A DNA stretch of 64,000 nucleotides from Paenibacillus graminis (GTDB taxonomy: Bacteria; Bacillota; Bacilli; Paenibacillales; Paenibacillaceae), in the NCBI RefSeq assembly GCF_000758705.1, contig NZ_CP009287.1, forward strand, positions 5,766,001 through 5,830,000, read 5' to 3'. The notes below the pieces were generated by a model. It was not told where the DNA came from and ran no database searches. It was given only the letters and a program-made list of their open reading frames with translations. Positions 1 to 64,000 of the stretch are shown one piece after another. A program made the position numbers and the translations under genes. The number at the start of each line of letters is the position of its first letter. Positions within the stretch are counted from its first letter, which is position 1.

Positions 1-413
1 GCAGTAACCAGCTTAGTCAGCTCTACGTAGGCCTTGCCCTTATAAATTACAGGAGCAACGGTGAATTGCTGAGCCGCACCATCCACTTGATATCCTTTCG
101 CCCCTGTCTTAATGAGTACATTATGTAGTCCTTTGCTGTCGTTCAGTTCAAAACCGCTGCTGCTTATGATCAGCTTGGCTCCAAGCTCACCGGCCACCTG
201 ATTTAGCGAATACAGCTTGTACCCGCCGCTGTTAATGGTACTGAGTGCAACCGGCGTTCCGTTTACAGACCAGGTAGTGCTGCTTTCCTTGACTGCTGCG
301 GTATTTACGGCAGCGGCATTAGCGCTGCTGCTTGTTGCCGCAATGCTTCCCGCTCCTCCTGCAACGAGAATTGCCGAGGCCAAAGCCGCGCTGAACCATT
401 TACTGTTTCTCAA
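1..413 (-). CDS. Secreted protein with copper-amine-oxidase-N-like (stalk) domain, 3' part outside window
   Basis: Reading the minus strand from a TTG at 413 gives an open frame that runs off the window edge. It starts MRNSKWFSAALASAILVAGG, a signal peptide with a basic start, a hydrophobic core and a likely cleavage after SSANA. The mature part (VNGTPVALSTINSGGYKLYS, then NQVAGELGAKL and YKGKAYVELTKLV) resembles the copper amine oxidase N-terminal or stalk domain common in Paenibacillus wall proteins. The TTG start is supported by an AAAGGGTGAG Shine-Dalgarno about 6 nt upstream and by the absence of a suitable ATG. The product is probably exported; its specific role cannot be read from this fragment. 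Confidence 0.7.
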   Translation of the reverse strand, partial: MRNSKWFSAALASAILVAGGAGSIAATSSSANAAAVNTAAVKESSTTWSVNGTPVALSTINSGGYKLYSLNQVAGELGAKLIISSSGFELNDSKGLHNVLIKTGAKGYQVDGAAQQFTVAPVIYKGKAYVELTKLVT

Positions 414-545
414 TTAGACTCACCCTTTTCCTATAGGTAACTGCTAATGCTATTTTCATCTACAAGTATCAATTCTGTTCGAGAGGAATGTTAGGGAAAT
501 ATTAACTGATGATGAATGGCGGGCAACCTGTAAATCCATATCATT

Positions 546-579
546 AAAAAAGACCGCCCCTGAAATATCAGAGTCGGCC
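546..579 (-). terminator. Rho-independent terminator
   Basis: On the minus strand GGCCGACTCTGA pairs with TCAGGGGCGGTC (one mismatch, G-T pairs) around a 4-nt loop and is followed by six T. It lies just downstream of the lipoprotein gene and insulates it from the stalk-domain gene. Confidence 0.75.
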
Positions 580-636
580 TAAAGGTAAAATGTAGATGAA
601 GTGAGGACTAGAAATGTAGAAAACAGCGGCGGAATG

Positions 637-1080
637 TTAATTCTCAACCCATGTAACGATAATTTCAGCATTGTCCGGATTTGAATCCGAACGGGTGCCA
701 ATAATGGAATAGGAATAGGCGTTTGGAACTTTGCCGTTAATAATCATGTTATTCCTGTCCACAATCTGCGTCCCGCGTTTCAGGGCCTTGTCATTTACAT
801 ACTTCTGATAGGCGCTGCCGAGTTCATCCATGCTCTCCGGCGTTTCATAGACCAGCATGGAGGATTTCTTTCCGTCCACCGCCTCTCCTTCCGTAAATGT
901 AATTCCCGCACCGGCTGGAATCGGCAGATCCCCGGGAAGATATTGCGGCTTGTCCACGCTCTCTTCTGCCAAAGTGCGGAAATGCCCACCGCCCGCTTCA
1001 CCTCCGGGATTGCCGCATGCACTAAGCCCAACGGCTGCCACAAGCACCAGCAGGGAGAGCGCAACCTTCTTGTCGGCCAT
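637..1080 (-). CDS. Lipoprotein of unknown function
   Basis: A 147-aa protein with a type II signal peptide: MADKK start, hydrophobic stretch and lipobox LSAC at about residues 19-22, so it should be lipid-anchored on the outer face of the membrane. The mature part has no Cys-rich or catalytic motif I recognise; it contains QYLPGDLPIPAGAGI, a pattern seen in small Paenibacillus lipoproteins of unknown role. The ATG is preceded by GGAGGAG at 9 nt. It is monocistronic, with its own terminator downstream. I cannot assign a function. Confidence 0.75.
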   Translation of the reverse strand: MADKKVALSLLVLVAAVGLSACGNPGGEAGGGHFRTLAEESVDKPQYLPGDLPIPAGAGITFTEGEAVDGKKSSMLVYETPESMDELGSAYQKYVNDKALKRGTQIVDRNNMIINGKVPNAYSYSIIGTRSDSNPDNAEIIVTWVEN

Positions 1081-1149
1081 TTTTCTAACTCCTCCTTCAT
1101 GGTCTTTATTACGTCAGAACACTTACTTATACCCATAATTACCCTGCAC

Positions 1150-1312
1150 TTCCACAGATTAAAACACAGTTTGCTAAAATTTTAAAAAAATCTTAATTCG
1201 GCTGAATGCGGCCGGATGGGGTGAATAAGCATGAATTAGATGTACAAAATCCCACTAAAACCTCCTGCAGCCTAGATTTAAGCGAATTAGTTTTACTTTT
1301 TTCCACTTAGCT
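1150..1312. repeat. Degenerate copy of dispersed repeat family A
   Basis: On the minus strand AAGTGGAAAAAAGTAAAACTAATTC is followed about 50 nt later by AGTGGGATTTTGTACATCTAATTC. These match the first two boxes of family A (11966, 43384, 49638) in order and spacing. The two inverted boxes are too decayed to call, so the left boundary is approximate. Confidence 0.4.
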
Positions 1313-1428
1313 TTAGTTCCTTAGGAACCTCATGGGGTACCCCCGAGCTTTCAAGTTCTTCAATTCAACTCAGATAGCAGTCATTACAGAAAAAGCGATT
1401 TACATCTGCAAGGAATTGATCTAATATA

Positions 1429-1448
1429 ATGAGTGAGTACTCACTCAT
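1429..1448. promoter_or_regulatory. TetR-type operator overlapping the ABC operon promoter
   Basis: ATGAGTGAGTACTCACTCAT is a perfect 20-bp palindrome 24 bp before the start codon of the ABC ATPase gene. It overlaps a TATAAT (1425-1430) that may be the -10; a TTTACA at 1399-1404 is a possible -35, though the spacing is 17 nt only to TAATAT and 20 nt to TATAAT. TGAGTGAGT half-sites are typical of TetR-family operators, and the last gene of this operon encodes a TetR-type regulator, so autorepression by promoter occlusion is the natural reading. Confidence 0.8.
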
Positions 1449-1472
1449 AAATATGGAATCGAGGAGATTGAC

Positions 1473-2204
1473 ATGAATCAGGGACATCCTGTGATTGCTG
1501 TAACCCATGTCCGCCGCGCATTTGGCACTAAGGAGGTATTGAAGGATATTTCGCTCCAGGTGGACCAGGCAGAGACTTTCGGCATTCTTGGCCCTTCCGG
1601 CTCGGGGAAAACTACGCTAGTAAAGCTGTTGACCGGCATTGATGAAGTGACCTCAGGCCAGGTAGAGGTGCTGGGTGTTCAAATGCCCAAGCTCTCCATG
1701 CTGCAGCAAATCGGCTATATGGCACAGTCGGATGCACTATACAGCGAGCTTAGCGCCAAAGAAAATCTCGAGTTTTTCGCGTCCCTGTATGGACTTAGAG
1801 GCGGAAACCGCACCCGGCGGATCGCTGATGTGATGGAGGTGGTAAACCTGCAGGAGCATCTGCGCAAGCGCGTGGACCAATATTCCGGCGGAATGAAGCG
1901 GCGTCTGTCGCTGGCCATCGCTCTCCTGCATGAACCTCCGCTGCTCATTCTTGACGAACCCACCGTTGGCATCGATCCGGTGCTGCGCAAGTCGATCTGG
2001 AAAGAGCTGCGGGCATTGAACGGCAAAGGGACCACCATCGTCCTCACTACCCACGTGATGGACGAAGCGGAGAAGTGCGACCGTCTGGCCATGATCCGGG
2101 ACGGACAGCTGCTGGCAGTGGACACCCCTGCAGATCTGCTGCAGAACACCGGTGCAGCTTCGATGGAAGAGGCTTTTCTATATTATGGAGGTGCCCGGCG
2201 ATGA
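1473..2204 (+). CDS. ABC-2 type exporter, ATP-binding protein
   Basis: A 243-aa ABC ATPase: Walker A GPSGSGKTT at about residues 40-48, signature YSGGMKRRLS near 138, Walker B LLILDEP near 158, and the H-loop TTHVMDEAE near 192. It follows the DrrA/CcmA-like pattern of drug or lipid exporters and ends by overlapping the permease start by 4 nt (ATGA), so the two subunits are translationally coupled. An RBS GAGGAG sits 6 nt before the ATG. Substrate unknown; control by the downstream TetR regulator suggests export of a toxic or signal compound. Confidence 0.9.
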   Translation: MNQGHPVIAVTHVRRAFGTKEVLKDISLQVDQAETFGILGPSGSGKTTLVKLLTGIDEVTSGQVEVLGVQMPKLSMLQQIGYMAQSDALYSELSAKENLEFFASLYGLRGGNRTRRIADVMEVVNLQEHLRKRVDQYSGGMKRRLSLAIALLHEPPLLILDEPTVGIDPVLRKSIWKELRALNGKGTTIVLTTHVMDEAEKCDRLAMIRDGQLLAVDTPADLLQNTGAASMEEAFLYYGGARR

Positions 2205-3235
2205 GAGTACGCGCGATTACCCTGCGAATCCTGCAGCAATTCATACATGATAAAAGAACGATGGCGCTGATGTTCATTGCCCCGCTTCTTGTACTCAGCC
2301 TGATGAGTCTCGTGTTCAATGGAGATGCCTATGAGCCGAAGATCGGAGTCTCCGTCGGAGCCGTCCCCTTCACCCGTGCGCTTGAAGCGCAGAATGCTAC
2401 TGTTATAGCTTACGAGTCCGAGGACCTGGGCAAAGCAGCCCTTCAGGAGAGTGATTTGGATGCGCTGATTACACTTAACGGAACGACTCCTGAAGTGATG
2501 CTTGAGGGCAGCAATCCGGCTGCCAACCGGGCGGTAATGCTGGCCTTGACTGCTGCAACCCGGAACCTGCAATCTGCTGCGGGAGAGGATCAGATCCAGC
2601 CAAAGTTCAGCTATCTATACGGTGCAGAGGATATGAAGACTATTGACCGCTTCGGACCGATTATGATCGGTGTGTTTGTCTTTTTCTTTGTTTTCCTGAT
2701 TGCCGGTGTTTCCTTCTTGCGGGAGCGGACCACCGGAACCCTGGAGCGCCTGCTCTCCACCCCGCTGAAGCGCTGGGAGATTGTGCTCGGCTATGTCTGC
2801 GGCTTCGGAATATTCACCGTGTTTCAGGCGCTGCTGATTTCCTGGTTCTCCATTCAGGTGCTTGGGATTATGATGACCGGAAGCTTTGGCTATGTGCTGC
2901 TGATGACCCTGCTGCTCTCCATGTCGGCGCTGACTCTGGGCACGCTCCTCTCGGCGTATGCCGCCAATGAGCTGCAGATGATCCAGTTCATTCCGCTGAT
3001 TATCGTGCCCCAGATTTTTTTGAGCGGGTTGTTCCCGATGGATACCCTTCCCTTGTGGCTGCAGCGTATCGGTCTGGCAACACCGATCTACTATGGCTCC
3101 GAAGCGCTGATGAATATTATGATCCGCGGCAAAGGCTGGAACGCCATCGCGCTGGATGTCTATGCGCTGATCGGCTTCTCTCTGCTGTTCATGCTGCTGA
3201 ATGTGCTGGCCCTGCGCAAGCACCGTAAAATGTAA
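2201..3235 (+). CDS. ABC-2 type exporter, permease
   Basis: A 344-aa membrane protein. The start is set at the ATG at 2201, inside the end of the ATPase gene, preceded by GGAGGTG; a longer frame upstream would only overlap the ATPase. One membrane helix near residue 25-40 is followed by an extracytoplasmic region of about 150 residues and then five or six helices (FFFVFLIAGVSFLRERTTGTLERLL onward), the ABC-2 membrane layout with the conserved RERxxGTLExLLxTP stretch. It forms the transporter with the ATPase just upstream. Confidence 0.9.
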   Translation: MRVRAITLRILQQFIHDKRTMALMFIAPLLVLSLMSLVFNGDAYEPKIGVSVGAVPFTRALEAQNATVIAYESEDLGKAALQESDLDALITLNGTTPEVMLEGSNPAANRAVMLALTAATRNLQSAAGEDQIQPKFSYLYGAEDMKTIDRFGPIMIGVFVFFFVFLIAGVSFLRERTTGTLERLLSTPLKRWEIVLGYVCGFGIFTVFQALLISWFSIQVLGIMMTGSFGYVLLMTLLLSMSALTLGTLLSAYAANELQMIQFIPLIIVPQIFLSGLFPMDTLPLWLQRIGLATPIYYGSEALMNIMIRGKGWNAIALDVYALIGFSLLFMLLNVLALRKHRKM

Positions 3236-3292
3236 ACATCAAGCTCCCTATGGTAGACTACATGGAAGGAAAAGATTTGGGAGGACAAGTCG

Positions 3293-3988
3293 ATGGAGAA
3301 GAACAAAGCGGATGGGCAGCAGGGGCAAGAGGAATGGATCTCCGAACTGCTGGCCATCAGTGAAGAAGAAAAAATGACGCCCAAGCAGCTGGCCATTCTC
3401 CAGGCGGGAATTGAGGTTTTTTCCGAGAAGGGCTATGCTGCTGCCGCCACCAGTGAAATTGCCCAGAGGGCGGGAGTTGCCGAAGGTACGATATTCCGCT
3501 ACTACAAAACCAAAAAGGATCTGCTGCTGTCGATTGTCAGCCCGGCGATGACCAAGATGATCGCACCTTTCGTGCTGCGCAATTTCGACGGGGTGCTGGA
3601 TGTTCCTTTTGACAGCTATGAAGCGTTCATGCGGGCCTTTATGGTTAACCGTCTGGAATTCGCCCGCAAGAACTTCAAAATTCTGAGAATATTTGTACAG
3701 GAAATCCCCTTCCAGCCAGCGCTGCGGGAACAATTCATTGAAAATGTTATTAGCAAGGTGCTGGAGCGGGTAACGGGCATTATTGAGCATTTCAAAGCCA
3801 AGGGCGAGGTTATCGATGCGCCTACCCCTTCGATTATACGCTTCACCATTTCCTCCATAATCGGTTATCTGCTGGCGCGGCTGCTGCTGCTGCCGGACAA
3901 AGACTGGGACGATGAAACTGAAATTAACCTGACTCTAAACTTTATGCTGCATGGAATTGCTGGTCCGGCGCTGCGGCGGGAGGAATAA
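3293..3988 (+). CDS. TetR/AcrR family transcriptional regulator
   Basis: A 231-aa protein. Residues 25-75 form the TetR DNA-binding domain: AILQAGIEVFSEKGYAAA, then ATSEIAQRAGVAEGTIFRYY with the helix-turn-helix, and KTKKDLLLSI. The C-terminal 150 residues are the variable ligand-binding and dimer domain. It is the third gene of the ABC operon, 57 nt after the permease, with GGGAGGA as RBS. The 28-residue acidic lead before the DNA-binding domain is longer than usual. It most likely binds the palindrome at 1429-1448 and represses the whole operon until an exporter substrate binds. Confidence 0.88.
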   Translation: MEKNKADGQQGQEEWISELLAISEEEKMTPKQLAILQAGIEVFSEKGYAAAATSEIAQRAGVAEGTIFRYYKTKKDLLLSIVSPAMTKMIAPFVLRNFDGVLDVPFDSYEAFMRAFMVNRLEFARKNFKILRIFVQEIPFQPALREQFIENVISKVLERVTGIIEHFKAKGEVIDAPTPSIIRFTISSIIGYLLARLLLLPDKDWDDETEINLTLNFMLHGIAGPALRREE

Positions 3989-3993
3989 AGGGA

Positions 3994-4046
3994 CAGCGGG
4001 AGTTTTGCATTTTCCTAAGGGAGAATGCGGGGCTGCCGCTGCTTTT
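3994..4046 (+). terminator. Possible terminator of the ABC/TetR operon
   Basis: Nested dyads follow the TetR gene: CAGCGG pairs with CCGCTG at the base and GCATTTTCC with GGAGAATGC at the top, followed by CTTTTA. The middle is poorly paired and the T-run short, so this is tentative. Confidence 0.4.
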
Positions 4047-4177
4047 ATATTATGAAAGGAATAAGAATGGTGCCTGCACAGAAATTTTTGTAAAAAACCC
4101 AATCCTCTCAAAATCCCCTATGATATAATGATAAAAATCATAGCGGATTTCAATAATATACATACGGAGGGTTTTTA

Positions 4178-7100
4178 ATGAAAATCATGAGACTGGCGGC
4201 AGCTTTATTTGCCACGGCCCTGCTGGTAGTTCTTCTGCCATGGATTGCCAGGGCGGATGTATCGAATTCAGATGCTGATCTGAATTCCTACTTTCAGGGA
4301 GCTGGGGTCCTTTCGCCTGCATTTTCCCGGGAAATTACAGAATACACAGTACATATGCGCAGTTCGGACCCCGGCTATTATACGGCAGCCACTCCGTCCA
4401 ATGCTGACGCGGCTCTGGCCTATTCAATGAATGGAGGCCCCTGGATCTCCATCGGCCATTACACCTCGACCGGATATCTTCCAACCCAGCGCGGGAACAA
4501 TACCTTCCAGTTCAAAGTGACCTCATCCGATAATTCCACAAGCAAAATCTATACCGTGCAGGTCTATTATCCGCATACGAATGATGCAAACCTTCGGGAT
4601 TTGAGTGTAAGTTCGGGCAGTATTAGTCCTGATTTTAACCCTTCAACTACCGGATACACCCTAACTGTTCCTTATGCAACAAGCAGTCTGGAGGTAAACA
4701 CATTAGCGGTTGACCCTGCAGCTTCCATCAGCATAAACGGAGTCAATGCCCTGAGCGGTGTTTCTTCTTCTGTGCCGCTTCATGTTGGAAGCAATATGGT
4801 ATATGTCGAGGTCAAATCACAGGACACTTCTAACGCCAAGACCTATTCTCTTACGGTCACCCGTGCTTTGCCCTCAACCAATGCCAATTTAAGCGCCTTG
4901 TCTGTCCAAGGTCATAGCTTGACCCCTGCTTTCCAATCCGGTGTGACGGCTTACGCCTTACAGGATGCCGGTTATGACACCGGCACGATTGCTGTAATCC
5001 CCGCCGCTTCCGACCCCACAGCAGCAATAAGCATTCAAAACAGCCAAGGCGGCTACGATCCTATAACCAGCGGCTCTCTTAGCGCCCCCTTGGCGTTAAG
5101 CACGGGAGACAATACTATTGTAATTAAGGTAACCGCCCAGGACGGAATCACCGAGAAGCTCTACAGCCTGAGTGTGCACCGGAAAAGCAATAATGCGCTC
5201 CTGTCTCAGCTTGCTGTCCTGCCGGGCGGTCTGAAAGACGGTTTCACCAGCCATGTGTTCACCTATACACTGGAGGATATTACTACGGATAGTCTGACGG
5301 TAACACCAACACTGGCTGACACTAAGGGTCTGGTGCAGATCAGCGTTAATAACGGGAGTTATGCACCTGTATCTAATGGGCAAGGCGCCACTGTGCCGCT
5401 GACCGGCGGAACCCACACGATTCATGTAAAAGTATCCGCCGAAGACACAAGCTATATTAACGTATACAATCTTACGGTAAGAAGAGTAGTGGATAGCACT
5501 ATAGCCCCCGTCTCGGGGAGCTTTGATAAATATGCCTCCAATACATCAGCAGGCCATTACCAGGATGTTGCAACCGTGCTTAGCCTGAACGGCAACCTGC
5601 TGAACGGCCTGAAGCTGGGGACGGCAGTCCTGGACAATGCCGCCTATACTCTCTCCGGCAGCACCTTGACTCTTCACAAAGAATACCTGTCCACTCTGGC
5701 GGCAGGAGAGCATGTATTTGAGCTGGTCATGGATGCGGGCAGCCATCCAATGTTCACGGTGGCGGTGAAGGACACGACACCGCCTGTCATGGCCGTGCCG
5801 GCCGCCGGAGATGCGGCGGTCACGCTGAAGTGGACCCCGGTCAGCGGCGCGGCCGGGTACAAGGTCTTCGCCAGCACGGTTCCGGGGACCTACGGAACCG
5901 CACTGGCGACCTTGGGCCCGGCTGCCAACAGCTATTCGGCAGCCGGGCTCACGAACGGGACGACGTATTACTTCGTCGTCAAGGCCGTAAACGGAGGCGG
6001 CGACAGCGCGGCCTCCGGCGAAGTCAGCGCCACCCCGCAGGCTCCTGCGCCGGGTGTGCCGGTTGTTCAAGCCGTGACCGCAGGCGATGGTCAGGTGCGC
6101 CTGGTATGGGATACGGTGAGCGGAGCCACCGGATATAACGTCTACACAAGCACAACCTCCGGCGAATACGGAGCCGCTGCCGGGACGGTTGCTGCTGCTG
6201 TGTACAGCTACGATGCTGTGGGCCTGACCAACGGGACGACCTATTATTTCGTCGTCAAGGCCGTGAACGGAGGCGGCAGCAGCGCGGCCTCTGCCGAAGT
6301 CAGCGCCACCCCGCAGGTCCCTGCACCCGGTGCACCGGTGCTGCAGGACGCTGTTCCCGGCAATGGAACAGTGAGCCTGAACTGGGAACCGGCAGCCGGT
6401 GCCTCGGGATATACCGTCTACCAAAGTACGGTGCCGGGAGACTACAATCAACCAGCCGGTACAGTTGCCGGATCGGTATATAGCTACAGCGCAATAGGCC
6501 TGACGAATGGAACCACGTACTATTTTGCCGTGAAGGCGGCTAATCCTGGCGGCGACAGCGCGTTGTCCAATGAAGTCAGCGGTACGCCGAGAACCGTTCC
6601 TGCCGCACCGGTTATTCTCAGCGCCACTGCGGGAGACGGTCAAGTGACCATTACCTTTGCGGCCCCTGCGGACAACGGCGGAAGTTCTGTTACCTCCTAT
6701 GAGATTACAGCATCACCCGGAGGCAGTATTACCACGGGCTCTGCCAGTCCGGTTACAGTAACCGGGCTAGTGAACGGAACAGCCTATACTTTTACTGTAA
6801 AAGCCAAAAACGGAGCAGGTATCGGTCCCGCCTCCGGCCCTTCCAACGCGGTAATTCCGATGGCACCGGCCAGCGGAGATGGAAATCCGGCGGAATCCGC
6901 ACCGCCAGTGACATCATGGGTCCCGGCGGTTCCAGCAAAAGAGGCCCCTGCCCCGGAAGTATTGACATATGTGAACGGCAAAATCGAAGATTTGAGCGTC
7001 TTATCAACGGTACGGACTGATAACAGACAGCACTCCATAGTCACACTGGATCAGGGCAAACTCGACCGGATATTGGCGGAACATCAACCCGGTGCCGAGA

Positions 7101-8203
7101 TCTCGGTAGAATTCAATAACCGTCCGGAAGTGCAGACGGTCGAGCTTAACGGACTGCTGCTCCAACATTTACAGCAAAAGCAGACGACTATATCCGTTCA
7201 TGCCGGCAAAGCCGCGTATAGCATTCCTTTGCAGTTAATCAGTTGGGATCGGATAGCCGGACTGCCCGGAGCAAATGCATCTGCAGCCGGTGTGCGCATT
7301 CAGATTGAAATTGCAGCTCCGGATGCAAGCCTGGCCAGCACCGCCCGCACCGCAGCGGCCAAAGGCAGCTTCACTTTCCTTGCCGAACCGCTCGATTTCT
7401 CGGTAAAGATCATTAACGGCAGCCAAACCTCCGGCCTGTCCGGCTTCAGCGCTTATGTGCAGCGGAGCTTCTCACTCCCAGCCGGAACTGATACAAGCCG
7501 TGCTACCGGTATTGTGATTGAACCCGACGGAACCGTGCGCCCTGTTCCCACCAGATTTGTGATGCAGGATGGTGGTTATGCTGCAATCATCAGCAGTCTT
7601 ACCAATAGCACCTATGCTGTTGTCTCCCATCCTGTGGCGTTCAAGGATATGGCCGGACATTGGGCAAAAGCTGCCGTTAATGACCTGGGGACCAGGATGG
7701 TTGCAGGCGGAAGCGGGAACGGACTGTTCGCGCCCGACCGCGAGATCACCCGTGCCGAATTTGCAGCAATCCTGGTCCGTGGACTTGGCCTGCAGGCTGC
7801 TGGCGGCACTTCTCCATTCACGGATGTGAGCAGCTCTGACTGGTACAGCAGTGCAGTCCAAACCGCCTCCCGTTACCAGCTGGTCACCGGCTTTGAAGAC
7901 GGCAGCTTCCGGCCCGGAGATTCCATTTCCCGGGAACAGGCGATGACCATGCTTGCACAGGCGATGCAGCTTACCGGACTGTCGGGGGAGAACACAGGCA
8001 GCAGCGCCGCTGAACTCCCGGGAGGCTTCACGGATGCAGACGAAGCTTCCGCCTGGGCGCTGGACAGCATTGCGGCCAGCCTGCAGGCAGGGATCATAAC
8101 CGGCCGCAGCAGAACTCAGCTTGCCCCCCAGTCTCATGTGACAAGAGCCGAGGTGGCCGTCATGCTGCAAAGACTGCTGCAGAAATCCGGACTCATCCAA
8201 TAA
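4178..8203 (+). CDS. Cell-surface protein: cadherin-like repeats, X2-like, fibronectin III and SLH domains
   Basis: A 1341-aa secreted protein with a signal peptide ending around ARA-DV (residues 1-27). Residues 30-435 hold four cadherin-like beta-sandwich repeats of about 100 aa, each with 'NANLS.L.V..G.L.PAF...V..Y' and a closing 'KTYSLTVTR'. Residues 440-530 look like a CBM-X2/Ig module. Residues 535-895 are four fibronectin III repeats, the first three near-identical around GLTNGTTYYFVVKA. A linker region (900-1140) leads to three SLH motifs (about 1155-1340; FKDMAGHWAKAAVNDLG, FTDVSSSDWY, FTDADEASAWA) that bind pyruvylated secondary wall polymer. It has its own RBS (GGAGGG) and terminator. 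Likely an S-layer-associated adhesin or scaffold; no catalytic domain is visible. Confidence 0.88.
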   Translation: MKIMRLAAALFATALLVVLLPWIARADVSNSDADLNSYFQGAGVLSPAFSREITEYTVHMRSSDPGYYTAATPSNADAALAYSMNGGPWISIGHYTSTGYLPTQRGNNTFQFKVTSSDNSTSKIYTVQVYYPHTNDANLRDLSVSSGSISPDFNPSTTGYTLTVPYATSSLEVNTLAVDPAASISINGVNALSGVSSSVPLHVGSNMVYVEVKSQDTSNAKTYSLTVTRALPSTNANLSALSVQGHSLTPAFQSGVTAYALQDAGYDTGTIAVIPAASDPTAAISIQNSQGGYDPITSGSLSAPLALSTGDNTIVIKVTAQDGITEKLYSLSVHRKSNNALLSQLAVLPGGLKDGFTSHVFTYTLEDITTDSLTVTPTLADTKGLVQISVNNGSYAPVSNGQGATVPLTGGTHTIHVKVSAEDTSYINVYNLTVRRVVDSTIAPVSGSFDKYASNTSAGHYQDVATVLSLNGNLLNGLKLGTAVLDNAAYTLSGSTLTLHKEYLSTLAAGEHVFELVMDAGSHPMFTVAVKDTTPPVMAVPAAGDAAVTLKWTPVSGAAGYKVFASTVPGTYGTALATLGPAANSYSAAGLTNGTTYYFVVKAVNGGGDSAASGEVSATPQAPAPGVPVVQAVTAGDGQVRLVWDTVSGATGYNVYTSTTSGEYGAAAGTVAAAVYSYDAVGLTNGTTYYFVVKAVNGGGSSAASAEVSATPQVPAPGAPVLQDAVPGNGTVSLNWEPAAGASGYTVYQSTVPGDYNQPAGTVAGSVYSYSAIGLTNGTTYYFAVKAANPGGDSALSNEVSGTPRTVPAAPVILSATAGDGQVTITFAAPADNGGSSVTSYEITASPGGSITTGSASPVTVTGLVNGTAYTFTVKAKNGAGIGPASGPSNAVIPMAPASGDGNPAESAPPVTSWVPAVPAKEAPAPEVLTYVNGKIEDLSVLSTVRTDNRQHSIVTLDQGKLDRILAEHQPGAEISVEFNNRPEVQTVELNGLLLQHLQQKQTTISVHAGKAAYSIPLQLISWDRIAGLPGANASAAGVRIQIEIAAPDASLASTARTAAAKGSFTFLAEPLDFSVKIINGSQTSGLSGFSAYVQRSFSLPAGTDTSRATGIVIEPDGTVRPVPTRFVMQDGGYAAIISSLTNSTYAVVSHPVAFKDMAGHWAKAAVNDLGTRMVAGGSGNGLFAPDREITRAEFAAILVRGLGLQAAGGTSPFTDVSSSDWYSSAVQTASRYQLVTGFEDGSFRPGDSISREQAMTMLAQAMQLTGLSGENTGSSAAELPGGFTDADEASAWALDSIAASLQAGIITGRSRTQLAPQSHVTRAEVAVMLQRLLQKSGLIQ

Positions 8204-8229
8204 GAATTCTTCTTGCTCATCCCAATTAC

Positions 8230-8273
8230 AGCCATTCTCCACCCGCAGGTATGCGGATTGGAAATGGCTTTTT
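8230..8273 (+). terminator. Rho-independent terminator of the SLH protein gene
   Basis: AGCCATT (8230) pairs with AATGGCT (8263-8269), with an inner CCGCA/TGCGG stem, followed by TTTTT. Confidence 0.8.
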
Positions 8274-8364
8274 AATTACGGCTTTGTAGGCGTACGCATG
8301 TTCTGCTAATATGGGAACTATACGAATTCAGGACTTAAGGAAATGTATAAGGAAGTGATCAGCG

Positions 8365-11300
8365 GTGAGTTTTTATGTGCCGGAACGGGTAATCCGGCTG
8401 CTGTGCGGCAAGGCTGCTTTTGAACGGGGCTCCGAGGTTTACGAAGCGGGAAAAGTCCGGCTGGCTGCGGTAGAAAATTATGAAGGATTGGAATATTCCA
8501 AATACAAGGCTACAGTCTACGGGCTGGAACCTTACGACATTACGCTTACCATAGACAGCGACGGGGATGTTAACGGGAAATGCTCCTGTCCGGCGTACCA
8601 TCTCGGGGGACCGTTCTGTAAGCATATTGCCGCCGTTCTGGTGGCTATTCTTTACGAAGAAGACGGAGATGGGCCATTATCGCCACAAGAGACAACCGCT
8701 GGCCGAAACAAGCCTGAAGTCTTTACCGGAAAAACAGGCATGCTTTTCCCCCGCGATCTGCCGGACAGGAGCACGCCTGGCTCCGCTGACGGCCCAAGCG
8801 GCCGTCAGCTGGTAAGCAGCATGCTGGGGTTGTTCGGGAACCAGCGCCAACGCCCAAGCGGTGCAGGTGCTTATGTAGACATAAGAATGCCGCTGCAGGT
8901 GGAGATTATCTGCAAACCCTTTTCCTATAACTTCGGCAGCCGGCTGCTTGGAATTGAACTGAAGGTAGGCCTGAAACGCCTCTATATCGTCCAGAAAATA
9001 AGAGCGTTCCTGGAACGTGTCCACCGCGGGGAACCCTTTGAATTCTCCAGGCATTTTGTCTATGACCCTGCCCTTCACAGCTTCACGAAGGAAGACAATG
9101 CGGTGCTGCTGAAGCTGATTGAGATTCTTCTGAACGAACGGGTGTACCGCGACAATATCGGCCCCTACTCGTCGTATTCGGGAAGTATGGGCGGTGAGCG
9201 GCTGCTGGCTATTCCGCCTTTTTTCTGGGAGTCTCTTCTCCCTGCTCTCGCCGCATCCCCTTCTGTCTATTTACAGATTGGTGAAACGCTCACCCCAGGC
9301 ATTCATATTGCTGACGAGCTGCTGCCGGTGAGTTTTCAGTTCGATCAGGCGGACAGTGACGGCTACCGCCTGGACATTCAGGGGCTGGCGCAGCTTACGG
9401 TCATGGAGGATTACGGGCTTGTGCTGTCTGAAGGCAAGCTGCTGAAGCTGCCGGCAGAAGAATGCAGACGTCTCTCTGAGCTGAAAAAGCTGCTGGCCGA
9501 ATCCAGAACCAGCGGGATCGATATCACACCGGGGCAGATGGAGCCTTTTATGGATAAGGTAATGCCCGGCCTCAAAAAGCTGGGACAGGTTCATATCGCT
9601 GATTCAATCGCTGACCGGATTGTGCAGACGCAGCTGCAAGCCCGGCTCTATCTGGACCGGGTAAGGGACCGGCTGCTGGCCGGACTGGAATTCCAGTATG
9701 GGACTATTGTGATCAATCCGCTGGACGAGCAGGCGCGTGAACGCGGGCACGAAGTCATTCTGATGCGGGACGGGGAAGCCGAACGGCGGATTCTGGAGCT
9801 GATGGCGCATGAATCGTTTGCCAGAACGGAAAGCGGCTATATCATGACGGGCGAAGAAGGGGAATACGACTTCCTGTATCATACGATTCCATTGCTGGAG
9901 CCTTTGTTGCAGGTCTATGCGACCACTGCCGTCAAGGAAAGGCTGGTTACCGGCATGTATACTCCCAAAGCCAGCTTGACCTGGAATGAAAAAACCGACT
10001 GGCTTGATTTCAAATTTGCCATGGACGGCATCCCGGAGTCGGATATTGTGCTAGTGCTGAAGTCCTTGCAGGAAAAGCGCAAATACTACCGCCTGCCGGA
10101 TGGAGCGCTGCTGCCGCTGGAAACCGCCGAGCTTCAGGAAATCATCGCTTTGATGAACGAGCTGGGCGTCCATGCTGTAGATATCAAAACCCCGGAATTC
10201 TCCCTGCCTTTGGCCCGGGGACTGCATTTGAATGCCGACGCTGTACAAGGGGGGACCGATGCTGTCAGCATTGGCCGTTCCTTCCGCCGCCTGCTGGCCA
10301 ATATGCATAATCCGGAGAATCTGGATTTTCCCGTGCCGGAGACCCTCGTCCCCGTGCTGCGGGATTACCAGCAGTATGGCTTCCAGTGGATGAAAACCCT
10401 GGCCCATTACCGCTTCGGCGGCATCCTGGCCGATGATATGGGGCTGGGCAAAACGCTGCAAAGCATCACCTTTCTGCTCTCCGAGCTGGAGAATATCCGC
10501 CAGACCGGACAACCTGCGTTAATTGTTGCCCCCGCCTCCCTGCTCTACAATTGGCAGAATGAGCTCAAGCGCTTCGCTCCGCAGATCAAGGCGGCCATTG
10601 CCGACGGAAACCAGGCTGTGCGGAGCAAGACCGTGCGGAATGCCGCAGGCTGTGATGTCCTTATTACCTCTTATCCGCTGCTGCGCCGGGATGTGGAGCT
10701 GTATGTCAAGCGTTCTTTCCATACCCTCATTCTGGACGAAGCGCAGATGATCAAGAACCATGCCACCCAGACCGCGCAGGCGGTAAAAGCACTCCAGGCG
10801 CGCTACCGTTTTGCCCTTACCGGCACACCGGTGGAAAATGCGCTGGAAGACCTTTGGTCGATTTACGGCGTCGTCTTCCCCGGACTGTTTCCGGGCAAAA
10901 AAGCTTTCCATGACCTGCCCAGAGATACCGTGGCCAAACGGATCCGGCCGTTTCTGCTGCGCCGCCTGAAAAGCGATGTGCTTAAAGAGCTGCCGGATAA
11001 GATTGAGACTCTCCAGGCCTCTGAGCTGCTGCCGGAACAGAAAAAGCTGTATGTCGCCTATCTTGCGAGACTGCGGAAGGAAGCCCTCAAGCATCTGGAC
11101 AGCGACGGATTCGGCAATGGACGAATTAAAGTGCTCGCCGGGCTTACCCGTCTGCGCCAGTTGTGCTGCCATCCTGCGCTTTTTGTGGACGGCTATGCCG
11201 GAGGCTCCGGCAAATTCGAGCAATTGCTGGAGATCATCGGGGAATGCCGCAGCTCCGGCAAACGGATGCTGATTTTCTCACAATTCACCGAGATGCTTGG

Positions 11301-11718
11301 CATGATTAGCCGCGAGCTGGGCATGCTGGCGGTTCCGCATTTCTATCTGGATGGACAGACTCCTTCCTCCAAACGGGTAGAGCTGTGCGGACGTTTCAAT
11401 GAAGGGGAACGGGATCTGTTCCTGATCTCGCTCAAAGCCGGGGGAACGGGGCTGAATCTGACCGGAGCAGACACTGTTATCCTCTATGACCTATGGTGGA
11501 ATCCAGCCGTTGAACAGCAAGCTGCCGACAGGGCACACCGGATTGGGCAAAAAAAGGTGGTTCAGGTGATCCGGCTCATTGCCCAAGGCACGGTAGAAGA
11601 TAAGATGTACGAGCTGCAGCAGAAGAAAAAGAATCTGATTGATGAAGTCATAGAGCCGGGCCAGGAAGCCTTATCATCCTTAAGCGAACAGGATATCCGC
11701 GAAATTCTGATGATTTGA
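8365..11718 (+). CDS. SWIM zinc-finger SNF2-family helicase
   Basis: A 1117-aa SWI2/SNF2-type ATPase. Residues 73-87 carry a SWIM zinc finger (CxC, then CxH in CSCPAYHLGGPFCKH). Residues 150-630 are the bacterial SNF2-associated region. The RecA-like motor begins near residue 660: motif I DDMGLGKT at about 690, motif II DEAQ, motif III TGTPVEN, then the C-terminal lobe with FSQFTEML and QQAADRAHRIGQ (motif VI). The start is GTG at 8365 with AAGGAAG upstream. These proteins move double-stranded DNA and are common housekeeping genes in Bacilli; role inferred as DNA repair or remodelling. It stands alone. Confidence 0.9.
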   Translation: MSFYVPERVIRLLCGKAAFERGSEVYEAGKVRLAAVENYEGLEYSKYKATVYGLEPYDITLTIDSDGDVNGKCSCPAYHLGGPFCKHIAAVLVAILYEEDGDGPLSPQETTAGRNKPEVFTGKTGMLFPRDLPDRSTPGSADGPSGRQLVSSMLGLFGNQRQRPSGAGAYVDIRMPLQVEIICKPFSYNFGSRLLGIELKVGLKRLYIVQKIRAFLERVHRGEPFEFSRHFVYDPALHSFTKEDNAVLLKLIEILLNERVYRDNIGPYSSYSGSMGGERLLAIPPFFWESLLPALAASPSVYLQIGETLTPGIHIADELLPVSFQFDQADSDGYRLDIQGLAQLTVMEDYGLVLSEGKLLKLPAEECRRLSELKKLLAESRTSGIDITPGQMEPFMDKVMPGLKKLGQVHIADSIADRIVQTQLQARLYLDRVRDRLLAGLEFQYGTIVINPLDEQARERGHEVILMRDGEAERRILELMAHESFARTESGYIMTGEEGEYDFLYHTIPLLEPLLQVYATTAVKERLVTGMYTPKASLTWNEKTDWLDFKFAMDGIPESDIVLVLKSLQEKRKYYRLPDGALLPLETAELQEIIALMNELGVHAVDIKTPEFSLPLARGLHLNADAVQGGTDAVSIGRSFRRLLANMHNPENLDFPVPETLVPVLRDYQQYGFQWMKTLAHYRFGGILADDMGLGKTLQSITFLLSELENIRQTGQPALIVAPASLLYNWQNELKRFAPQIKAAIADGNQAVRSKTVRNAAGCDVLITSYPLLRRDVELYVKRSFHTLILDEAQMIKNHATQTAQAVKALQARYRFALTGTPVENALEDLWSIYGVVFPGLFPGKKAFHDLPRDTVAKRIRPFLLRRLKSDVLKELPDKIETLQASELLPEQKKLYVAYLARLRKEALKHLDSDGFGNGRIKVLAGLTRLRQLCCHPALFVDGYAGGSGKFEQLLEIIGECRSSGKRMLIFSQFTEMLGMISRELGMLAVPHFYLDGQTPSSKRVELCGRFNEGERDLFLISLKAGGTGLNLTGADTVILYDLWWNPAVEQQAADRAHRIGQKKVVQVIRLIAQGTVEDKMYELQQKKKNLIDEVIEPGQEALSSLSEQDIREILMI

Positions 11719-11800
11719 CCCTGTGACTCATATACAAGAGGCAACAAAAGCCTATAAGCTTTTATGCATCGCCAATAGCCAATTTCAAACTACATGCTGC

Positions 11801-11858
11801 CACCACCTAAGCGGCTGTCACAGTCCTTCCCTGGACCGTGCAGCCGCTACAGGTGGTG
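11801..11858. repeat. Long imperfect hairpin downstream of the helicase gene
   Basis: CACCACCT (11801-11808) pairs with AGGTGGTG (11851-11858), AGCGGCTG (11810-11817) with CAGCCGCT (11841-11848), then CAC/GTG and GTCC/GGAC, leaving a 6-nt loop. That is about 23 bp with three small bulges. No T-run follows on either strand, so it is not a classical terminator. Confidence 0.7.
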
Positions 11859-11965
11859 ATAAATTTCTAAGGCCCCGTGCCCGTTCTCGCAGGTGATACG
11901 CTCCTTCACCTTCCCCTCCCACCCCCACCCCCTACTCTGCTCGGTTGCATGCCCCAATTGGAAAT

Positions 11966-12149
11966 AGTGGGAAAAAGTGAACTTAAATTCCCCAAATTGC
12001 CACTCCCCGCAAGTCTTAGGTGGAAAAAGGACAACTAATGGGACCGATTTGCCCTCATGTCTGCTAATTTGCCCAAATTAACTCTACTTTTTCCCACTAC
12101 TCCCTCCCTATGGAGGATTTTTTATGAAATTAAGTATACTAATTCCACT
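11966..12149. repeat. Dispersed repeat family A, copy 1 (184 bp)
   Basis: Four boxes in fixed order: AGTGGGAAAAAGTGAACTTA at 11966, GGTGGAAAAAGGACAACTAA about 50 nt later, then inverted ACTTTTTCCCACT (12086-12098) and inverted TTAAGTATACTAATTCCACT (12130-12149). Outer boxes form a 20-bp imperfect terminal inverted repeat. No coding potential. Matches 43384-43565 and 49638-49819. Confidence 0.75.
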
Positions 12150-12265
12150 ATACTACCCAGCCGCTGCTCGCTCCTTCTTTTATTCCAAAGCCCGCCTGTA
12201 AGGAAGAATTCACAGGGTTTCAGCACGGTACATTGCTTTATTGCCCTATTGTAATCTAGAACAGC

Positions 12266-12311
12266 AAAACGAACAGGGAACTCGGGTCTAAGGCTGAAGA
12301 GTTCCCTGTTC
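12266..12311 (-). terminator. Terminator of the BclB-like gene
   Basis: GAACAGGGAACTC (12271-12283) pairs perfectly with GAGTTCCCTGTTC (12299-12311). On the minus strand it is followed by GTTTTG; on the plus strand by TTTTC, so it may act both ways. Confidence 0.8.
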
Positions 12312-12339
12312 TTTTCGATTGGTAAAAGTGAGAAGCCGA

Positions 12340-13291
12340 TTAGGTAATGGAAAGGCCTCCACTGGCATACCCTGCAATGGTTGAAACTACATCAACCCCA
12401 GCCGTTACCGCCGCCGAGAAGACCAGAAGCAGTCTGTCCCCTGCAGCAATCGGAATATTCAATCCGGAAATCAAGCCGCTGCTGATTGAACCCAATGCCA
12501 AAACTCCTGTAAGTGCCGGAGCCAACGTTACAGAGGCACCTGGTACAGCGGTGAAAGTATTATTAGGTGTAGTTGAATGGAACAATTGAGCTGTGATAGT
12601 TACAGTTGAGCCAATCAAGCTAAGTGCAGCTGTTGTACTGAAATAAGCGGCTAATGACGTGATCGTCCCGGTACGTGGAGCAGAGAAGGCAAAATTGAGC
12701 AGAGTGCCTGGAGCCCCCGTAAGATCGATAACCTCTACTGCCACACTGATGCCTGTAGTACTGTTGCCAAAACCAACCACACTGGACGTATTCAAAAGTC
12801 CGCCAAGCACCGTAGTTAAAGAAATAGGCAGCCCCGATGCATACGGGATAATCGCTCCTGCGCCGGTTGCCCCCTTCACTCCGTCACCCCAGTCGCACCG
12901 GTTGCACCGGTGCGCCAGTGGCTCCGCTGCCGGAGATTTCACCGAGCAGTTCTGAAGAAACCAGACGGTGGGCTGTCACAAGCGCTCCTGTGCTATTTTT
13001 GCCCCAAAACGAAATCTGGATAGGGTCATTAGCCATGTCAGCTGTCGTAAAAGTAAATTCAAAGGCATCCAAATCGGCAAAATAGTTATTGGTTATCACT
13101 TGGTTCGGAGCCACATTGATAGACTCACTGACATACAGAGTTCTCAATCCGCCACTCATATAGAATCCTTGCAGTTGCACTGTTGAAACCAAAAGCTCAT
13201 TGCGGTTATCAATTCTGACTGTGACCGTCTGCGTTGGTCTAACGCCGCCAACCAGATTGTTTTCTATGGGCCCTGTAGATAAAAAGCTCAT
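12340..13291 (-). pseudogene. BclB-like collagen spore-surface protein, broken by two single-base lesions
   Basis: The gene opens at 13291 ([12 protein letters not shown]) and encodes a ~115-aa N-terminal domain shared with the two neighbouring proteins at 13673 and 14766, then reaches collagen Gly-X-Y triplets and hits a stop at 12884. The continuation lies in another frame (KGATGAGAIIPYASGLPISL to the stop at 12340) and is a BclB-type C-terminal beta domain. Restoring one base near 12911 (GCA-ACC) and one near 12882 (ACC-GGA) recreates an unbroken run of about nine GATG/GVTG triplets, so two 1-nt deletions within 30 bp separate the halves. It may be a true pseudogene, a phase-variable gene or an assembly error. 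As drawn, only a 135-aa truncated form would be made. Intact, it would be a spore exosporium filament protein. Confidence 0.75.
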
Positions 13292-13387
13292 CGCTCCAGC
13301 TTCTTTTTTCAGATTGAATAAAAAACACCATATATAGTTGAACTTGTAGTTGTGTTATTCCGGGATTGGCCCGTAACTTCTCTTAAC

Positions 13388-13648
13388 CTATATAAGTTGA
13401 ACTTAGTTTTACGTTGTGGGGGATAGACGTCACTGCGGGGAATGTTTGGACTTCCAGCCGCTGTTGTCGTAAGAATTTCTTGAATGGAACCGCCTTTAGC
13501 GGTTGACATCCGGTGACAGGGCATATCCTTACGAAGTCAGCTTTCCCGCGGAAAGCTCTCAGGCGGCGCATTCGCTCTGTAAGTATCCAAACTTTCCCTC
13601 CGCACTCCTGCCCTTTTTATGAATTTTTCAAGTTCAACTTATCTATAG
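13388..13648. repeat. Dispersed repeat family B, copy 1 (261 bp, MITE-like)
   Basis: Terminal inverted repeats: CTATATAAGTTGAACTT at 13388 and AAGTTCAACTTATCTATAG ending at 13648. The centre has the hairpin AACCGC-cttta-GCGGTT flanked by a looser outer dyad (CGTAAG/CTTACG). A lone copy of the terminal motif (TATATAGTTGAACTTG) lies just outside near 13330. Same layout as 45256-45517 and 52444-52702. No gene here. Confidence 0.75.
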
Positions 13649-13672
13649 CACTGCAATCCGCTTTTCATATTG

Positions 13673-14032
13673 TCAGGCATTCGGGTTAACGTTCTCTTGC
13701 TCCACCACCCGATGCGCATCCACCAGTTGACCCGATGATTGTTTGCCCCACACAGAGATTCCTACGGCTTCCGCGTCTGCAGAACCGGTTGTAAAGATAA
13801 ATTCGAAGCCGTCCAAATCAGCAAAATAGTTCCTGGTCACTGCTTCATTCGGTCCGATATTAATCAATTCATTCACATACAGCATTCTTGTTGTGCCAAG
13901 CACATATCCCTGTATAGTCACGGCAACAGCATCCACAGTATTCCGGCAAACCGCTTTTACCGTTAACAGTTGTGTGGGTCTGACCCCAAGCACCGCATTG
14001 TTTTCTATGGGTCCCGTTGATAATATAGCCAT
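13673..14032 (-). CDS. Stand-alone spore-surface N-terminal domain protein
   Basis: A 119-aa protein consisting only of the domain that begins the two collagen-like proteins on either side: start [20 protein letters not shown], then TVKAVCRNTVDAVAVTIQGY, YFADLDGFEFIFTT, VGISVWGKQSSGQLVDAHRV. No collagen repeats and no signal peptide. AAAGGAGG lies upstream of the ATG. Because it sits between two collagen-like spore-surface genes and shares their domain, it is probably a structural or capping partner of the same layer; this is inference. The domain itself is of unknown function. Confidence 0.75.
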   Translation of the reverse strand: MAILSTGPIENNAVLGVRPTQLLTVKAVCRNTVDAVAVTIQGYVLGTTRMLYVNELINIGPNEAVTRNYFADLDGFEFIFTTGSADAEAVGISVWGKQSSGQLVDAHRVVEQENVNPNA

Positions 14033-14232
14033 CTTGTCCCATTCCTCCTTTTCTTCACCGATAGTTCCAATCTATCAAGCTCCGATTCTAGCTTGCGGCC
14101 CTTTGGCCGCACACTATACTAATATTCGAGCGCACCGTTAATGGTGTGGTCATAAGACAGGTTTCAATCACCAATATCAGCAGGAGCGCATAAAGTGTAT
14201 TCATAGATTGTTTTACGGAAGAAGGGAGTTCC

Positions 14233-14541
14233 ATGCCCCCTCCTGGTAAAGGAAAGAAAACCGGCGCAAGAAAAAAAACACCCAATTCTAATACACAGAT
14301 CCCAAAAGGCCTGGAGTATACAGTAGCCGCTCTGTTGTTAACCGGCAAGCTGCGGGTTGATTCTGTCCAAATGTACAGAGATGCTTCCCTATTCATCAGT
14401 CTGGTTGGTAAATATAAATCTTTGAGCGATCTTAGTTCCAGCAGCAACGTGGATAAACTGGTCAGCTTTCTCGACGACAACAGCGACCTGACCTTGAACG
14501 AAATCATGACCGCCCTGAAGAAAAAAGCCGACAGTTCCTAA
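14233..14541 (+). CDS. Small basic protein of unknown function, companion of the collagen-like genes
   Basis: A 102-aa protein with a very basic, Lys/Gly/Pro-rich first 20 residues (MPPPGKGKKTGARKKT) followed by a folded-looking helical part (GLEYTVAALLLTGKLRVDSV, ALKKKADSS at the end). GAAGGGAG is the RBS. It is transcribed away from the 13673 gene and is followed 40 nt later by a tiny membrane protein gene, probably in one transcript. No family recognised; location suggests a spore-coat or exosporium role. Confidence 0.65.
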   Translation: MPPPGKGKKTGARKKTPNSNTQIPKGLEYTVAALLLTGKLRVDSVQMYRDASLFISLVGKYKSLSDLSSSSNVDKLVSFLDDNSDLTLNEIMTALKKKADSS

Positions 14542-14580
14542 AAGCCCGAGAGAACAAATGAAAAGGGGGAGCGTTGACAG

Positions 14581-14700
14581 ATGGACAGCTTTGACGGAGA
14601 GGATTTTGCCGGGGGAATTCTGCTCATAATCGTGATTGCCCTGCTGATTTACGGCTCAACGGATATTAAAAATCTGACTGGGGCACCAACCGCGGATTAA
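14581..14700 (+). CDS. 39-aa single-pass membrane protein
   Basis: ATG at 14581 to TAA at 14700 encodes MDSFDGEDFAGGILLIIVIA, then LLIYGSTDIKNLTGAPTAD: an acidic N-terminus and one hydrophobic helix of about 14 residues. AAAAGGGGGAGC precedes the start by about 10 nt. It lies 39 nt after the 102-aa gene on the same strand. Size and topology recall small sporulation membrane proteins such as the YjcZ group, but the sequence does not clearly belong to one. Confidence 0.6.
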   Translation: MDSFDGEDFAGGILLIIVIALLIYGSTDIKNLTGAPTAD

Positions 14701-14739
14701 TGGTTCCCCATGCAGATTTAACGCTGGACAGAGATACTA

Positions 14740-16341
<1,602 letters not shown>

Positions 16342-16439
16342 TTAGAAAATGTATGTTTCAAAAAAATCGTTCCCAGCATATCCGCTATTGCTTTCTCCCC
16401 AAAATTCGCTATACTGATAAAAATCAATCTACATTCGAT

Positions 16440-16664
16440 GAACGGGAAAGTAGTGACCTTGGACCCTAGTCACAGCGAGCCGGGAAAGTGTAAGCCGGTA
16501 CAGATCCAGTCATGAAGCGCACCCGGGAGATGGACTTCTGAACTGGCAGTAGGAAGCCCCGGCTGAAGGCCGTTAACCTGTGAGGTGGCTGAACCTTGTG
16601 TTCGGCAACGAGAGTGGTACCGCGAGCGCATATGTCCTCGTCTCTTTTAGAGACGGGGTTTTTT
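16440..16664 (+). promoter_or_regulatory. Arginine T-box riboswitch
   Basis: The leader carries the hallmarks of a T-box: Stem I beginning around GGGAAAGTAGTGACC, the pre-specifier TGAAG, specifier codon CGC (Arg) at 16518-16520 followed by ACCCGGGAG, the T-box proper GAGTGGTACCGCG at 16612-16624, and a terminator ending at 16664. Uncharged tRNA-Arg with a matching anticodon would stabilise the antiterminator and switch on argS, which starts 59 nt downstream. The 5' limit is approximate. Confidence 0.93.
16636..16664 (+). terminator. T-box terminator hairpin
   Basis: CCTCGTCTC pairs with GAGACGGGG around TTTTA and is followed by six T. It is the regulated terminator of the arginine T-box. 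Confidence 0.9.
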
Positions 16665-16722
16665 GTGTTTTCCGGGACGCTTGGATTAGTGCTGTGCTGG
16701 ATTTTTTAAGGAGGAGTTTATC

Positions 16723-18585
16723 ATGTTTAGCCAATGGATCAGAAACCAGCTGGAACAAAGTGTAGATAATGTAGTCAACAGCCTCGGCGGAGCCTGTGCA
16801 GAACCCGCAGCGGTCTTACTAGAGCAGCCTCCGAATGCCGATTTCGGTGATTACTCCAGTAATATCGCGATGCAATTGGCCAAAACACTGCGCAAAGCCC
16901 CCATGGCCCTCGCCGGGCTGATCACCGCAGAGTTTCAGCGGATAGGAGCTGTAGGCGGGATTGTGCAGCGGATCGAAATTGCCAAGCCGGGGTTCATCAA
17001 TCTGTATATCAATTGGCAGGAATGGGCTGGTCAGACCTTTGTACCGCCTCCAGGCAGCGGGGAAAAAGTCATCATCGAGCATACAAGTGTGAACCCTAAC
17101 AAATCGCTTCACATCGGACATCTGAGAAACTCCTGCATCGGGGATGCGCTTGTGCGGATTTTGCGGAAAACAGGGTACAACGTTGAAGTCCACAATTATG
17201 TGGATGATCTCGGCAATCAGCTGGCGGATACGGTGGTCGGCCTGCTTCGTGTACCGCTGGCTGGGGAGCATGTCCGTTTCGGGGATTACTGCTGGGATAT
17301 TTATGCCGCGGTTAACAGGGAATATGCGAAGCAGCCTGAGATGATCCATCAGCGGACAGAAATTCTCCATGAGCTGGAGGAGGGGTGCGGCAATACGGCC
17401 TGGCTCGGTCAACTGGCTGCTGAACGGATCGTTAGAGAGCATGTCGCGGAAATGAAAAGCTTCGGCATAGAGTACGATCTGCTGGTCTGGGAGAGCAATA
17501 TTGTAAAAGAGGGGTTCTGGTCCTCTGCCTCCGCTCTGCTTCAAGAGACGGACATGTTTGTCCAGGAGACAGAGGGCAAGCTGGCAGGATGCTGGATTCT
17601 AAAACAACCGGCGGCGGAAGGGATGGAGAGCGGCTCTGAGGATCATCAGAAGGACAAGGTGCTGGTGCGTTCGAACGGGATTTTGACCTACACTGCCAAG
17701 GATATCGCCTACCATCTCTGGAAATTCGGGTTGCTGGACAAGGATTTCAACTACAGCGAATTCAACGCAGGCCTGTGGACCACCGGGTTAACCGGAGAAC
17801 CGCTGTCCTTCGGCAAGGCCGACAAAGTCGTCAATGTTATCGATTACCGGCAGGAGTATCCGCAGGCCATGGTAAAGCAGGCATTGGAGGTCCTTGGTTT
17901 CACTGCGCAGGCAGAGAAGCTGCATCATGTCAGCTATGGTGTAGTTTCACTCAGTCCGGCTTCTGCCGCCGGGCTTGGCATTGATACCTCGGATGGCAAA
18001 AGCTCCTACGCTATGTCCGGCCGTCAGGGGATCGGCGTCAAGGTGGCGGATCTCGTCCAGCTTATGGAAGGCAGCATCGAAGCCACCCGCTCCGACAAAA
18101 CCGGCCTCTCCAGCCGGCTCATCGCCGCCGCCGCAATCCGTTACTACCTGCTGCGCTTCAATCTGGGCACGGAGATCGTGTTCGACTTCAAGCAGGCCAC
18201 AGAGATTTCCGGAAATACCGGGGTCTATCTGATGTATACCTACGCGCGTGCAGGCCGTGTGCTCAGCAAAGCGGAGGCCCCTGTCGGGCTAACAGCAGTC
18301 CCCCGGTTCCCGGCACAGCTGGACACCGCCGAGCTGGCTCTAATGAGACAGCTGAGCACCTGGGAGGATACCCTTTACACGGCGAGCCGGGAGCTGACAC
18401 CAAATCTAATTTGCAGCTACGCTCATGCCCTGGCTTCGTTGTTCAATAACTTTTATTCCGCCTGTCCGATTCTCAAGGGAGAAGGGAGTTCTATCCGTTT
18501 CCGCCTCTGGCTCACCTCGCGTTTCCAGATCACCCTCGGTGAAGTCTTGGAAGTGCTCGGGCTGCCGAAGCCGGAGCGGATGTAG
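16723..18585 (+). CDS. argS: Arginine--tRNA ligase
   Basis: A 620-aa class I synthetase that charges tRNA-Arg. The N-terminal Arg-S additional domain is at 1-105; the HIGH motif is in NKSLHIGHLRNS near 125-136; the ArgRS stretch EVHNYVDDLGNQ follows; the C-terminal DALR anticodon-binding domain fills 490-620. The KMSK loop reads MSGRQGIGV near 432, lacking the usual lysines. At 620 aa it is longer than the usual 550-560. AAGGAGGAG is the RBS. Control by its own T-box suggests a starvation-induced ArgRS; a second constitutive argS may lie elsewhere, which is inference. Confidence 0.93.
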   Translation: MFSQWIRNQLEQSVDNVVNSLGGACAEPAAVLLEQPPNADFGDYSSNIAMQLAKTLRKAPMALAGLITAEFQRIGAVGGIVQRIEIAKPGFINLYINWQEWAGQTFVPPPGSGEKVIIEHTSVNPNKSLHIGHLRNSCIGDALVRILRKTGYNVEVHNYVDDLGNQLADTVVGLLRVPLAGEHVRFGDYCWDIYAAVNREYAKQPEMIHQRTEILHELEEGCGNTAWLGQLAAERIVREHVAEMKSFGIEYDLLVWESNIVKEGFWSSASALLQETDMFVQETEGKLAGCWILKQPAAEGMESGSEDHQKDKVLVRSNGILTYTAKDIAYHLWKFGLLDKDFNYSEFNAGLWTTGLTGEPLSFGKADKVVNVIDYRQEYPQAMVKQALEVLGFTAQAEKLHHVSYGVVSLSPASAAGLGIDTSDGKSSYAMSGRQGIGVKVADLVQLMEGSIEATRSDKTGLSSRLIAAAAIRYYLLRFNLGTEIVFDFKQATEISGNTGVYLMYTYARAGRVLSKAEAPVGLTAVPRFPAQLDTAELALMRQLSTWEDTLYTASRELTPNLICSYAHALASLFNNFYSACPILKGEGSSIRFRLWLTSRFQITLGEVLEVLGLPKPERM

Positions 18586-18713
18586 CTTGTTCTTATTACT
18601 TGTAAAGCGATACGGAAGCAGAGGCACAATCTGCTCTTGCGTGTAGAACTATTAATGCTTGCATAAATACTTTTATTTTTACTTTATTAAATAAAATGTG
18701 GTATATTTGAGTC

Positions 18714-18855
18714 AGAAAAGCCGTACAATGCATAAAGTGTCGTGCGACTAACACGACTCCCCTGCAATAGCCGCTTTTAAGGGCGGAGGCTCAGACAGGT
18801 ACTACCCACAGAAATAGGCCGCAATCCTGGACAGAGGGCGGCCTATTTCTTTTTG
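18714..18855 (+). ncRNA. Antisense RNA antitoxin (RatA-like) of a type I system
   Basis: A promoter-like TTTACT-N18-TATATT (18678-18707) would start a transcript near 18714 that ends at the strong hairpin AGAAATAGGCCGC/GCGGCCTATTTCT (18810-18850) with a following T-run. The RNA runs opposite to the small toxin gene and covers its last codons and 3' untranslated region, the convergent layout of txpA/ratA. On the toxin strand the hairpin lacks a T-run, so toxin mRNA should read through into the region complementary to this RNA. Existence of the RNA is inferred. Confidence 0.6.
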
Positions 18856-18932
18856 TGGAAAGACAGGATTAATACAACCAGAGTCGCAAATGAAATCATT
18901 AGCGTCAATGCTTGGTATAATTCCACAGGCAT
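18843..18932 (-). CDS. Holin-like type I toxin (Hol_Tox/TxpA type)
   Basis: A 29-residue peptide, MPVELYQALTLMISFATLVV then LILSFHKKK: short N-terminus, one hydrophobic helix and a Lys-rich tail, the signature of the Hol_Tox family of membrane toxins. A very strong RBS (GGAGGGGAGG) precedes it. Translation may start at the ATG at 18932 or, with better spacing, at the GTG two codons later, giving MELYQALTLM. The gene overlaps the 3' end of the opposite antisense RNA. Family members depolarise or disrupt the membrane when the antitoxin RNA is lost. Confidence 0.75.
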   Translation of the reverse strand: MPVELYQALTLMISFATLVVLILSFHKKK

Positions 18933-18988
18933 CACCTCCCCTCCGGGAGATTAACCAGCCGCCCTTGCAAGCCTTCTATTGTTCAGTT

Positions 18989-19017
18989 ATTTTATCATGG
19001 CGATGCCTATGCTCCAA
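18989..19017 (-). promoter_or_regulatory. Putative toxin promoter
   Basis: On the minus strand TTGGAG (19017-19012), a 17-nt spacer and TAAAAT (18994-18989) lie about 50 nt before the toxin start. The -35 lies inside the 57-bp direct repeat at 19002-19058. Confidence 0.5.
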
Positions 19018-19058
19018 CGAACCCCTTCAGGGGCATCTCATCCTCCATACGCACAAAC
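19002..19058. repeat. 57-bp direct repeat, left copy
   Basis: Matches 21429-21484 at all but about six positions, including CCAACGAAC, CTTC, TCTCATCCTCC and TACGCACAAAC. It abuts the terminal inverted repeat of the left IS remnant. A copy also follows the tRNA-Arg gene on its transcribed side. Confidence 0.75.
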
Positions 19059-19821
19059 GGGGCTGTCCCAAAAACCTTGTAATGGCTGCTTGGGATAGCC
19101 CCTTGTTTTTAAGTAGGATCAACGTGAGCACTTGGGTGGTCGCTCCGCGAACGGACCGTTGTTCCAATCGCTGTGGTCTCCAGATTTTTTCCATTCCCCT
19201 TAGCGGTGAAAATCCGGAGACCAAGGCGAACGCTTCCGCTTTTCCACAATCGTTCCGTCCTCTCCGCTGCTTTTAAAGGAAAAAGTTTCTGTAATCCTTC
19301 TAAATCCACAAAAAAGAAATCGCCGCCGGACAAACGCTGCATTTCCGCAAAGAAAGCAAGGAAACGTTAGAGAGTGGATATGAAATCCGAAAACGTCATT
19401 ACCGTAGCCAGAGCTGCGAGGGCTGCCCACTGAAGGAACGATGTACGAAAGCCGAAGGAAATCGAGAAGTGGTCATCAGTTTGGAACGACTGCGGTACCA
19501 GAGTCAGGCTCGGGAGATTCTACGGAGTGAAGAAGGTTACGCCTTGGCCGTGCGCCGGATGACGGAACCGGAAAGTGTATTTGGCCAACTGAAGAACAAC
19601 CGGGGATTCCGGCGCTTCCTACTTCGAGGGACGGAGAAAGTGAAACTCGAGGTCGGTTGGCTTTCCCTTGCCCATAATCTATTAAAGCAAGCAGCCAATG
19701 ACCAAAAACGCAAAGCAGCGATTCTCCAGTAACGGGAGATTCGCTGCTTTGCTCAATTTTTGTGGTTTTAAGAATGAAGAAAGCCATCACAGTCAAAGAA
19801 ATCTACTTTTGGGACAGCCCC
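19059..19821. mobile_element. Decayed IS1182-like element (left copy)
   Basis: Bounded by GGGGCTGTCCCAAAA (19059-19073) and TTTTGGGACAGCCCC (19807-19821). Only the end of a transposase gene remains (19304-19732). The left third instead holds a sub-terminal inverted copy of the end (TTGGGATAGCCCC, forming a hairpin) and a family B-like core with GGTCTCCAGATTTT pairing with AAAATCCGGAGACC. No target duplication is obvious. The element cannot move by itself. Confidence 0.75.
19304..19732 (+). pseudogene. IS1182-family transposase, C-terminal fragment
   Basis: An open frame without a start encodes about 142 residues: a zinc-ribbon-like CEGCPLKERCTKA, then EVVISLERLRYQSQAREILR, EGYALAVRRMTEPESVFGQL, KNNRGFRRFLLRGTEKVKLE and VGWLSLAHNLLKQA, matching the end of IS1182-type DDE transposases. 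The DDE catalytic core is missing apart from the final conserved region. The 3' end folds into a hairpin (AAGCAGCGATTCTCC with its complement) that could act as a terminator. It is a relic. Confidence 0.8.
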
Positions 19822-20019
19822 TTCTACATTTCTCCCATTTCCTCCGCTTCGCCCGCTGGTCATTAGGGATGAAGCTCTGTCCAGGAATAGCCTCCGTCCG
19901 CTGTGCTCCAGAGATATTCTTATGTTCAAAAGATTACACAAATGTGCAAACTCTTGCCGTCACGGGTTTTCCATGAAAACTAATCATATCCATTTAATCA
20001 AAAATTAACATAAAATATG

Positions 20020-20048
20020 TTTACTATTGGTATATTTTATGGTATATT
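20020..20048 (+). promoter_or_regulatory. Putative promoter of the CBM21 protein gene
   Basis: TTTACT (20020-20025), a 17-nt spacer and TATATT (20043-20048) lie 41 nt before the start codon in AT-rich DNA. Confidence 0.5.
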
Positions 20049-20089
20049 TATCCTGAATTTCATACTAAAAAAAAAGGAGATGTCGTAAA

Positions 20090-20857
20090 ATGTTCATCAA
20101 GATGAAGAGGAGTTTATCGATTTTGGTTTTGGCAGCTGTTTTTGTGCTAACGTTTGCACAATCTGTCTTTGCCAGTGACCAGCCTGTTCAACTGACTTCA
20201 GCCAATCTCTATGTTTACAAGTTTGGATACGTTGGATTCAGCGGCAATATCGAAGTAAGCAACCTGGGCAACCCAAAAACTGTAACTATTCACTATACTC
20301 CTGGAGACGGTCAGTGGTATGATACGAACGCCTCCTATCAAGGCCCAACGGACTCCACGCATGAAAAATGGAGTTTTATGGTTTCCACCGATAACATAAG
20401 CAATAATAATCCGCAGCTCACAAATGCCCAAACGATTCAATTTGCAATTAAGTATGAAGTCAATGGACAAACGTATTGGGACAATAACAACGGACAAAAC
20501 TATTCCGTCAGCCGTTTTAATGAAAGTTCAACCATTCTTGGTAAACCGAACGTTTTTCGCGCTTACGATGATTTATATGAGAACACCTTCTCGGGAAGTG
20601 TATATGTCAAAAATTTAGTCTCCAGCAAAGAGGTTAAAATCAAATATACAACCGATAACTGGAATACAACCAAGGAAGGATACGCCAGCTACTCCATACC
20701 GGCGAACTCCGATGGCAGCGTAGAAATCTGGGGTTTCAGCTTTAATAATATTGACCCAAGTGTTACGCAAATTCAGTACGCTATCTCCTACACCGCAAAT
20801 GGACAAACGTATTGGGATAATAATTACGGGAACAACTACACAGTAAACCGCCATTAA
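20090..20857 (+). CDS. Secreted protein with two starch-binding (CBM21) domains
   Basis: A 255-aa protein with a signal peptide (MFIKMKRSLSILVLAAVFVL, cleavage after VFA). Two homologous domains of about 110 aa follow, each with the CBM21 pattern: strand-forming start (LYVYKFGYVGFSG and VFRAYDDLYENTFSG), a VTIHYTPGDGQWYDT or VKIKYTTDNWNTT stretch, and the closing QTYWDNNNGQNYSV or QTYWDNNYGNNYTV. No catalytic domain is present. AAGGAG is the RBS at 8 nt. It is AT-rich relative to its neighbours and lies between two IS remnants, so transfer is likely. It probably binds starch, glycogen or a related glucan outside the cell. Confidence 0.8.
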   Translation: MFIKMKRSLSILVLAAVFVLTFAQSVFASDQPVQLTSANLYVYKFGYVGFSGNIEVSNLGNPKTVTIHYTPGDGQWYDTNASYQGPTDSTHEKWSFMVSTDNISNNNPQLTNAQTIQFAIKYEVNGQTYWDNNNGQNYSVSRFNESSTILGKPNVFRAYDDLYENTFSGSVYVKNLVSSKEVKIKYTTDNWNTTKEGYASYSIPANSDGSVEIWGFSFNNIDPSVTQIQYAISYTANGQTYWDNNYGNNYTVNRH

Positions 20858-20912
20858 TACAGAAATATATCCGTGAACGTAATACCCTTCCCCTTGTTTA
20901 AAACGGACCTTT

Positions 20913-21384
20913 GGGGCTGTCCCAAAAGCCATGAAATGGCTGCTTGGGACAGCCCCTTATTTGGGAGTAGGATCAACGTGAGCCCTTGGGTGGACGCTCC
21001 GCGAACGGACCGTTGTTCCAATCGCTGTTGTCCCCAGATTTTATTTATTCTCCTTAGCGGTGAAAATCCGTGGACAAAGGCGACCGTTCCCGCTTTTCCA
21101 CAATCGTTCCGTCCTCTCCGCTGTTTAAGCGGAAAAAGTTTCTTCAAATCTTTCTAAAATCACAAAAAGAAACCGTCCTTTGGTAAAATGGAGTTACCAC
21201 ACAACCATAGAAGTCGGTTGGCTTTCGCTCGCCCATAATCTATTGAAGCAAGCTGCAATGGACCAAAAACAGAAAGCAGCGATTCTCCAGTAACGGGAGA
21301 ATCGCTGCTCTGCTCACTTTTTGTGGTTTTAAGAATGAAGAGAACTGTCCCCCTTCATAGAAAATCTACTTTTGGGACAGCCCC
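20913..21384. mobile_element. Decayed IS1182-like element (right copy)
   Basis: Bounded by GGGGCTGTCCCAAAA and TTTTGGGACAGCCCC. The left end folds as a 44-nt near-perfect hairpin (20913-20956) because an inverted copy of the end follows at once; with the TTATTT after it, it may terminate the CBM21 transcript. Inside is a B-like core whose stem reads TTGTCCCCAGATTTT, paired with AAAATCCGTGGACAA. Only the last 27 or so transposase codons remain (VGWLSLAHNLLKQA). Confidence 0.75.
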
Positions 21385-21405
21385 TTCCGTGACGTCCCGG
21401 AAGGG
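21385..21405. repeat. Duplicated 3' end of tRNA-Arg (att-like repeat)
   Basis: TTCCGTGACGTCCCGGAAGG here recurs at 21506-21525, where it spans the acceptor end of the tRNA-Arg(TCT) gene. The duplicate sits directly at the outer end of the right IS remnant. Such duplications are typical scars of site-specific integration into tRNA genes. Confidence 0.65.
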
Positions 21406-21428
21406 CTGATTGCGAAGCGGGTCCTCCC

Positions 21429-21484
21429 GAAGCCCATGCTCCAACGAACCCTTCTTGGGCTTCTCATCCTCCGTACGCACAAAC
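21429..21484. repeat. 57-bp direct repeat, right copy
   Basis: Counterpart of 19002-19058. Together the two copies bracket both IS remnants and the CBM21 gene. Confidence 0.7.
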
Positions 21485-21507
21485 AGCCTTCCCGTAGGAA
21501 GGCTGTT
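21482..21507 (-). terminator. Terminator of tRNA-Arg
   Basis: AACAGCCTTCC pairs perfectly with GGAAGGCTGTT around a 4-nt loop, just after the tRNA 3' end on the minus strand, and ends in TTTG. Confidence 0.75.
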
Positions 21508-21513
21508 CCGTGA

Positions 21514-21587
21514 CGTCCCGGAAGGGATTCGAACCCCTGACCGTGCGCTTAGAAGGCGCATGCTCTATCCAGCTGAGCTACCGGGAC
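21514..21587 (-). tRNA. tRNA-Arg (anticodon TCT)
   Basis: A 74-nt cloverleaf: acceptor GTCCCGG/CCGGGAC, D-stem GCTC/GAGC, anticodon stem TGCGC/GCGCA with loop CTTCTAA, T-arm AGGGG-TTCGAAT-CCCTT, discriminator G. Anticodon TCT reads AGA (Arg). CCA is not encoded. Its 3' end is duplicated at 21385-21405. Confidence 0.95.
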
Positions 21588-21808
21588 ACATGTGAAAATG
21601 GAAATCTTTTAAAGCATATGTATTAATGCAACGTTATTTATTATAACGTATTCGGCAAATTTTTCAAGGGGCTGCTCAAAAATTTGCCTGCCCGCTTCAT
21701 TCCGGTATTTCTGCCCCCGGGGTGGAAATAGAGGAAGCCAGCCGCCTCTCTCCCTCCACATACCGTCGCCGGGGCAGATCCAGCGGCATGCCGCTTATTG
21801 CCTACTCG

Positions 21809-22165
21809 TTAGGGCAGCTTATGAAAATGCGCCTCCAGCTGTTTTTTCAAATCTCCAAAAATGAGCAGCTCCTGCTGGAACTTTGAACGTTCGTCCTCCG
21901 GAGTCATAATGGCGCTTCCCGTAAACGCGCTGACCGTCACATCCTGAAACGCATCATGCAAATTGTTGTCAAACCAGTCAGTTGCAGTATCGGCATCATT
22001 CGTCAGAATGCGCACAATTTCATAACCTTCCTCGCGCTGGTCCTCCACAATGTACACCAAAAGTGCAGAATCGCCCACAGCCCCGGGCAATACGCCAACT
22101 TCTGCACATGGTGCCCCGTCATATTCGGTCATTCTGCGGATTTTGGCGTCTTTAATGTAATACAC
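21809..22165 (-). CDS. Hypothetical protein, 118 aa
   Basis: A soluble acidic protein starting at a GTG (MYYIKDAKIRRMTEYDGAPC) with AGGAGG 11 nt upstream; a nearby ATG is out of frame. It contains LLVYIVEDQREEGYEIVRIL and TATDWFDNNLHDAFQDVTVS and a helical end (FQQELLIFGDLKKQLEAHFH). No signal peptide or membrane segment. It is divergent from asnB. I do not recognise a family. Confidence 0.65.
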   Translation of the reverse strand: MYYIKDAKIRRMTEYDGAPCAEVGVLPGAVGDSALLVYIVEDQREEGYEIVRILTNDADTATDWFDNNLHDAFQDVTVSAFTGSAIMTPEDERSKFQQELLIFGDLKKQLEAHFHKLP

Positions 22166-22308
22166 TGGTCATCATCCCTCCTGGCAAATTTCCCTCTCCC
22201 TTAGTGTTCGGATAAGGACATACATTTTATGCCTTCCTTCGGCATATATCTGTATTACTTGGCAAAAAAGAAAGGACAACAATCGCACAAAAGAGAGGAT
22301 GAAGCATC

Positions 22309-24153
22309 ATGTGCGGAATAACCGGATTTATCCAGTGGCGCGGCGACCTCACACAGCACTCGCAACTGCTCGTAAAAATGACTGAAACCCTGGAGAACCG
22401 CGGACCGGATGCGGCTGGAACCTGGATCTCCGGCCCTTGCGCCTTCGGACACCGGAGACTTAGCGTCATCGATCCTGAGAACGGGGCACAGCCGATGATC
22501 GCCCGCCATGACGACAAGGTGTACGCAATTGTGTATAACGGTGAATTATATAATGCCCCTGAGCTCAAAATTGAACTCCAGCAGCGCGGGCATCATTTTC
22601 TCACGGAATGCGATACGGAGGTTCTGCTCCATGCCTATATCGAATGGGGACCGGATTGTACGGAAAAGCTGAACGGCATTTTTGCGTTTGCCGTCTGGGA
22701 CAGTTTGCGCGATCAGGTGTTTTTGGCAAGGGACCGTCTTGGCGTGAAGCCGCTGTTCTACAGCCAGGTGGACGACGTATTTGTCTTTGGCTCTGAACCC
22801 AAAGCGCTGCTGCAGCATCCCAAGGTAAAGCCGAATGTGGGACCGGAAGGCCTGGCGGAAGTTTTCATCATCGGCCCGGCCCGTACACCGGGACATGGGG
22901 TATACAAAGATATATTCGAGCTTCGTCCAGGTCATGCCATGATTTATAGCCGGAATGGAATCCGCAAGTATGCTTACTGGGAACTAGAGAGCTATAATCA
23001 CACCGACAACGTGGATGAAACGGCGGCCAAGGTCCGGGACCTGCTGCAGGATACACTGGAGCGCCAGCTGGTGTCGGATGTTCCGGTCTGCTCACTGCTC
23101 TCCGGGGGTTTGGATTCCAGTGCGCTGACCGCACTCGCTGTGGACTATTACAACCGTACCGGCCAAGGCCAAGTCGATACCTATTCCGTCGATTATGTCG
23201 ATAATGACAAGCATTTCAAAAGCCATTCCTTCCAGCCCGGCGCAGACGGCCCCTGGATTAAGCGGATGGTCGATGAGCTCAAGACAAATCACCATTATGT
23301 GGCGTTCGATACTCCCGAGCTGGTAACGGCGCTGGATAACGCCCTCTACTCCCGCGACCTGCCGGGGATGACCGATGTGGATTCTTCGCTGTATTTATTT
23401 TGCCGGGAGATCAAAAAGAACGCAACTGTTGCTATTTCCGGCGAAGCGGCTGATGAGATTTTTGGCGGATATCCCTGGTTCCACCGTGAGGAAATGCTGA
23501 CTTCCGGCACCTTCCCCTGGTCAGTCGCTCCCAAAATGCGCACAGAGTTGCTGTCCCCGGAAATCCGGGAATGGATTCGTCCGCTGGAGTATTTGGGGGA
23601 CCGGTACAGCGATGCGGTGGCAGAGGTGCCGAAGCTTGACGGCGAGACCGGCAAACAGGCGCAAATGCGCGTGATGTCCTATCTGAACATTACCCGGTTC
23701 ATGCCTACTCTGCTGGACCGCAAGGACCGGATGAGCATGGGTGTTGGCCTGGAGGTCCGCGTGCCTTACTGCGACCACCGGCTGGTGCAGTACGTATTCA
23801 ACATTCCCTGGGAAATTAAAACCGTAGGCAACCGGGAAAAAGGCATCCTCCGTAAAGCGCTGGAAGGCATTCTCCCGGACGATGTGCTCTACCGCAAAAA
23901 AAGCCCGTATCCCAAAACGCATAACCCAGCCTACTTAAATGCAGTACGGGCACAGATGCTTAACATCCTGGATGATTCTTCATCGCCTATCCTTCCATTA
24001 ATAGACGCCGCCAAAATCCGTGAGATCGCCGCATCCCCGGAATCCTCCAGCAACCTGCCCTGGTTCGGCCAGCTGATGTCCGGCCCGCAGCTGTTTGCTT
24101 ATCTGAGCCAGGTTAATCTATGGCTGCGCAAATATAACGTTTCGATCGGGTAA
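22309..24153 (+). CDS. asnB: Asparagine synthase (glutamine-hydrolysing)
   Basis: A 614-aa enzyme making asparagine from aspartate, ATP and glutamine-derived ammonia. The N-terminal Ntn-hydrolase domain begins MCGITGF with the catalytic Cys2 and has RRLSVIDPE, YNGELYN and ECDTEVLLH; the synthetase domain from about residue 215 has the PP-loop SLLSGGLDSSALTA. The closing region KSPYPKTHNPAY is typical of the Bacillus AsnO/AsnB type. GAGAGGATG lies upstream of the ATG. It is a single gene ending in a strong terminator. Confidence 0.95.
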   Translation: MCGITGFIQWRGDLTQHSQLLVKMTETLENRGPDAAGTWISGPCAFGHRRLSVIDPENGAQPMIARHDDKVYAIVYNGELYNAPELKIELQQRGHHFLTECDTEVLLHAYIEWGPDCTEKLNGIFAFAVWDSLRDQVFLARDRLGVKPLFYSQVDDVFVFGSEPKALLQHPKVKPNVGPEGLAEVFIIGPARTPGHGVYKDIFELRPGHAMIYSRNGIRKYAYWELESYNHTDNVDETAAKVRDLLQDTLERQLVSDVPVCSLLSGGLDSSALTALAVDYYNRTGQGQVDTYSVDYVDNDKHFKSHSFQPGADGPWIKRMVDELKTNHHYVAFDTPELVTALDNALYSRDLPGMTDVDSSLYLFCREIKKNATVAISGEAADEIFGGYPWFHREEMLTSGTFPWSVAPKMRTELLSPEIREWIRPLEYLGDRYSDAVAEVPKLDGETGKQAQMRVMSYLNITRFMPTLLDRKDRMSMGVGLEVRVPYCDHRLVQYVFNIPWEIKTVGNREKGILRKALEGILPDDVLYRKKSPYPKTHNPAYLNAVRAQMLNILDDSSSPILPLIDAAKIREIAASPESSSNLPWFGQLMSGPQLFAYLSQVNLWLRKYNVSIG

Positions 24154-24174
24154 AATAGCGGCTGAAAAAAGCTT

Positions 24175-24220
24175 AAGCCAAAGAGCAGGTCCCGCAGGGG
24201 AGACTTGTTCTTTGGCTTTC
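24175..24220. terminator. Bidirectional terminator between asnB and the aldo/keto reductase
   Basis: AAGCCAAAGA pairs with TCTTTGGCTT, with more pairing inside; T-rich on the plus side and TTTTTT about 5 nt past the stem on the minus side, serving both convergent genes. Confidence 0.75.
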
Positions 24221-24251
24221 TGTAAACTGTCTAAGCCGTCCAGCAGCTATC

Positions 24252-25088
24252 TTAAAAGTCGAAATTATCCGGGTCCGGGCCGAAGCGGTGATTCTGATTC
24301 AGATCCTCCAGCACCTTGACGTCCTCATCGCTGAGCGTGAAATCGAAGAATCCGGCATTCTCCACAATACGTTCAGCATGCACGGATTTCGGAATCGTGA
24401 TGACGCCCTGCTGCAGATCCCAACGGAGCACGATTTGCGCCGGGGTTTTGCCGTATTTACCAGCCATCTCCTGCAGCACCGGCAGATCCAGATTGCCCTG
24501 CATCAGAGGGCTCCAGGCTTCTACCTGAATGTCATGTGCCTTCGCATACTTCAGCAGCTCACGCTGGGTCAGCAGCGGGTGGAACTCGACCTGATCCACG
24601 GCTGGCACCACTCCGGTATCATCGATGATTTCCTGCAGATGATGCGGCTGGAAGTTGCTCACGCCAATGGACTTGACGAGCCCCTCCTTTTGCAGATGCA
24701 CCAGTGCCTTCCAGGAATCGCGGTACTTGCCGGCCACAGGCCAATGGATCAGATACAGATCAAGAACATCGAGTCCAAGCTTCTTACGGCTGACCTCAAA
24801 AGCCTTCAGTGCCGATTCGTAGCCCTGGTCCCCATTCCACAGCTTAGTCGTAATGAACAATTCTTCCCGGGGCACACCGGATTCACGGATAGCTTGTCCG
24901 ACACCCTCTTCATTCTTATATCCGGCAGCCGTATCAATACTGCGGTAGCCTGTCTCTAGTGCCGTCTTCACGGCATGGATCACTTCGTCGCCGTCCTTGG
25001 CCTGCCACACGCCAAGCCCCAGCCAAGGCATGGTTGCCCCATCATTTAACGTAGGTCCGCCTGAGAATGGTCCGTTCAATTGACTCAT
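24252..25088 (-). CDS. Aldo/keto reductase
   Basis: A 278-aa NADPH-dependent oxidoreductase of the AKR superfamily. The start is placed at ATG 25088 (MSQLNGPFSGGPTLNDGATM), where GGAGG lies 7 nt upstream, rather than 23 codons earlier. Motifs: SIDTAAGYKNEEGVGQAI (catalytic Asp and Tyr), TTKLWN (Lys), DLYLIHWPV (His), GVSNFQPHHL, and the cofactor loop IPKSVHAERIVEN. It resembles the YvgN/YtbE type acting on small aldehydes such as methylglyoxal. Convergent with asnB; monocistronic. Confidence 0.92.
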   Translation of the reverse strand: MSQLNGPFSGGPTLNDGATMPWLGLGVWQAKDGDEVIHAVKTALETGYRSIDTAAGYKNEEGVGQAIRESGVPREELFITTKLWNGDQGYESALKAFEVSRKKLGLDVLDLYLIHWPVAGKYRDSWKALVHLQKEGLVKSIGVSNFQPHHLQEIIDDTGVVPAVDQVEFHPLLTQRELLKYAKAHDIQVEAWSPLMQGNLDLPVLQEMAGKYGKTPAQIVLRWDLQQGVITIPKSVHAERIVENAGFFDFTLSDEDVKVLEDLNQNHRFGPDPDNFDF

Positions 25089-25266
25089 CGTTTCGCCTCC
25101 AAGCCATAAGTTAAATTCGTCACTCTTCCTTAACCGCAAAAGATGCTTAAGAAGCACATAACAATGCTTTTAATATAACAGAACATTGACAACTTACCAA
25201 AATTCTATAAAAGCGGGCATGAGCGGGTCTGTTAATCACAGTGCACCGGATTTTTTTGCTTTAAGG

Positions 25267-25294
25267 TGTAACTTATATCTTTATTTTTCGTGTA
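25267..25294 (+). promoter_or_regulatory. ECF-type promoter of the sigma/ABC operon
   Basis: TGTAAC (25267-25272), a 16-nt AT-rich spacer and CGTGTA (25289-25294) match the ECF pattern of an AAC-type -35 and a CGT -10. It lies about 30 nt before the sigma gene, suggesting autoregulation. Confidence 0.6.
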
Positions 25295-25321
25295 AGAAGG
25301 GCCTGAAGGAGGTGGAGAGGA

Positions 25322-25870
25322 TTGTATGAAGACAATGAACTTATGGCTCGGGTGCAGGCCGGAGATAAAGGGGCGTACGAAAAACTTGTCCTGAAGCACA
25401 GACTTAAGGCTCTCGCATTTGCAAACAGTTTCGTGTGTGATCTATATGCCGCCGAGGATATTGTGCAGGAATGCTTCGTAAAAGTGTATATCCATAGAGC
25501 AACCTATCGGCCCAGCCATGCTTTTAATACGTATTTATTCACCATTATCCGCAACAGCTGCATTGATTACCTAAGGTCAAGACCAGCCTCGCGGTCATTT
25601 CCCCCAGAAGCAGTCCCTGAGCTCAGCGATCACACTACACCCGATGAAGTCCTGGCCAGCCGGGAGAACACCAAACTTATCTATGAGGTGCTGAACGATT
25701 TACAGATTGACTATAAAACAGCTTTGTATCTGTATGCTGTAGCTGATTTCAGCTATAAGGATATTGCCCGCATTATGAAAAAATCAGTACCCCAAATCAA
25801 AATTCTGCTCTACAGGGCACGCAAGAAATTCAAACTACAGTATAAGGAGCTGATCGTAAATGAAGAGTGA
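25322..25870 (+). CDS. ECF-type RNA polymerase sigma factor
   Basis: A 182-aa sigma-70 family protein with only regions 2 and 4. Region 2 includes KHRLKALAFANSFVCDLYAA, EDIVQECFVKVY and FNTYLFTIIRNSCIDYLRS; region 4 (from about 125) has LYAVADFSYKDIARIMKKSV as the helix-turn-helix. The start is TTG at 25322 behind GAAGGAGGTGG. The next gene, overlapping by 11 nt, is a small membrane protein, and an exporter follows, giving an arrangement like the B. subtilis sigY-yxlCDEFG operon. Probably a cell-envelope or antimicrobial stress regulator. Confidence 0.9.
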   Translation: MYEDNELMARVQAGDKGAYEKLVLKHRLKALAFANSFVCDLYAAEDIVQECFVKVYIHRATYRPSHAFNTYLFTIIRNSCIDYLRSRPASRSFPPEAVPELSDHTTPDEVLASRENTKLIYEVLNDLQIDYKTALYLYAVADFSYKDIARIMKKSVPQIKILLYRARKKFKLQYKELIVNEE

Positions 25871-26126
25871 AGAGGATTTTTTGGCCGGTATGTGGACAAG
25901 CATTGAACTTCTGGAAGCAGAGCAGCAACAAAAGAATCTGGCCAGAGAACGGAATCGGAGATTGATGAAAAAAAATATCGTCATGTACACAACCATGCTT
26001 TTAACATTAGTGCTGATAATCCTCTGGGCCCCTTCAAACCTTGGATTTATAATGGGCATTTGCGGAGCCTATCTGCTGCTTGGTTACATCTTGGACGGCT
26101 TCTCGTTTAGAGCATTCATCAATTAA
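25860..26126 (+). CDS. Small membrane protein, candidate anti-sigma factor
   Basis: An 88-aa protein with a cytoplasmic helical N-terminus (residues 1-38, rich in Glu, Gln and Arg) and two membrane helices (about 39-58 and 62-80). It overlaps the sigma gene by 11 nt, so it is translated with it. The position directly after an ECF sigma, the small cytoplasmic head and the membrane anchor fit a sigma-sequestering partner like YxlC/YxlD, but no ZAS-type anti-sigma motif is present. Confidence 0.65.
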   Translation: MKSEEDFLAGMWTSIELLEAEQQQKNLARERNRRLMKKNIVMYTTMLLTLVLIILWAPSNLGFIMGICGAYLLLGYILDGFSFRAFIN

Positions 26127-26139
26127 GGGAGGAACAACC

Positions 26140-26859
26140 TTGAAACCTGAAATTATCATAGACCATCTATCCAAAAATTTTGGAAAAAGAGAAGCATTGC
26201 GGAATATTTCTCTACATATACAGCCCGGCATGTTCGGACTTCTTGGCCGAAACGGCGCTGGAAAAACTACCTTGATGAGGGTACTTGCGACCCTGCTTCA
26301 TAAATCAGGCGGATCGGTTACGGTATGCGGCATTCCCATCGAACAATCTAAGGAAGTCAGGAAGCTCATCGGATATTTGCCTCAGGATTTCTCCATCTAT
26401 CCCGGTATGACTGTGTACGCAGCCATGGATTATCTGGGAATATTATCAGAGCTGCCCAAAGCGGCAAGGAAAGAGCGGATACCCGCTCTCTTAAAACGGG
26501 TCAACCTCGAAGATTGTCTGAACCTTAAGGTAAAGGCATTATCGGGAGGAATGAAACGCCGGCTTGGCATTGCACAGGCCATTCTGCATGATCCCCAAAT
26601 CTTGATAGTGGATGAACCTACCGCCGGGCTTGACCCCGAAGAGCGAATACGGTTCCGCAATTTACTTTGTGAAATAGCAGAGAATAGAATCGTTATCCTG
26701 TCTACCCATATTGTAGAGGACATTGAAAAGACCTGTCAGAACATTGCTGTTCTGGACAAGGGCCAAATCATTTATCAGGGAGCGCTGCAGCATTTCATCG
26801 GAAATGAACGCGGCCTGGAGGAAGCTTATATGAAACAGATGGGAGAGTATCAACGATGA
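26140..26859 (+). CDS. ABC transporter ATP-binding protein
   Basis: A 239-aa ATPase. The chosen start is TTG at 26140 with GGGAGG 7 nt upstream; earlier in-frame codons overlap the preceding gene and add non-ABC sequence. Motifs: Walker A GRNGAGKTT, Q-loop GYLPQDF, signature LSGGMKRRLG, Walker B ILIVDEPTAGLD, H-loop STHIVEDIE. It ends with a 4-nt ATGA overlap into the permease gene. Similar to YxlF-type exporters; it would energise the two membrane proteins downstream. Confidence 0.92.
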   Translation: MKPEIIIDHLSKNFGKREALRNISLHIQPGMFGLLGRNGAGKTTLMRVLATLLHKSGGSVTVCGIPIEQSKEVRKLIGYLPQDFSIYPGMTVYAAMDYLGILSELPKAARKERIPALLKRVNLEDCLNLKVKALSGGMKRRLGIAQAILHDPQILIVDEPTAGLDPEERIRFRNLLCEIAENRIVILSTHIVEDIEKTCQNIAVLDKGQIIYQGALQHFIGNERGLEEAYMKQMGEYQR

Positions 26860-28112
26860 GGCTATTTCTCACAGAATGCGGACAAACGCTCAAAAGCATG
26901 CTCTACTTTGTGTTTATTGGCGTCATGCTCCTGTTCTACTTCACCCAGCTGAGTGATTTTGCAGGAAGCGATATCGCTGAAGTGCAGAACGCGTCCGGGT
27001 ACAACATCCAAAATCCTCTAATGAAACCTCCGCCGGATGCTGACAATTACGGGTCTGTGGAAGCGGAAATTCCGGAACAGGTTATGCCTGCTGCTCTAAA
27101 TCAATTGTTAAGCGAATATGCAAACAATGAATACACCACCTATCCTGCCGGCTTCTATAAGAATGTGAAGTTAAGCCAGAAGCAGCAGGAGAAAGTGGCT
27201 GCGATCGTAAAAGACATTACAGGACAACTTCCGGAAGCGCTGATGAATGAGCAGGGCAAGCTTCCCGTTCTGATCACTTACGAATCATTTACAGCCAAAA
27301 TGGCAGAGCTCGATACCCTGCTGGGAGGTGGATCAAACTATGAAGAAGGCAGACTTAAGGAATATGGGAACCTCCCTGTTACTTACGAAGAAAAGCTGGC
27401 AGAATACCATGATTTCATTCAAGTTGACCAAGTGACTGGTGCCTACGCCCGGCTATTTTGTGATTATATGGGCATCGTGATCTCATTATTTTCTGTTTTT
27501 GTACCCGTGGCATTCCTAATCAGAGACCGAAAATCCGGAGTCAAGGAGCTGCTCTATTCCCGTAAATACAGTTCGGCAGGCTTTATTCTGGCGAGGTATT
27601 TTGCACTGGTAACGATGCTGCTGCTTCCCGTCCTGTTATTGTCGCTCCTCCCGCTGACCCAGCTGGCTCTGTATGGGAGCAAACACCATATCACAGTCGA
27701 TTTATGGGCTTTTGCCAAATACATTTTGGCCTGGCTGCTCCCCACGCTGATGACAACCACAGCGGTTGCATTTGTACTGACTGCGCTGACCGACACGCCT
27801 ATGGCCATAGCGGTACAACTATTCTGGAGTTATACGGATATACTCTCAGGCACCTCCTATATTTACGGCGGACACTACGGTACCCGGCTGGCTATCCGCC
27901 ACAACACTTTGGGGAATTTGCAGGCCATGCAGGATGATTTACCCGCCCTCATATTGAACAGAAGCGCATATGTGCTATTTTCACTGCTTCTGGTAGGCGT
28001 GACCATTGTTCTGTATGAGCTTAAGAGAAGGGGGAAGCTGGATGTCTACGGCTATTTTCATCAAATATTCAGAAATCGCAAAAAACCAATTCAAGCTGAC
28101 ACTGTGGGCTAA
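26856..28112 (+). CDS. ABC transporter permease with large extracytoplasmic loop
   Basis: A 418-aa membrane protein: one helix near residues 15-32, about 170 residues outside the membrane (containing a stretch EGRLKEYGNLPVTYEEKLAE), then six helices from about 205 on (GIVISLFSVFVPVAFLIRDR, RYFALVTMLLLPVLLLSLLP and others). ABC-2-like topology. It overlaps the ATPase upstream by 4 nt and the next membrane gene by 71 nt. It forms the transporter with the preceding ATPase; substrate unknown. Confidence 0.8.
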   Translation: MRLFLTECGQTLKSMLYFVFIGVMLLFYFTQLSDFAGSDIAEVQNASGYNIQNPLMKPPPDADNYGSVEAEIPEQVMPAALNQLLSEYANNEYTTYPAGFYKNVKLSQKQQEKVAAIVKDITGQLPEALMNEQGKLPVLITYESFTAKMAELDTLLGGGSNYEEGRLKEYGNLPVTYEEKLAEYHDFIQVDQVTGAYARLFCDYMGIVISLFSVFVPVAFLIRDRKSGVKELLYSRKYSSAGFILARYFALVTMLLLPVLLLSLLPLTQLALYGSKHHITVDLWAFAKYILAWLLPTLMTTTAVAFVLTALTDTPMAIAVQLFWSYTDILSGTSYIYGGHYGTRLAIRHNTLGNLQAMQDDLPALILNRSAYVLFSLLLVGVTIVLYELKRRGKLDVYGYFHQIFRNRKKPIQADTVG

Positions 28113-28683
28113 TTCTTTGCTGGCCTTGGCGCTTGCCCTGGGAACCCCCCTCCTGTTTGGCATACAGTATCTTGACAGCAGGGCCTCCAGCTTCATATTG
28201 GAACGTTTTCTCACGTTCACAGGAATTATTTTATGTACTCCCTTGTTTTTACCGGAACAAGACAATTCTGTAAAAGAATTAATCGGGTCTAAATACACTC
28301 CGTTTACAGGGGTAGTCCTGATTAGGCTTATGTTAGCTCTGACTGTCCTAATATGTCTCATAAGCAGCTTTATTGGAGTAATGCTGTTGAACCATTGCCA
28401 GTTCGCAGCCGGGCCGTTTATCCTTGGCACCTTTGCCACCGCCCTGTTTTTGGGCTCCCTCGGGTTCCTGGCCTATTCGTTGTCAGACAACCTGGTCGCG
28501 GGGTACATGCTGCCGGCAGTGTATTATATCCTGAATATGTTTTCGGGTGAGAAGCTGGGGAATTTCTACTTATTTTCGCTGTCCAAGGAGAGTATGAATG
28601 AGAAATATTGGCTTCTGGGCGGGGCTCTGGTCTTGTTTGCCGCCGGTACGGCCTACAGGGCCATTGTGAGACAAGTAAGATAG
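28042..28683 (+). CDS. ABC transporter-associated membrane protein
   Basis: A 213-aa protein with six predicted helices. The start is set at ATG 28042 behind AAGGGGGAAG, within the end of the previous gene; a longer frame from a TTG at 28006 lacks an RBS. It begins MSTAIFIKYSEIAKNQFKLT and has LFLPEQDNSVKELIGSKYTP, a loop reminiscent of the preceding permease's REDRKSGVKELLYSRKYS, suggesting that both derive from one permease. Probably the second membrane subunit. Confidence 0.75.
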   Translation: MSTAIFIKYSEIAKNQFKLTLWANSLLALALALGTPLLFGIQYLDSRASSFILERFLTFTGIILCTPLFLPEQDNSVKELIGSKYTPFTGVVLIRLMLALTVLICLISSFIGVMLLNHCQFAAGPFILGTFATALFLGSLGFLAYSLSDNLVAGYMLPAVYYILNMFSGEKLGNFYLFSLSKESMNEKYWLLGGALVLFAAGTAYRAIVRQVR

Positions 28684-28787
28684 CTTAAGAGTAACATCAT
28701 CTGGAACACTCTTGTGCTTAAGCATAGGGCTTTCATTGAAACCCGGTAATTAGTTGGAAGTTCTTCCATTACAAAAATCAGCTGGCT

Positions 28788-28856
28788 TTGTCAGCCTATG
28801 ACCAAAAAACACAGAGCAGCGCTGCCCAGTAAACCGGAGTAGCGCTGCTCTGCTGT
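28788..28856 (+). terminator. Terminator built from an IS1182 tail fragment
   Basis: CAGAGCAGCGCT (28812-28823) pairs perfectly with AGCGCTGCTCTG (28841-28852). The surrounding GACCAAAAAACACAGAGCAGC resembles the last codons of the IS1182 relics at 19700 and 21260, so the operon seems to end in an adopted IS remnant. Only a weak T-run follows. Confidence 0.6.
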
Positions 28857-28900
28857 CTTCTTAGCGTTTTTTTATAAAACTTCTTCTGATCAGTGGCATC

Positions 28901-29356
28901 TTACTTCTCAATCAGCTTGAAATCATCAAAATGGAATTCCGGGGATACAATGCAGGAGACCAGCACGGGTTCCTCACCAAGCGGACGGGCGGCCTGCCAT
29001 ACCCCTGGGGGAATCACAACCTGCGGCTGCTGGCCAGCAGCCACATCCAGGCCGAGAATCACCTCGGTCACATTCTCCGGCTTGTCGCCGCTGCCCCCAA
29101 GGCTCAGGACAATCGGGCTGCCGGAATGCCACAGCCAGATTTCGGAAGAGAGCACCGTGTGCCACTCCGAGGCTTCATCTGCATGGAGCAAAAAATAAAT
29201 GGAAGAGGCCGAGGCTCTTGGCCCGGAATAACTCTCCCCCAGCGTTTCCTGCGGAATTTCAAAGGGAGCGTTCCACAGCCGTTTGTACCAGCCGCCTTCC
29301 ACGTGAGGCTGCAGCCCCAGCGCCTCTACCAGCGGGGAAATTTCTTTGTGCGTCAC
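28901..29356 (-). CDS. Cupin protein of the DUF985 family
   Basis: A 151-aa cupin. Typical DUF985 features: EALGLQPHVEGGWYKRLWNA at the start, SSIYFLLHADEASEWHTVLS (metal-site-like HADE.S.WH) and PPGVWQAARPLGEEPVLVSC with VSPEFHFDDF at the end. The start is GTG at 29356 behind AAGGAGAG. The family (including YML079-like proteins) has a jelly-roll fold with a conserved pocket and unclear substrate. Separated by 66 nt from the SPFH gene on the same strand. Confidence 0.85.
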   Translation of the reverse strand: MTHKEISPLVEALGLQPHVEGGWYKRLWNAPFEIPQETLGESYSGPRASASSIYFLLHADEASEWHTVLSSEIWLWHSGSPIVLSLGGSGDKPENVTEVILGLDVAAGQQPQVVIPPGVWQAARPLGEEPVLVSCIVSPEFHFDDFKLIEK

Positions 29357-29422
29357 TTTCTTCTCTCCTTAAAGTTTTGCTTTTACTTTAACGGAATGTG
29401 CCGTAATTGTAAAATCCCCCGT

Positions 29423-30358
29423 TTACTTACTCTCCTTGCTGGCCTTAAATACCTCGGCAATGGCACCCAGCGTGCCCAGTGTTTCAACAGCGCTGGTAGG
29501 CAAGAATACCTTGTTGGCCGCGCCTTTGGAGATTTCGGTCAGCGCGTCGAAGGATTGGTATGCCAGCACTTTTTCATCCAGCCCGGCACTGCTGAGCAGT
29601 CCAATCCGCGATTTCTCGGCTTCCGCTACCGCCTGGATCGCTTTGGCCTGCCCAAGCGCTTCCAGCTCCTGAGCCTGCCGCAAGCCTTCGGCCTGCCGGA
29701 TACGCGCTTCCTTATCCCCCTCCGCCTTCAGGATCTTGCTCTGCTTGTCACCTTCGGCTCGCAGGATCATATCCTGCTTGGCAGCTTCCGCCTCCAGCAC
29801 AATGGCACGCTTGCTGCGTTCGGCCTTCATCTGCTTATCCATTGCTTCCTGGATATCAAGCGGCGGCTTGATATCAATAACCTCAACGCGCTCGATCCGC
29901 ACGCCCCACTTCTCCGTCGCCTCGTCCAGCGCCAGACGGATATCCGAGGAGATTTTTTCGCGGCCGGACAAAGTTTCATCCAGCTCCAGCTTACCGATAA
30001 TCTGCCGCATGGTAGCAGTGGAGATGTTGCGCACCCCGTATACATAATCGGAAATGCCGTAGGTTGCTTCTTCCGGTCCCACGACCTGATAAAAAATAAT
30101 CGTATCAATCTGCACCTGCACATTATCCTTGGTAATCACGGTCTGCGGCGGCACATTCGCCTGCTGAATCCGCAAATCATGATACGTGCGCACCTGATCA
30201 ATAATTGGAATAAGCACATTCAGACCCGGCTTGAGCAGCCGGTGGAATTTACCGAGACGCTCTACAACCCCTACCCGCTGCTGCGGTACGATCTTAACGG
30301 TCAGCGCTACAAATACGACAACAACAAAAATAATAATCCCAATAATAGCCCATTGCAT
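29423..30358 (-). CDS. SPFH/Band 7 membrane protein (QmcA-like)
   Basis: A 311-aa protein with one N-terminal helix (MQWAIIGIIIFVVVVFVALT) and a band 7 domain: VPQQRVGVVERLGKFHRLLK, PGLNVLIPIIDQVRTYHDLR, ISTATMRQIIGKLELDETLS. A long Ala/Glu-rich coiled coil (about 190-260) follows. The ATG at 30358 overlaps the NfeD stop as TGATG, so this start is preferred to one six codons upstream. It pairs with the NfeD gene as a classic NfeD-SPFH operon, thought to organise membrane microdomains and quality control. Confidence 0.88.
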   Translation of the reverse strand: MQWAIIGIIIFVVVVFVALTVKIVPQQRVGVVERLGKFHRLLKPGLNVLIPIIDQVRTYHDLRIQQANVPPQTVITKDNVQVQIDTIIFYQVVGPEEATYGISDYVYGVRNISTATMRQIIGKLELDETLSGREKISSDIRLALDEATEKWGVRIERVEVIDIKPPLDIQEAMDKQMKAERSKRAIVLEAEAAKQDMILRAEGDKQSKILKAEGDKEARIRQAEGLRQAQELEALGQAKAIQAVAEAEKSRIGLLSSAGLDEKVLAYQSFDALTEISKGAANKVFLPTSAVETLGTLGAIAEVFKASKESK

Positions 30359-30792
30359 CAGTACATATCCCCCCATCGTACTACTTCAATAATTGTGGAG
30401 CTTCTTCCGACCACTTTGACCACTTCATCCTTGCCCAGCGACTCGATTGAGGTCGCGCTCCAGGTATCGCCGCCTACCTTAACCTGGCCATACCGTCCGG
30501 GCTCAATCGGTTCTACGACCAAACCCTGCCTGCCGACAATGTCCGTTCCTGTATCCTGGAAGCCCCTAGAACTGCGGAATCTCGCTACCAGCGGCTTCGA
30601 GAAAACCGTCAGCCCCAGGGCAACCAGCGAGCCTGCCACAACCTGCAGCAATACCGCATCCGGCAGCAAAAGGGAAACCAGGCATGCCGCCAGAGCACCG
30701 ATACTTAACCAGAGCAAATAAAACGTAAGCGTCATCATTTCAACGACAAACAGGACACCGGCTGCAATTAACCAAAATACCCAGACCACCAT
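30358..30792 (-). CDS. NfeD-like membrane protein
   Basis: About 144 aa: membrane helices at residues 1-60 (VVWVFWLIAAGVLFVVEMMT, LWLSIGALAACLVSLLLP) and a C-terminal OB-fold with VGRQGLVVEPIEPGRYGQVK and TWSATSIESLGKDEVVKVVG, as in short NfeD proteins. An in-frame GTG at 30807 would add five residues but abuts the RBS; the ATG at 30792 is preferred. The OB domain is thought to interact with the SPFH partner encoded next. Confidence 0.85.
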   Translation of the reverse strand: MVVWVFWLIAAGVLFVVEMMTLTFYLLWLSIGALAACLVSLLLPDAVLLQVVAGSLVALGLTVFSKPLVARFRSSRGFQDTGTDIVGRQGLVVEPIEPGRYGQVKVGGDTWSATSIESLGKDEVVKVVGRSSTIIEVVRWGDMY

Positions 30793-31056
30793 CGGTGAAC
30801 CCACCACCTTCCGCTATATACTACTATAACGAAAAAAACGGCATGACGTTGCATAAGTTTTTTGGGAACTGGGACACAGGCAGGCACAGCCATTATATTT
30901 CAGCGGATGGAAGCCGCCGATAGTCATAGCCCTCAGAACGCTCTATGTCAAACTGCCGTCCGGCCCGGATTAAGCAGCGGATAATTTCTGGACGACAACG
31001 TAAGCGGATGATTCCGCAGGGGATGATCACATTACTTTGTCTTATGAATTCAAAAG

Positions 31057-31989
31057 TTATGCCGTGTCCTCCTTCTCTGATCCTGCGTGCAGTTGCCTGA
31101 AGCGTTCCAGCGCAAGCTTAGCCGCCCCAAAGCAACCGGCCCGGTTCCCGAGTTCAGCTGCGGCAAGGATATCCCATAGTGCTCCACCCTTCAGTTTATT
31201 CTTCAGCAGCGGCCACCATATTTCCCGTTCATGGATAATCCCTCCGCCAATGATGATGCGTGCCGGATCAAATGTGACGCCGATATTGCCCAGAACAACC
31301 GACAAATCTGCTGCAAAGCGTTCCAGAACCCGCAATGCGCCTGAATCTCCCATACGCGCATCGGCCATAAGCTCCGATCCGTGTTCGTAGGTTCGGCCTG
31401 TCAGCTCGAGCCCTAGCCGCAGCAGGGCGGAACCCGAGACATATTGCTCCACACAGCCCTGCTTGCCGCAATTGCAGGGGAGGCCGCCGGGAACCAGAAC
31501 ACTATGTCCGAATTCACCGCCGCTCCAGTGGAAACCGCGGCCAAGAGCACCGTGTATCATATAAGCCCCGCCTACTCCGGTGCCCAGTGTGAGCATGACG
31601 ATATCCCGATGTCCGCGCCCGGCTCCCAGCCATGCTTCACCCAGCAGCGCGGCATTCGCATCATTGTCGGAGACAGCCTGGAGCCTAAAGGTATCGGCTG
31701 CCCACTTAGCCAGGTGAAGCCCCTGCCAGCCCTGCAGATTATCTGTGGCATACACCACCTGTCCGGTGTCCGTATTCACTCTTCCCGCAGAAGCTATGCC
31801 GATTTCCTGAACTAAGGGGCTGGCCTCCAGCAGCTCGCTGACCAGCGCTTCCAGCTTGCCCAATATTGCTTCCCTGCCCTGCCAGGCATCCGTATCGCGC
31901 CTTGCTTCTGCCCATACAGCTCCAGTTTCGTCAATGACCAGTCCTTTGACGGCCGTCCCCCCGATATCCACACCGATGACCTGCCTCAT
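31057..31989 (-). CDS. ROK-family sugar kinase (probable N-acetylmannosamine kinase)
   Basis: A 310-aa ROK kinase. The ATP-binding loop is VIGVDIGGTAVKGLVID; the catalytic Asp is in AVSDNDANAALLGEAWLGAG; the zinc site is GLPCNCGKQGCVEQYVSG; the adenosine motif is RIIIGGGI. AAAGGAGG precedes the ATG. It is last in the operon with nanE and an RpiR regulator. NanE acts on ManNAc-6-P, so the substrate is probably ManNAc; glucose or another amino sugar is possible. Confidence 0.85.
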   Translation of the reverse strand: MRQVIGVDIGGTAVKGLVIDETGAVWAEARRDTDAWQGREAILGKLEALVSELLEASPLVQEIGIASAGRVNTDTGQVVYATDNLQGWQGLHLAKWAADTFRLQAVSDNDANAALLGEAWLGAGRGHRDIVMLTLGTGVGGAYMIHGALGRGFHWSGGEFGHSVLVPGGLPCNCGKQGCVEQYVSGSALLRLGLELTGRTYEHGSELMADARMGDSGALRVLERFAADLSVVLGNIGVTFDPARIIIGGGIIHEREIWWPLLKNKLKGGALWDILAAAELGNRAGCFGAAKLALERFRQLHAGSEKEDTA

Positions 31990-32020
31990 CCCTCTCCCTC
32001 CTTTACTTCCATCACATCCC

Positions 32021-32848
32021 TTAACAGATCCGGTCGATGACGGCCCTTGCCGTCAGTTCCTTCATGTTCTTCGTCTCATCCCCATGCCTCCGCTCCAGTC
32101 CTTTACAGATCAGTTCAATAATGAACAGCTGGGATATTTTCGCGCCCATGGACCCTCCTTCAAGAGGCGATTCCTTCCCGGCTGTCAAGAGAACGATATC
32201 TGCAATGGACGCTATAGGAGACTTGGCATAATTGGTCATGGCAATAACCCTTGCCCCGTTCTGCTTCGCTTTCATCAGCATATCATTTGTATCCAGTGTG
32301 CTTCCGGAGACACTGATGCCGAAGGCGACATCCCCTTTGCCCATGGTTACTGCCATCATCGATTGGATATGGCTGTCCGCGATAGCCTCAACCCGTCTTC
32401 CGATACGCAGGAAGCGGTTTTTGGCATCCAGTGCGGTAATGGCCGATGAGCCCACCCCAAAAAACTGGATGTAGCGCGCCGCATCCAGTTGATTAATGGA
32501 CTCCTCCAGCTGCGCGCGGTCCAGCATACCGAGACTGGACTGGAGAATGTTGACCGCCGACTCGTAAAGATGTGCCGCATAATCCAAGTCCCCGCCATCC
32601 CATCCTGAAAAGGCTTGCTGCTTCGGCAGCCCTTGGGCAAGCATCAGCTTAAAATCCTGGTATCCCTTGAATCCGATTTTGCGGCAGAAGCGCATAACCG
32701 TAGTCTCTCCTGTACCGGCAAAGTCCGCGAGCTCCGTTACAGAAAGGTAGATCAGGTTATCCGGGTGCTCAAGGACACACTTGGCCACCTTCTGCTCCGA
32801 TTTGGTCATGGAGGGATAATACGTATTAATCCGGTCCGTCATTTCCAT
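32021..32848 (-). CDS. RpiR/MurR-family regulator with SIS domain
   Basis: A 275-aa regulator. Residues 1-75 are the RpiR helix-turn-helix domain (MTKSEQKVAKCVLEHPDNLI, LADFAGTGETTVMRFCRKIG); residues 105-250 are a SIS sugar-phosphate domain (IQFFGVGSSAITALDAKNRF, GDVAFGISVSGSTLDTNDML). It overlaps nanE by 23 nt. Placement between nanE and the kinase suggests it senses an amino-sugar phosphate and controls this operon. Confidence 0.88.
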   Translation of the reverse strand: MEMTDRINTYYPSMTKSEQKVAKCVLEHPDNLIYLSVTELADFAGTGETTVMRFCRKIGFKGYQDFKLMLAQGLPKQQAFSGWDGGDLDYAAHLYESAVNILQSSLGMLDRAQLEESINQLDAARYIQFFGVGSSAITALDAKNRFLRIGRRVEAIADSHIQSMMAVTMGKGDVAFGISVSGSTLDTNDMLMKAKQNGARVIAMTNYAKSPIASIADIVLLTAGKESPLEGGSMGAKISQLFIIELICKGLERRHGDETKNMKELTARAVIDRIC

Positions 32849-33545
32849 GGTTAATTCCCTCCCTTCTCATTGCTGCCGCAAACCGCCCTGTAATCAACTG
32901 GGGTCTGGTTATGGCTGAACCCACCACTGCTGCATACGCCCCCAGATCCATGGCCTTCCGGACCTGGTCCGGCTCAGTCATTCTGCCTTCAGCGATAACA
33001 GGGATAGATAAGCGCTCAGCCGCTTTTTGCAGCAGCTCAAAGTTAGGACCCTCCTGCTGAAGGGAGTACGGTGTATAGCCCGAAAGTGTTGTCGAGACGC
33101 AGCTGACCCCCAGGGTTTCTGCATGGATGGCCTCATCCAAAATCGAAATATCGGCCATTGCAGCTATGCCGTTCCGGTTCAGAAAGGCGACCATTTGCTC
33201 CAGTGTGCAGTCCTCCGGTCTCTTTTGCCCAGTCGCATCAAACGCAATCATATCCGCTCCGGCTTCAAGCAGCTCTTCTATTTCTCTTAGTGTCGGGGTG
33301 ATGTACACCGCCGAACCCGGATAATCCCTCTTCACAATGCCGATAACAGGCAGTGAAACAGCGTTTTTGATGGCGCGGACGTCCACCGAACCGTTAGCCC
33401 GGATGCCAACAGCGCCCCCTTCCTCAGCAGCGGCTGCCATACGTGCCATTATTTCGGCACCATACAGCGGTTCACCCGGAAGTGCCTGGCAGGATACGAT
33501 CAGTCCATGCCGCAGCTTCTGCAATATCGTATTCAGGGTCCCCAC
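32826..33545 (-). CDS. nanE: N-acetylmannosamine-6-phosphate 2-epimerase
   Basis: A 239-aa TIM-barrel enzyme converting ManNAc-6-P to GlcNAc-6-P. Family motifs: HGLIVSCQALPGEPLYG, AVGIRANGSVDVRAIK, LPVIGIVKRDYPGS, MIAFDATGQKRPE, ADISILDEA, VSTTLSGYT, VIAEGRMTEPDQ and AAVVGSAITRPQLI. The start is GTG at 33545 with AGGAGAG upstream. The presence of nanE without a nearby sialic-acid lyase suggests entry at ManNAc or a ManNAc-yielding sugar. Confidence 0.95.
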   Translation of the reverse strand: MGTLNTILQKLRHGLIVSCQALPGEPLYGAEIMARMAAAAEEGGAVGIRANGSVDVRAIKNAVSLPVIGIVKRDYPGSAVYITPTLREIEELLEAGADMIAFDATGQKRPEDCTLEQMVAFLNRNGIAAMADISILDEAIHAETLGVSCVSTTLSGYTPYSLQQEGPNFELLQKAAERLSIPVIAEGRMTEPDQVRKAMDLGAYAAVVGSAITRPQLITGRFAAAMRREGINHGNDGPD

Positions 33546-33560
33546 CCTCTCTCCTGTAGT

Positions 33561-35108
33561 CTACTTTCCCTTCTGTTCTCCAGAAGGCTCAAAACGGACG
33601 GACAATCCCACCTCAAACATCCGGTTCCACGGCATGTAGCAGTCTGTAATCTCTACTTTTCCCTCCGGGCCGTCAATTCTAACCGCTAACTCCTGACGCA
33701 GCCGTTGTTCGACCATGACCGACACACTCCCGCGCTGCCCGTCGAGCAAATATTTGCCAAACCCCAGGTCTTGGACCGGACCGTTGCTAAGCTCGCCGCG
33801 GACAACCGAGCAGTAGCAGACATCTTCTGCATAACGGAGGCCGAGAAAATCCAAATGTTCCTGCGTACGTCCGTAATGCAGGTATACCATTGCCTGCGAA
33901 ATGACCGTACCGAGCGTATTGGAGCTTGTATTCCAGGCGGCATATCCGGCCAGCTTAAACAACATATTCTTCTCCCGCAGCATTTTCACCAGCTTCCGGT
34001 CTCCTCCATTGGCGTATCCGACATCGGCTACGGCGACCGGCTTTCCCTTATAGTTCAAGATATAATCCCCGTATTCCACAATCTCCATCAGGTTCCGGTG
34101 CACATCATAGCCGAAATAGGAATCCTGCTGCGAAACCGCTTCTATCATTGTCTCCCCCGGCGTGTTGACCAGCAGTATGAGATCGGCTTCCCCGGCACTG
34201 GAGGCAATCAGGCCGCCCCCGGCTGTAATCTGGTACTTCAGCGTCTCATAGAAGAAACGGTCCTCGAACAGCGGGGTGACAAACGCCCCCTGCACCGATG
34301 ACAGCCGCGGATAAATAAGCGGCACCGTTCCAGTGACCTTATTGATCATCCGTGCCAGCAGGGTGCAGCCCGCCTCGTCGGCACCAGGATACATATAAAC
34401 TCTAAGCTCCAAGTCAAGCGCAGTAATCCGTGAACGTACCTTCTGCTGGTCTTTGGCCGTATGCCCAAAGGGGGCCGAGTCATCCTGCGGGAAGACCATG
34501 AACTCGATAATGCCTTCCTTCACCAGTTCCAGCACCAGCTTGTTCGCTTCGATATTGATGCTCCGCCGTCCCGTATAATCATCCAGTATTTCCTGCGGAA
34601 GGCGGTCTTCAATGCCTGCAAGCTCCTGAAGCTCCTCGTCCGTTGCGGCTCCCAGCTCCTTGCGGTGGCTGATGAAGCCTTTGCGGAAAATTTCCCGCCC
34701 CCAGTCGGCATAGTAATCCGGTTCCTCGTCCGAAAGCGAGTACTGCGGGCAGCGCATAATGAGCTGAAAGGCATAAATGACCAGCTTCGGGTGCCTGCGT
34801 TTGAGCGCACGCAGCTTATCCAGCCTTGCAGCAAGCTCCTCCAGCTTCAAGCTGTGCAATCTGGAAGGAATAATCCCTCCATACAGCAGCGTATCCAAAG
34901 CGGCCACGGCTCCATCCGCCTGACCGCAGGCTTCTTCGAACCACGTCCACAACCCCTCTGCATCCCCAGGGCGCTTTTTCAACCCCATCAGCTGTATCGG
35001 GGGACGAAGCACCTCAAATTCTGTACCCCTGGCTAGCAGAGGGGGGAACTCGTAATTGCAGGGCCGCTCATCCAGCGGCACAAAAGCGATTGTGTATGAC
35101 CTTGACAT
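33561..35108 (-). CDS. DUF4127 family protein
   Basis: A 515-aa cytoplasmic protein starting MSRSYTIAFVPLDERPCNYE, the usual opening of DUF4127. The ATG at 35108 is chosen over a frame start 17 codons upstream because AAAGGATGG precedes it. Conserved stretches: VAALDTLLYGGIIPSRLH, FQLIMRCPQYSLSDEEPDYY, FPQDDSAPFGHTAKDQQKV, YPGADEAGCTLLARMINK and ADVGYANGGDRKLVKML. The family is unstudied and has several invariant Asp/Arg/His residues suggestive of an enzyme. It sits 15 nt from nanE and 51 nt from the permease, inside a sugar operon, so a step in handling the imported sugar is likely. Confidence 0.85.
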   Translation of the reverse strand: MSRSYTIAFVPLDERPCNYEFPPLLARGTEFEVLRPPIQLMGLKKRPGDAEGLWTWFEEACGQADGAVAALDTLLYGGIIPSRLHSLKLEELAARLDKLRALKRRHPKLVIYAFQLIMRCPQYSLSDEEPDYYADWGREIFRKGFISHRKELGAATDEELQELAGIEDRLPQEILDDYTGRRSINIEANKLVLELVKEGIIEFMVFPQDDSAPFGHTAKDQQKVRSRITALDLELRVYMYPGADEAGCTLLARMINKVTGTVPLIYPRLSSVQGAFVTPLFEDRFFYETLKYQITAGGGLIASSAGEADLILLVNTPGETMIEAVSQQDSYFGYDVHRNLMEIVEYGDYILNYKGKPVAVADVGYANGGDRKLVKMLREKNMLFKLAGYAAWNTSSNTLGTVISQAMVYLHYGRTQEHLDFLGLRYAEDVCYCSVVRGELSNGPVQDLGFGKYLLDGQRGSVSVMVEQRLRQELAVRIDGPEGKVEITDCYMPWNRMFEVGLSVRFEPSGEQKGK

Positions 35109-35159
35109 ATATACATACCATCCTTTCTGTCCTATTGTCCTGGATCGTAATAATCCCAT

Positions 35160-36008
35160 CTAGCCTTTGATAGCGCCTGCGATTCCTTCCATATAATATC
35201 TCTGTGTAAACAGAAAAACGACAATAATGGGAGTAACCGAAACCATAGTTCCTGCGGCAATCCAGCCAAAGTTATACGAAAACTGGCCGTTCAGGTACGT
35301 GAGCGCTGCAGCCAGCGGATACTTTCCGGGGTCTTCGAGTACAACAATCGGCCACAGGAAGTTATTCCAGAACGCCATAACCTCAAGCAGCCCAATCACG
35401 GCAATCCCCGGCTTGACAAGCGGCAGGACTAACTGCCAGAAGATGCGAAGCTCTGAAGCGCCATCCATTTTTCCCGAATCACGGATATCGGACGGAACCC
35501 CCAGAAAGGTCTGGCGCATCAGAAAGATATTGAATACCGAGACGGCCGCGGGAAGCACTACGCCCAGAAATGAATTCCCCAGATGAAAGGCCTGGATGGT
35601 CAAATAATGCACAATCATCGCTGTCGAGGACGGAATAATCATAGTGGCTATCAATAGTGTGAAGACGATATTCCGGCCTTTGAAATGAAAAACAGCCAGC
35701 GGATATGCCGTCAGACTGGACAGTAGAATATTAAATACTACCCCAAGCGCTGTAATAATGACTGTGTTCGAGATATACCGCGGAAAGGACATGAACTGCC
35801 AGACCTGCACGTAGTTGTCAAAATCGATGAACGTCGGCAGGATGGCCGGCGGGCTTGAGAATACATTCCTTCCGGGCATCAGCGACACGCTGAGCAGCCA
35901 GAGAAAAGGTCCCATCATGAACAGGGCTAACAAAATTAACAGAATGTAGATGATGATATAGCGGACTCCTGTTTTCAGCTGTTTGGTTGATAAGCTGGTT
36001 GGGTTCAA
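35160..36008 (-). CDS. Carbohydrate ABC transporter permease (MalG-type)
   Basis: A 282-aa inner-membrane subunit with six helices. The EAA loop reads DSGKMDGASELRIFWQLVLP, diagnostic for MalG-like permeases. It begins at TTG 36008, overlapping the upstream permease stop by 4 nt (TTGA), with GGGGTGA upstream. It pairs with the MalF-type permease and the binding protein. No ATPase gene is present, so a shared MsmX-type ATPase is expected elsewhere. Confidence 0.92.
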   Translation of the reverse strand: MNPTSLSTKQLKTGVRYIIIYILLILLALFMMGPFLWLLSVSLMPGRNVFSSPPAILPTFIDFDNYVQVWQFMSFPRYISNTVIITALGVVFNILLSSLTAYPLAVFHFKGRNIVFTLLIATMIIPSSTAMIVHYLTIQAFHLGNSFLGVVLPAAVSVFNIFLMRQTFLGVPSDIRDSGKMDGASELRIFWQLVLPLVKPGIAVIGLLEVMAFWNNFLWPIVVLEDPGKYPLAAALTYLNGQFSYNFGWIAAGTMVSVTPIIVVFLFTQRYYMEGIAGAIKG

Positions 36009-36886
36009 TATGAGTTCACCCCGCCTTTCCGGTTCAGCCGGAATACCAGAACGCTAAGCGCCCCTACAATAACACTGACTATCAGCCCGAGTGCCGACGC
36101 ATATCCGAAGTTGAACTGTTCCAGCCCCTTTTGAAAAATGTACACGCTTGAAGTCAGGGTTGAGGTTCCCGGTCCGCCCTTTGTCAGAATGTACACCTCA
36201 TCAAACACCCGGATCGCCCCCATAACCGAGATCAGCGTACAGAACAGGATATGGGGTCTAAGCAGTGGAATCGTCACATGAATCATAAGCTTCAGGAAGT
36301 TCGCCCCGTCCACTCTGGCCGCTTCATACAGATCTGAGGGAATGCCCTGAAGACCTGCCAAATACAGCATCATATAATAACCGAGGCCTTTCCACATGGT
36401 GATGAACATTAGAACATACAGGGCGGTGCTGCTGGTTGACAGCCACGATACCTGCCCGCTGATTATTCCCGCCTGCATAAGAAGATAATTAACCACCCCG
36501 TTATTGCCCAGCAGCCAGCTCCAAATCAAGGCTACCGCCACCATCGAAGTCACGACCGGAATGTAATAAGCGGTCCGGAACATCTTCACGCCCGGAATGC
36601 GGCTGTTTACGAGGATAGCCATAAGAATGGAAATCACCTGAATAACCGGTACAATCAGGACATAGACCAGCGAATTCCGTAACGAAATGATAAAATTATG
36701 ATCCTGAAAGGCTCTGGAGAAATTCTCAAAGCCCACATAGTGCGTTTCTGTAACGACCGAGTAATCGGTTAATGAAAGCGGAATTCCGTAAATGACCGGC
36801 CAGAATGTAAAAGTGGCGAGAAACAAAAGACCCGGGATCATAAACGCCCAGGCGCTGAAAGACTCGGAACGAAACCAGCTCATCAT
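36005..36886 (-). CDS. Carbohydrate ABC transporter permease (MalF/UgpA-type)
   Basis: A 293-aa membrane subunit with six helices; EAA loop YEAARVDGANFLKLMIHVTI near residue 195. The start ATG at 36886 overlaps the stop of the binding-protein gene. Opens with SFSAWAFMIPGLLFLATFTF. With the MalG-type partner it forms the pore for an oligo- or amino sugar. Confidence 0.92.
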   Translation of the reverse strand: MMSWFRSESFSAWAFMIPGLLFLATFTFWPVIYGIPLSLTDYSVVTETHYVGFENFSRAFQDHNFIISLRNSLVYVLIVPVIQVISILMAILVNSRIPGVKMFRTAYYIPVVTSMVAVALIWSWLLGNNGVVNYLLMQAGIISGQVSWLSTSSTALYVLMFITMWKGLGYYMMLYLAGLQGIPSDLYEAARVDGANFLKLMIHVTIPLLRPHILFCTLISVMGAIRVFDEVYILTKGGPGTSTLTSSVYIFQKGLEQFNFGYASALGLIVSVIVGALSVLVFRLNRKGGVNSY

Positions 36887-38214
36887 TCCATACCCTGGCC
36901 TATGATTCTGTTCACTTCCTTCTCCATGGCATCCAGTGTCTGTTTGATGTCCGCCCCGTTTAGCAATATTTCCTGAAATCCGCGGGCAATGGCGGAGTTG
37001 ATATCGGCTGCGCTTGGAACCCCGACCATATAATCGGTAGCTTTATCCAGGCTTTGCGAAGATACAACCTTCGCCTCGGCTTCAAGCGTGCCGTCGGATT
37101 CCGTGAAGAAAGGATCTTGGATCGACGCTTTAGAAGATGGCAGTGTGTTGGCAACCTTGGAGAAGGCAGTCTGATTATCCGCATTGGTCACGAACGCTGC
37201 GAATTCCACTGCCTGCTGCGGATTCTTGGATTTTTGCGGCACGACCAAGTCCATAGAATTAGAGAGGCGCAGGTTGGCTTTGCCTGTCGGAAGCTGAACC
37301 GCAATCGTATTTGCATACACATCGGGCGCCGAGGTCTTGATAAAATTGATAAAAGTTGGGCCTGACAGCTGGAAAGCTACCTGCTGGCCGGAGAAATACT
37401 GGATCTGCTTTTTGAAATCCGCATCCTCCTTCAGAACCACACCCTCTTTCATCAAGTCGCGCATTTGGGAGATCATCGCCTCAGCTTCCGGCGTATTGAA
37501 GGCCGCTGCCGTTTTGTCCTCATTCAGAATGGAGATTCCATCTATCGGAAACAGCTTGGATACGAGCTGCTGCGCGTAACCGGCCGCACCCGTTTTCCCG
37601 TGAATTTGACGGGCCCACTCGACCAGTTCTTCCCGGGTTTTCGGCGGATTGGCCGGATCTAGACCAGCCTTCTCCACGAGTTTTTTATTCATGAACAAGA
37701 CTTCCGTACCTGTATACCATGGAAGAGAATAGGCTTTGCCGTCAAAAACGGTAGAGTTATAAATGCCTTCAAAGTAAGAATTTTTCTCTTCCTCCGTTAG
37801 ATATTCCGCCAGATTCAGTAGAGCACCTTTGCTTCCCAATTGGCTGGCGAATTCTGTGTTGAGGTTTACTACATCGGGGCTTTTGCCGCTGGCAGTACTT
37901 GTCAGCAGCCTTTGTGAGATGGCATCATAGGGGTAGTCCTTCCATTTAACAGTTACACCAGGATGGCTTGCCTCGTACTTCGCAATCAGATCATTGAAAT
38001 AATCATTAAAGGTAGGCTGCAGGGCAATCGTCCAAAATTCCAAGGTGACAGGCTCGGCCTGGGGGCTATCCGTCTGTCCAGCAGGTGCATCGGTGGCAGT
38101 TGCAGTGTTGGCCGGAGCAGCCGGATTTCCATTTCCTCCACATCCGGCAAGCAGCATAGACAACGCCATTACGACAAGCAGCGACAGAATAAAGAACGGT
38201 TTGTTTGTTCTCAC
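36883..38214 (-). CDS. Sugar ABC transporter solute-binding lipoprotein
   Basis: A 443-aa extracellular binding protein with lipobox LLAGC at about residue 20-25 and a Ser/Thr/Ala/Pro-rich linker. The body has the family 1 pattern (VTLEFWTIALQPTFNDYFND, VTVKWKDYPYDAISQRLLTS, PDVVNLNTEF). GTG start at 38214 with AAGGGGGA upstream. First gene of the seven-gene operon (binding protein, two permeases, DUF4127, nanE, rpiR-like, ROK). Confidence 0.92.
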   Translation of the reverse strand: MRTNKPFFILSLLVVMALSMLLAGCGGNGNPAAPANTATATDAPAGQTDSPQAEPVTLEFWTIALQPTFNDYFNDLIAKYEASHPGVTVKWKDYPYDAISQRLLTSTASGKSPDVVNLNTEFASQLGSKGALLNLAEYLTEEEKNSYFEGIYNSTVFDGKAYSLPWYTGTEVLFMNKKLVEKAGLDPANPPKTREELVEWARQIHGKTGAAGYAQQLVSKLFPIDGISILNEDKTAAAFNTPEAEAMISQMRDLMKEGVVLKEDADFKKQIQYFSGQQVAFQLSGPTFINFIKTSAPDVYANTIAVQLPTGKANLRLSNSMDLVVPQKSKNPQQAVEFAAFVTNADNQTAFSKVANTLPSSKASIQDPFFTESDGTLEAEAKVVSSQSLDKATDYMVGVPSAADINSAIARGFQEILLNGADIKQTLDAMEKEVNRIIGQGME

Positions 38215-38374
38215 ACAAAGTCCCCCTTAATAGTGGTGTAAGACGAGAGTTCCCCCAATGTCAGGTTCTCTAACTTAATCCTCTCTTTCTTAGAAGTATG
38301 CAAGCTTTGTCATAAAAATGAAGAACTTTTCCTAAAATAAAATAAAAAAGAAATTTTTCTTTTTTTGAGGCAAC

Positions 38375-38414
38375 AAAAAGCCTGCAGAGTAAAGGCGATG
38401 CCTTCCCTGCAAGC
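38375..38414 (-). terminator. Terminator of the chitinase genes
   Basis: On the minus strand GCTTGCAG pairs with CTGCAGGC, with an inner AGGC/GCCT, followed by TTTTTG. It lies about 60 nt past the first chitinase stop. Confidence 0.75.
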
Positions 38415-38473
38415 ATTTGCCAAACAAACAGAATCTGTATATCATGATTCCAAAAAGTGTTGTTTGAGCGCTT

Positions 38474-40849
38474 TTAGTTCAGCTGCCAAAGGGCAGCCGT
38501 CGTGGCCGGTTCCCAACCTAGTAACGAGGTATGGGACTGCAGGCAGATGTACGTTTTGCCGCTGTAGCTTACTTTATCGCCTGCTGTATAGTCCACTCCC
38601 GCTGCCCAGTCAGTTAAGGAGGGCGTTGCCGTCGGGTTGACTGTAGCGGTCGGCACGGGTGTTGCCGTAGATGCTGGTGTTGCTGTCGGACTCACCGTAG
38701 CCGTCGGCCCCGGCGTGGTGTTGCCGCAGGTGCCGGTCACTTTCCAGGCCCCGGTGGTGCCGCTCAGATCCGGGCGTTCCCCCTGTGTCCACCACTGGGC
38801 TTCATACAGCACACCTCCATAGGAAGCCTTCTGGCCCTTGGTGTAGATAGTTATTGCGTTCCAGGCTGCCGCCGTACATTGCCCCGGTGTTGCCGTTGGC
38901 GTCGGGGTTGGAGTGACGGCCGGGGTCGCTGTCGGCTTCACGGTAGCCGTTGGGGTCGGTGTCACAGCGGGAGTTGGTGTTGGTGTCACGGCCGGTGTCG
39001 GCGTAGCCGATGGCTTTGCAGTGGCTGACGGTGTCGGGGTTGGGGTCACACCTCCATACAGCTTGTCGTATTCCATCTGCGACGAGCTTCCGTTCAGGGT
39101 AACCCGCTGAGGACCGCCGGAGAAATTCAGCTTCATCATGCCCTGCAGCTCAAGCTCCGCACCATTTGCTATGGCTTGCGATGCAGTTCCGGTAAGCCGG
39201 TAGCGGTTGAAGTCCCAGGCTGTCGAGATTTGCTCTACAGCTCCCGCCCCCCAGGCTGAGGTCAGCGCAGTTGTGGTCGGCAGATCAAATTCAAGCTTCC
39301 AGCCCCCGGGAATCTCCGCTCCTGTGTTGTTGGTTATTTTCAGCGAATAGGTGTAGTTCGGGTGATCGTAGGTGCCGCCGAAGGAAATGCTGAAATTTTT
39401 GGGTGAAGGCAATACTGGCTTGACGGGGCCGCCCGGCGGCGCAGCCGTTTTTAACTGTTCATAGGCATACTCGGTCAGCGAGCTGCCGTATGTGTACGTG
39501 CCGTCCGCCTGCTGGGAATAGTCTCCGGTCAGCTCCCAGAACATCATCCCGCCAAGGCCTTTTTCCTTAATGTAGTTCAGCTTGTAGCCCAGCGATTCCT
39601 TATCCTCATAAGTCAGGAACACCTTCTTGTCCGCGTTGTACAGATACGGTGTTTTGGTCACAGAGTCGAAGACCCGCTGATTGGCCGGATCTTTCAGCAG
39701 ATTCAGGACATGCCAGATGGGATTGGCCCCGGAAGGCTGCTCCGGAGCAGGATCATTCCAGATGCCATAAATTCCGTCTGCTCCCCCGCCCGTAGCCGCG
39801 GCAGTGCCATAGAGGCCGGTGTTATTGATCCCGCCGCTGACATTTTTCCAGCCCCGTGAGTAGTAGGGAACCCCGATGACGATTTTTTCAGGCGGAAGTG
39901 TGCCGAGATAGTACCGGACTGCCCAGTCCGTATTCAGCACCGGCGTACCCAGTGCAGCCGTTTCCGTGTCGCGGGAATCCGGGTAGAGGGCGGAATGCGG
40001 CCCCACATATCCGTTCCAGGCACCGTGGAAATCATAGGTCATCAGATTCGCCCAATCCAAATAGGGATTCGCTTCACCAAGCTTCATTCCGCCGAGAATC
40101 CACGAAGAAGCAGTCGCAGCAATAGTCAGATCGTATTTCTGATTGTCCTGCGCACCCGCCAGATCCAGCTTTTCACGCAGCTTTTTCATCAGAAGCACAT
40201 AGTTGTCATAATTGACCGCCCGTAGCGGTTCAGCCACGGAGAAGTCATTCGGGTTGCCGGAGAGGGGGGTACCGGACGGATATTCCCAATCAATATCTAC
40301 CCCGTTGAACTGATACGTGCGCAGAAAATCCACCACACTGTCCGCAAAGGCCTCCCGTCCTGCCGCCGAATTCGCCATATTAAAAAAACCGCCTGAGCCG
40401 GACCAGCCGCCGACGGAAATCAGGGTACGCACATCCGGGTAGAGCCGTTTGTATTGGATCAGCTGATTAAAATGGCCTTTGAAAGGAACATCGGTAAGCT
40501 GGCCGGGATAATCTTTTTCAATCGCCGCTGTACGGTCCATGAAGTCAATTTTGTTCTGCGCATTCACTTTGGCAAAAGCATAGTTAATGTGCGTGATTTT
40601 GCCCCAAGGAATTTTACTCACCGTATAAAAGCCCTTATTCTCCTGATCCCCCCATTCAGGGAAATAGGCAACAATCTTCCGGGGATGGTCCGCAGCAGGC
40701 GGGGGTGCCTCGGGAGGAGCTCCGGCCGCAACAGCCACAAGCCCGCCACGGCTTCCCGACCATGGATAGAAGGGCAGAAGCAGGGTCAGACTCATCAATA
40801 CCGCCAACAGAGAAGGTAACGTTACACGCCTTGACTCCAATCGTTTCAT
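38474..40849 (-). CDS. GH18 chitinase with C-terminal chitin-binding modules
   Basis: A 791-aa secreted enzyme cleaving chitin. A signal peptide (to about residue 40) is followed by the GH18 barrel (55-470) with HINYAFAKV, LISVGGWSGSGGF, the catalytic FNGVDIDWEYPSG (Glu near 189) and GMMFWELTGDYSQ. Residues 490-600 are a beta-sandwich cellulose/chitin-binding-like domain. Two CBM5/12 modules (about 665-710 and 745-790; ITIYTKGQKASYGGVLYEAQ, DYTAGDKVSYSGKTYICLQS) are joined by Pro-Thr linkers. GGAGGAAT is the RBS. A close paralog lies just upstream. Confidence 0.93.
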   Translation of the reverse strand: MKRLESRRVTLPSLLAVLMSLTLLLPFYPWSGSRGGLVAVAAGAPPEAPPPAADHPRKIVAYFPEWGDQENKGFYTVSKIPWGKITHINYAFAKVNAQNKIDFMDRTAAIEKDYPGQLTDVPFKGHFNQLIQYKRLYPDVRTLISVGGWSGSGGFFNMANSAAGREAFADSVVDFLRTYQFNGVDIDWEYPSGTPLSGNPNDFSVAEPLRAVNYDNYVLLMKKLREKLDLAGAQDNQKYDLTIAATASSWILGGMKLGEANPYLDWANLMTYDFHGAWNGYVGPHSALYPDSRDTETAALGTPVLNTDWAVRYYLGTLPPEKIVIGVPYYSRGWKNVSGGINNTGLYGTAAATGGGADGIYGIWNDPAPEQPSGANPIWHVLNLLKDPANQRVFDSVTKTPYLYNADKKVFLTYEDKESLGYKLNYIKEKGLGGMMFWELTGDYSQQADGTYTYGSSLTEYAYEQLKTAAPPGGPVKPVLPSPKNFSISFGGTYDHPNYTYSLKITNNTGAEIPGGWKLEFDLPTTTALTSAWGAGAVEQISTAWDFNRYRLTGTASQAIANGAELELQGMMKLNFSGGPQRVTLNGSSSQMEYDKLYGGVTPTPTPSATAKPSATPTPAVTPTPTPAVTPTPTATVKPTATPAVTPTPTPTATPGQCTAAAWNAITIYTKGQKASYGGVLYEAQWWTQGERPDLSGTTGAWKVTGTCGNTTPGPTATVSPTATPASTATPVPTATVNPTATPSLTDWAAGVDYTAGDKVSYSGKTYICLQSHTSLLGWEPATTAALWQLN

Positions 40850-40997
40850 CTCGCATTCCTCCGCTTTCAGATCATGTCAATGCCATAAAATGCAGAAGCG
40901 GCGCTCCCTTGCGCAAATCCTGTACCGTCAAAAAAAAACCGGAAGGGAGGGTTGCTGCTGGAACGCCGTTGTTTAACTAGATGCCTGCACTAATGTT

Positions 40998-42902
40998 CTA
41001 GATCAGCTGCCATAGGGCCGGTGTTGTTGCCGGCTCCCAACCCTGCAGCGAGGTATGGGACTGCAGACAGATGTACGTGTTGCCGCTGTAGGTTACTTTC
41101 TCGCCTGCTGTATAAGCCACTCCTGCGGCCCAGGCAGATACGCCTGGCGTGGCCGTTGGGTTGACTGTAGCAGTTGGCACGGGTGTGGCTGTCTGTACAG
41201 GCGTTGGTGTTGGTTTCACCGTAGCCGTTGGCGCCGGTGTGGTGTTGCCGCAGGTTCCGATCACTTTCCAGGCTCCTGAGGAGCCGCTCAGGTCAGGGCG
41301 CTCTCCCTGCGTCCACCACTGGGCTTCATACAGCACACCTCCATAGGAGGCCTGCTGGCCCTTGGTATATATGGCCGTTGCATCCCAGGCCGCGCCCGTA
41401 CATTGCCCCGGTGTTGCCGTTGGCGTTGTTGTCGGTTTCACTGTAGCTGTTGGGGTCGGAGTTGGTGTTGCCGTCGGCGTGGCTGTCGGTTTCACTGTGG
41501 CTGTTGGAGTCGGGGTTGCTGTCGGTGTCGGCGTTGGCACGACTCCGCTGCCCAGCTCGGTGTTCAGCTTGGTCTGCAGTGTTTTGTTACGGTCACCGCT
41601 GGTCTCCCAGAACATCGCTCCTGCGAGGCCTTTGGTTTTGATATAGCTGGCTTTATAGCCGATGGACTCCGCATCATCATAGCTGATGAACGTTTGTGTA
41701 GACGGATTATAGAGATATGGAACTTTAGAGGTGTTATTCCAATAGCGGGTATAGCCATTTTTGTTAATATAGTTGGCTTCGAGATCGTTGAAATCATAGT
41801 TTCCCTTTTCCCATGTGCCTGTGGACGAAATACCGGCTGACACCTGATATTGTCCGTTCCCTGTACCCGGCGCACCTCCCCATCCGCGTCCATAGAACGG
41901 CATCCCCAGCACGAGCTTATTCGCCGGGACTCCGTTTGCCAGGTAGCTTGTGACAGCCTTGTCGATATTGTAATTCGCCGGGTCGGTCAGACCTGATGCG
42001 GCTGCCGCCGGGTCATAGTAGAGCGGAGCATTGTGTCCGGTAGTCTTGTTCCAACTGCCGTTGAAGTCATAGGTCATGATGTTGATCCAGTCGACAACGG
42101 CAGATATGCTGCTAAGGTTGTTGTTCTGAACGTAGGCAGGGCTTGCACCGGAAGCAATGGTCAGCAGGTAGCTTTTACCGTCAGCGGTTCCGGCCGCATT
42201 CAGCTTTTCACGGATTTTCTGCAGCAGCAGCACGTAATTCTGCTTATCCTCCGGACGGTAGCTGTTGCCTGCCAGCCCCCCGCTAACCGGGTATTCCCAG
42301 TCCAGATCGACACCATCCATATGATATTTGCGGATAAAATCGACTGCGGAATTTGCGAAAACTTCACGGGTCGCAGCCGTAGCGGCAACATCCGAGAAAC
42401 GGTTTGACCAGGTCCAGCCGCCGACGGATATCACCGTTTTGAGATTCGGGTTCTTTTCTTTCAGTTTCCAGAGCTGTTTCAGGTTGCCTTTAATCGGATC
42501 ATCCCACTTGTCATCCCCGAAGCTTTTCTGCGCATCAATCCAGGGATCACCAAGTACAATTGTTCCGTTCGGGACACTGATCGTTTGGCCTTGCTCATTT
42601 TGGCAGGTCCAGGTGACCGGATTGGGTCCGGTCGGGTCGGGATTCCCGTGAATCCCGTTCCAGCATATATCGGCAAACGCGTAGTTGATCACATTCATTT
42701 TGCCGGGATCGATATCCGTTACGTTGAAGGCCCGTCCATAGGCAGCCCAGGAAGCATAATAACCGACGAGCTTGTAGCCCGCAGCCGCATTTGCAGTTCT
42801 AACACTGGAGCCTATCGTTGAAAAGAGTGCAATTACAAGAGCAACGGCCATGCCAAGCGCAAAGGTTTTACGAAATCTGCTGTTAGTCGACCTCATTTTC
42901 AT
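40998..42902 (-). CDS. GH18 chitinase, paralog with the same chitin-binding tail
   Basis: A 634-aa secreted chitinase: signal peptide (to about 40), GH18 barrel (42-455) with VINYAFADICWN, VISVGGWTWSNRF, MDGVDLDWEYPVSG (catalytic Glu near 200), MPFYGRGW and GAMFWETSGD. A Pro-Thr linker and two CBM5/12 modules follow that are nearly identical to those of the neighbour at 38474, while the catalytic domains differ clearly. It lacks the extra beta-sandwich domain. GGAGGTAA precedes the ATG. The two genes are 148 nt apart and may be co-transcribed. Confidence 0.93.
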   Translation of the reverse strand: MKMRSTNSRFRKTFALGMAVALVIALFSTIGSSVRTANAAAGYKLVGYYASWAAYGRAFNVTDIDPGKMNVINYAFADICWNGIHGNPDPTGPNPVTWTCQNEQGQTISVPNGTIVLGDPWIDAQKSFGDDKWDDPIKGNLKQLWKLKEKNPNLKTVISVGGWTWSNRFSDVAATAATREVFANSAVDFIRKYHMDGVDLDWEYPVSGGLAGNSYRPEDKQNYVLLLQKIREKLNAAGTADGKSYLLTIASGASPAYVQNNNLSSISAVVDWINIMTYDFNGSWNKTTGHNAPLYYDPAAAASGLTDPANYNIDKAVTSYLANGVPANKLVLGMPFYGRGWGGAPGTGNGQYQVSAGISSTGTWEKGNYDFNDLEANYINKNGYTRYWNNTSKVPYLYNPSTQTFISYDDAESIGYKASYIKTKGLAGAMFWETSGDRNKTLQTKLNTELGSGVVPTPTPTATPTPTATVKPTATPTATPTPTPTATVKPTTTPTATPGQCTGAAWDATAIYTKGQQASYGGVLYEAQWWTQGERPDLSGSSGAWKVIGTCGNTTPAPTATVKPTPTPVQTATPVPTATVNPTATPGVSAWAAGVAYTAGEKVTYSGNTYICLQSHTSLQGWEPATTPALWQLI

Positions 42903-43300
42903 TTACCTCCTCGGATCAATGCATAGCTTGCAGTCCTGCTTTACAGGCAAAGCTCCCCAAAGTCACCTCCCGGTTCGGATTCACCTTCATCCAGTGTCTC
43001 TATCATATTCACGAGATCAGGATGGTAGATTAAGCCACACAAAAAAGCGCACGAAAAATAATCATCTGTGTCCTTAATCTGGTATTGCTATTCATGGGCT
43101 GCAATCTCGGTAATGTTGTCCGGGCACCTGTTATGCCTGCAGAACGGTTGAGAGGGATGGTGTGCATGGAGTAGGAGGATTCATAACGCAAGAAGGATGA
43201 AGGCAATCTTATTGTCATATAAAGCACATAATTAAGCTAGGGAGAAATTTCCATAGTCAGGGGATAATATTATCTAATTTCCAGTTTCCCACCTCAAAAA
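42903..43300. other. Intergenic region upstream of the chitinase genes
   Basis: About 400 nt without a convincing gene. It must hold the chitinase promoter; I see no clear catabolite-responsive element and name no promoter. Confidence 0.5.
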
Positions 43301-43344
43301 AAAGGCTACGCCGTCCGTCATTGGGCAGCGTAGCCTTTTGGATT
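43301..43344. terminator. Bidirectional terminator
   Basis: AAAGGCTACGC (43301-43311) pairs with GCGTAGCCTTT (43328-43338). Eight A precede it (T-run on the minus strand) and GGATTTTT follows. It lies about 300 nt past rdgB and can end that transcript. Confidence 0.8.
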
Positions 43345-43383
43345 TTTAAGTTAGAGTTGCCTTGGGGGCAAGCCGGCGAGCCA

Positions 43384-43565
43384 AGTGGAAAAAGTGAACT
43401 TAAATCTTCTCCATCCCGCTTTCCGCAAGCGATAGGTGGAAAAAGGATATCTAATTCGGGCGTTTTTCACCTTTTCAGGTGCATTCGCTTAAACTAAGTT
43501 TACTTTTTCCCACTACTCCTTAAGCAGAAAGCTTTTGCGTCCATTTTAAGTATACTAATTCCACT
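43384..43565. repeat. Dispersed repeat family A, copy 2 (182 bp)
   Basis: Same four-box structure as copy 1: AGTGGAAAAAGTGAACTTAA at 43384, GGTGGAAAAAGGATATCTAA, inverted ACTTTTTCCCACT (43502-43514) and inverted TTAAGTATACTAATTCCACT ending at 43565. The last 20 bases are identical to copy 1. Confidence 0.75.
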
Positions 43566-43644
43566 TCACCTGCAGTTATACGCTGTCCTAGCCACTTGCC
43601 CTCAGGCTTAGACTCAGCAGCAACACCCGACTGACCTGCAGCTT

Positions 43645-44289
43645 TTACTGGCTCTGCTGATTCTGCTGCGCCGCAAGCTTCCCGGTTAAGAGCAAAAGCG
43701 CCTTGCCCCGGTGGCTGATCGCCTGCTTCTCTTCCAGCGTCAGCTCAGCCATGGTTTTTTCATACTCTGCCAGGTAAAAGAGGGGATCATAGCCGAAGCC
43801 GCCTGCCCCCGCCTGCTCGGAGGTAATCCAGCCTTCCACGGTTCCCTCAGCCGTCAGTTCTTTGCCTGTCACTGGATCGTACAAAGACAAAGCGCAGACG
43901 AAACGGGCCGTGCTAAGCAGCGGTTGCCCTGTGTCCTCACCCTGTTTCAGCTTCTCCAGCTCATTCAGCAGCTTCAGATTATTCTCCTCGTCGCCCGCAC
44001 CCTCACCCGCATAACGGGCCGAGTAGACTCCCGGTTTTCCATCCAGGGCATCCACACAGAGTCCCGAGTCATCCGCAAGTACGGGCAAGCCGAGGGCGTC
44101 TCCCACCGCTTTTGACTTTTTCAGCGCATTCTCGGCAAAGGTCGTTCCATCCTCCGCCACATCAGGCAGTTCAGGATAATCGAACATGCTTTTTACGGTT
44201 AGGCCTAGCGGTGCAAAAGCATGCTGGAACTCGCGCACCTTGCCCTTATTCTTCGTCGCTACAATCAGAACACCGCCGCCGGTCTCCAT
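43645..44289 (-). CDS. rdgB: XTP/dITP diphosphatase (RdgB/HAM1)
   Basis: A 214-aa house-cleaning enzyme hydrolysing dITP, XTP and related purines. Motifs: VATKNKGKVREFQ (substrate loop), FAENALKKSKAV, LADDSGLCVDALDGKPGVYS and FGYDPLFYL. The ATG at 44289 is used because GAGGTG lies 6 nt before it; a longer frame would run back into rph. Gene order rph-rdgB is conserved in Bacilli. Confidence 0.95.
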   Translation of the reverse strand: METGGGVLIVATKNKGKVREFQHAFAPLGLTVKSMFDYPELPDVAEDGTTFAENALKKSKAVGDALGLPVLADDSGLCVDALDGKPGVYSARYAGEGAGDEENNLKLLNELEKLKQGEDTGQPLLSTARFVCALSLYDPVTGKELTAEGTVEGWITSEQAGAGGFGYDPLFYLAEYEKTMAELTLEEKQAISHRGKALLLLTGKLAAQQNQQSQ

Positions 44290-44290
44290 G

Positions 44291-45049
44291 CTACACCTCT
44301 TGGCCAATCTGGCCTGCCGGAATTTTGAGCGCGATCTCTCCCAGCACTTTCTGCTGTTCAGCGATCAGCTCATAAATTCCTTTCTCGCCCAGGCCCAGCA
44401 GCTGGTCCAGCTCCTGGCGGGTGAATGGACGCTCTTCGCCGGTGCCCTGAACCTCAACAAAAGCCCCGCCGCCGGTCATCACCACATTCATATCGACTTT
44501 CGCCTTGGAATCCTCTTCATAGTTCAGATCGAGCAGTGTCTCATCGCCGACAACCCCCACGCTGATCGCTGCCAGATAATCTGTAATCGGAAACACGCTC
44601 AGCTTATGCTGCTGCGCAATTTTGTTAATCGCAAAGGCCATGGCTACAAAAGCGCCCGTAATCGAAGCCGTCCGGGTCCCGCCGTCTGCCTGGATGACAT
44701 CACAGTCCAGCGTAATGCTGCGCTCGCCGAGAGCGTGCAGGTTCACTACGGAACGCAGTGCCCGGCCGATCAGCCGCTGTATCTCCATCGTCCGTCCGGT
44801 CAGCTTGCCGCGTGCCGCTTCCCGCTGGTTGCGCGTCTGTGTGGCCCGGGGAAGCATGGAGTACTCAGCCGTGACCCAGCCTTTACCCTGTCCCTTCAGG
44901 AACGGAGGAACCTTCTCGTCTACAGTTGCAGTACAAATGACCTTGGTGTCCCCCATTTCAATGATTACAGAACCTTCGGCGTATTTATTGGTTTGGGTGG
45001 TTATTGTCAGCGGTCTAAGCTGATCTGCATGGCGCCCGTTTGATCTCAT
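44291..45049 (-). CDS. rph: Ribonuclease PH
   Basis: A 252-aa phosphorolytic 3'-5' exoribonuclease that trims tRNA 3' ends. Typical sequence: [74 protein letters not shown] and [20 protein letters not shown]. It precedes rdgB with almost no gap and is probably translationally coupled to it. Confidence 0.96.
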
Positions 45050-45177
45050 CTTTTCTGCCTCCTACATCTTTAGCTCTAAGTTTGTGTGAATTCCGCCTGG
45101 CCTTATGCACGTATGTTCGCAAGATAATGAAGCCAGCTGCATCAACATCTCTCCCTCTTACATTCTACGCAGAAAGG

Positions 45178-45209
45178 GATGCCGTCCTCGAACAGCTCAG
45201 GACGGCATC
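45178..45209. repeat. Perfect 11-bp hairpin
   Basis: GATGCCGTCCT pairs with AGGACGGCATC around a 10-nt loop. On the minus strand it is followed by CCCTTTCT, so it might be a weak terminator for gerM read-through. Confidence 0.5.
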
Positions 45210-45255
45210 ACCAATGAATTCCATCTATAAGATTGGGAAGAGGTACGTTATCGCT

Positions 45256-45517
45256 CATATAAACTGAACTTGAGATTTTTCCGATTTTGAGATTAGCCGT
45301 GACTAGAGGGTAGGTTTGGACTTCCGGCCGCTGCCATCTGCAGATTTCTTGATTGTGTACCGCTGTTCGCGTTGGAAATCTGCAGACTGTCTATGCTTCC
45401 GATCCGAGCTTTCCTGCGGAATGCCTTCAGGCGGACGCTACCGCTCTGTAAGTATCCAAACTTCTCCTCCGCCGCTTTTCCCGTTATTCTTAATTTTTCA
45501 AGTTCAATCTATATAAT
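45256..45517. repeat. Dispersed repeat family B, copy 2 (~262 bp, MITE-like)
   Basis: Ends CATATAAACTGAACTT and AAGTTCAATCTATATAATG are inverted repeats. The central stem is CTGCAGATTTC paired with GAAATCTGCAG, with CCGCTGTT in the loop. Shares GTTTGGACTTCC and CTCTGTAAGTATCCAAACTT with copy 1. No gene. Confidence 0.75.
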
Positions 45518-45668
45518 GTCTTGTTCCCGCAGCACAGATACATGCAACGCTTACGGCAAACAGCCGGTTCAGGAGAGTTCTTTCTCCTTCAGGCAGCCGT
45601 TTCTTGTTAGCAAGCTTTATTCTACCAAAGAGCAGGCATAAAAGCATCTTTTGACCTTGCCTTGGATT

Positions 45669-46793
45669 CTACAGCGGGAGCACGTTCACATATTCCGGCG
45701 CCGAAACCGGCTGTCCGTAGTCTACATTATTGGTGCCGGTTACGGTCTTTTGCCCGTTCATCCGGATTTGCACCAGGGCATCGTCCGAGTTCTGTGCAAC
45801 GGTAAGCACAACCGATTCCAGCATTTCCGCCGGTACGCCCTTGCCGTCAGCGAACATATCGTCATTGAGGGATACCGTGACCACTCCGTTCTGGCCCGCT
45901 TCCACGGAATCCAGCACCGTTTCCTGCGTCATCACCATCTCCAGCCCCTTCTCTGATTCCGGACCGGCGATCAGCTCATTCAGTGCCGCTTTCAGCGTAT
46001 CCTGCCCTGCGGGTACAAAGCGGGTAACAGGTACATAATACTGATGAGTGCCGTCAGACGTTGCTGCGGAAAAATATACGGTAACCGCGCTTGAATTCAT
46101 CAGCAGCGGGCCATGCTTCGGCAGGTTAATTCCTAGAGTGCGTGTTAAAGGGCGGTCCAGCGGTGTGCCCTGCAGCGGCATCTCCGAAAGCTTTTTGCCA
46201 TCCACCCACAGCTGCACTCCCTGAATTCCGTCCTGGCCGGTCAGTGTCCACGTGATCGCTTCAAGGATTTTGCGCTCATCTGCAGGTTCGTAATCGTTAA
46301 ACTTGGAGTTGAACTCAACCACAGCCAGCTTATCCTTGTCTACGGTGATGTTCTTCACCTCTGTTCCGGCAGGAAGCACACCCTTGAAGCCTTCCGGCAA
46401 TGACGATGCATATGGCCCCTTGCTGACGAGCGCAGCAAGGGAATCCTTCAACATAGCGGTGTTATCGCCTTCCGGCAAGCTTAGGGATACCGGTGCGAGC
46501 AGGCCGTTGCCATCCTTCAGGAAGACGGTTGTCCGTTCCCCGGCTGCAGCCGCAGGCGCAGTATCCGTGCTCACCCCTGCCGCAAGACCGGCCTCATCCA
46601 GCGCTACAGGCCCAAGCACCCCTGTATCCAGCGTTCCCTCGCCGCTGACTTGCAGCATTTGCGCCTCTACCTCACTGGGGGGCGGGTCTACCGATGCCGA
46701 CTCCGAGCCGAACAGGCCGCAGCCGGACAAGGTTAATGGAACAGCGAGCAGGCAAGCTGCGGACAGCCCGCGGATTGGTTTCATATGCTTCAT
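45669..46793 (-). CDS. gerM: Sporulation/germination lipoprotein GerM
   Basis: A 374-aa lipoprotein with lipobox LSGC near residue 25, a Ser/Pro linker and two GERMN domains (about 85-215 and 225-355). Repeated pattern: FLKDGNGLLAPVSLSLPEGD, NTAMLKDSLAALVSKGP, then YFSAATSDGTHQYYVPVTRF, DTLKAALNELIAGPESEKGL, with closing NNVDYGQPVSAPEYVNVLPL. GerM acts in peptidoglycan remodelling during engulfment and in cortex assembly. The rph-rdgB pair lies downstream on the same strand. Confidence 0.92.
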   Translation of the reverse strand: MKHMKPIRGLSAACLLAVPLTLSGCGLFGSESASVDPPPSEVEAQMLQVSGEGTLDTGVLGPVALDEAGLAAGVSTDTAPAAAAGERTTVFLKDGNGLLAPVSLSLPEGDNTAMLKDSLAALVSKGPYASSLPEGFKGVLPAGTEVKNITVDKDKLAVVEFNSKFNDYEPADERKILEAITWTLTGQDGIQGVQLWVDGKKLSEMPLQGTPLDRPLTRTLGINLPKHGPLLMNSSAVTVYFSAATSDGTHQYYVPVTRFVPAGQDTLKAALNELIAGPESEKGLEMVMTQETVLDSVEAGQNGVVTVSLNDDMFADGKGVPAEMLESVVLTVAQNSDDALVQIRMNGQKTVTGTNNVDYGQPVSAPEYVNVLPL

Positions 46794-46893
46794 GAATGAT
46801 TACCCCTTTCAACGCTTGAGATCAGTTGTACTGCTATGTATACGAGCCCTCTGCTCAAAAAATAACAACAGCTTATCCTTAATTGCCGGTTTC

Positions 46894-46923
46894 TGGACAA
46901 TTACGGCGCAGGCAGGGTACAAT
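46894..46923 (+). promoter_or_regulatory. Putative sigma-A promoter of the PgpA-like gene
   Basis: TGGACA (46894-46899), 18-nt spacer, TACAAT (46918-46923), 45 nt before the ATG. Confidence 0.5.
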
Positions 46924-46968
46924 TTTCTAAACCAACCAAACTAAGACTCAATTACGGGGTGACTGATC

Positions 46969-47574
46969 ATGGCCGATACTAATGCAAAAATACCTTACAG
47001 TCTAAACAGCAAAAAGGTCGCGGAAGCAACCAGATTCTGGCTGCATAAACGCGGAGTAACCTTGGAAGAAATCGCCGAGCTGGTGATGCTGCTGCAGAAG
47101 AAATACTATCCGAATCTGACCCTGGAAGAATGTGTGCATAACGTAGAGATGGTACTGAGCAAACGCGAGGTGCAGAATGCTGTGCTGACCGGCATCCAGC
47201 TGGACGTGCTGGCAGAAGAGGGCAAGCTGCTCTCCCCTCTCCAGGATATGATTGAAAACGATGAGAGTTTATACGGCGTGGATGAAATTCTGGCTTTTTC
47301 GATTGTGAACGTATACGGGAGCATCGGCTTCACCAACTATGGTTATGTGGACAAGCTGAAGCCTGGTGTGCTTGAGCGGCTGAACGACAAAAGCACCGGC
47401 CAAATCCATACCTTTTTGGACGATATTGTCGGGGCTGTAGCTGCGGCCGCCAGCTCCCGCATCGCACACCGGAAGCAGGCCGAGCGCGAACAGGAACTCG
47501 GTCAGCCGCATGCACCCGAGGATCTTGAGGCAGCCTCCGGGAAGACGGCAACGGACAAAGTACAACCCGAGTGA
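46969..47574 (+). CDS. Phosphatidylglycerophosphatase A-like protein (YutG type)
   Basis: A 201-aa protein of the PgpA/YutG superfamily. Residues 15-160 match the family: VAEATRFWLHKRGVTLEEIA, LVMLLQKKYYPNLTLEECVH, NVEMVLSKREVQNAVLTGIQ, YGVDEILAFSIVNVYGSIGF, TNYGYVDKLKPGVLERLN and FLDDIVGAVAAAASSRIAHR. Unlike membrane PgpA it lacks clear helices, as in B. subtilis YutG. The likely reaction is dephosphorylation of a phosphatidylglycerophosphate-like substrate, which is not certain for this soluble subgroup. The C-terminal 30 residues are charged and disordered. Confidence 0.85.
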   Translation: MADTNAKIPYSLNSKKVAEATRFWLHKRGVTLEEIAELVMLLQKKYYPNLTLEECVHNVEMVLSKREVQNAVLTGIQLDVLAEEGKLLSPLQDMIENDESLYGVDEILAFSIVNVYGSIGFTNYGYVDKLKPGVLERLNDKSTGQIHTFLDDIVGAVAAAASSRIAHRKQAEREQELGQPHAPEDLEAASGKTATDKVQPE

Positions 47575-47603
47575 AGCCGGCAAGTTTCGCAGGATCGGTA
47601 CAT

Positions 47604-47665
47604 CTATTTCGGGCAGATCCGGACAGATCTCGACAGATTCCCTTTGACCGATCTGCCCCAAATAG
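47604..47665. repeat. 16-bp inverted repeat between genes
   Basis: CTATTTCGGGCAGATC (47604-47619) pairs with GATCTGCCCCAAATAG (47650-47665) with one mismatch; the 30-nt loop itself contains CAGATC-like pieces. No T-run. Confidence 0.6.
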
Positions 47666-47742
47666 GTTGCTTGTTCATGTACCCGAAGTTGTGGGAGCAA
47701 GAGCGCTTAGAATAATAGATTGGAAAGAAGGTGAGCACCAGG

Positions 47743-48648
47743 ATGACTTATTCATTTGTAATCAGCCCGGTGTCAGTACAGGATTTTGAGAGCGAAGATG
47801 AGCTGATCGAGCGCTGCAAGGAATGGAATCTTTTATCCAGTACAGCTACCCGGGTCAAAACCTACCTCTACAAGCGGCAAGGGCTTACGCTGCCTTGTGA
47901 AATTGTAGGGTATGTTGATCCTCAGACCGTTGTGATCCAGTTCGGGAACAAACAGCAGCACTGCATTCATCCCGCTTATCTAAAAGAAATGCAAACTGCT
48001 GCCTTCGGCTCAAGAGCAGGCGCCGTTTCCGATGCAGTTAAGACGGAGGACTCCCAGACCTCTCCCGGAGAGATCATGGCGGAAGACAGGGATGGAGATG
48101 CCGTAGATGCAGCATCCGGAGCTGAAGGGGACGAAAACGCCCAGGCCGCAGCCGCGTTATCTGTTGACACTGGGGCAGACGCAGCAGAGACTGTTGTAGC
48201 TGGGGCGAAGGCTGAAAGGAGCGTGGCAGCTGGGACTAAGGCTGAAGAAACCGTGGTAGCTGGGATTGAGGCAGCAGTGGCCGGGGAAGTTGCAGCCGGT
48301 GAAACGCCAGAAGCTCCGAGGAAGCCGGCTAAATCCAAAAAGAAACCGGCCCTTGTCCTGCCGGATGAGAAGCTCCAGATGACAGCCACTGTCAAAGAGT
48401 TTACGACTGTCCCCAATCATTTCTCTGATAACGACGATGAGGTAATCATTTATGAGGGAGTAAGTGTGGAGGGGCAAGAGCTTACCCTTGAGGAAGTCTG
48501 GTCCAGCCATAGCGCCACGCTGAAAAAGCTGGAGCTGTCCGTTGGCGATATTCTCTCCTTCGAAGCAAAGGTCGTCGCCAAAAAGCTCACCCAGCATCCG
48601 GTCAAATACAAAATCAACAACCCGTCGAAGATCAAAAAGCTGGACTAG
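47743..48648 (+). CDS. Hypothetical protein with Ala/Glu-rich central linker
   Basis: A 301-aa soluble protein. The ATG at 47743 follows AAGGTGAG; an in-frame GTG four codons earlier is less well placed. Residues 1-90 look folded (SFVISPVSVQDFESEDELIE, TATRVKTYLYKRQGLTLPCE, VVIQFGNKQQHCIHPAYLKE). Residues 95-205 are low-complexity Ala/Glu/Val/Gly. Residues 210-300 are again ordered (LQMTATVKEFTTVPNHFSDN, VGDILSFEAKVVAKKLTQHP), with a Lys-rich basic junction before them. I do not recognise a family; the two ordered ends may be nucleic-acid-binding beta domains. Confidence 0.7.
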   Translation: MTYSFVISPVSVQDFESEDELIERCKEWNLLSSTATRVKTYLYKRQGLTLPCEIVGYVDPQTVVIQFGNKQQHCIHPAYLKEMQTAAFGSRAGAVSDAVKTEDSQTSPGEIMAEDRDGDAVDAASGAEGDENAQAAAALSVDTGADAAETVVAGAKAERSVAAGTKAEETVVAGIEAAVAGEVAAGETPEAPRKPAKSKKKPALVLPDEKLQMTATVKEFTTVPNHFSDNDDEVIIYEGVSVEGQELTLEEVWSSHSATLKKLELSVGDILSFEAKVVAKKLTQHPVKYKINNPSKIKKLD

Positions 48649-48669
48649 CCGTCTATATGCAGTGCAAAC

Positions 48670-48698
48670 AGCCCCGGGGTTTCAACCAGCCCGGGGCT
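48670..48698 (+). terminator. GC-rich hairpin after the hypothetical gene
   Basis: AGCCCCGGG pairs perfectly with CCCGGGGCT around an 11-nt loop, 22 nt past the stop codon; no T-run follows directly. It abuts the tandem array. Confidence 0.55.
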
Positions 48699-48705
48699 CT
48701 TCAAC

Positions 48706-49543
48706 AACGGCATTTCTGCCGTTGTTGAGGAGCAAACCCGCCTGCGCGAGCTTCAGCAACGGCATTTCTGCCGTTGTTGAGGAGCAAATTCGCCATGGGA
48801 GCTTCAGCAACGGCACTTTTGCCGTTGTTAAGGAGCAAATTCGCCACGGGAGCTTCAACAACGGCACTTTTGCCGTTGTTGAGGAGCAAATTCGCCACGG
48901 GAGCTTCAACAACGGCACTTTTGCCGTTGTTTTGGAGCAAACCCGCCATGGGAGCTTCAGCAACGGCATTTCTGCCGTTGTTGAGGAGCAAATTCGCCAC
49001 GGGAGCTTCAGCAACGGCATTTCTGCCGTTGTTGAGGAGCAAATTCGCCACGGGAGCTTCAGCAACGGCACTTTTGCCGTTGTTTTGGAGCAAACCCGCC
49101 ATGGGAGCTTCAGCAACGGCATTTCTGCTGTTGTTGAGGAGCAAATTCGCCACGGGAGCTTCAGCAACGGCACTTTTGCCGTTGTTTTGGAGCAAACCCG
49201 CCATGGGAGCTTCAGCAACGGCATTTCTGCCGTTGTTGAGGAGCAAATTCGCCACTGGAGCTTCAGCAACGGCACTTTTGCCGTTGTTTTGGAGCAAACC
49301 CGCCATGGGAGCTTCAGCAACGGCATTTCTGCCGTTGTTGAGGAGCAAATTCGCCACGGGAGCTTCAGCAACGGCACTTTTGCCGTTGTTTTGGAGCAAA
49401 CCCGCCATGGGAGCTTCAGCAACGGCATTTCTGCCGTTGTTGAGGAGCAAATTCGCCACGGGAGCTTCAACAACGGCACTTTTGCCGTTGTTGAGGAGCA
49501 AATTCGCCACGGGAGCTTCAACAACGGCACTTTTGCCGTTGTT
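48706..49543. repeat. 51-bp tandem array, 17 units, one hairpin per unit
   Basis: Each unit is a hairpin (CAACGGCA-loop-TGCCGTTG, up to 10 bp when CAACAACGG/CCGTTGTTG) plus a 30-bp arm. Two unit types recur: TTTC loop with GAGGAGCAAATTCGCCACGG, and CTTT loop with TTTTGGAGCAAACCCGCC; in the middle they largely alternate, giving a 102-bp higher-order period. The first unit is 52 bp. Because 51 is a multiple of three, several frames on both strands stay open, but none has an RBS, so I read it as non-coding. Confidence 0.85.
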
Positions 49544-49637
49544 GATATACACCGTCCCCACGAGCAGTGCAGCCGTCTTGGATTTCAGTCTAGCGTTACC
49601 TGGAGAACGACTCCCCATGAATCCTACGGCAACTCCA

Positions 49638-49819
49638 AGTGGAAAAAGGGACACTAATTTGCTTGCCCACCTCATTCTCCGCAGATGAAATGGAAAAAGG
49701 GGCACTAATTCAGCTCATTTCGCCATTGGACGAGGAATATGGCCACATTAAGTTTCCTTTTTCCATTTAATTCTCAGAATTGCTGAATTTCAGGAAAAAT
49801 AAGCTCCTTTTTTCCAACT
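49638..49819. repeat. Dispersed repeat family A, copy 3 (182 bp)
   Basis: Boxes AGTGGAAAAAGGGACACTAA (49638) and AATGGAAAAAGGGGCACTAA, then inverted TTAAGTTTCCTTTTTCCATT and CTCCTTTTTTCCAACT ending at 49819. Same length and box order as copies 1 and 2, with more divergent boxes. Confidence 0.7.
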
Positions 49820-49856
49820 AGCGCTTGCGAAGAGACCGGTGAGCAAGCGCTAGTTG
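49815..49856. repeat. 14-bp perfect inverted repeat
   Basis: CAACTAGCGCTTGC pairs with GCAAGCGCTAGTTG (loop 14 nt). A second, shorter palindrome, GAGATCAG-A-CTGATCTC, follows at 49872-49888. Confidence 0.7.
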
Positions 49857-49929
49857 GTTAGTTGGAATGAAGAGATCAGACTGATCTCTCAACTTTATAG
49901 TTTACTAGATAAGAGCAAACTGGCCTTTG

Positions 49930-50010
49930 CCGCTTGAACAACGGTATTTTTGCCGTTGTTTCTGCACAAAACAGCCCTCGGGCTTTCAACAACAGTATTA
50001 CGGCCGTTGT
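49930..50010. repeat. Two degenerate outlying units of the 51-bp array
   Basis: AACAACGG-tatttttg-CCGTTGTT and AACAACAG-tattacggc-CGTTGTT, each followed by a unit-like arm (CAAAACAGCCCTCGGGCTTT). They lie 390 bp beyond the main array. Confidence 0.6.
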
Positions 50011-50030
50011 TGTCCAAAAAAGCCAGGCCG

Positions 50031-50420
50031 CGTATACACGGGTTCCCTCCCGATAAGCGGCCTGGCCCCTATACACGGGTTTCCTCCCTGTCTACGCGGC
50101 CTGGCCTCTATTCACGGGTTCCCTCCCGATAAGCGGCCTGGCCCCTATACACGGGTTCCCTCCCTGTCTACGCGGCCTAGCCTATTCACGGGTTCCCTCC
50201 CTGTCTACGCGGCCTAGCCTCTATTCACGGGTTTCCTCCCTGTATACGCGGCCTGGCCCCTATACACGGGTTCCCTCCCTGTCTACGCGGCCTAGCCTCT
50301 ATTCACGGTTCCCTCCCCGTATACGCGGCCTAGCCTCTATTCACGGATTCCCTCCCTGTATACGCGGCCTGGCCTCTATTCACGGGTTCCCTCCCCGTAT
50401 ATACCCGGCCTCTATTCATC
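50031..50420. repeat. ~39-bp tandem array, about 10 units
   Basis: Units of 37-40 bp with consensus GGCCTGGCCCCTATACACGG GTTCCCTCCCTGTCTACGC (written in two parts). Variants include CTCTATTCACGG and GATAAGC endings. The array ends 22 bp before the stop codon of the MBL hydrolase gene, so that gene's transcript would run into it. Confidence 0.8.
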
Positions 50421-50441
50421 TGCTGCCGGGCGGGCAGCTGC

Positions 50442-51437
50442 TTACTTGACGGCCGCGAACATCGTCACTCCGCCGGGCTCCGGCCCGGTGACTTCCGCCC
50501 GCTCCCGGCGCACCAGCTCGGCCAGATGCGCCAGCGCCTCGCTCATAGCGAACCGCATCTGGTGCGCGCTGGACACGCGGCTGCGGAACAGCGCTTCGCA
50601 TACCGCGAAGCCGCTGAGCGGGCCGCCCGCAAGCAGAGCGGCTGTCTGATCCAGCCGCTCTTCGTGATGGCGCAGCAGGCTGTCCGCCCGCTCCGTGAAG
50701 CCCGTGAACGGCTCCCGGTGTCCCGGGAACGCACGGGTCACCCGGAGGCTGCGCAGCTCGCGCAGCCCCTCCATGAAGGTGCGCAGCGGCTGTGGATCGC
50801 TGCCCGGCTGCAGGCTGACATTGGGCGAAATCTGCGGCAGCACAGCATCGCCGCAGAGAATCTGCCCGCTGCCGCCGTGGTAAAAGGATACATGCCCCGG
50901 CGCATGTCCGCCGGTTAGCAGCGGCTGCCATTTGCGGCTGCCCATGATGAACGGCTCCGCCGCGTTGATATAGGCCACCTCCGGCTGCGGAGTAACCTGG
51001 GGCAGGAAGCGCTCCAGATGCTCCCTGATCCCCTGCACCCAATCCTCCGGCATGCCGTAGCGGAGGAAGAACAGCGGCAGCGCTTCATTCAGAACCGCCT
51101 CCGCCCCCCAGGTCAGCCGGGCTTCGCCATGGGCCCGTTCCGACATCCAGACCTTGCCTCCGCTGCGGGACTGCAGCCAGCCGGCAAGGCCGTAATGGTC
51201 CGGATGATGATGCGTAACCACGATGTCACGAATGTTGCTCCAGGAACTGTGCAGCTCCTGAAGCACAACTTCCCACGCCGCTTCCGCCTCAGGCGTATGC
51301 GGCCCTGGGTCAACTACCGTAAGCTGTCCGTTCCGGTCAGGCAGAATATAGCTGTTCACCTGGCGCAGCGGCGGGTCCATCGGAACAGACACCTGAATGA
51401 TGCCGCCTTCCCATGTAATCAGGTCTGCCTTTGACAT
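50442..51437 (-). CDS. Metallo-beta-lactamase fold hydrolase
   Basis: A 331-aa MBL-fold protein. The zinc-binding THHHPDH is near residue 75-81, with the further ligands GGHAPGHVSFYH, CGDAVL and FPGHREPF in order. A C-terminal helical extension (about 230-331) resembles the winged-helix tail of the LACTB2-like subgroup. The ATG at 51437 (MSKADLITW) follows GGGAGGGGG; an upstream frame start is out of RBS reach. Substrate unknown; thioester or RNA hydrolysis are both possible in this group. It lies 42 nt after the methyltransferase stop. Confidence 0.88.
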   Translation of the reverse strand: MSKADLITWEGGIIQVSVPMDPPLRQVNSYILPDRNGQLTVVDPGPHTPEAEAAWEVVLQELHSSWSNIRDIVVTHHHPDHYGLAGWLQSRSGGKVWMSERAHGEARLTWGAEAVLNEALPLFFLRYGMPEDWVQGIREHLERFLPQVTPQPEVAYINAAEPFIMGSRKWQPLLTGGHAPGHVSFYHGGSGQILCGDAVLPQISPNVSLQPGSDPQPLRTFMEGLRELRSLRVTRAFPGHREPFTGFTERADSLLRHHEERLDQTAALLAGGPLSGFAVCEALFRSRVSSAHQMRFAMSEALAHLAELVRRERAEVTGPEPGGVTMFAAVK

Positions 51438-51479
51438 AATACCGTCGCCCCCTCCCTTGAATCTTCTCCCCGATACCAT

Positions 51480-52214
51480 TTAGGGACGCACGCCCATAAA
51501 GATCATCCGCCGCGAGACCTCGGCGTCATACTCATCCTCCTCATAGCTGCCGTGCACGGCCTCCAGTTGAAGACCTGCAGCGGCAATCATCTCGCGGAAT
51601 TTCTCCAGCGGATACAGCTTGACCCGTTCATGATACTTCCGGGGGGCACCGCCTGACTTCGAGGTCAGGATGATATCCTTCTTAACATAGCCGTCCTCAA
51701 TCCGCCGCGACTCATCAATCAGGTTGTCCCCGTCCTCACGGACTGAGTGCGGAACCAGGTGGCGGATTACATAGGCCGGATTCAAGAAATCAACAATGAA
51801 TTTGCCGCCCGGCACCAGCATGCGGTGAATTTCCCGCAGTACCTTGACCTGCTCCTCATCCTCTTCAAAATATCCAAACGAAGTAAATAAATTTACCACA
51901 GCGGCAAAACCGCCTTCAAGCGGCAGCCTGCGCATATCCGAACGTATCCAGGTGACGGCTTCGGCCCCGGTCTGCGCCCGTGCTTCACGGAGCAGCGCTT
52001 CGGATAGATCCACACCCGTAACCTCATAGCCCGCTTCCGCAAGCGCCAGGGAATGGCGGCCCATACCGCAGCATAAATCCAGCACTTTAGCGCCTTGCGG
52101 CAGCTCCAGCCATCCAATCATTTTCTCCACCTCACGCCGTGCCCCGCCGAAATCCCTATGCCTGTATACAATTAAATAATCCTCGCCAAAGCTATCCTCA
52201 TACCACTCGCCCAT
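51480..52214 (-). CDS. Class I SAM-dependent methyltransferase
   Basis: A 244-aa methyltransferase starting MGEWYEDSFGEDYLIVYRHR at ATG 52214 with AAGGAG upstream. Rossmann motifs: VLDLCCGMGRHSLALAEAGY (SAM-binding), VTGVDLSEALLREA and FTSFGYFEEDEEQVKVLREI, KFIVDFLNPAYVI. The RHRDFGGARREVEKM opening is typical of a Bacillus/Paenibacillus group with unknown substrate. It forms a two-gene unit with the MBL hydrolase. Confidence 0.88.
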   Translation of the reverse strand: MGEWYEDSFGEDYLIVYRHRDFGGARREVEKMIGWLELPQGAKVLDLCCGMGRHSLALAEAGYEVTGVDLSEALLREARAQTGAEAVTWIRSDMRRLPLEGGFAAVVNLFTSFGYFEEDEEQVKVLREIHRMLVPGGKFIVDFLNPAYVIRHLVPHSVREDGDNLIDESRRIEDGYVKKDIILTSKSGGAPRKYHERVKLYPLEKFREMIAAAGLQLEAVHGSYEEDEYDAEVSRRMIFMGVRP

Positions 52215-52386
52215 GTTCCTTCTCCTTCCGCAGCAGTGCCTGCACAAGCCTCTCTATGTATGTAACGCCTGTATCCAACCAGGCTCTCCCGATTTTCACG
52301 GCCATGCCCCTGCTATTTCTCTTACTGCCGGGTTTGAATATATCACCTAATGTAACGCAATTGTACCGCCTTTTATAGGTAAACTC

Positions 52387-52435
52387 AAAAAAGAGTCGTC
52401 ATTTCGCCATACTTCCCGCGTCATGGCAACTCTTT
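52387..52435 (-). terminator. Terminator downstream of the GH13 gene
   Basis: On the minus strand AAAGAGT pairs with ACTCTTT, with an inner GCCAT/ATGGC, followed by TTTTTT. Confidence 0.7.
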
Positions 52436-52443
52436 AGCCGCTT

Positions 52444-52702
52444 CTATATAAGCTCTAAAACTTTAGCTTAACATTGGGTATAGTCGTCACTGCGGGGAAT
52501 GATTGAATTACTAGCCACTGTTGTACCCGGGTTTCTTGAATAAACCGCTAATTGCGGTTGAAACCCGGTGACTGATTATGCTTCCAAATGCGAGCTTTCC
52601 TACGAAAAGCTTTCAGGCGACGCTTCCCCCTCCTACAGTTCCAACTTCCCCTCCGCACTTCCACCTTTTTATGTGTTTTTTATTTAAGTTCATCTTATCT
52701 AG
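52444..52702. repeat. Dispersed repeat family B, copy 3 (259 bp); overlaps a stop codon
   Basis: Ends CTATATAAGCT and TTTAAGTTCATCTTATCTAG. The central nested hairpin is ACCCGGGTTTC paired with GAAACCCGGT enclosing AACCGC-taatt-GCGGTT. Its last bases overlap the TAG of the GH13 gene, so insertion may have supplied that gene's present stop codon. Confidence 0.75.
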
Positions 52703-54390
52703 CTCTGCCGCTGCAAATAGACTCTCGCTTCATAAGGCCGGAGCTTCAGACTCCATAAGTCTTCCACTTTATCCGGCGTGTAATTGGAAATCAGCAGCTC
52801 CAGCTTCTCCGGCTGAAAACCCTCCGGCAGCTCGAATACCGGCTCCCGCTCAAAAAAATTCAGGATTACCAGCAGCCGCTGTTCTTCCAGTGTGCGGGTG
52901 TACGCATAAATTTCCGGATGCTCTTCCAGCAGCAGGGTATAGTCGCCGTAGACAATGACCTGATGTTTTTTTCTCAGCTCAATCAGTTTCTTGTAGTAAT
53001 GATAGATCGAATCCGGGTCTCTGACCGCGCTCGCTGCGTTGATCTCCCTGGAATTGGAGTTTACCCGAATCCAGGGCACACCTTCCGTAAATCCGCCGTT
53101 CTCTCCATCGTCCCACTGCATCGGTGTGCGGGCATTGTCCCGGCTTTTTTTGTGAATCGCGGCCATGATGTCGGCTTCGGGAACGCCATTCGTACGTTTT
53201 TCTTCATAATAATTCAGCGTCTCCACATCACGGTAATCATCAATCGACTCAAAACCCGCATTCGTCATCCCGAGCTCCTCACCCTGATAGATATAAGGGG
53301 TACCCTCCAGCATGTGAATGAAGGTTGCCAGCATTTTGGCCGAGGGGATGCGGTAATACAGATCGTTGCCGAACCGGGATACCGAGCGCGGCTGGTCATG
53401 GTTGCACAAATAGTTGGCATTCCAGCCTTTGCCATGAAGGACTGTCTGCCAATTGCTGATGATCTTCTTAAGATCCAGGAGGCTCCAGGGTACCGTGTCC
53501 CATTTACCTCCGCCGGGCGCCGCACAATCCAGATTCATATGCTCGAATTGAAAGGTCATATTCAGCTCGCGGCGTCCATCCCCGACATAATCCAGAGCCT
53601 GCTCCGGGCCCAGGCCCGAGGTTTCACCGACCGTCATGATATCGTAAAAGTAGAGCACTTGATCGTTCAGGTTGCGCAGCAGCGTGTGCACATGCTCCAG
53701 ATTGGAGAACATATCATATGCCCGCACCGTTGCCGTTCCATGGGGATTCAAGGCGTCGGGATATCCGCCCTTCTTCACAATATGTGCGATTGCATCAAAC
53801 CGGAAGCCGTCGACCCCTTTTTTCAGCCACCACTGCACCATTTCATGCAGCTTGTCGATCACGGCGGGGTTTTCCCAGTTCAGGTCCGGCTGGAATTTGG
53901 AATAGAGATGCAGATAATATTCATCCGTCTTGGGATCGAGCTCCCAGACTGAACCACTGAAATAGGATTCCCAGTTGTTCGGCGGACCGCCGTTTTTGCC
54001 TTTTCTCCAGATGTAATAATCCCGTTTGGGGTTATCCTTCGAGCTTCTGGATTCAATAAACCAGGGATGCTGATGGGAAGTATGGTTCAGCACCAGATCC
54101 ATCATCAGCTTCATTCCGCGCGAGTGCAGCTCCCGCAGCAGCCGGTCAAAATCATCCATCGTCCCGAATTCCTTCATAATGTCGCAATAATCACTGATAT
54201 CATAACCGTTGTCATGATTCGGAGATTTATAAATCGGACAGATCCAGATCACATCCACGCCCAGATCCTGCAAATAATCCAGTTTGGACATAATTCCGCG
54301 CAGATCTCCAATCCCGTCACCATTGCTATCCATAAAGCTGATCGGATAAATCTGGTATACGACACTTTCCTTCCACCATTTTGGGTTCAC
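52699..54390 (-). CDS. Oligo-1,6-glucosidase / alpha-glucosidase (GH13)
   Basis: A 563-aa cytoplasmic glucosidase of the GH13_31 type. Conserved regions: MDLVLNHTSHQHPWF (region I), GVDGFRFDAIAHI with the catalytic Asp, TVGETSG with the acid/base Glu, and YLCNHDQPRSVSRF (region IV). Opens WWKESVVYQIYPISFMDSNG with a calcium-loop-like DSNGDGIGD. GTG start at 54390 behind GGAGGGAA. It would hydrolyse isomalto- or malto-oligosaccharides after uptake. Its 3' end touches a family B repeat. Confidence 0.93.
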   Translation of the reverse strand: MNPKWWKESVVYQIYPISFMDSNGDGIGDLRGIMSKLDYLQDLGVDVIWICPIYKSPNHDNGYDISDYCDIMKEFGTMDDFDRLLRELHSRGMKLMMDLVLNHTSHQHPWFIESRSSKDNPKRDYYIWRKGKNGGPPNNWESYFSGSVWELDPKTDEYYLHLYSKFQPDLNWENPAVIDKLHEMVQWWLKKGVDGFRFDAIAHIVKKGGYPDALNPHGTATVRAYDMFSNLEHVHTLLRNLNDQVLYFYDIMTVGETSGLGPEQALDYVGDGRRELNMTFQFEHMNLDCAAPGGGKWDTVPWSLLDLKKIISNWQTVLHGKGWNANYLCNHDQPRSVSRFGNDLYYRIPSAKMLATFIHMLEGTPYIYQGEELGMTNAGFESIDDYRDVETLNYYEEKRTNGVPEADIMAAIHKKSRDNARTPMQWDDGENGGFTEGVPWIRVNSNSREINAASAVRDPDSIYHYYKKLIELRKKHQVIVYGDYTLLLEEHPEIYAYTRTLEEQRLLVILNFFEREPVFELPEGFQPEKLELLISNYTPDKVEDLWSLKLRPYEARVYLQRQS

Positions 54391-54490
54391 AAGGATTCCC
54401 TCCGCTTCTGCAATTCAGACATTTTAGTATATCTTAACCACACTGGAGGAAGAGAATAACAAATTTTGATAATTCATTGCTTCACAAGCG

Positions 54491-54949
54491 TTACTCCCCT
54501 GTGTCCTCCATGGATGAAAGAGCCTTGAGCGCCGCCGCCAGCCTGTCATGGATCTCATCGTCTGCCGGATGTATCCCATGGACATAGAACAGCAGCAGTG
54601 AACCCTCGTTTAATTGATTAAAAGGAATCAGGTCTGCCGTTGCCGTCCGCTTCCCAAATTCTACCCAGCCTTCCTCCCGGTCCTCCGCCGAAGCAAATTG
54701 GTACAGAATCACCTGCTTGCCATTCAGCGCAAAAACCTGGGGAGTGCGGCCGTTTAATTTCATCTCAAACACATTTTCCGCCTTAGGCTCACCCTTTTTC
54801 AAAGTCAATTCCTGTTCCGCAAAAACCGCAATGATCTTCTCCGCAGAGTGTAACTTCACTTCTCCCGTTGCCTTTTCCCCCGCCTGACTGCAGCCCGTGA
54901 CCCACGCCCCAAAGCTCAAGCAAACGAATAATACAATCGTCCGAAGCAT
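54491..54949 (-). CDS. Lipoprotein of unknown function
   Basis: A 152-aa protein with signal peptide and lipobox VTGC near residue 20. The mature part has FEMKLNGRTPQVFALNGKQV, ILYQFASAEDREEGWVEFGK and RTATADLIPFNQLNEGSLLL, an organisation seen in small Bacillales lipoproteins of unknown role. GGGAGGGC precedes the ATG. It lies 100 nt upstream of the GH13 gene on the same strand and might be co-transcribed. Confidence 0.75.
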   Translation of the reverse strand: MLRTIVLFVCLSFGAWVTGCSQAGEKATGEVKLHSAEKIIAVFAEQELTLKKGEPKAENVFEMKLNGRTPQVFALNGKQVILYQFASAEDREEGWVEFGKRTATADLIPFNQLNEGSLLLFYVHGIHPADDEIHDRLAAALKALSSMEDTGE

Positions 54950-55070
54950 CGTAAGCCCTCCCTGGATGTGTTCTAATTTTTTACAGTTTCCATTTATCTA
55001 AACGAAGCCATGACCGGCAATGTTGCATATCGGCGTCACATACGCAACGTGGTTAGCATTTAAAACAAGG

Positions 55071-55108
55071 AAAAAGACGGGATCTCCTCTTATAGAAGAG
55101 CTCCCGTC
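55071..55108 (-). terminator. Terminator of the BclA-like gene at 55.1 kb
   Basis: On the minus strand GACGGGAGCTCTT pairs with AAGAGGAGATCCCGTC (one bulge), followed by TTTTT. Confidence 0.85.
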
Positions 55109-55134
55109 CCGGCATGCATAGCTGCTCTCTGAGA

Positions 55135-56439
55135 CTAGCTTAATTGCTTGATTACAATCGACGCATTGACGTTCGCCTGTGTCCCCCCGGCCAGCGTCTG
55201 CAGTGTGACAGCCGCAGCAGAGCTGTGGTTGCGCAGCGTCAGCACATCTCCCGATGACAAGGCCAAGATCGCCTGCCCGGTGTTTTGCTGAGTTCCTGCA
55301 CCTGAGCCGTATACGGTACCCGGGACCAAGGCTCCATTGACGAACAATGCGAACTGGTTGGGTTCCACGCCGGATACCGAGAAATTAACCTCATAAATCC
55401 CCGCATTGGTGACTGAAATCGTCGTTGTGCCGGGAGCATGAGTAATTCCCGGAGTCAGCAGACCGTTTGTATCAAAAGACACGTCCGCTTCAATCGGCAC
55501 CACCTGGGCGCCGAGGTTATACACATAACCGAAATTGGCAATTCCGCCAGCCGCTCCGGTTGCGCCCGTTGCTCCGGCAGGCCCTGCCGCTCCTGTTGCT
55601 CCAGCGGGTCCTGCTGCTCCGGCAGGTCCGGCAGGTCCGGCAGGTCCAGCCGCTCCTGTTGCTCCGGCAGGTCCTGCTGCTCCGGCGGGTCCAGCCGCTC
55701 CTGTTGCTCCGGCAGGTCCAGCCGCTCCTGTTGCTCCAGCGGGGCCCGCTGCACCCGTTGCTCCTGGTGCACCCGCTGGTCCTGCCGGACCTGTGGGTCC
55801 CGCGGGACCGCCAGCTCCGGCTGGCCCAGCCGGCCCGGCGGGTCCGGCAGGACCCACCAGTCCGCCGATTCCCGCCGGGCCTATGGCTCCGGCGGCTCCC
55901 AGCGCTCCAGCGGCTCCCAGTGCACCGGCAGCTCCCAGTGCACCCGTTGCCCCCGCTGCACCAAGCGCACCAACAGCTCCTGCGGCGCCGAGAAGCCCGG
56001 CGGCACCAATAGCACCCAAGCCGCCGGTTGCGCCACGCGCTCCTAACGCTCCAGCCACGCCTGCGGCGCCCAACGCTCCGGCGGCACCTACAGCCCCCAG
56101 AGCTCCAGCAGCACCCGTTGCACCTAAAGCTCCTGCTGCTCCGGCAGCACCCAAAGCTCCTGCTGCCCCGGCGGCTCCGGCGGCCCCCAGCGCTTCCACA
56201 GCACCGGCTGCACCAAGTGCTCCAGCAGCTCCCGCCGCACCCAATGCACCAAGTGGAATATTCACACGGACAATCTGCCTTTTGACGATGATTTCCTTGC
56301 AGCAGCACTTCTTGCCATCTTCATGTTTCCGTTTTACAGGCTTCCTTTTAGGCCGTTTCTTAGGCAACTTTGGCAAAGGACATTCAAGCAGCTCCTTTTC
56401 AGGATTGGGGCATTTTTTCTTATGCTCAAGACGTCTCAT
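55135..56439 (-). CDS. BclA-like collagen spore-surface protein, intact
   Basis: A 434-aa protein from ATG 56439 (MRRLEHKKKCPNPEKELLEC), chosen for GGAGGTG at 8 nt. Residues 1-60 are Lys/Cys-rich (KKCCCKEI), unlike the other collagen genes here. Residues 62-295 are Gly-X-Y triplets, first mainly GAA, GAL, GAV and then GPA, GAT. Residues 300-434 are a BclA/TNF-like trimer domain (NFGYVYNLGAQVVPIEADVS, ISVTNAGIYEVNFSVSGVEP, VTLQTLAGGTQANVNASIVI). No export signal; spore-surface location is inferred from the family. It is the intact paralog against which the 14766 lesion can be read. Confidence 0.85.
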   Translation of the reverse strand: MRRLEHKKKCPNPEKELLECPLPKLPKKRPKRKPVKRKHEDGKKCCCKEIIVKRQIVRVNIPLGALGAAGAAGALGAAGAVEALGAAGAAGAAGALGAAGAAGALGATGAAGALGAVGAAGALGAAGVAGALGARGATGGLGAIGAAGLLGAAGAVGALGAAGATGALGAAGALGAAGALGAAGAIGPAGIGGLVGPAGPAGPAGPAGAGGPAGPTGPAGPAGAPGATGAAGPAGATGAAGPAGATGAAGPAGAAGPAGATGAAGPAGPAGPAGAAGPAGATGAAGPAGATGATGAAGGIANFGYVYNLGAQVVPIEADVSFDTNGLLTPGITHAPGTTTISVTNAGIYEVNFSVSGVEPNQFALFVNGALVPGTVYGSGAGTQQNTGQAILALSSGDVLTLRNHSSAAAVTLQTLAGGTQANVNASIVIKQLS

Positions 56440-56479
56440 TTTCAGCACCTCCAATAGACTTGATGTATAGTACTCCATT

Positions 56480-56840
56480 TACCTATGGGGTGCATGGACA
56501 TTCGTCTTGTAGGCTGCTACTTATTTTTTGAAAAACTGGATGTTCATACTGTCTGGACAAGCAGAAATCACCTGGGAATACAACAAACTGTTCACATGCC
56601 TGGACACATTCCCTCCACAGCGGGCATATACTATAGATTGGACAACCCGCCCAGCCCACTCAGGATTATTTGAGCATGCACCTTGGCCAGCACATTAAAT
56701 CCAATCCCTCCAGTTCTGCTGCACAGAGCATAATAGATCTTCACCGCAGGCCAAAAAGGACCGATTCTGCTGCAAATTCGCAATAGAAGGGTCCCTTGCT
56801 TTCATTATGAATTTCTCTAAATCTTCTTCAATAGGCCTTT
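56480..56840. other. Intergenic region without visible gene
   Basis: About 360 nt upstream of the collagen gene and past the HAD gene. I see no gene, RNA or repeat that I can support, only the presumed collagen gene promoter near its right-hand start. Confidence 0.5.
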
Positions 56841-57614
56841 CTACAACAGCCCCACCATTCTCAGCCCTTCATAAATCCCGTTCTCGCTGACATGCTTGGT
56901 AACATATGACGCGGCTGCCTTCACTTCTTCCTCCGCATTACCCATCGCAACCCCATGACCGACAAAGCCCAGCATCTCCAGATCATTCAGGCCGTCACCA
57001 AACGCATATACATCTTCCTTCTGCACGCCAAGGATTGTCATCATCTGCTGAATGCCTCCTGCCTTCGAGCCATTCCCCGGCAGCACATCCATACACAGCG
57101 GGTGCCAGCGGATAAAATTCAGATGCGGATAGGTTTCTGCATACAGGTCCTGCTCTTTCTGCCGGCAAAAAATGAGCGCCTGGTAGATTTCATGCTGCAG
57201 AAAATACTCCGCATCATGTGTCGGAAATGCCAGCTTCAGCGAACCGATGCTAGTCTTGATATACTCATGCTCCGCAACATTTACTTTCATCCCTGCTGCA
57301 TCAATATAGCCCACCGGATGATCATTTTTTTGGGCAAATAAGGTAAGTTCCTGCAATGAAGGAGTGTCCAGCGGGTTGCGGTAGATCACTTCTCCTTCAT
57401 AAACAACATACTGCCCGTTGAGCGACACATACGAATGAATGTCCAGCTCTTTGCGCAAATCCTCGAACATGTACGCAGCTCTGCCCGTAGCAATTGCTAC
57501 ATTGTGGCCCCGTCTTTTCAGTTCGGCAATGGCTTCCTTCGTGGAAGCTGGAATTCGTTTTTCCTCGTCATAGAGCGTACCGTCAATATCAAAAAAGATT
57601 GTTTTTAGGGTCAT
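56841..57614 (-). CDS. HAD-superfamily Cof-type phosphatase
   Basis: A 257-aa HAD hydrolase of the Cof/IIB type. Motif I FFDIDGTLYDEEKRIP near residue 7, motif II ATGR near 41, motif III Lys in the GNGSKAGGIQ region near 190, and motif IV YAFGDGLNDLEMLGFVGHGV near 210. The C2 cap is in the middle. Such enzymes dephosphorylate sugar phosphates or flavins; the substrate is unknown. GGAGAGG lies before the ATG. It follows the nif operon terminator and is separate from it. Confidence 0.92.
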   Translation of the reverse strand: MTLKTIFFDIDGTLYDEEKRIPASTKEAIAELKRRGHNVAIATGRAAYMFEDLRKELDIHSYVSLNGQYVVYEGEVIYRNPLDTPSLQELTLFAQKNDHPVGYIDAAGMKVNVAEHEYIKTSIGSLKLAFPTHDAEYFLQHEIYQALIFCRQKEQDLYAETYPHLNFIRWHPLCMDVLPGNGSKAGGIQQMMTILGVQKEDVYAFGDGLNDLEMLGFVGHGVAMGNAEEEVKAAASYVTKHVSENGIYEGLRMVGLL

Positions 57615-57734
57615 AGCCTCTCCATTCTCCTTGTTCTCTCTGCTTATTATTCCTGCTCAAGATTGTAGATGCTTGTGGTATGCGATGCAAGCTGTCTTTT
57701 TCAGAAAATGGAGAAGTGCAGCATGATAACACAG

Positions 57735-57792
57735 CAAAAAAGCAAGCAGTACCTGCCTATCCTCCTTAAAGAAAGACAGCTGCTGCTTGCTT
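57735..57792 (-). terminator. Terminator of the nif operon
   Basis: On the minus strand AGCAAGCAG pairs with CTGCTTGCT around a long loop with further weak pairing, then TTTTTTGC. It lies about 60 nt past nifV. Confidence 0.75.
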
Positions 57793-57849
57793 ATCATTAA
57801 GACTTCAAATGTTCATGGTATCTTAGTCCCGGCAAGTTAAGCTTCATTC

Positions 57850-58992
57850 TTACACAGCATTCTGAGCCCGCTGCTGTTCTTCCATCAGCCACTGCACCAG
57901 CATATATTCGGGAACCGTGCCTTTGTGGGACCCGGCATATTCGCGGACCCGCACCAGAAGGCGCCCTGCGGTATCGGGTGTGATTGCCAGGCCCCACTGG
58001 TCCAGCACATGGGCCACACCGCCGGTACCGGAATGCTTGCCCAATACAAAACGGTGGCTCCGGCCTACTTCTGAGGGATCAAAGGTCTGATAGGTAGCCC
58101 TCTCCTTCATCAGTCCATCGACATGGATTCCCGACTCATGGGTAAAAGCCAGTTGTCCCACGATCGGCTTCGCATCGCCAACGCTGCGGCCGGAAGCGGC
58201 AATCACCTTGTCTGCCAAACCTTTGAGCAGATCGAATCTTACGCTGCTCTCCCCGCCGTACAGGTGGTGCCAGGCCATCGCTACTTCCTCCATGGCTGCG
58301 TTCCCGGTGCGTTCTCCAATCCCGGCAACCGTGGTGCTGGCCCAGGCAGCGCCTGCGGCAATGCCGCTCAGCGTATTCGCACAGGCCAGGCCGAAATCGT
58401 TATGGCAGTGCACCTCCAGCTCGACATCACCGGGAACTTCACCGAGCAGCGTACTTACACGCCCGGCAATCTGCCCCGGATGATGTGCCGACACTGTATC
58501 CGCATACCGGAACCTGCGGATGCCTTCCCTGTGCAGCGAATTCACCAGCTGGACCAGAAAACCCATGTCGGCCCTTGATGAATCCTCCATGCCCACCGAC
58601 ACCGTCATGCCCAGCGAAAGGGCATACTCCGCCGCACCCAGCAGTTTGTTCAGTCCTTCGCCCGTTGAGAGCCCCAGCTTGCCTTGCAGCTGAATCTCCG
58701 AGACAGGAATAGACACATGGCTCCAGTTGACTCCCGTTGCCCGCGCCTTGTCGATATCCCCCGGCAGCGAGCGGTTCCAGGTCATCAGCTTCATCGGGAG
58801 ATTCAATTCGGCAATCGCCGCAATATCCTCCTGCTCCTGCGTACCCATGGCAGGAATCCCTACCTCTGCTTGCTCAACTCCGCATTCCGACAGCAACTTT
58901 GCGATTTCCAGCTTTTCCGCCCTCGTGAATGATACTCCAGCCGCCTGTTCGCCATCCCGCAGTGTCGTGTCACAAAGCTTGAGACTTTTCAC
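57850..58992 (-). CDS. nifV: Homocitrate synthase
   Basis: A 380-aa DRE-TIM enzyme making homocitrate from acetyl-CoA and 2-oxoglutarate for FeMo-cofactor. Motifs: LKLCDTTLRDGEQAAGVSFT, EVHCHNDFGLACANTLSGIA and GIGERTGNAAMEEVAMAWHH. The start GTG at 58992 follows AAGGAGGT and overlaps the hesA stop by 4 nt (GTGA); a frame extending ten codons further upstream lacks an RBS. Last gene of the nif operon. Confidence 0.95.
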   Translation of the reverse strand: MKSLKLCDTTLRDGEQAAGVSFTRAEKLEIAKLLSECGVEQAEVGIPAMGTQEQEDIAAIAELNLPMKLMTWNRSLPGDIDKARATGVNWSHVSIPVSEIQLQGKLGLSTGEGLNKLLGAAEYALSLGMTVSVGMEDSSRADMGFLVQLVNSLHREGIRRFRYADTVSAHHPGQIAGRVSTLLGEVPGDVELEVHCHNDFGLACANTLSGIAAGAAWASTTVAGIGERTGNAAMEEVAMAWHHLYGGESSVRFDLLKGLADKVIAASGRSVGDAKPIVGQLAFTHESGIHVDGLMKERATYQTFDPSEVGRSHRFVLGKHSGTGGVAHVLDQWGLAITPDTAGRLLVRVREYAGSHKGTVPEYMLVQWLMEEQQRAQNAV

Positions 58993-59741
58993 GGTGTACC
59001 TCCTTCTCCGCAGCAAGCGCAATTCGGATTACGGGAAATATGGACGCTGTAACAGGCGAAGTCGAGTGAGCTGAAGCGATGCATTACGCCCGCATAAGTT
59101 GTCCCTACCCCTGTAATCCATTTTACGGCTTCCAGCGCAGCCAGACAACCCGCAATTCCGGAGGTGGCTCCCAGAACTGGAAATCCAAGCGGCTCCCACT
59201 GGGGTGTCACATCCGGGTACAGGCATTCCAGGCAGGGAGTTACACCGGGAATGACCGTCGTGAGGGAAATCTCAAAACCATACATCGCAGCTTCCACCAT
59301 AGGCGTTCCGGTATCGACACACAGGCGGTTCAGAGCATACCTCTCCGGAAAGTCATAACGGGCGTCGATCACAATATCAGCGTCCTGCACCCAGGGTCTG
59401 GCAAGAGGAGATTCAATTCTGGCATTGTAGCCCTCAATCTCCACAAGCGGGTTCAGACGCTTCAACCGGGCAATCGCTGTACTCATGCGTTCCATCCCCA
59501 GATGATCCGTATCCATTAGAATTTGCCGGTTAAGATCCGGCGGGACAACGATCCCTTCATGGACCAGAATCAGCTTGCCGACACCGGCCGCAGCCAGATA
59601 CAGCGCGGCTGTTCCTCCTAGCCCGCCAATTCCCGCAACCATCACCGTCGCTTCCTTCAACGCCCTTTGCCCCTCTTCTCCGAGCAGCTTAAGCTGCCGG
59701 GCATACCGTTCCAGCTCCAAATCTCCGGCAAGCTGCTCCAT
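58989..59741 (-). CDS. hesA: HesA/MoeB/ThiF-family protein of the nif operon
   Basis: A 250-aa E1-like adenylating protein. Nucleotide loop VAGIGGLGGTAALYLAAAGV near residue 35, DLNRQIL, and a zinc site formed by CLEC near 175 and CACC near 243. HesA is found in nif clusters of Paenibacillus and heterocystous cyanobacteria and is thought to help deliver metal or sulfur to nitrogenase cofactor assembly; its exact reaction is unproven. GGGGGGAA precedes the ATG. A 38-nt gap separates it from the DUF269 gene. Confidence 0.93.
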   Translation of the reverse strand: MEQLAGDLELERYARQLKLLGEEGQRALKEATVMVAGIGGLGGTAALYLAAAGVGKLILVHEGIVVPPDLNRQILMDTDHLGMERMSTAIARLKRLNPLVEIEGYNARIESPLARPWVQDADIVIDARYDFPERYALNRLCVDTGTPMVEAAMYGFEISLTTVIPGVTPCLECLYPDVTPQWEPLGFPVLGATSGIAGCLAALEAVKWITGVGTTYAGVMHRFSSLDFACYSVHISRNPNCACCGEGGTP

Positions 59742-59779
59742 CCCTGTTCCCCCCTGTTACCGATCCTAAATTTGCAGCT

Positions 59780-60346
59780 TTATCCTTCAAGGCTGAACAA
59801 ACCGTGGCCTGCCGTCAATTCCTTATACTTCTCCAAAAAAACCAGACCTTCCTCCACACACCCCACCCCATAACGGATGGTCTTCTCCTCCGAAGTGAAC
59901 GGGAAAGGGGCACCGGCCCGCAGGGCCTTCAGCACCAGAATAACGCGCCCGGTATACAGCAGCCCCCGCCCAAAACCCTCCACATTAATCTCAGCAGTGC
60001 TCTGCACCATGGCTCCGCTCTTCTCTTCCATGACTCCGGCGATCGCCTGGAACAAAATCGGAACCTGCTGGCGGACCTTGGGAGATACGGCGCAGTTGAA
60101 GTCCGATTGATCCTTGTCCTCAGGGGATGCCAGAAACAGCTTGGCAATCTTCTCCTGCGGAGACAGCGAGGCATGCCGTCCGAAAAAGTCAGCCGTATCG
60201 AGCAGATGGCACAAACGGCGGACAAAGGCATCCGCCGTATCGGGGTCCAGCTCCTTTACAACCTTGCGGCGGCGGGGTTTCGCCGCCGCCCCCTCCCGGG
60301 AAAGCCCAGCCTGGACTGCTATCTTCCTGTTAGCCGACGATTCCAT
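59780..60346 (-). CDS. NifX-associated DUF269 protein
   Basis: A 188-aa protein starting MESSANRKIAVQAGLSREGA at ATG 60346, which GGGGAGGA supports. Residues 45-180 match DUF269: VRRLCHLLDTADFFGRH, FQAIAGVMEEKSGAMVQSTA, EINVEGFGRGLLYTGRVILV and the closing YGVGCVEEGLVFLEKYKE. It overlaps nifX by 17 nt. The family accompanies nifX in many diazotrophs and occurs as the open frame between nifX and hesA in some Paenibacillus clusters. Likely a cofactor-trafficking helper; function unproven. Confidence 0.88.
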   Translation of the reverse strand: MESSANRKIAVQAGLSREGAAAKPRRRKVVKELDPDTADAFVRRLCHLLDTADFFGRHASLSPQEKIAKLFLASPEDKDQSDFNCAVSPKVRQQVPILFQAIAGVMEEKSGAMVQSTAEINVEGFGRGLLYTGRVILVLKALRAGAPFPFTSEEKTIRYGVGCVEEGLVFLEKYKELTAGHGLFSLEG

Positions 60347-60740
60347 TGGCTTCCTCCCCTTCCCCAGTGCTTTCCTCTTCCGAACGCAGTACCTTGGCCA
60401 GCCACATTGGCGGCTTGCCCTGGAGCATATCAACCAGACGTTTCACCTGCTCGTCAATCGGGCTGCCGAACGGAACCTTAACCGGCATAATCTTGCGGCG
60501 TGTCACCCGCGCGGCAGCCGAGGCGCCGATTTGCATGATGAAGATCAGCGTGCAATCTTCTACCGCCTCCAGGCGGCTGTCAATTTTACCGGCTTCATCC
60601 TGATTCAGAAGAGCCGGCAGCTTGCGCAGTTCTAGCAGCTCACCGCCATTTTTGGTCACATTATATACGGCGAACATTGGACTTTGCCCGAAATGGGCAT
60701 TGACCCGGCTTCCATCATCTGTGGCAAACGCTACCTTCAC
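60330..60740 (-). CDS. nifX: NifX, FeMo-cofactor carrier
   Basis: A 136-aa protein of the NifX/NafY/NifB-C-terminal family. MKVAFATDDGSRVNAHFGQS at the start with the conserved His-containing HFG loop, then FAVYNVTKNGGELLELRKLP and the closing PFGSPIDEQVKRLVDMLQGK. It is thought to carry NifB-co or VK-cluster between NifB and NifEN. GTG start at 60740 lies inside the nifN end (26-nt overlap). Confidence 0.92.
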   Translation of the reverse strand: MKVAFATDDGSRVNAHFGQSPMFAVYNVTKNGGELLELRKLPALLNQDEAGKIDSRLEAVEDCTLIFIMQIGASAAARVTRRKIMPVKVPFGSPIDEQVKRLVDMLQGKPPMWLAKVLRSEEESTGEGEEANGIVG

Positions 60741-62043
60741 GGTGACCAGCCTCCCTCTGCATTAACAAATTCCCTGCTTTGTTACTCCACTCCATGGCGC
60801 CTCTGTATCCAACGGAGACAGACATATAAGCGCCCAGCTCATTCCATACCGGGAACCCGGCCGGCATAAATGCAGCATCAATCCGCTGCGCCCCGGCGAT
60901 GCCGTGCGAATTGCTGATCCATAAATCAGCCCCTTTGCCCAGCACTTCGGCATCATCCAGATCCCCTACCCACACCCCGCACTCCATTCCTGCAATCAGC
61001 GGTGTTTCATAGGAGGCAATCAGCGCCTTCTGCTCCACCCCCAGCTCTTCAAGCCAGCCGGAGACCGAGAAGAGATGATCCGGCTCCAGTGCAGCGAGAG
61101 CAGACATCCCCGCAAACTGGAAGTGCGCGTCAAGCATGCTGTCGAGCAGATTCTCGCGCTGCCAGCAATAACGCATCGGCACCGGTTCTCCGCTGATCTG
61201 ATGCAGAAAATGCAGCAGATCGTCAGAAGCCTTCAGCCCCATCGCGCGCGTAAATACCTTATAGGGGGTCCCCAGCGCATTATGAAGCCTTCTTGCCGGA
61301 CGCTCCATGCTGCCGCCGATGGCGATCGTAAGCCCGGACTGCAGGCTCTGCAGCATGGAATCCAGCGGCACACCGCCACGGGTCAGCGGGGAGAACCCGG
61401 TCAGCAAATGTCCCGACAAGGAGGTCGAGATATCCGGCAGCGCAATCACCTCGAACCCGAAGGAAGAAATCATCTCCTTCAGCTCCATCACATCCGCAGG
61501 TGTCAAAAAAGATCCGGGCAGCAGCGTAATCTGCCGGGTATTCACACTTCTCGAACCCCGGTGGCCCACCTGCTGGATCATTTCATCGATCATCGATTCC
61601 ACCGTTGCGCTGAAGCCCGATTCCAGCGAGCCCCGGAAATCCGGGAGCACCACGGAAAAGGCAAGCCCCCCGCGCAACTTCCGCTCCCGCTTATAGGACT
61701 TGAGCATGCTCTGGTAATCCACTCCGGCGACATCGGTCAATTCCGTTCCGATGATTCCTATGATATCGGGGCGGTGCTTGCTGAGCACCAGATTCATAGC
61801 CTCCTCCAGATTGCGGTTGGCATCGAAGATCACGTCCATCTCCTGGAGGGCGGAGGTCTGTACGGCAATGGGCTCGCGGAAGTGCCGGGTCAGGAGCGCC
61901 TTGGGAAAAGCGGAGCAGCCCTGCGAGCCGTGCATCAGGGGCATGGCGCGGTAGCAGCCCTGCAGTGCCAGCACGGCGCCGAGTGACTGGCCGATCTTGA
62001 TCGGATTGACTGCAGCCGGTTTTTTTCTTCTGTTAACGGTCAT
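60715..62043 (-). CDS. nifN: Nitrogenase FeMo-cofactor scaffold subunit NifN
   Basis: A 442-aa scaffold subunit starting at ATG 62043 (MTVNRRKKPAAVNPIKIGQS), behind AAGGAGGT and overlapping the nifE stop. Family signature MPLMHGSQGCSAFPKALLTR HFREPIAVQTS (split here), GIIGTELTDVAGVDYQSML and the late region WISNSHGIAGAQRIDAAFMP. With NifE it forms a tetramer on which the FeMo-cofactor precursor is completed. Typical length for the family. Confidence 0.95.
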   Translation of the reverse strand: MTVNRRKKPAAVNPIKIGQSLGAVLALQGCYRAMPLMHGSQGCSAFPKALLTRHFREPIAVQTSALQEMDVIFDANRNLEEAMNLVLSKHRPDIIGIIGTELTDVAGVDYQSMLKSYKRERKLRGGLAFSVVLPDFRGSLESGFSATVESMIDEMIQQVGHRGSRSVNTRQITLLPGSFLTPADVMELKEMISSFGFEVIALPDISTSLSGHLLTGFSPLTRGGVPLDSMLQSLQSGLTIAIGGSMERPARRLHNALGTPYKVFTRAMGLKASDDLLHFLHQISGEPVPMRYCWQRENLLDSMLDAHFQFAGMSALAALEPDHLFSVSGWLEELGVEQKALIASYETPLIAGMECGVWVGDLDDAEVLGKGADLWISNSHGIAGAQRIDAAFMPAGFPVWNELGAYMSVSVGYRGAMEWSNKAGNLLMQREAGHREGSVCHR

Positions 62044-63400
62044 AGGGAGGGACCTCCTTATCCCAGGGGGCCGGGCTGGCAGCCAGCTTCCAGATCGGAT
62101 TGGCCAGCGAATAGGTGAGTTCCTTGGCCAGCCGCAGAAGCCCTTCATAGCCCGCGTACGCCTTATGCCGCTCCTGGTTGATATCAATGAACGGAATCTG
62201 TTCCTTCATCGCAACATACATATTGCGGCCGCCCGCAATCATCATATCCGCTTTGCGTTCCCGCACCGTCTTGAGGATGCGGCTGGCACCGCCCTCGGGA
62301 ATATATTCGGTATCGTCACCTACACGGTCAGCGATCCGCCGGACATCATCCTCTGTGCTTTTGTTCGTTCCGACGCCCACCACCTGAACGCCCAGCTCCT
62401 TCAGAGCGGAAATGACCGACCAGCTTTTGACGCCGCCGGTATAGAGCACCGCTTTCTTTCCTTTCAGGATTTTGCGGTAAGGCCGCAAATCCTGGCTGAG
62501 CCGGGCTTCTTCACGCTCGGTTAGGCGGTCTACCCGGCGCTCCATATCACGGTCATTCATCAGATAGGCCATTTGCCGCAGCGAATAAGTCGTCTCCTTG
62601 GCCCCATAGAAAGAGCCTTCGAAATAAGGGATACCATATCTGGACTCCATTTCTCTGGCGAGTCCAAGCAAGGCCCGGCTGCAGACAACCATGTTCACCT
62701 TGGCGCGGTGCGCCCAGGTGATCTCCTTGTAGCGGGCATCTCCTGTTATCCGTGAGGTTACCGGAATACCCGCACTGTTCATCAGCTTCTCGATATCCCA
62801 CATCTCGCCGGCAATATTGTATTCACCGATAAGGTTGATCCCCATAGACATATCAGGGGATGGCTCTCCAGTACCGATGACATACTGCAGCAGCGCATCG
62901 CCGGCCAGACGGTTGCCGAGATTTTTGCTCCCGACAAATCCGGGGCTGTTCACTGGGATGACCGGTATACCAAGCCGGTCTGCCGCCGCCTTGCAGACGG
63001 CATCCATGTCTTCACCGATCATGGCTGTCACACAGGTTGAATATACAAATATTGCCGGAGGCGCAAAGCGCTCGGCAATATAGTCAATACTGTCCTTCAG
63101 TTTCTTTTCTCCGCCAAAAATAATATCAGAATCGGTCAGATCCGTAGCAAAGCCGTATTGGGACAGGGAAGGCCCGCTGGACAGGGTTCCCCTGCTCTCC
63201 CAACTGTTCCCGGCACAAGCAATCGGACCATGGACAAGGTGCGCAGCGTCCATAATCGGCAGCAGTGTAATTTGGGCTCCGTCGAAGGAGCAGCCTCCAG
63301 CAGCCTCACCCGGTTTGGGCCGTGGGCAGGGCTTTACTTTCGGGGCCAGGCTCCCGCAAGCCTCGGAATCAAATTCGTCTTTTCGAACAGGGTCCATCGG
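62033..63400 (-). CDS. nifE: Nitrogenase FeMo-cofactor scaffold subunit NifE
   Basis: A 455-aa protein. The start is set at ATG 63400 (MDPVRKDEFDSEACGSLAPK) because AAGGAGATG lies upstream; a longer frame would overlap the end of nifK. Cluster-binding Cys-containing motifs: GEAAGGCSFDGAQITLLPIM, HGPIACAGNSWESRG, VYSTCVTAMIGEDMDAVCKA; also GGVKSWSVISALKELGVQVV. It partners NifN. The intergenic gap to nifK is 94 nt. Confidence 0.93.
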   Translation of the reverse strand, partial: PMDPVRKDEFDSEACGSLAPKVKPCPRPKPGEAAGGCSFDGAQITLLPIMDAAHLVHGPIACAGNSWESRGTLSSGPSLSQYGFATDLTDSDIIFGGEKKLKDSIDYIAERFAPPAIFVYSTCVTAMIGEDMDAVCKAAADRLGIPVIPVNSPGFVGSKNLGNRLAGDALLQYVIGTGEPSPDMSMGINLIGEYNIAGEMWDIEKLMNSAGIPVTSRITGDARYKEITWAHRAKVNMVVCSRALLGLAREMESRYGIPYFEGSFYGAKETTYSLRQMAYLMNDRDMERRVDRLTEREEARLSQDLRPYRKILKGKKAVLYTGGVKSWSVISALKELGVQVVGVGTNKSTEDDVRRIADRVGDDTEYIPEGGASRILKTVRERKADMMIAGGRNMYVAMKEQIPFIDINQERHKAYAGYEGLLRLAKELTYSLANPIWKLAASPAPWDKEVPPYDR

Positions 63401-63494
63401 CTCTTCATCTCCTTCGCTAAAGTTGCTTGCTTCACGCAAACCTCGCGCTGCTTCGGCGGCACACAATCCGGTCAACTGCTTGCTGCGGATATTT

Positions 63495-64000
63495 TTACCG
63501 TACCAAATCGTAGTTAAAGCCGGAGTTGTTGCGGTCAAGCTCATCAAGGATCGTATTCACTAGCAAGCTCAACAGGTTCAGCGTGCCCTGATAGCCGATA
63601 ATCGGGTAACGGTGCATATGATGACGGTCCAGAATCGGGAAGCCTACGCGAACCAGGGGCACGCCCGCATCCTTGGCGGCAAATTTCAGATGCGAGCTGC
63701 CGATAGCCAGGTCAACCGGATCATTCATCAGCAGCGAACGCATATGCCAAAGGTCATTGCCAATGTACAGGGCAGCCTCGGAACCATAAGGACTGGAGGC
63801 CAGAAGCGCCTCTGCTTCGTCCTTGAATTTCACTTCATTGAAATCAACATCGCCATTGGAGCAGACGATATGAACCGGCTCCATACCAATCTCCAGGCAG
63901 AATCCGATGAGTCCGATCAACAGATCCGGATCGCCTACGAGTGCAACCCGTTTGCCGTGCAGATAAGGATGGCTGTCCGTCAGGGCATCCACTATGCGGC
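63495..64000 (-). CDS. nifK: Nitrogenase molybdenum-iron protein beta chain, C-terminal part
   Basis: The 3' end of nifK, beginning beyond the right edge. About 165 residues are visible: DSHPYLHGKRVALVGDPDLL, IGLIGFCLEIGMEPVHIVCS, LWHMRSLLMNDPVDLAIGSS, PLVRVGFPILDRHHMHRYPI and the close LDELDRNNSGFNYDLVR. This is the Rossmann domain of the catalytic MoFe protein beta subunit. nifD, nifH and nifB should lie just outside the window. Confidence 0.95.
   Translation of the reverse strand, partial: RIVDALTDSHPYLHGKRVALVGDPDLLIGLIGFCLEIGMEPVHIVCSNGDVDFNEVKFKDEAEALLASSPYGSEAALYIGNDLWHMRSLLMNDPVDLAIGSSHLKFAAKDAGVPLVRVGFPILDRHHMHRYPIIGYQGTLNLLSLLVNTILDELDRNNSGFNYDLVR

Follow-up and report, generated by a model that had tools for sequence, protein, structure and literature searches.

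Replication-oriented arrays of 51-bp hairpin units between the genes of Paenibacillus graminis and several relatives

The window, by which we mean the whole 64,000-nt stretch of P. graminis DNA that was analysed, lies on a chromosome of 7,166,464 bp and contains, between two convergent genes, a tandem array of hairpin units accompanied by several other repeats. The Pfam scan around the array covered two genes on each side. The features of this region are as follows.

47731..48648, plus strand: flanking gene of 305 aa without a Pfam match; its stop lies 53 bp upstream of the array
48702..49543, plus strand: family A array of 17 units (TRF, core scan and genome BLAST)
49637..49768, plus strand: family C element (strand-biased k-mer family; same layout at other loci)
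49790..49935, plus strand: left-hand module D (..CAACTTTATAGTTTACTAGATAAGAGCAAACTGGCC..), limits approximate (flank comparison among array loci)
49936-49960 and 49987-50011, plus strand: two worn family A cores (core scan; genome BLAST match 5815913-5816012)
50033..50401, plus strand: separate 39-bp array of 9.6 copies (TRF)
50442..51479, minus strand: flanking gene for a metallo-beta-lactamase-fold protein (Pfam PF00753), convergent with the 305-aa gene and used as synteny anchor

TRF placed the array at 48699-49545 with a period of 51 bp, 16.6 copies and 88% matches, and the core scan gave a spacing of 52 bp for the first step and 51 bp for the remaining 15, so that the 17-unit, 51-bp hairpin array described in the initial annotation is real. 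Its proposed span (48706..50010) stands in part: an array is present there, but the array proper ends near 49545, the segment 49637-49768 belongs to family C and the 39-bp array starts at 50033. Each unit joins a 25-bp palindromic hairpin core (CARCAACGG YAYTTY TGCCGTTGTT) to a 26-bp spacer. As had been stated, on the plus strand CAGCAACGG in the left arm gives a G-T pair and CAACAACGG a perfect pair; on the opposite strand the G-T pair becomes an A-C mismatch. Two unit types alternating with a 102-bp period had also been claimed, which is correct for units 7-15, to which strict alternation is confined, but not for units 2-4 and 6-7, where the same spacer type is repeated. The two worn units noticed at 49930-50010 were recovered as cores at 49936 and 49987. 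The family C element consists of direct copies at 49637-49659 and 49688-49710 (AARTGGAAAAAGGGRCACTAATT), 51 bp apart, and an inverted copy at 49747-49768; module D stands ahead of A cores at several of the loci listed in the flank comparison.

The 39-bp array was found at one place only in its own genome, and versions of 36 and 37 bp adjoin the same gene in the relatives G029, G052 and G047. It was dropped as a class member for lack of a second genomic place and is probably a local minisatellite outside the class formed by families A, B and C. The terminator scan returned three sites, none of them inside the hairpin array, and the plasmid and phage collections contained no match. Elsewhere in the window we noted an 18-bp tandem repeat of 38.7 copies (15168-15855), possibly coding, and overlapping 9/18/27/36/45-bp repeats rich in GCT/CCT (55568-56255), possibly a low-complexity coding region.

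A translated 17-residue repeat protein, raised in the initial annotation as an alternative, would agree with 51 bp being 17 codons, and several reading frames of the window array do contain long ORFs, yet we consider it extremely improbable. Across 36 arrays no reading frame was stop-free in all (best 32, worst 3), and steps of 50 and 52 bp occur within arrays. Array ORFs do reach the whole-protein Pfam cut-off for some families (VP9, DEAD, PilO), but these scores are sums across repeats and no single stretch passes; one array ORF gave no homologue at E<=0.001 among 8000 candidates scored. With no common open frame, frame-breaking units and no homologue among those candidates, the array was rejected as protein-coding.

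The core of the window array recurs 417 times in its own genome at up to 3 mismatches (198 on the plus and 219 on the minus strand), against 0 genome-wide matches for the reversed core pattern used as control, which places it beyond chance. About 40 of the 417 cores are without an assigned location. Clustering of matches gave at least 39 family A loci; the BLAST search with the array scored 40 of 72 candidates, and a second probe (40 of 86 scored) gave no new array locus among the matches listed. The same hairpin, for which a search of other intergenic regions had been proposed, thus forms dozens of arrays across the genome and in relatives, and copies at places all over the genome and in further species speak against the chance expansion in a single strain that had been considered as well. 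A second hairpin, family B (CAGAGGTAYTTWTACCTCTCATTTCA), has 92 cores in the genome (complete list), and at most of the loci sampled family C consists of 2-4 copies spaced by about 51 bp, together with an inverted one. The three families have no common core, yet all step at about 51 bp. In the A loci, 45 intergenic TRF rows had a period of 51 bp, the remaining periods having at most 4 rows each, an excess partly expected as the loci had been chosen for A arrays. Among TRF rows with a period of at least 24 bp, which may overlap, the 50-52-bp class made up 11/30 in an 800-kb sample of the own genome, chosen away from known A arrays and therefore representing lone copies and other families rather than random arrays. 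The corresponding shares were 8/22 in 400 kb of G059, a genome with one A match, 5/27 in 200 kb of G008, and 0/8 in 200 kb of G007, where no 50-52-bp array was seen. Arrays across the class have 1-30 copies. The best reading of the class is that of non-coding intergenic Paenibacillus repeats in tandem 51-bp units, most of which form a hairpin. In the leading-strand sequence, which is that of the lagging-strand template, the hairpin loop is usually rich in purines, and on the opposite strand in pyrimidines.

The exact A core was found in Paenibacillus jilunlii, P. helianthi, Paenibacillus sp. HW567 and sp. S150. At up to 2 mismatches, 11 of the 100 Paenibacillus genomes sampled, the own genome included, carried family A, with 163-378 cores in six, 11 in one and 1 or 2 in four. 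Family B, searched with a general pattern, occurred in 45 of the 100, with no match to the reversed control in any; the largest totals were 256 (G059), 256 (G073) and 234 (G008). Among 197 genomes sampled across the bacterial family, 18 of the 22 Paenibacillus genomes had it, as did 1 of the 175 belonging to other genera. This one genome, G270, belongs to another genus of the same family and has five B matches.

The strand on which the arrays lie follows replication. In the own genome (at least 49 BLAST matches), they are on the minus strand at 0.40-3.59 Mb and on the plus strand at 3.74-6.93 Mb. The sole departures in this search are two weak minus-strand matches inside one plus-strand array, which we take to be due to palindromy. 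Local GC skew was positive in 20/20 loci with minus-strand cores and negative in 21/21 with plus-strand cores; in further 20-kb stretches it was positive in 20/20 and negative in 20/20, and the family A strand switch is at the position of the GC-skew switch. Within 41 A loci, a set that leaves out the array at 6.93 Mb, 365 of 366 cores (up to 3 mismatches) pointed in the expected direction, the exception being a lone core at 6276611. In the 800-kb sample all seven further A sites (up to 5 mismatches; five lone cores and two short arrays) were correctly oriented. As degenerate lone copies are also oriented, the polarity is not solely an effect of array growth.

For a comparison between genomes, matches within 3 kb were clustered and fitted by two arcs of opposite strand, with the switch points free in data and shuffles alike. 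For family A the fit accounted for 39/39 loci in the own genome, 39/39 in G047, 40/40 in G052 and 35/40 in G054, and for family B for 24/24 in the own genome (23/24 by GC skew), 38/38 in G059, 19/20 in G008 and 33/35 in G076. Altogether 267 of 275 loci in seven genomes followed the rule, and each value was reached in 0/200 shuffles; mostly 40 candidates were scored per relative, so that the counts mean at least this number of loci. In G052 the two strand switches are separated by about half a genome. Family B switches strand as A does, bar four cores of one array (6899889), and its locus at 6.90 Mb is consistent by the two-arc fit and an exception by GC skew. The direct copies of family C follow the replichore at sampled loci; this rests on two data sets, one k-mer having a reverse match (7 loci vs 1), and the element itself includes an inverted copy.

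Exceptions occur in several genomes. The GC-skew comparison covers the own genome, G054 and sampled stretches of G059 and G008; among 20 G054 stretches, picked to include apparent exceptions, six arrays oppose the local skew (623700, 1494513, 3982566, 5598587, 5647155 and 5924157). Three of these (623700, 3982566 and 5598587) have one common spacer subtype, also found at 1341701 in the expected orientation, and in 5647155 and 5924157 the loop is uninformative on strand. At a seventh array (561387) the skew is near zero, and the two-arc fit assigns 1494519 and 2248295 opposite to local GC skew. When arrays were classed by their loop, many had a consensus stem too weak for this. With a consensus stem of at least 6, the ratio of right to wrong calls was 33/0 for A loci, 5/0 for G059 (purine loop on the leading strand in 5/5 arrays with a clear stem), 1/0 for G008, 1/1 for the 800-kb sample and 9/7 for the exception-rich G054 set. 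Two B-like hairpin arrays of the own genome, at 1575769 (L105) and 2639844 (L115), have the T-rich loop on the wrong replichore strand. The near-uniform orientation suggests that the replication fork is where the arrays act or from which they spread.

As genes also favour the leading strand, we considered whether array orientation is a by-product of gene-strand bias. The genes are predictions of a simple custom codon-score caller, and its ORFs within arrays were disregarded in naming the neighbours. Genes in A loci were leading in 397 of 534 cases (137 lagging), against 39/39 array loci. Of the 43 intergenic gaps with A sites, 19 lay between convergent genes, 18 and 5 between tandem genes on the leading and lagging strand, respectively, and 1 between divergent genes; most sites were downstream of a leading-strand gene. 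A gene-based rule would flip the lagging-tandem sites and leave the convergent ones undecided; both follow replication, except the lone core at 6276611, so the orientation does not come from genes and the by-product explanation was rejected.

The same gaps bear on the idea that the arrays are RNA elements, with hairpins in leading-strand transcripts serving as 3′ ends, processing or anti-antisense signals. This would suit the siting mostly downstream of leading-strand genes, and in 37/47 sequences the RNA hairpin is more stable in the leading sense. Against it, orientation ignores gene direction at the 5 lagging-tandem and 19 convergent gaps, and wobble pairs favour opposite strands in the two families: 56 G-T pairs on the T-loop strand vs 35 on the other in A, and 45 on the A-loop strand vs 21 on the other in B. 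The bias thus singles out no RNA strand, and wobble pairs were given up as an RNA strand signature. An Rfam search of 46500-52500 gave nothing above cut-off (best snoZ157, 29.5 bits vs 55), and the sub-threshold matches at the array were taken as chance on a repeat. We therefore regard an RNA element as very unlikely. Where the initial annotation had left the choice between a transcript and a DNA or recombination array, the DNA-level reading fits better, as the strand follows replication and not neighbouring genes, and the transcript reading fits less well.

As had been claimed, pairing tends to be kept. In the related family B, 91.2% of stem cells were paired among 62 distinct sequences, chosen by hand from listed places and not from all matches. 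Compensatory change was seen in 44 double-change cells vs 18.9 +/- 3.2 after shuffling that keeps relatedness (0/500 shuffles; 0 to 20 when the partner was slid), while 4 pairs showed a double change at all, without excess over shuffles (mean 3.5; 278/500). At the metallo-beta-lactamase gene of G073, 9 of 14 listed A cores carried CAATAACGG/CCGTTATT, in which both sides of one pair are changed; in three a single side was. The A core was 94% identical between 38 arrays, a value inflated since the arrays were located by core sequence, and the spacer 53% (29% shuffled); within arrays, spacers were 87% identical.

Homogenisation within each locus (spacer 87% within, 53% between) is what a selfish minisatellite would display, in which slippage depends on orientation and hairpins expand on one nascent strand and contract on the other. 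The number of cores at one orthologous gene also varies by species, as such an element would (counted in 1.5-kb flanks). Its prediction that the T-loop DNA hairpin is the more stable failed: energies ran the opposite way, the other strand being more stable in 41/47 sequences by a mean of 0.6 kcal/mol, and T-loop stability was rejected as the driver of expansion. Lone degenerate copies are oriented too, and the stem covariation is left unexplained unless palindromes correct themselves. Taken together, these results make slippage as the whole explanation unlikely.

Sites were compared between species by way of the metallo-beta-lactamase gene, which gave a single strong match in each of the 8/8 relatives searched. 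A cores adjoin it in G029, G052, G047, G073 and G026, on the strand opposite to the gene as in the own genome, their number varying by species from 2 to 14 in flanks cut at 1.5 kb; within the same flanks no A core was found in G054, G059 or G009. When 20 G054 array loci were compared with the fetched loci of the own genome, five were selected for close alignment. Array and strand were common to both genomes at L158 (G054) and L050 (own; array neighbours are short, weak gene calls) and at L156 and L085, respectively. At L139 (G054) and L051 (own), each genome's array sits at a gap empty in the other; the G054 array at L153 is replaced by a 47-bp gap in the own genome (L114); and at L142 vs L086 the own array has no counterpart, the G054 array being elsewhere with one flank only matched. 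Arrays are thus present or absent at orthologous sites, with orientation conserved where a site is shared. At the three presence/absence junctions, whose flanks are too diverged, no target duplication or fixed target sequence was legible.

This turnover has to be set against the possibility that the arrays are a polar functional signal under selection, which a replication, segregation or repair machine reads one way and whose wrong-way copies are removed; an FtsK/SpoIIIE-type DNA translocase or a fork-pausing or primosome-loading protein may be the reader. Such a signal would account for near-absolute polarity in six genomes, the stem covariation of family B, a core conserved far beyond its spacer and a common 51-bp step, near five helical turns, without a common core. 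On the other hand, besides presence and absence at orthologous sites, wrong-way arrays persist in G054 where local GC skew is ordinary for the replichore, B occurs in only 45 of the 100 genus genomes, and array density shows by eye no visible rise toward the terminus. We consider selection for a signal of this kind, the main rival explanation, rather unlikely.

The reading that we prefer, at a rough probability of 45%, is that the repeats are non-coding, use a folded single strand at the replication fork to spread, and are then amplified in tandem. New copies would arise via a single-stranded intermediate, most likely on the exposed lagging-strand template, and an enzyme or repair route reading the folded hairpin would set orientation at birth. 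Founder units may then be amplified and homogenised by unequal recombination or slippage into 1-30 copies, a step that could also have produced the 102-bp dimer in the middle of the window array. Copies would survive chiefly downstream of genes and in convergent gaps, where no promoter would be damaged. That whole units are polar, even as lone copies, in families with unrelated cores is what a process acting on one exposed fork strand would produce. Counted against insertion at the fork are that no enzyme for array spread was found, that no target duplication was legible and that orientation has exceptions, and insertion leaves the 51-bp step common to core-unrelated families unexplained.

A wider reading joins these elements: replication-polar DNA hairpins throughout the genus with a 51-bp ruler. 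Several core-unrelated families would have step and strand in common on account of one undescribed machine at the Paenibacillus fork that writes or reads folded single-stranded hairpins; stem sequences would drift in compensated pairs, with step, loop class and polarity preserved. We hold this to be doubtful.

The nearest known system in build and siting is the BOX element of Streptococcus pneumoniae, which is intergenic and dispersed, with a tandem boxB module forming hairpins (PMC3049150). The same paper describes pneumococcal repeats as forming clusters of several families with an excess between convergent genes. Intergenic dispersal, tandem hairpin modules, family clusters and a convergent-gap excess are also found in the Paenibacillus arrays. 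In contrast, BOX has 60.8% of copies on the leading strand (RUP 60.9%, SPRITE 63.3%), mirroring coding bias (PMC3049150), compared with 267/275 Paenibacillus loci on the two-arc rule. BOX, compared here by its description, has boxA and boxC ends around boxB, whereas recurrent left (C, D) and right modules stand at some A loci only.

REP/BIME/REPIN sequences with RAYT (TnpAREP) are high-copy intergenic palindromes of several families with a partner of ssDNA biochemistry (PMC6006769). They resemble the arrays in palindromic intergenic cores, copy number and several families per genome; unlike inverted pairs, the arrays are direct 51-bp repeats. In the units inspected by eye, GTAG was absent 5′ of the hairpin, the flanks being mostly GCTY and GGAA (A) or ATGA and TGAATY (B). 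The orientation of IS200/IS605 elements, the precedent for a fork-directed origin of polarity, recapitulates replication direction, with excision and insertion favouring the lagging-strand template (PMC5371812), and their ends are read as single-stranded secondary structures (PMC6006769). The arrays are alike in following replication, but have no common frame able to encode a transposase. Of the 31 genomes with 10 or more B copies, 9 lack Y1_Tnp (PF01797) and the other 22 have 1-12 matches, so that an IS200-like route would need another agent. The Y1_Tnp-free genomes include G059 (256 copies), G008 (234), G076 (201) and G009 (198), while G073 (256) has 4 matches and G087 (204) has 2. Y1 transposases are thus lacking in four of the six genomes richest in B, and a REP/RAYT or IS200 partner was rejected. 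The own genome has one PF01797 match, with an open frame of 157 aa.

Polar motifs of the KOPS/SRS/Chi type are short non-palindromic words, in and outside genes, oriented to replication; the arrays are oriented alike but are long intergenic hairpins with gain and loss. Integron attC sites are read by structure on one folded strand, their sequence drifting while stems are kept, a design similar to that of the arrays, whose 26-bp spacers contain no gene cassette. CRISPR differs in that array spacers are not unique but 87% identical within arrays. The view of the initial annotation that no described family has this design agrees with our search of literature on Paenibacillus repeats and replication-oriented intergenic repeats (most subscription papers outside its scope), in which no description of the class was recognised.

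The window array is one of dozens between genes in P. graminis and several relatives. Repeat strand alone nearly marks each replichore across families with unrelated cores, compared with 61-63% for pneumococcal repeats, which mirror gene strand bias (PMC3049150). The class points to a replication-coupled process unconnected with the known Y1 HUH transposases. The arrays naturally record lagging-strand events, can serve to mark the origin, the terminus and inversions of Paenibacillus genomes, and make it testable whether insertion or selection is the source of strand polarity.

Two further repeats were noted beside A arrays. At L050 a long 12-bp repeat (GAGGAGGGCCGT) lies directly upstream of a 17-unit A array. 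A recurrent module, about GTCCACATTCGTCCTTTAGACGAA..TTATCCRCAACAGAAAA, stands to the right of the A arrays at L070, L062, L082 and L083 and contains a word that we take to resemble a DnaA box.
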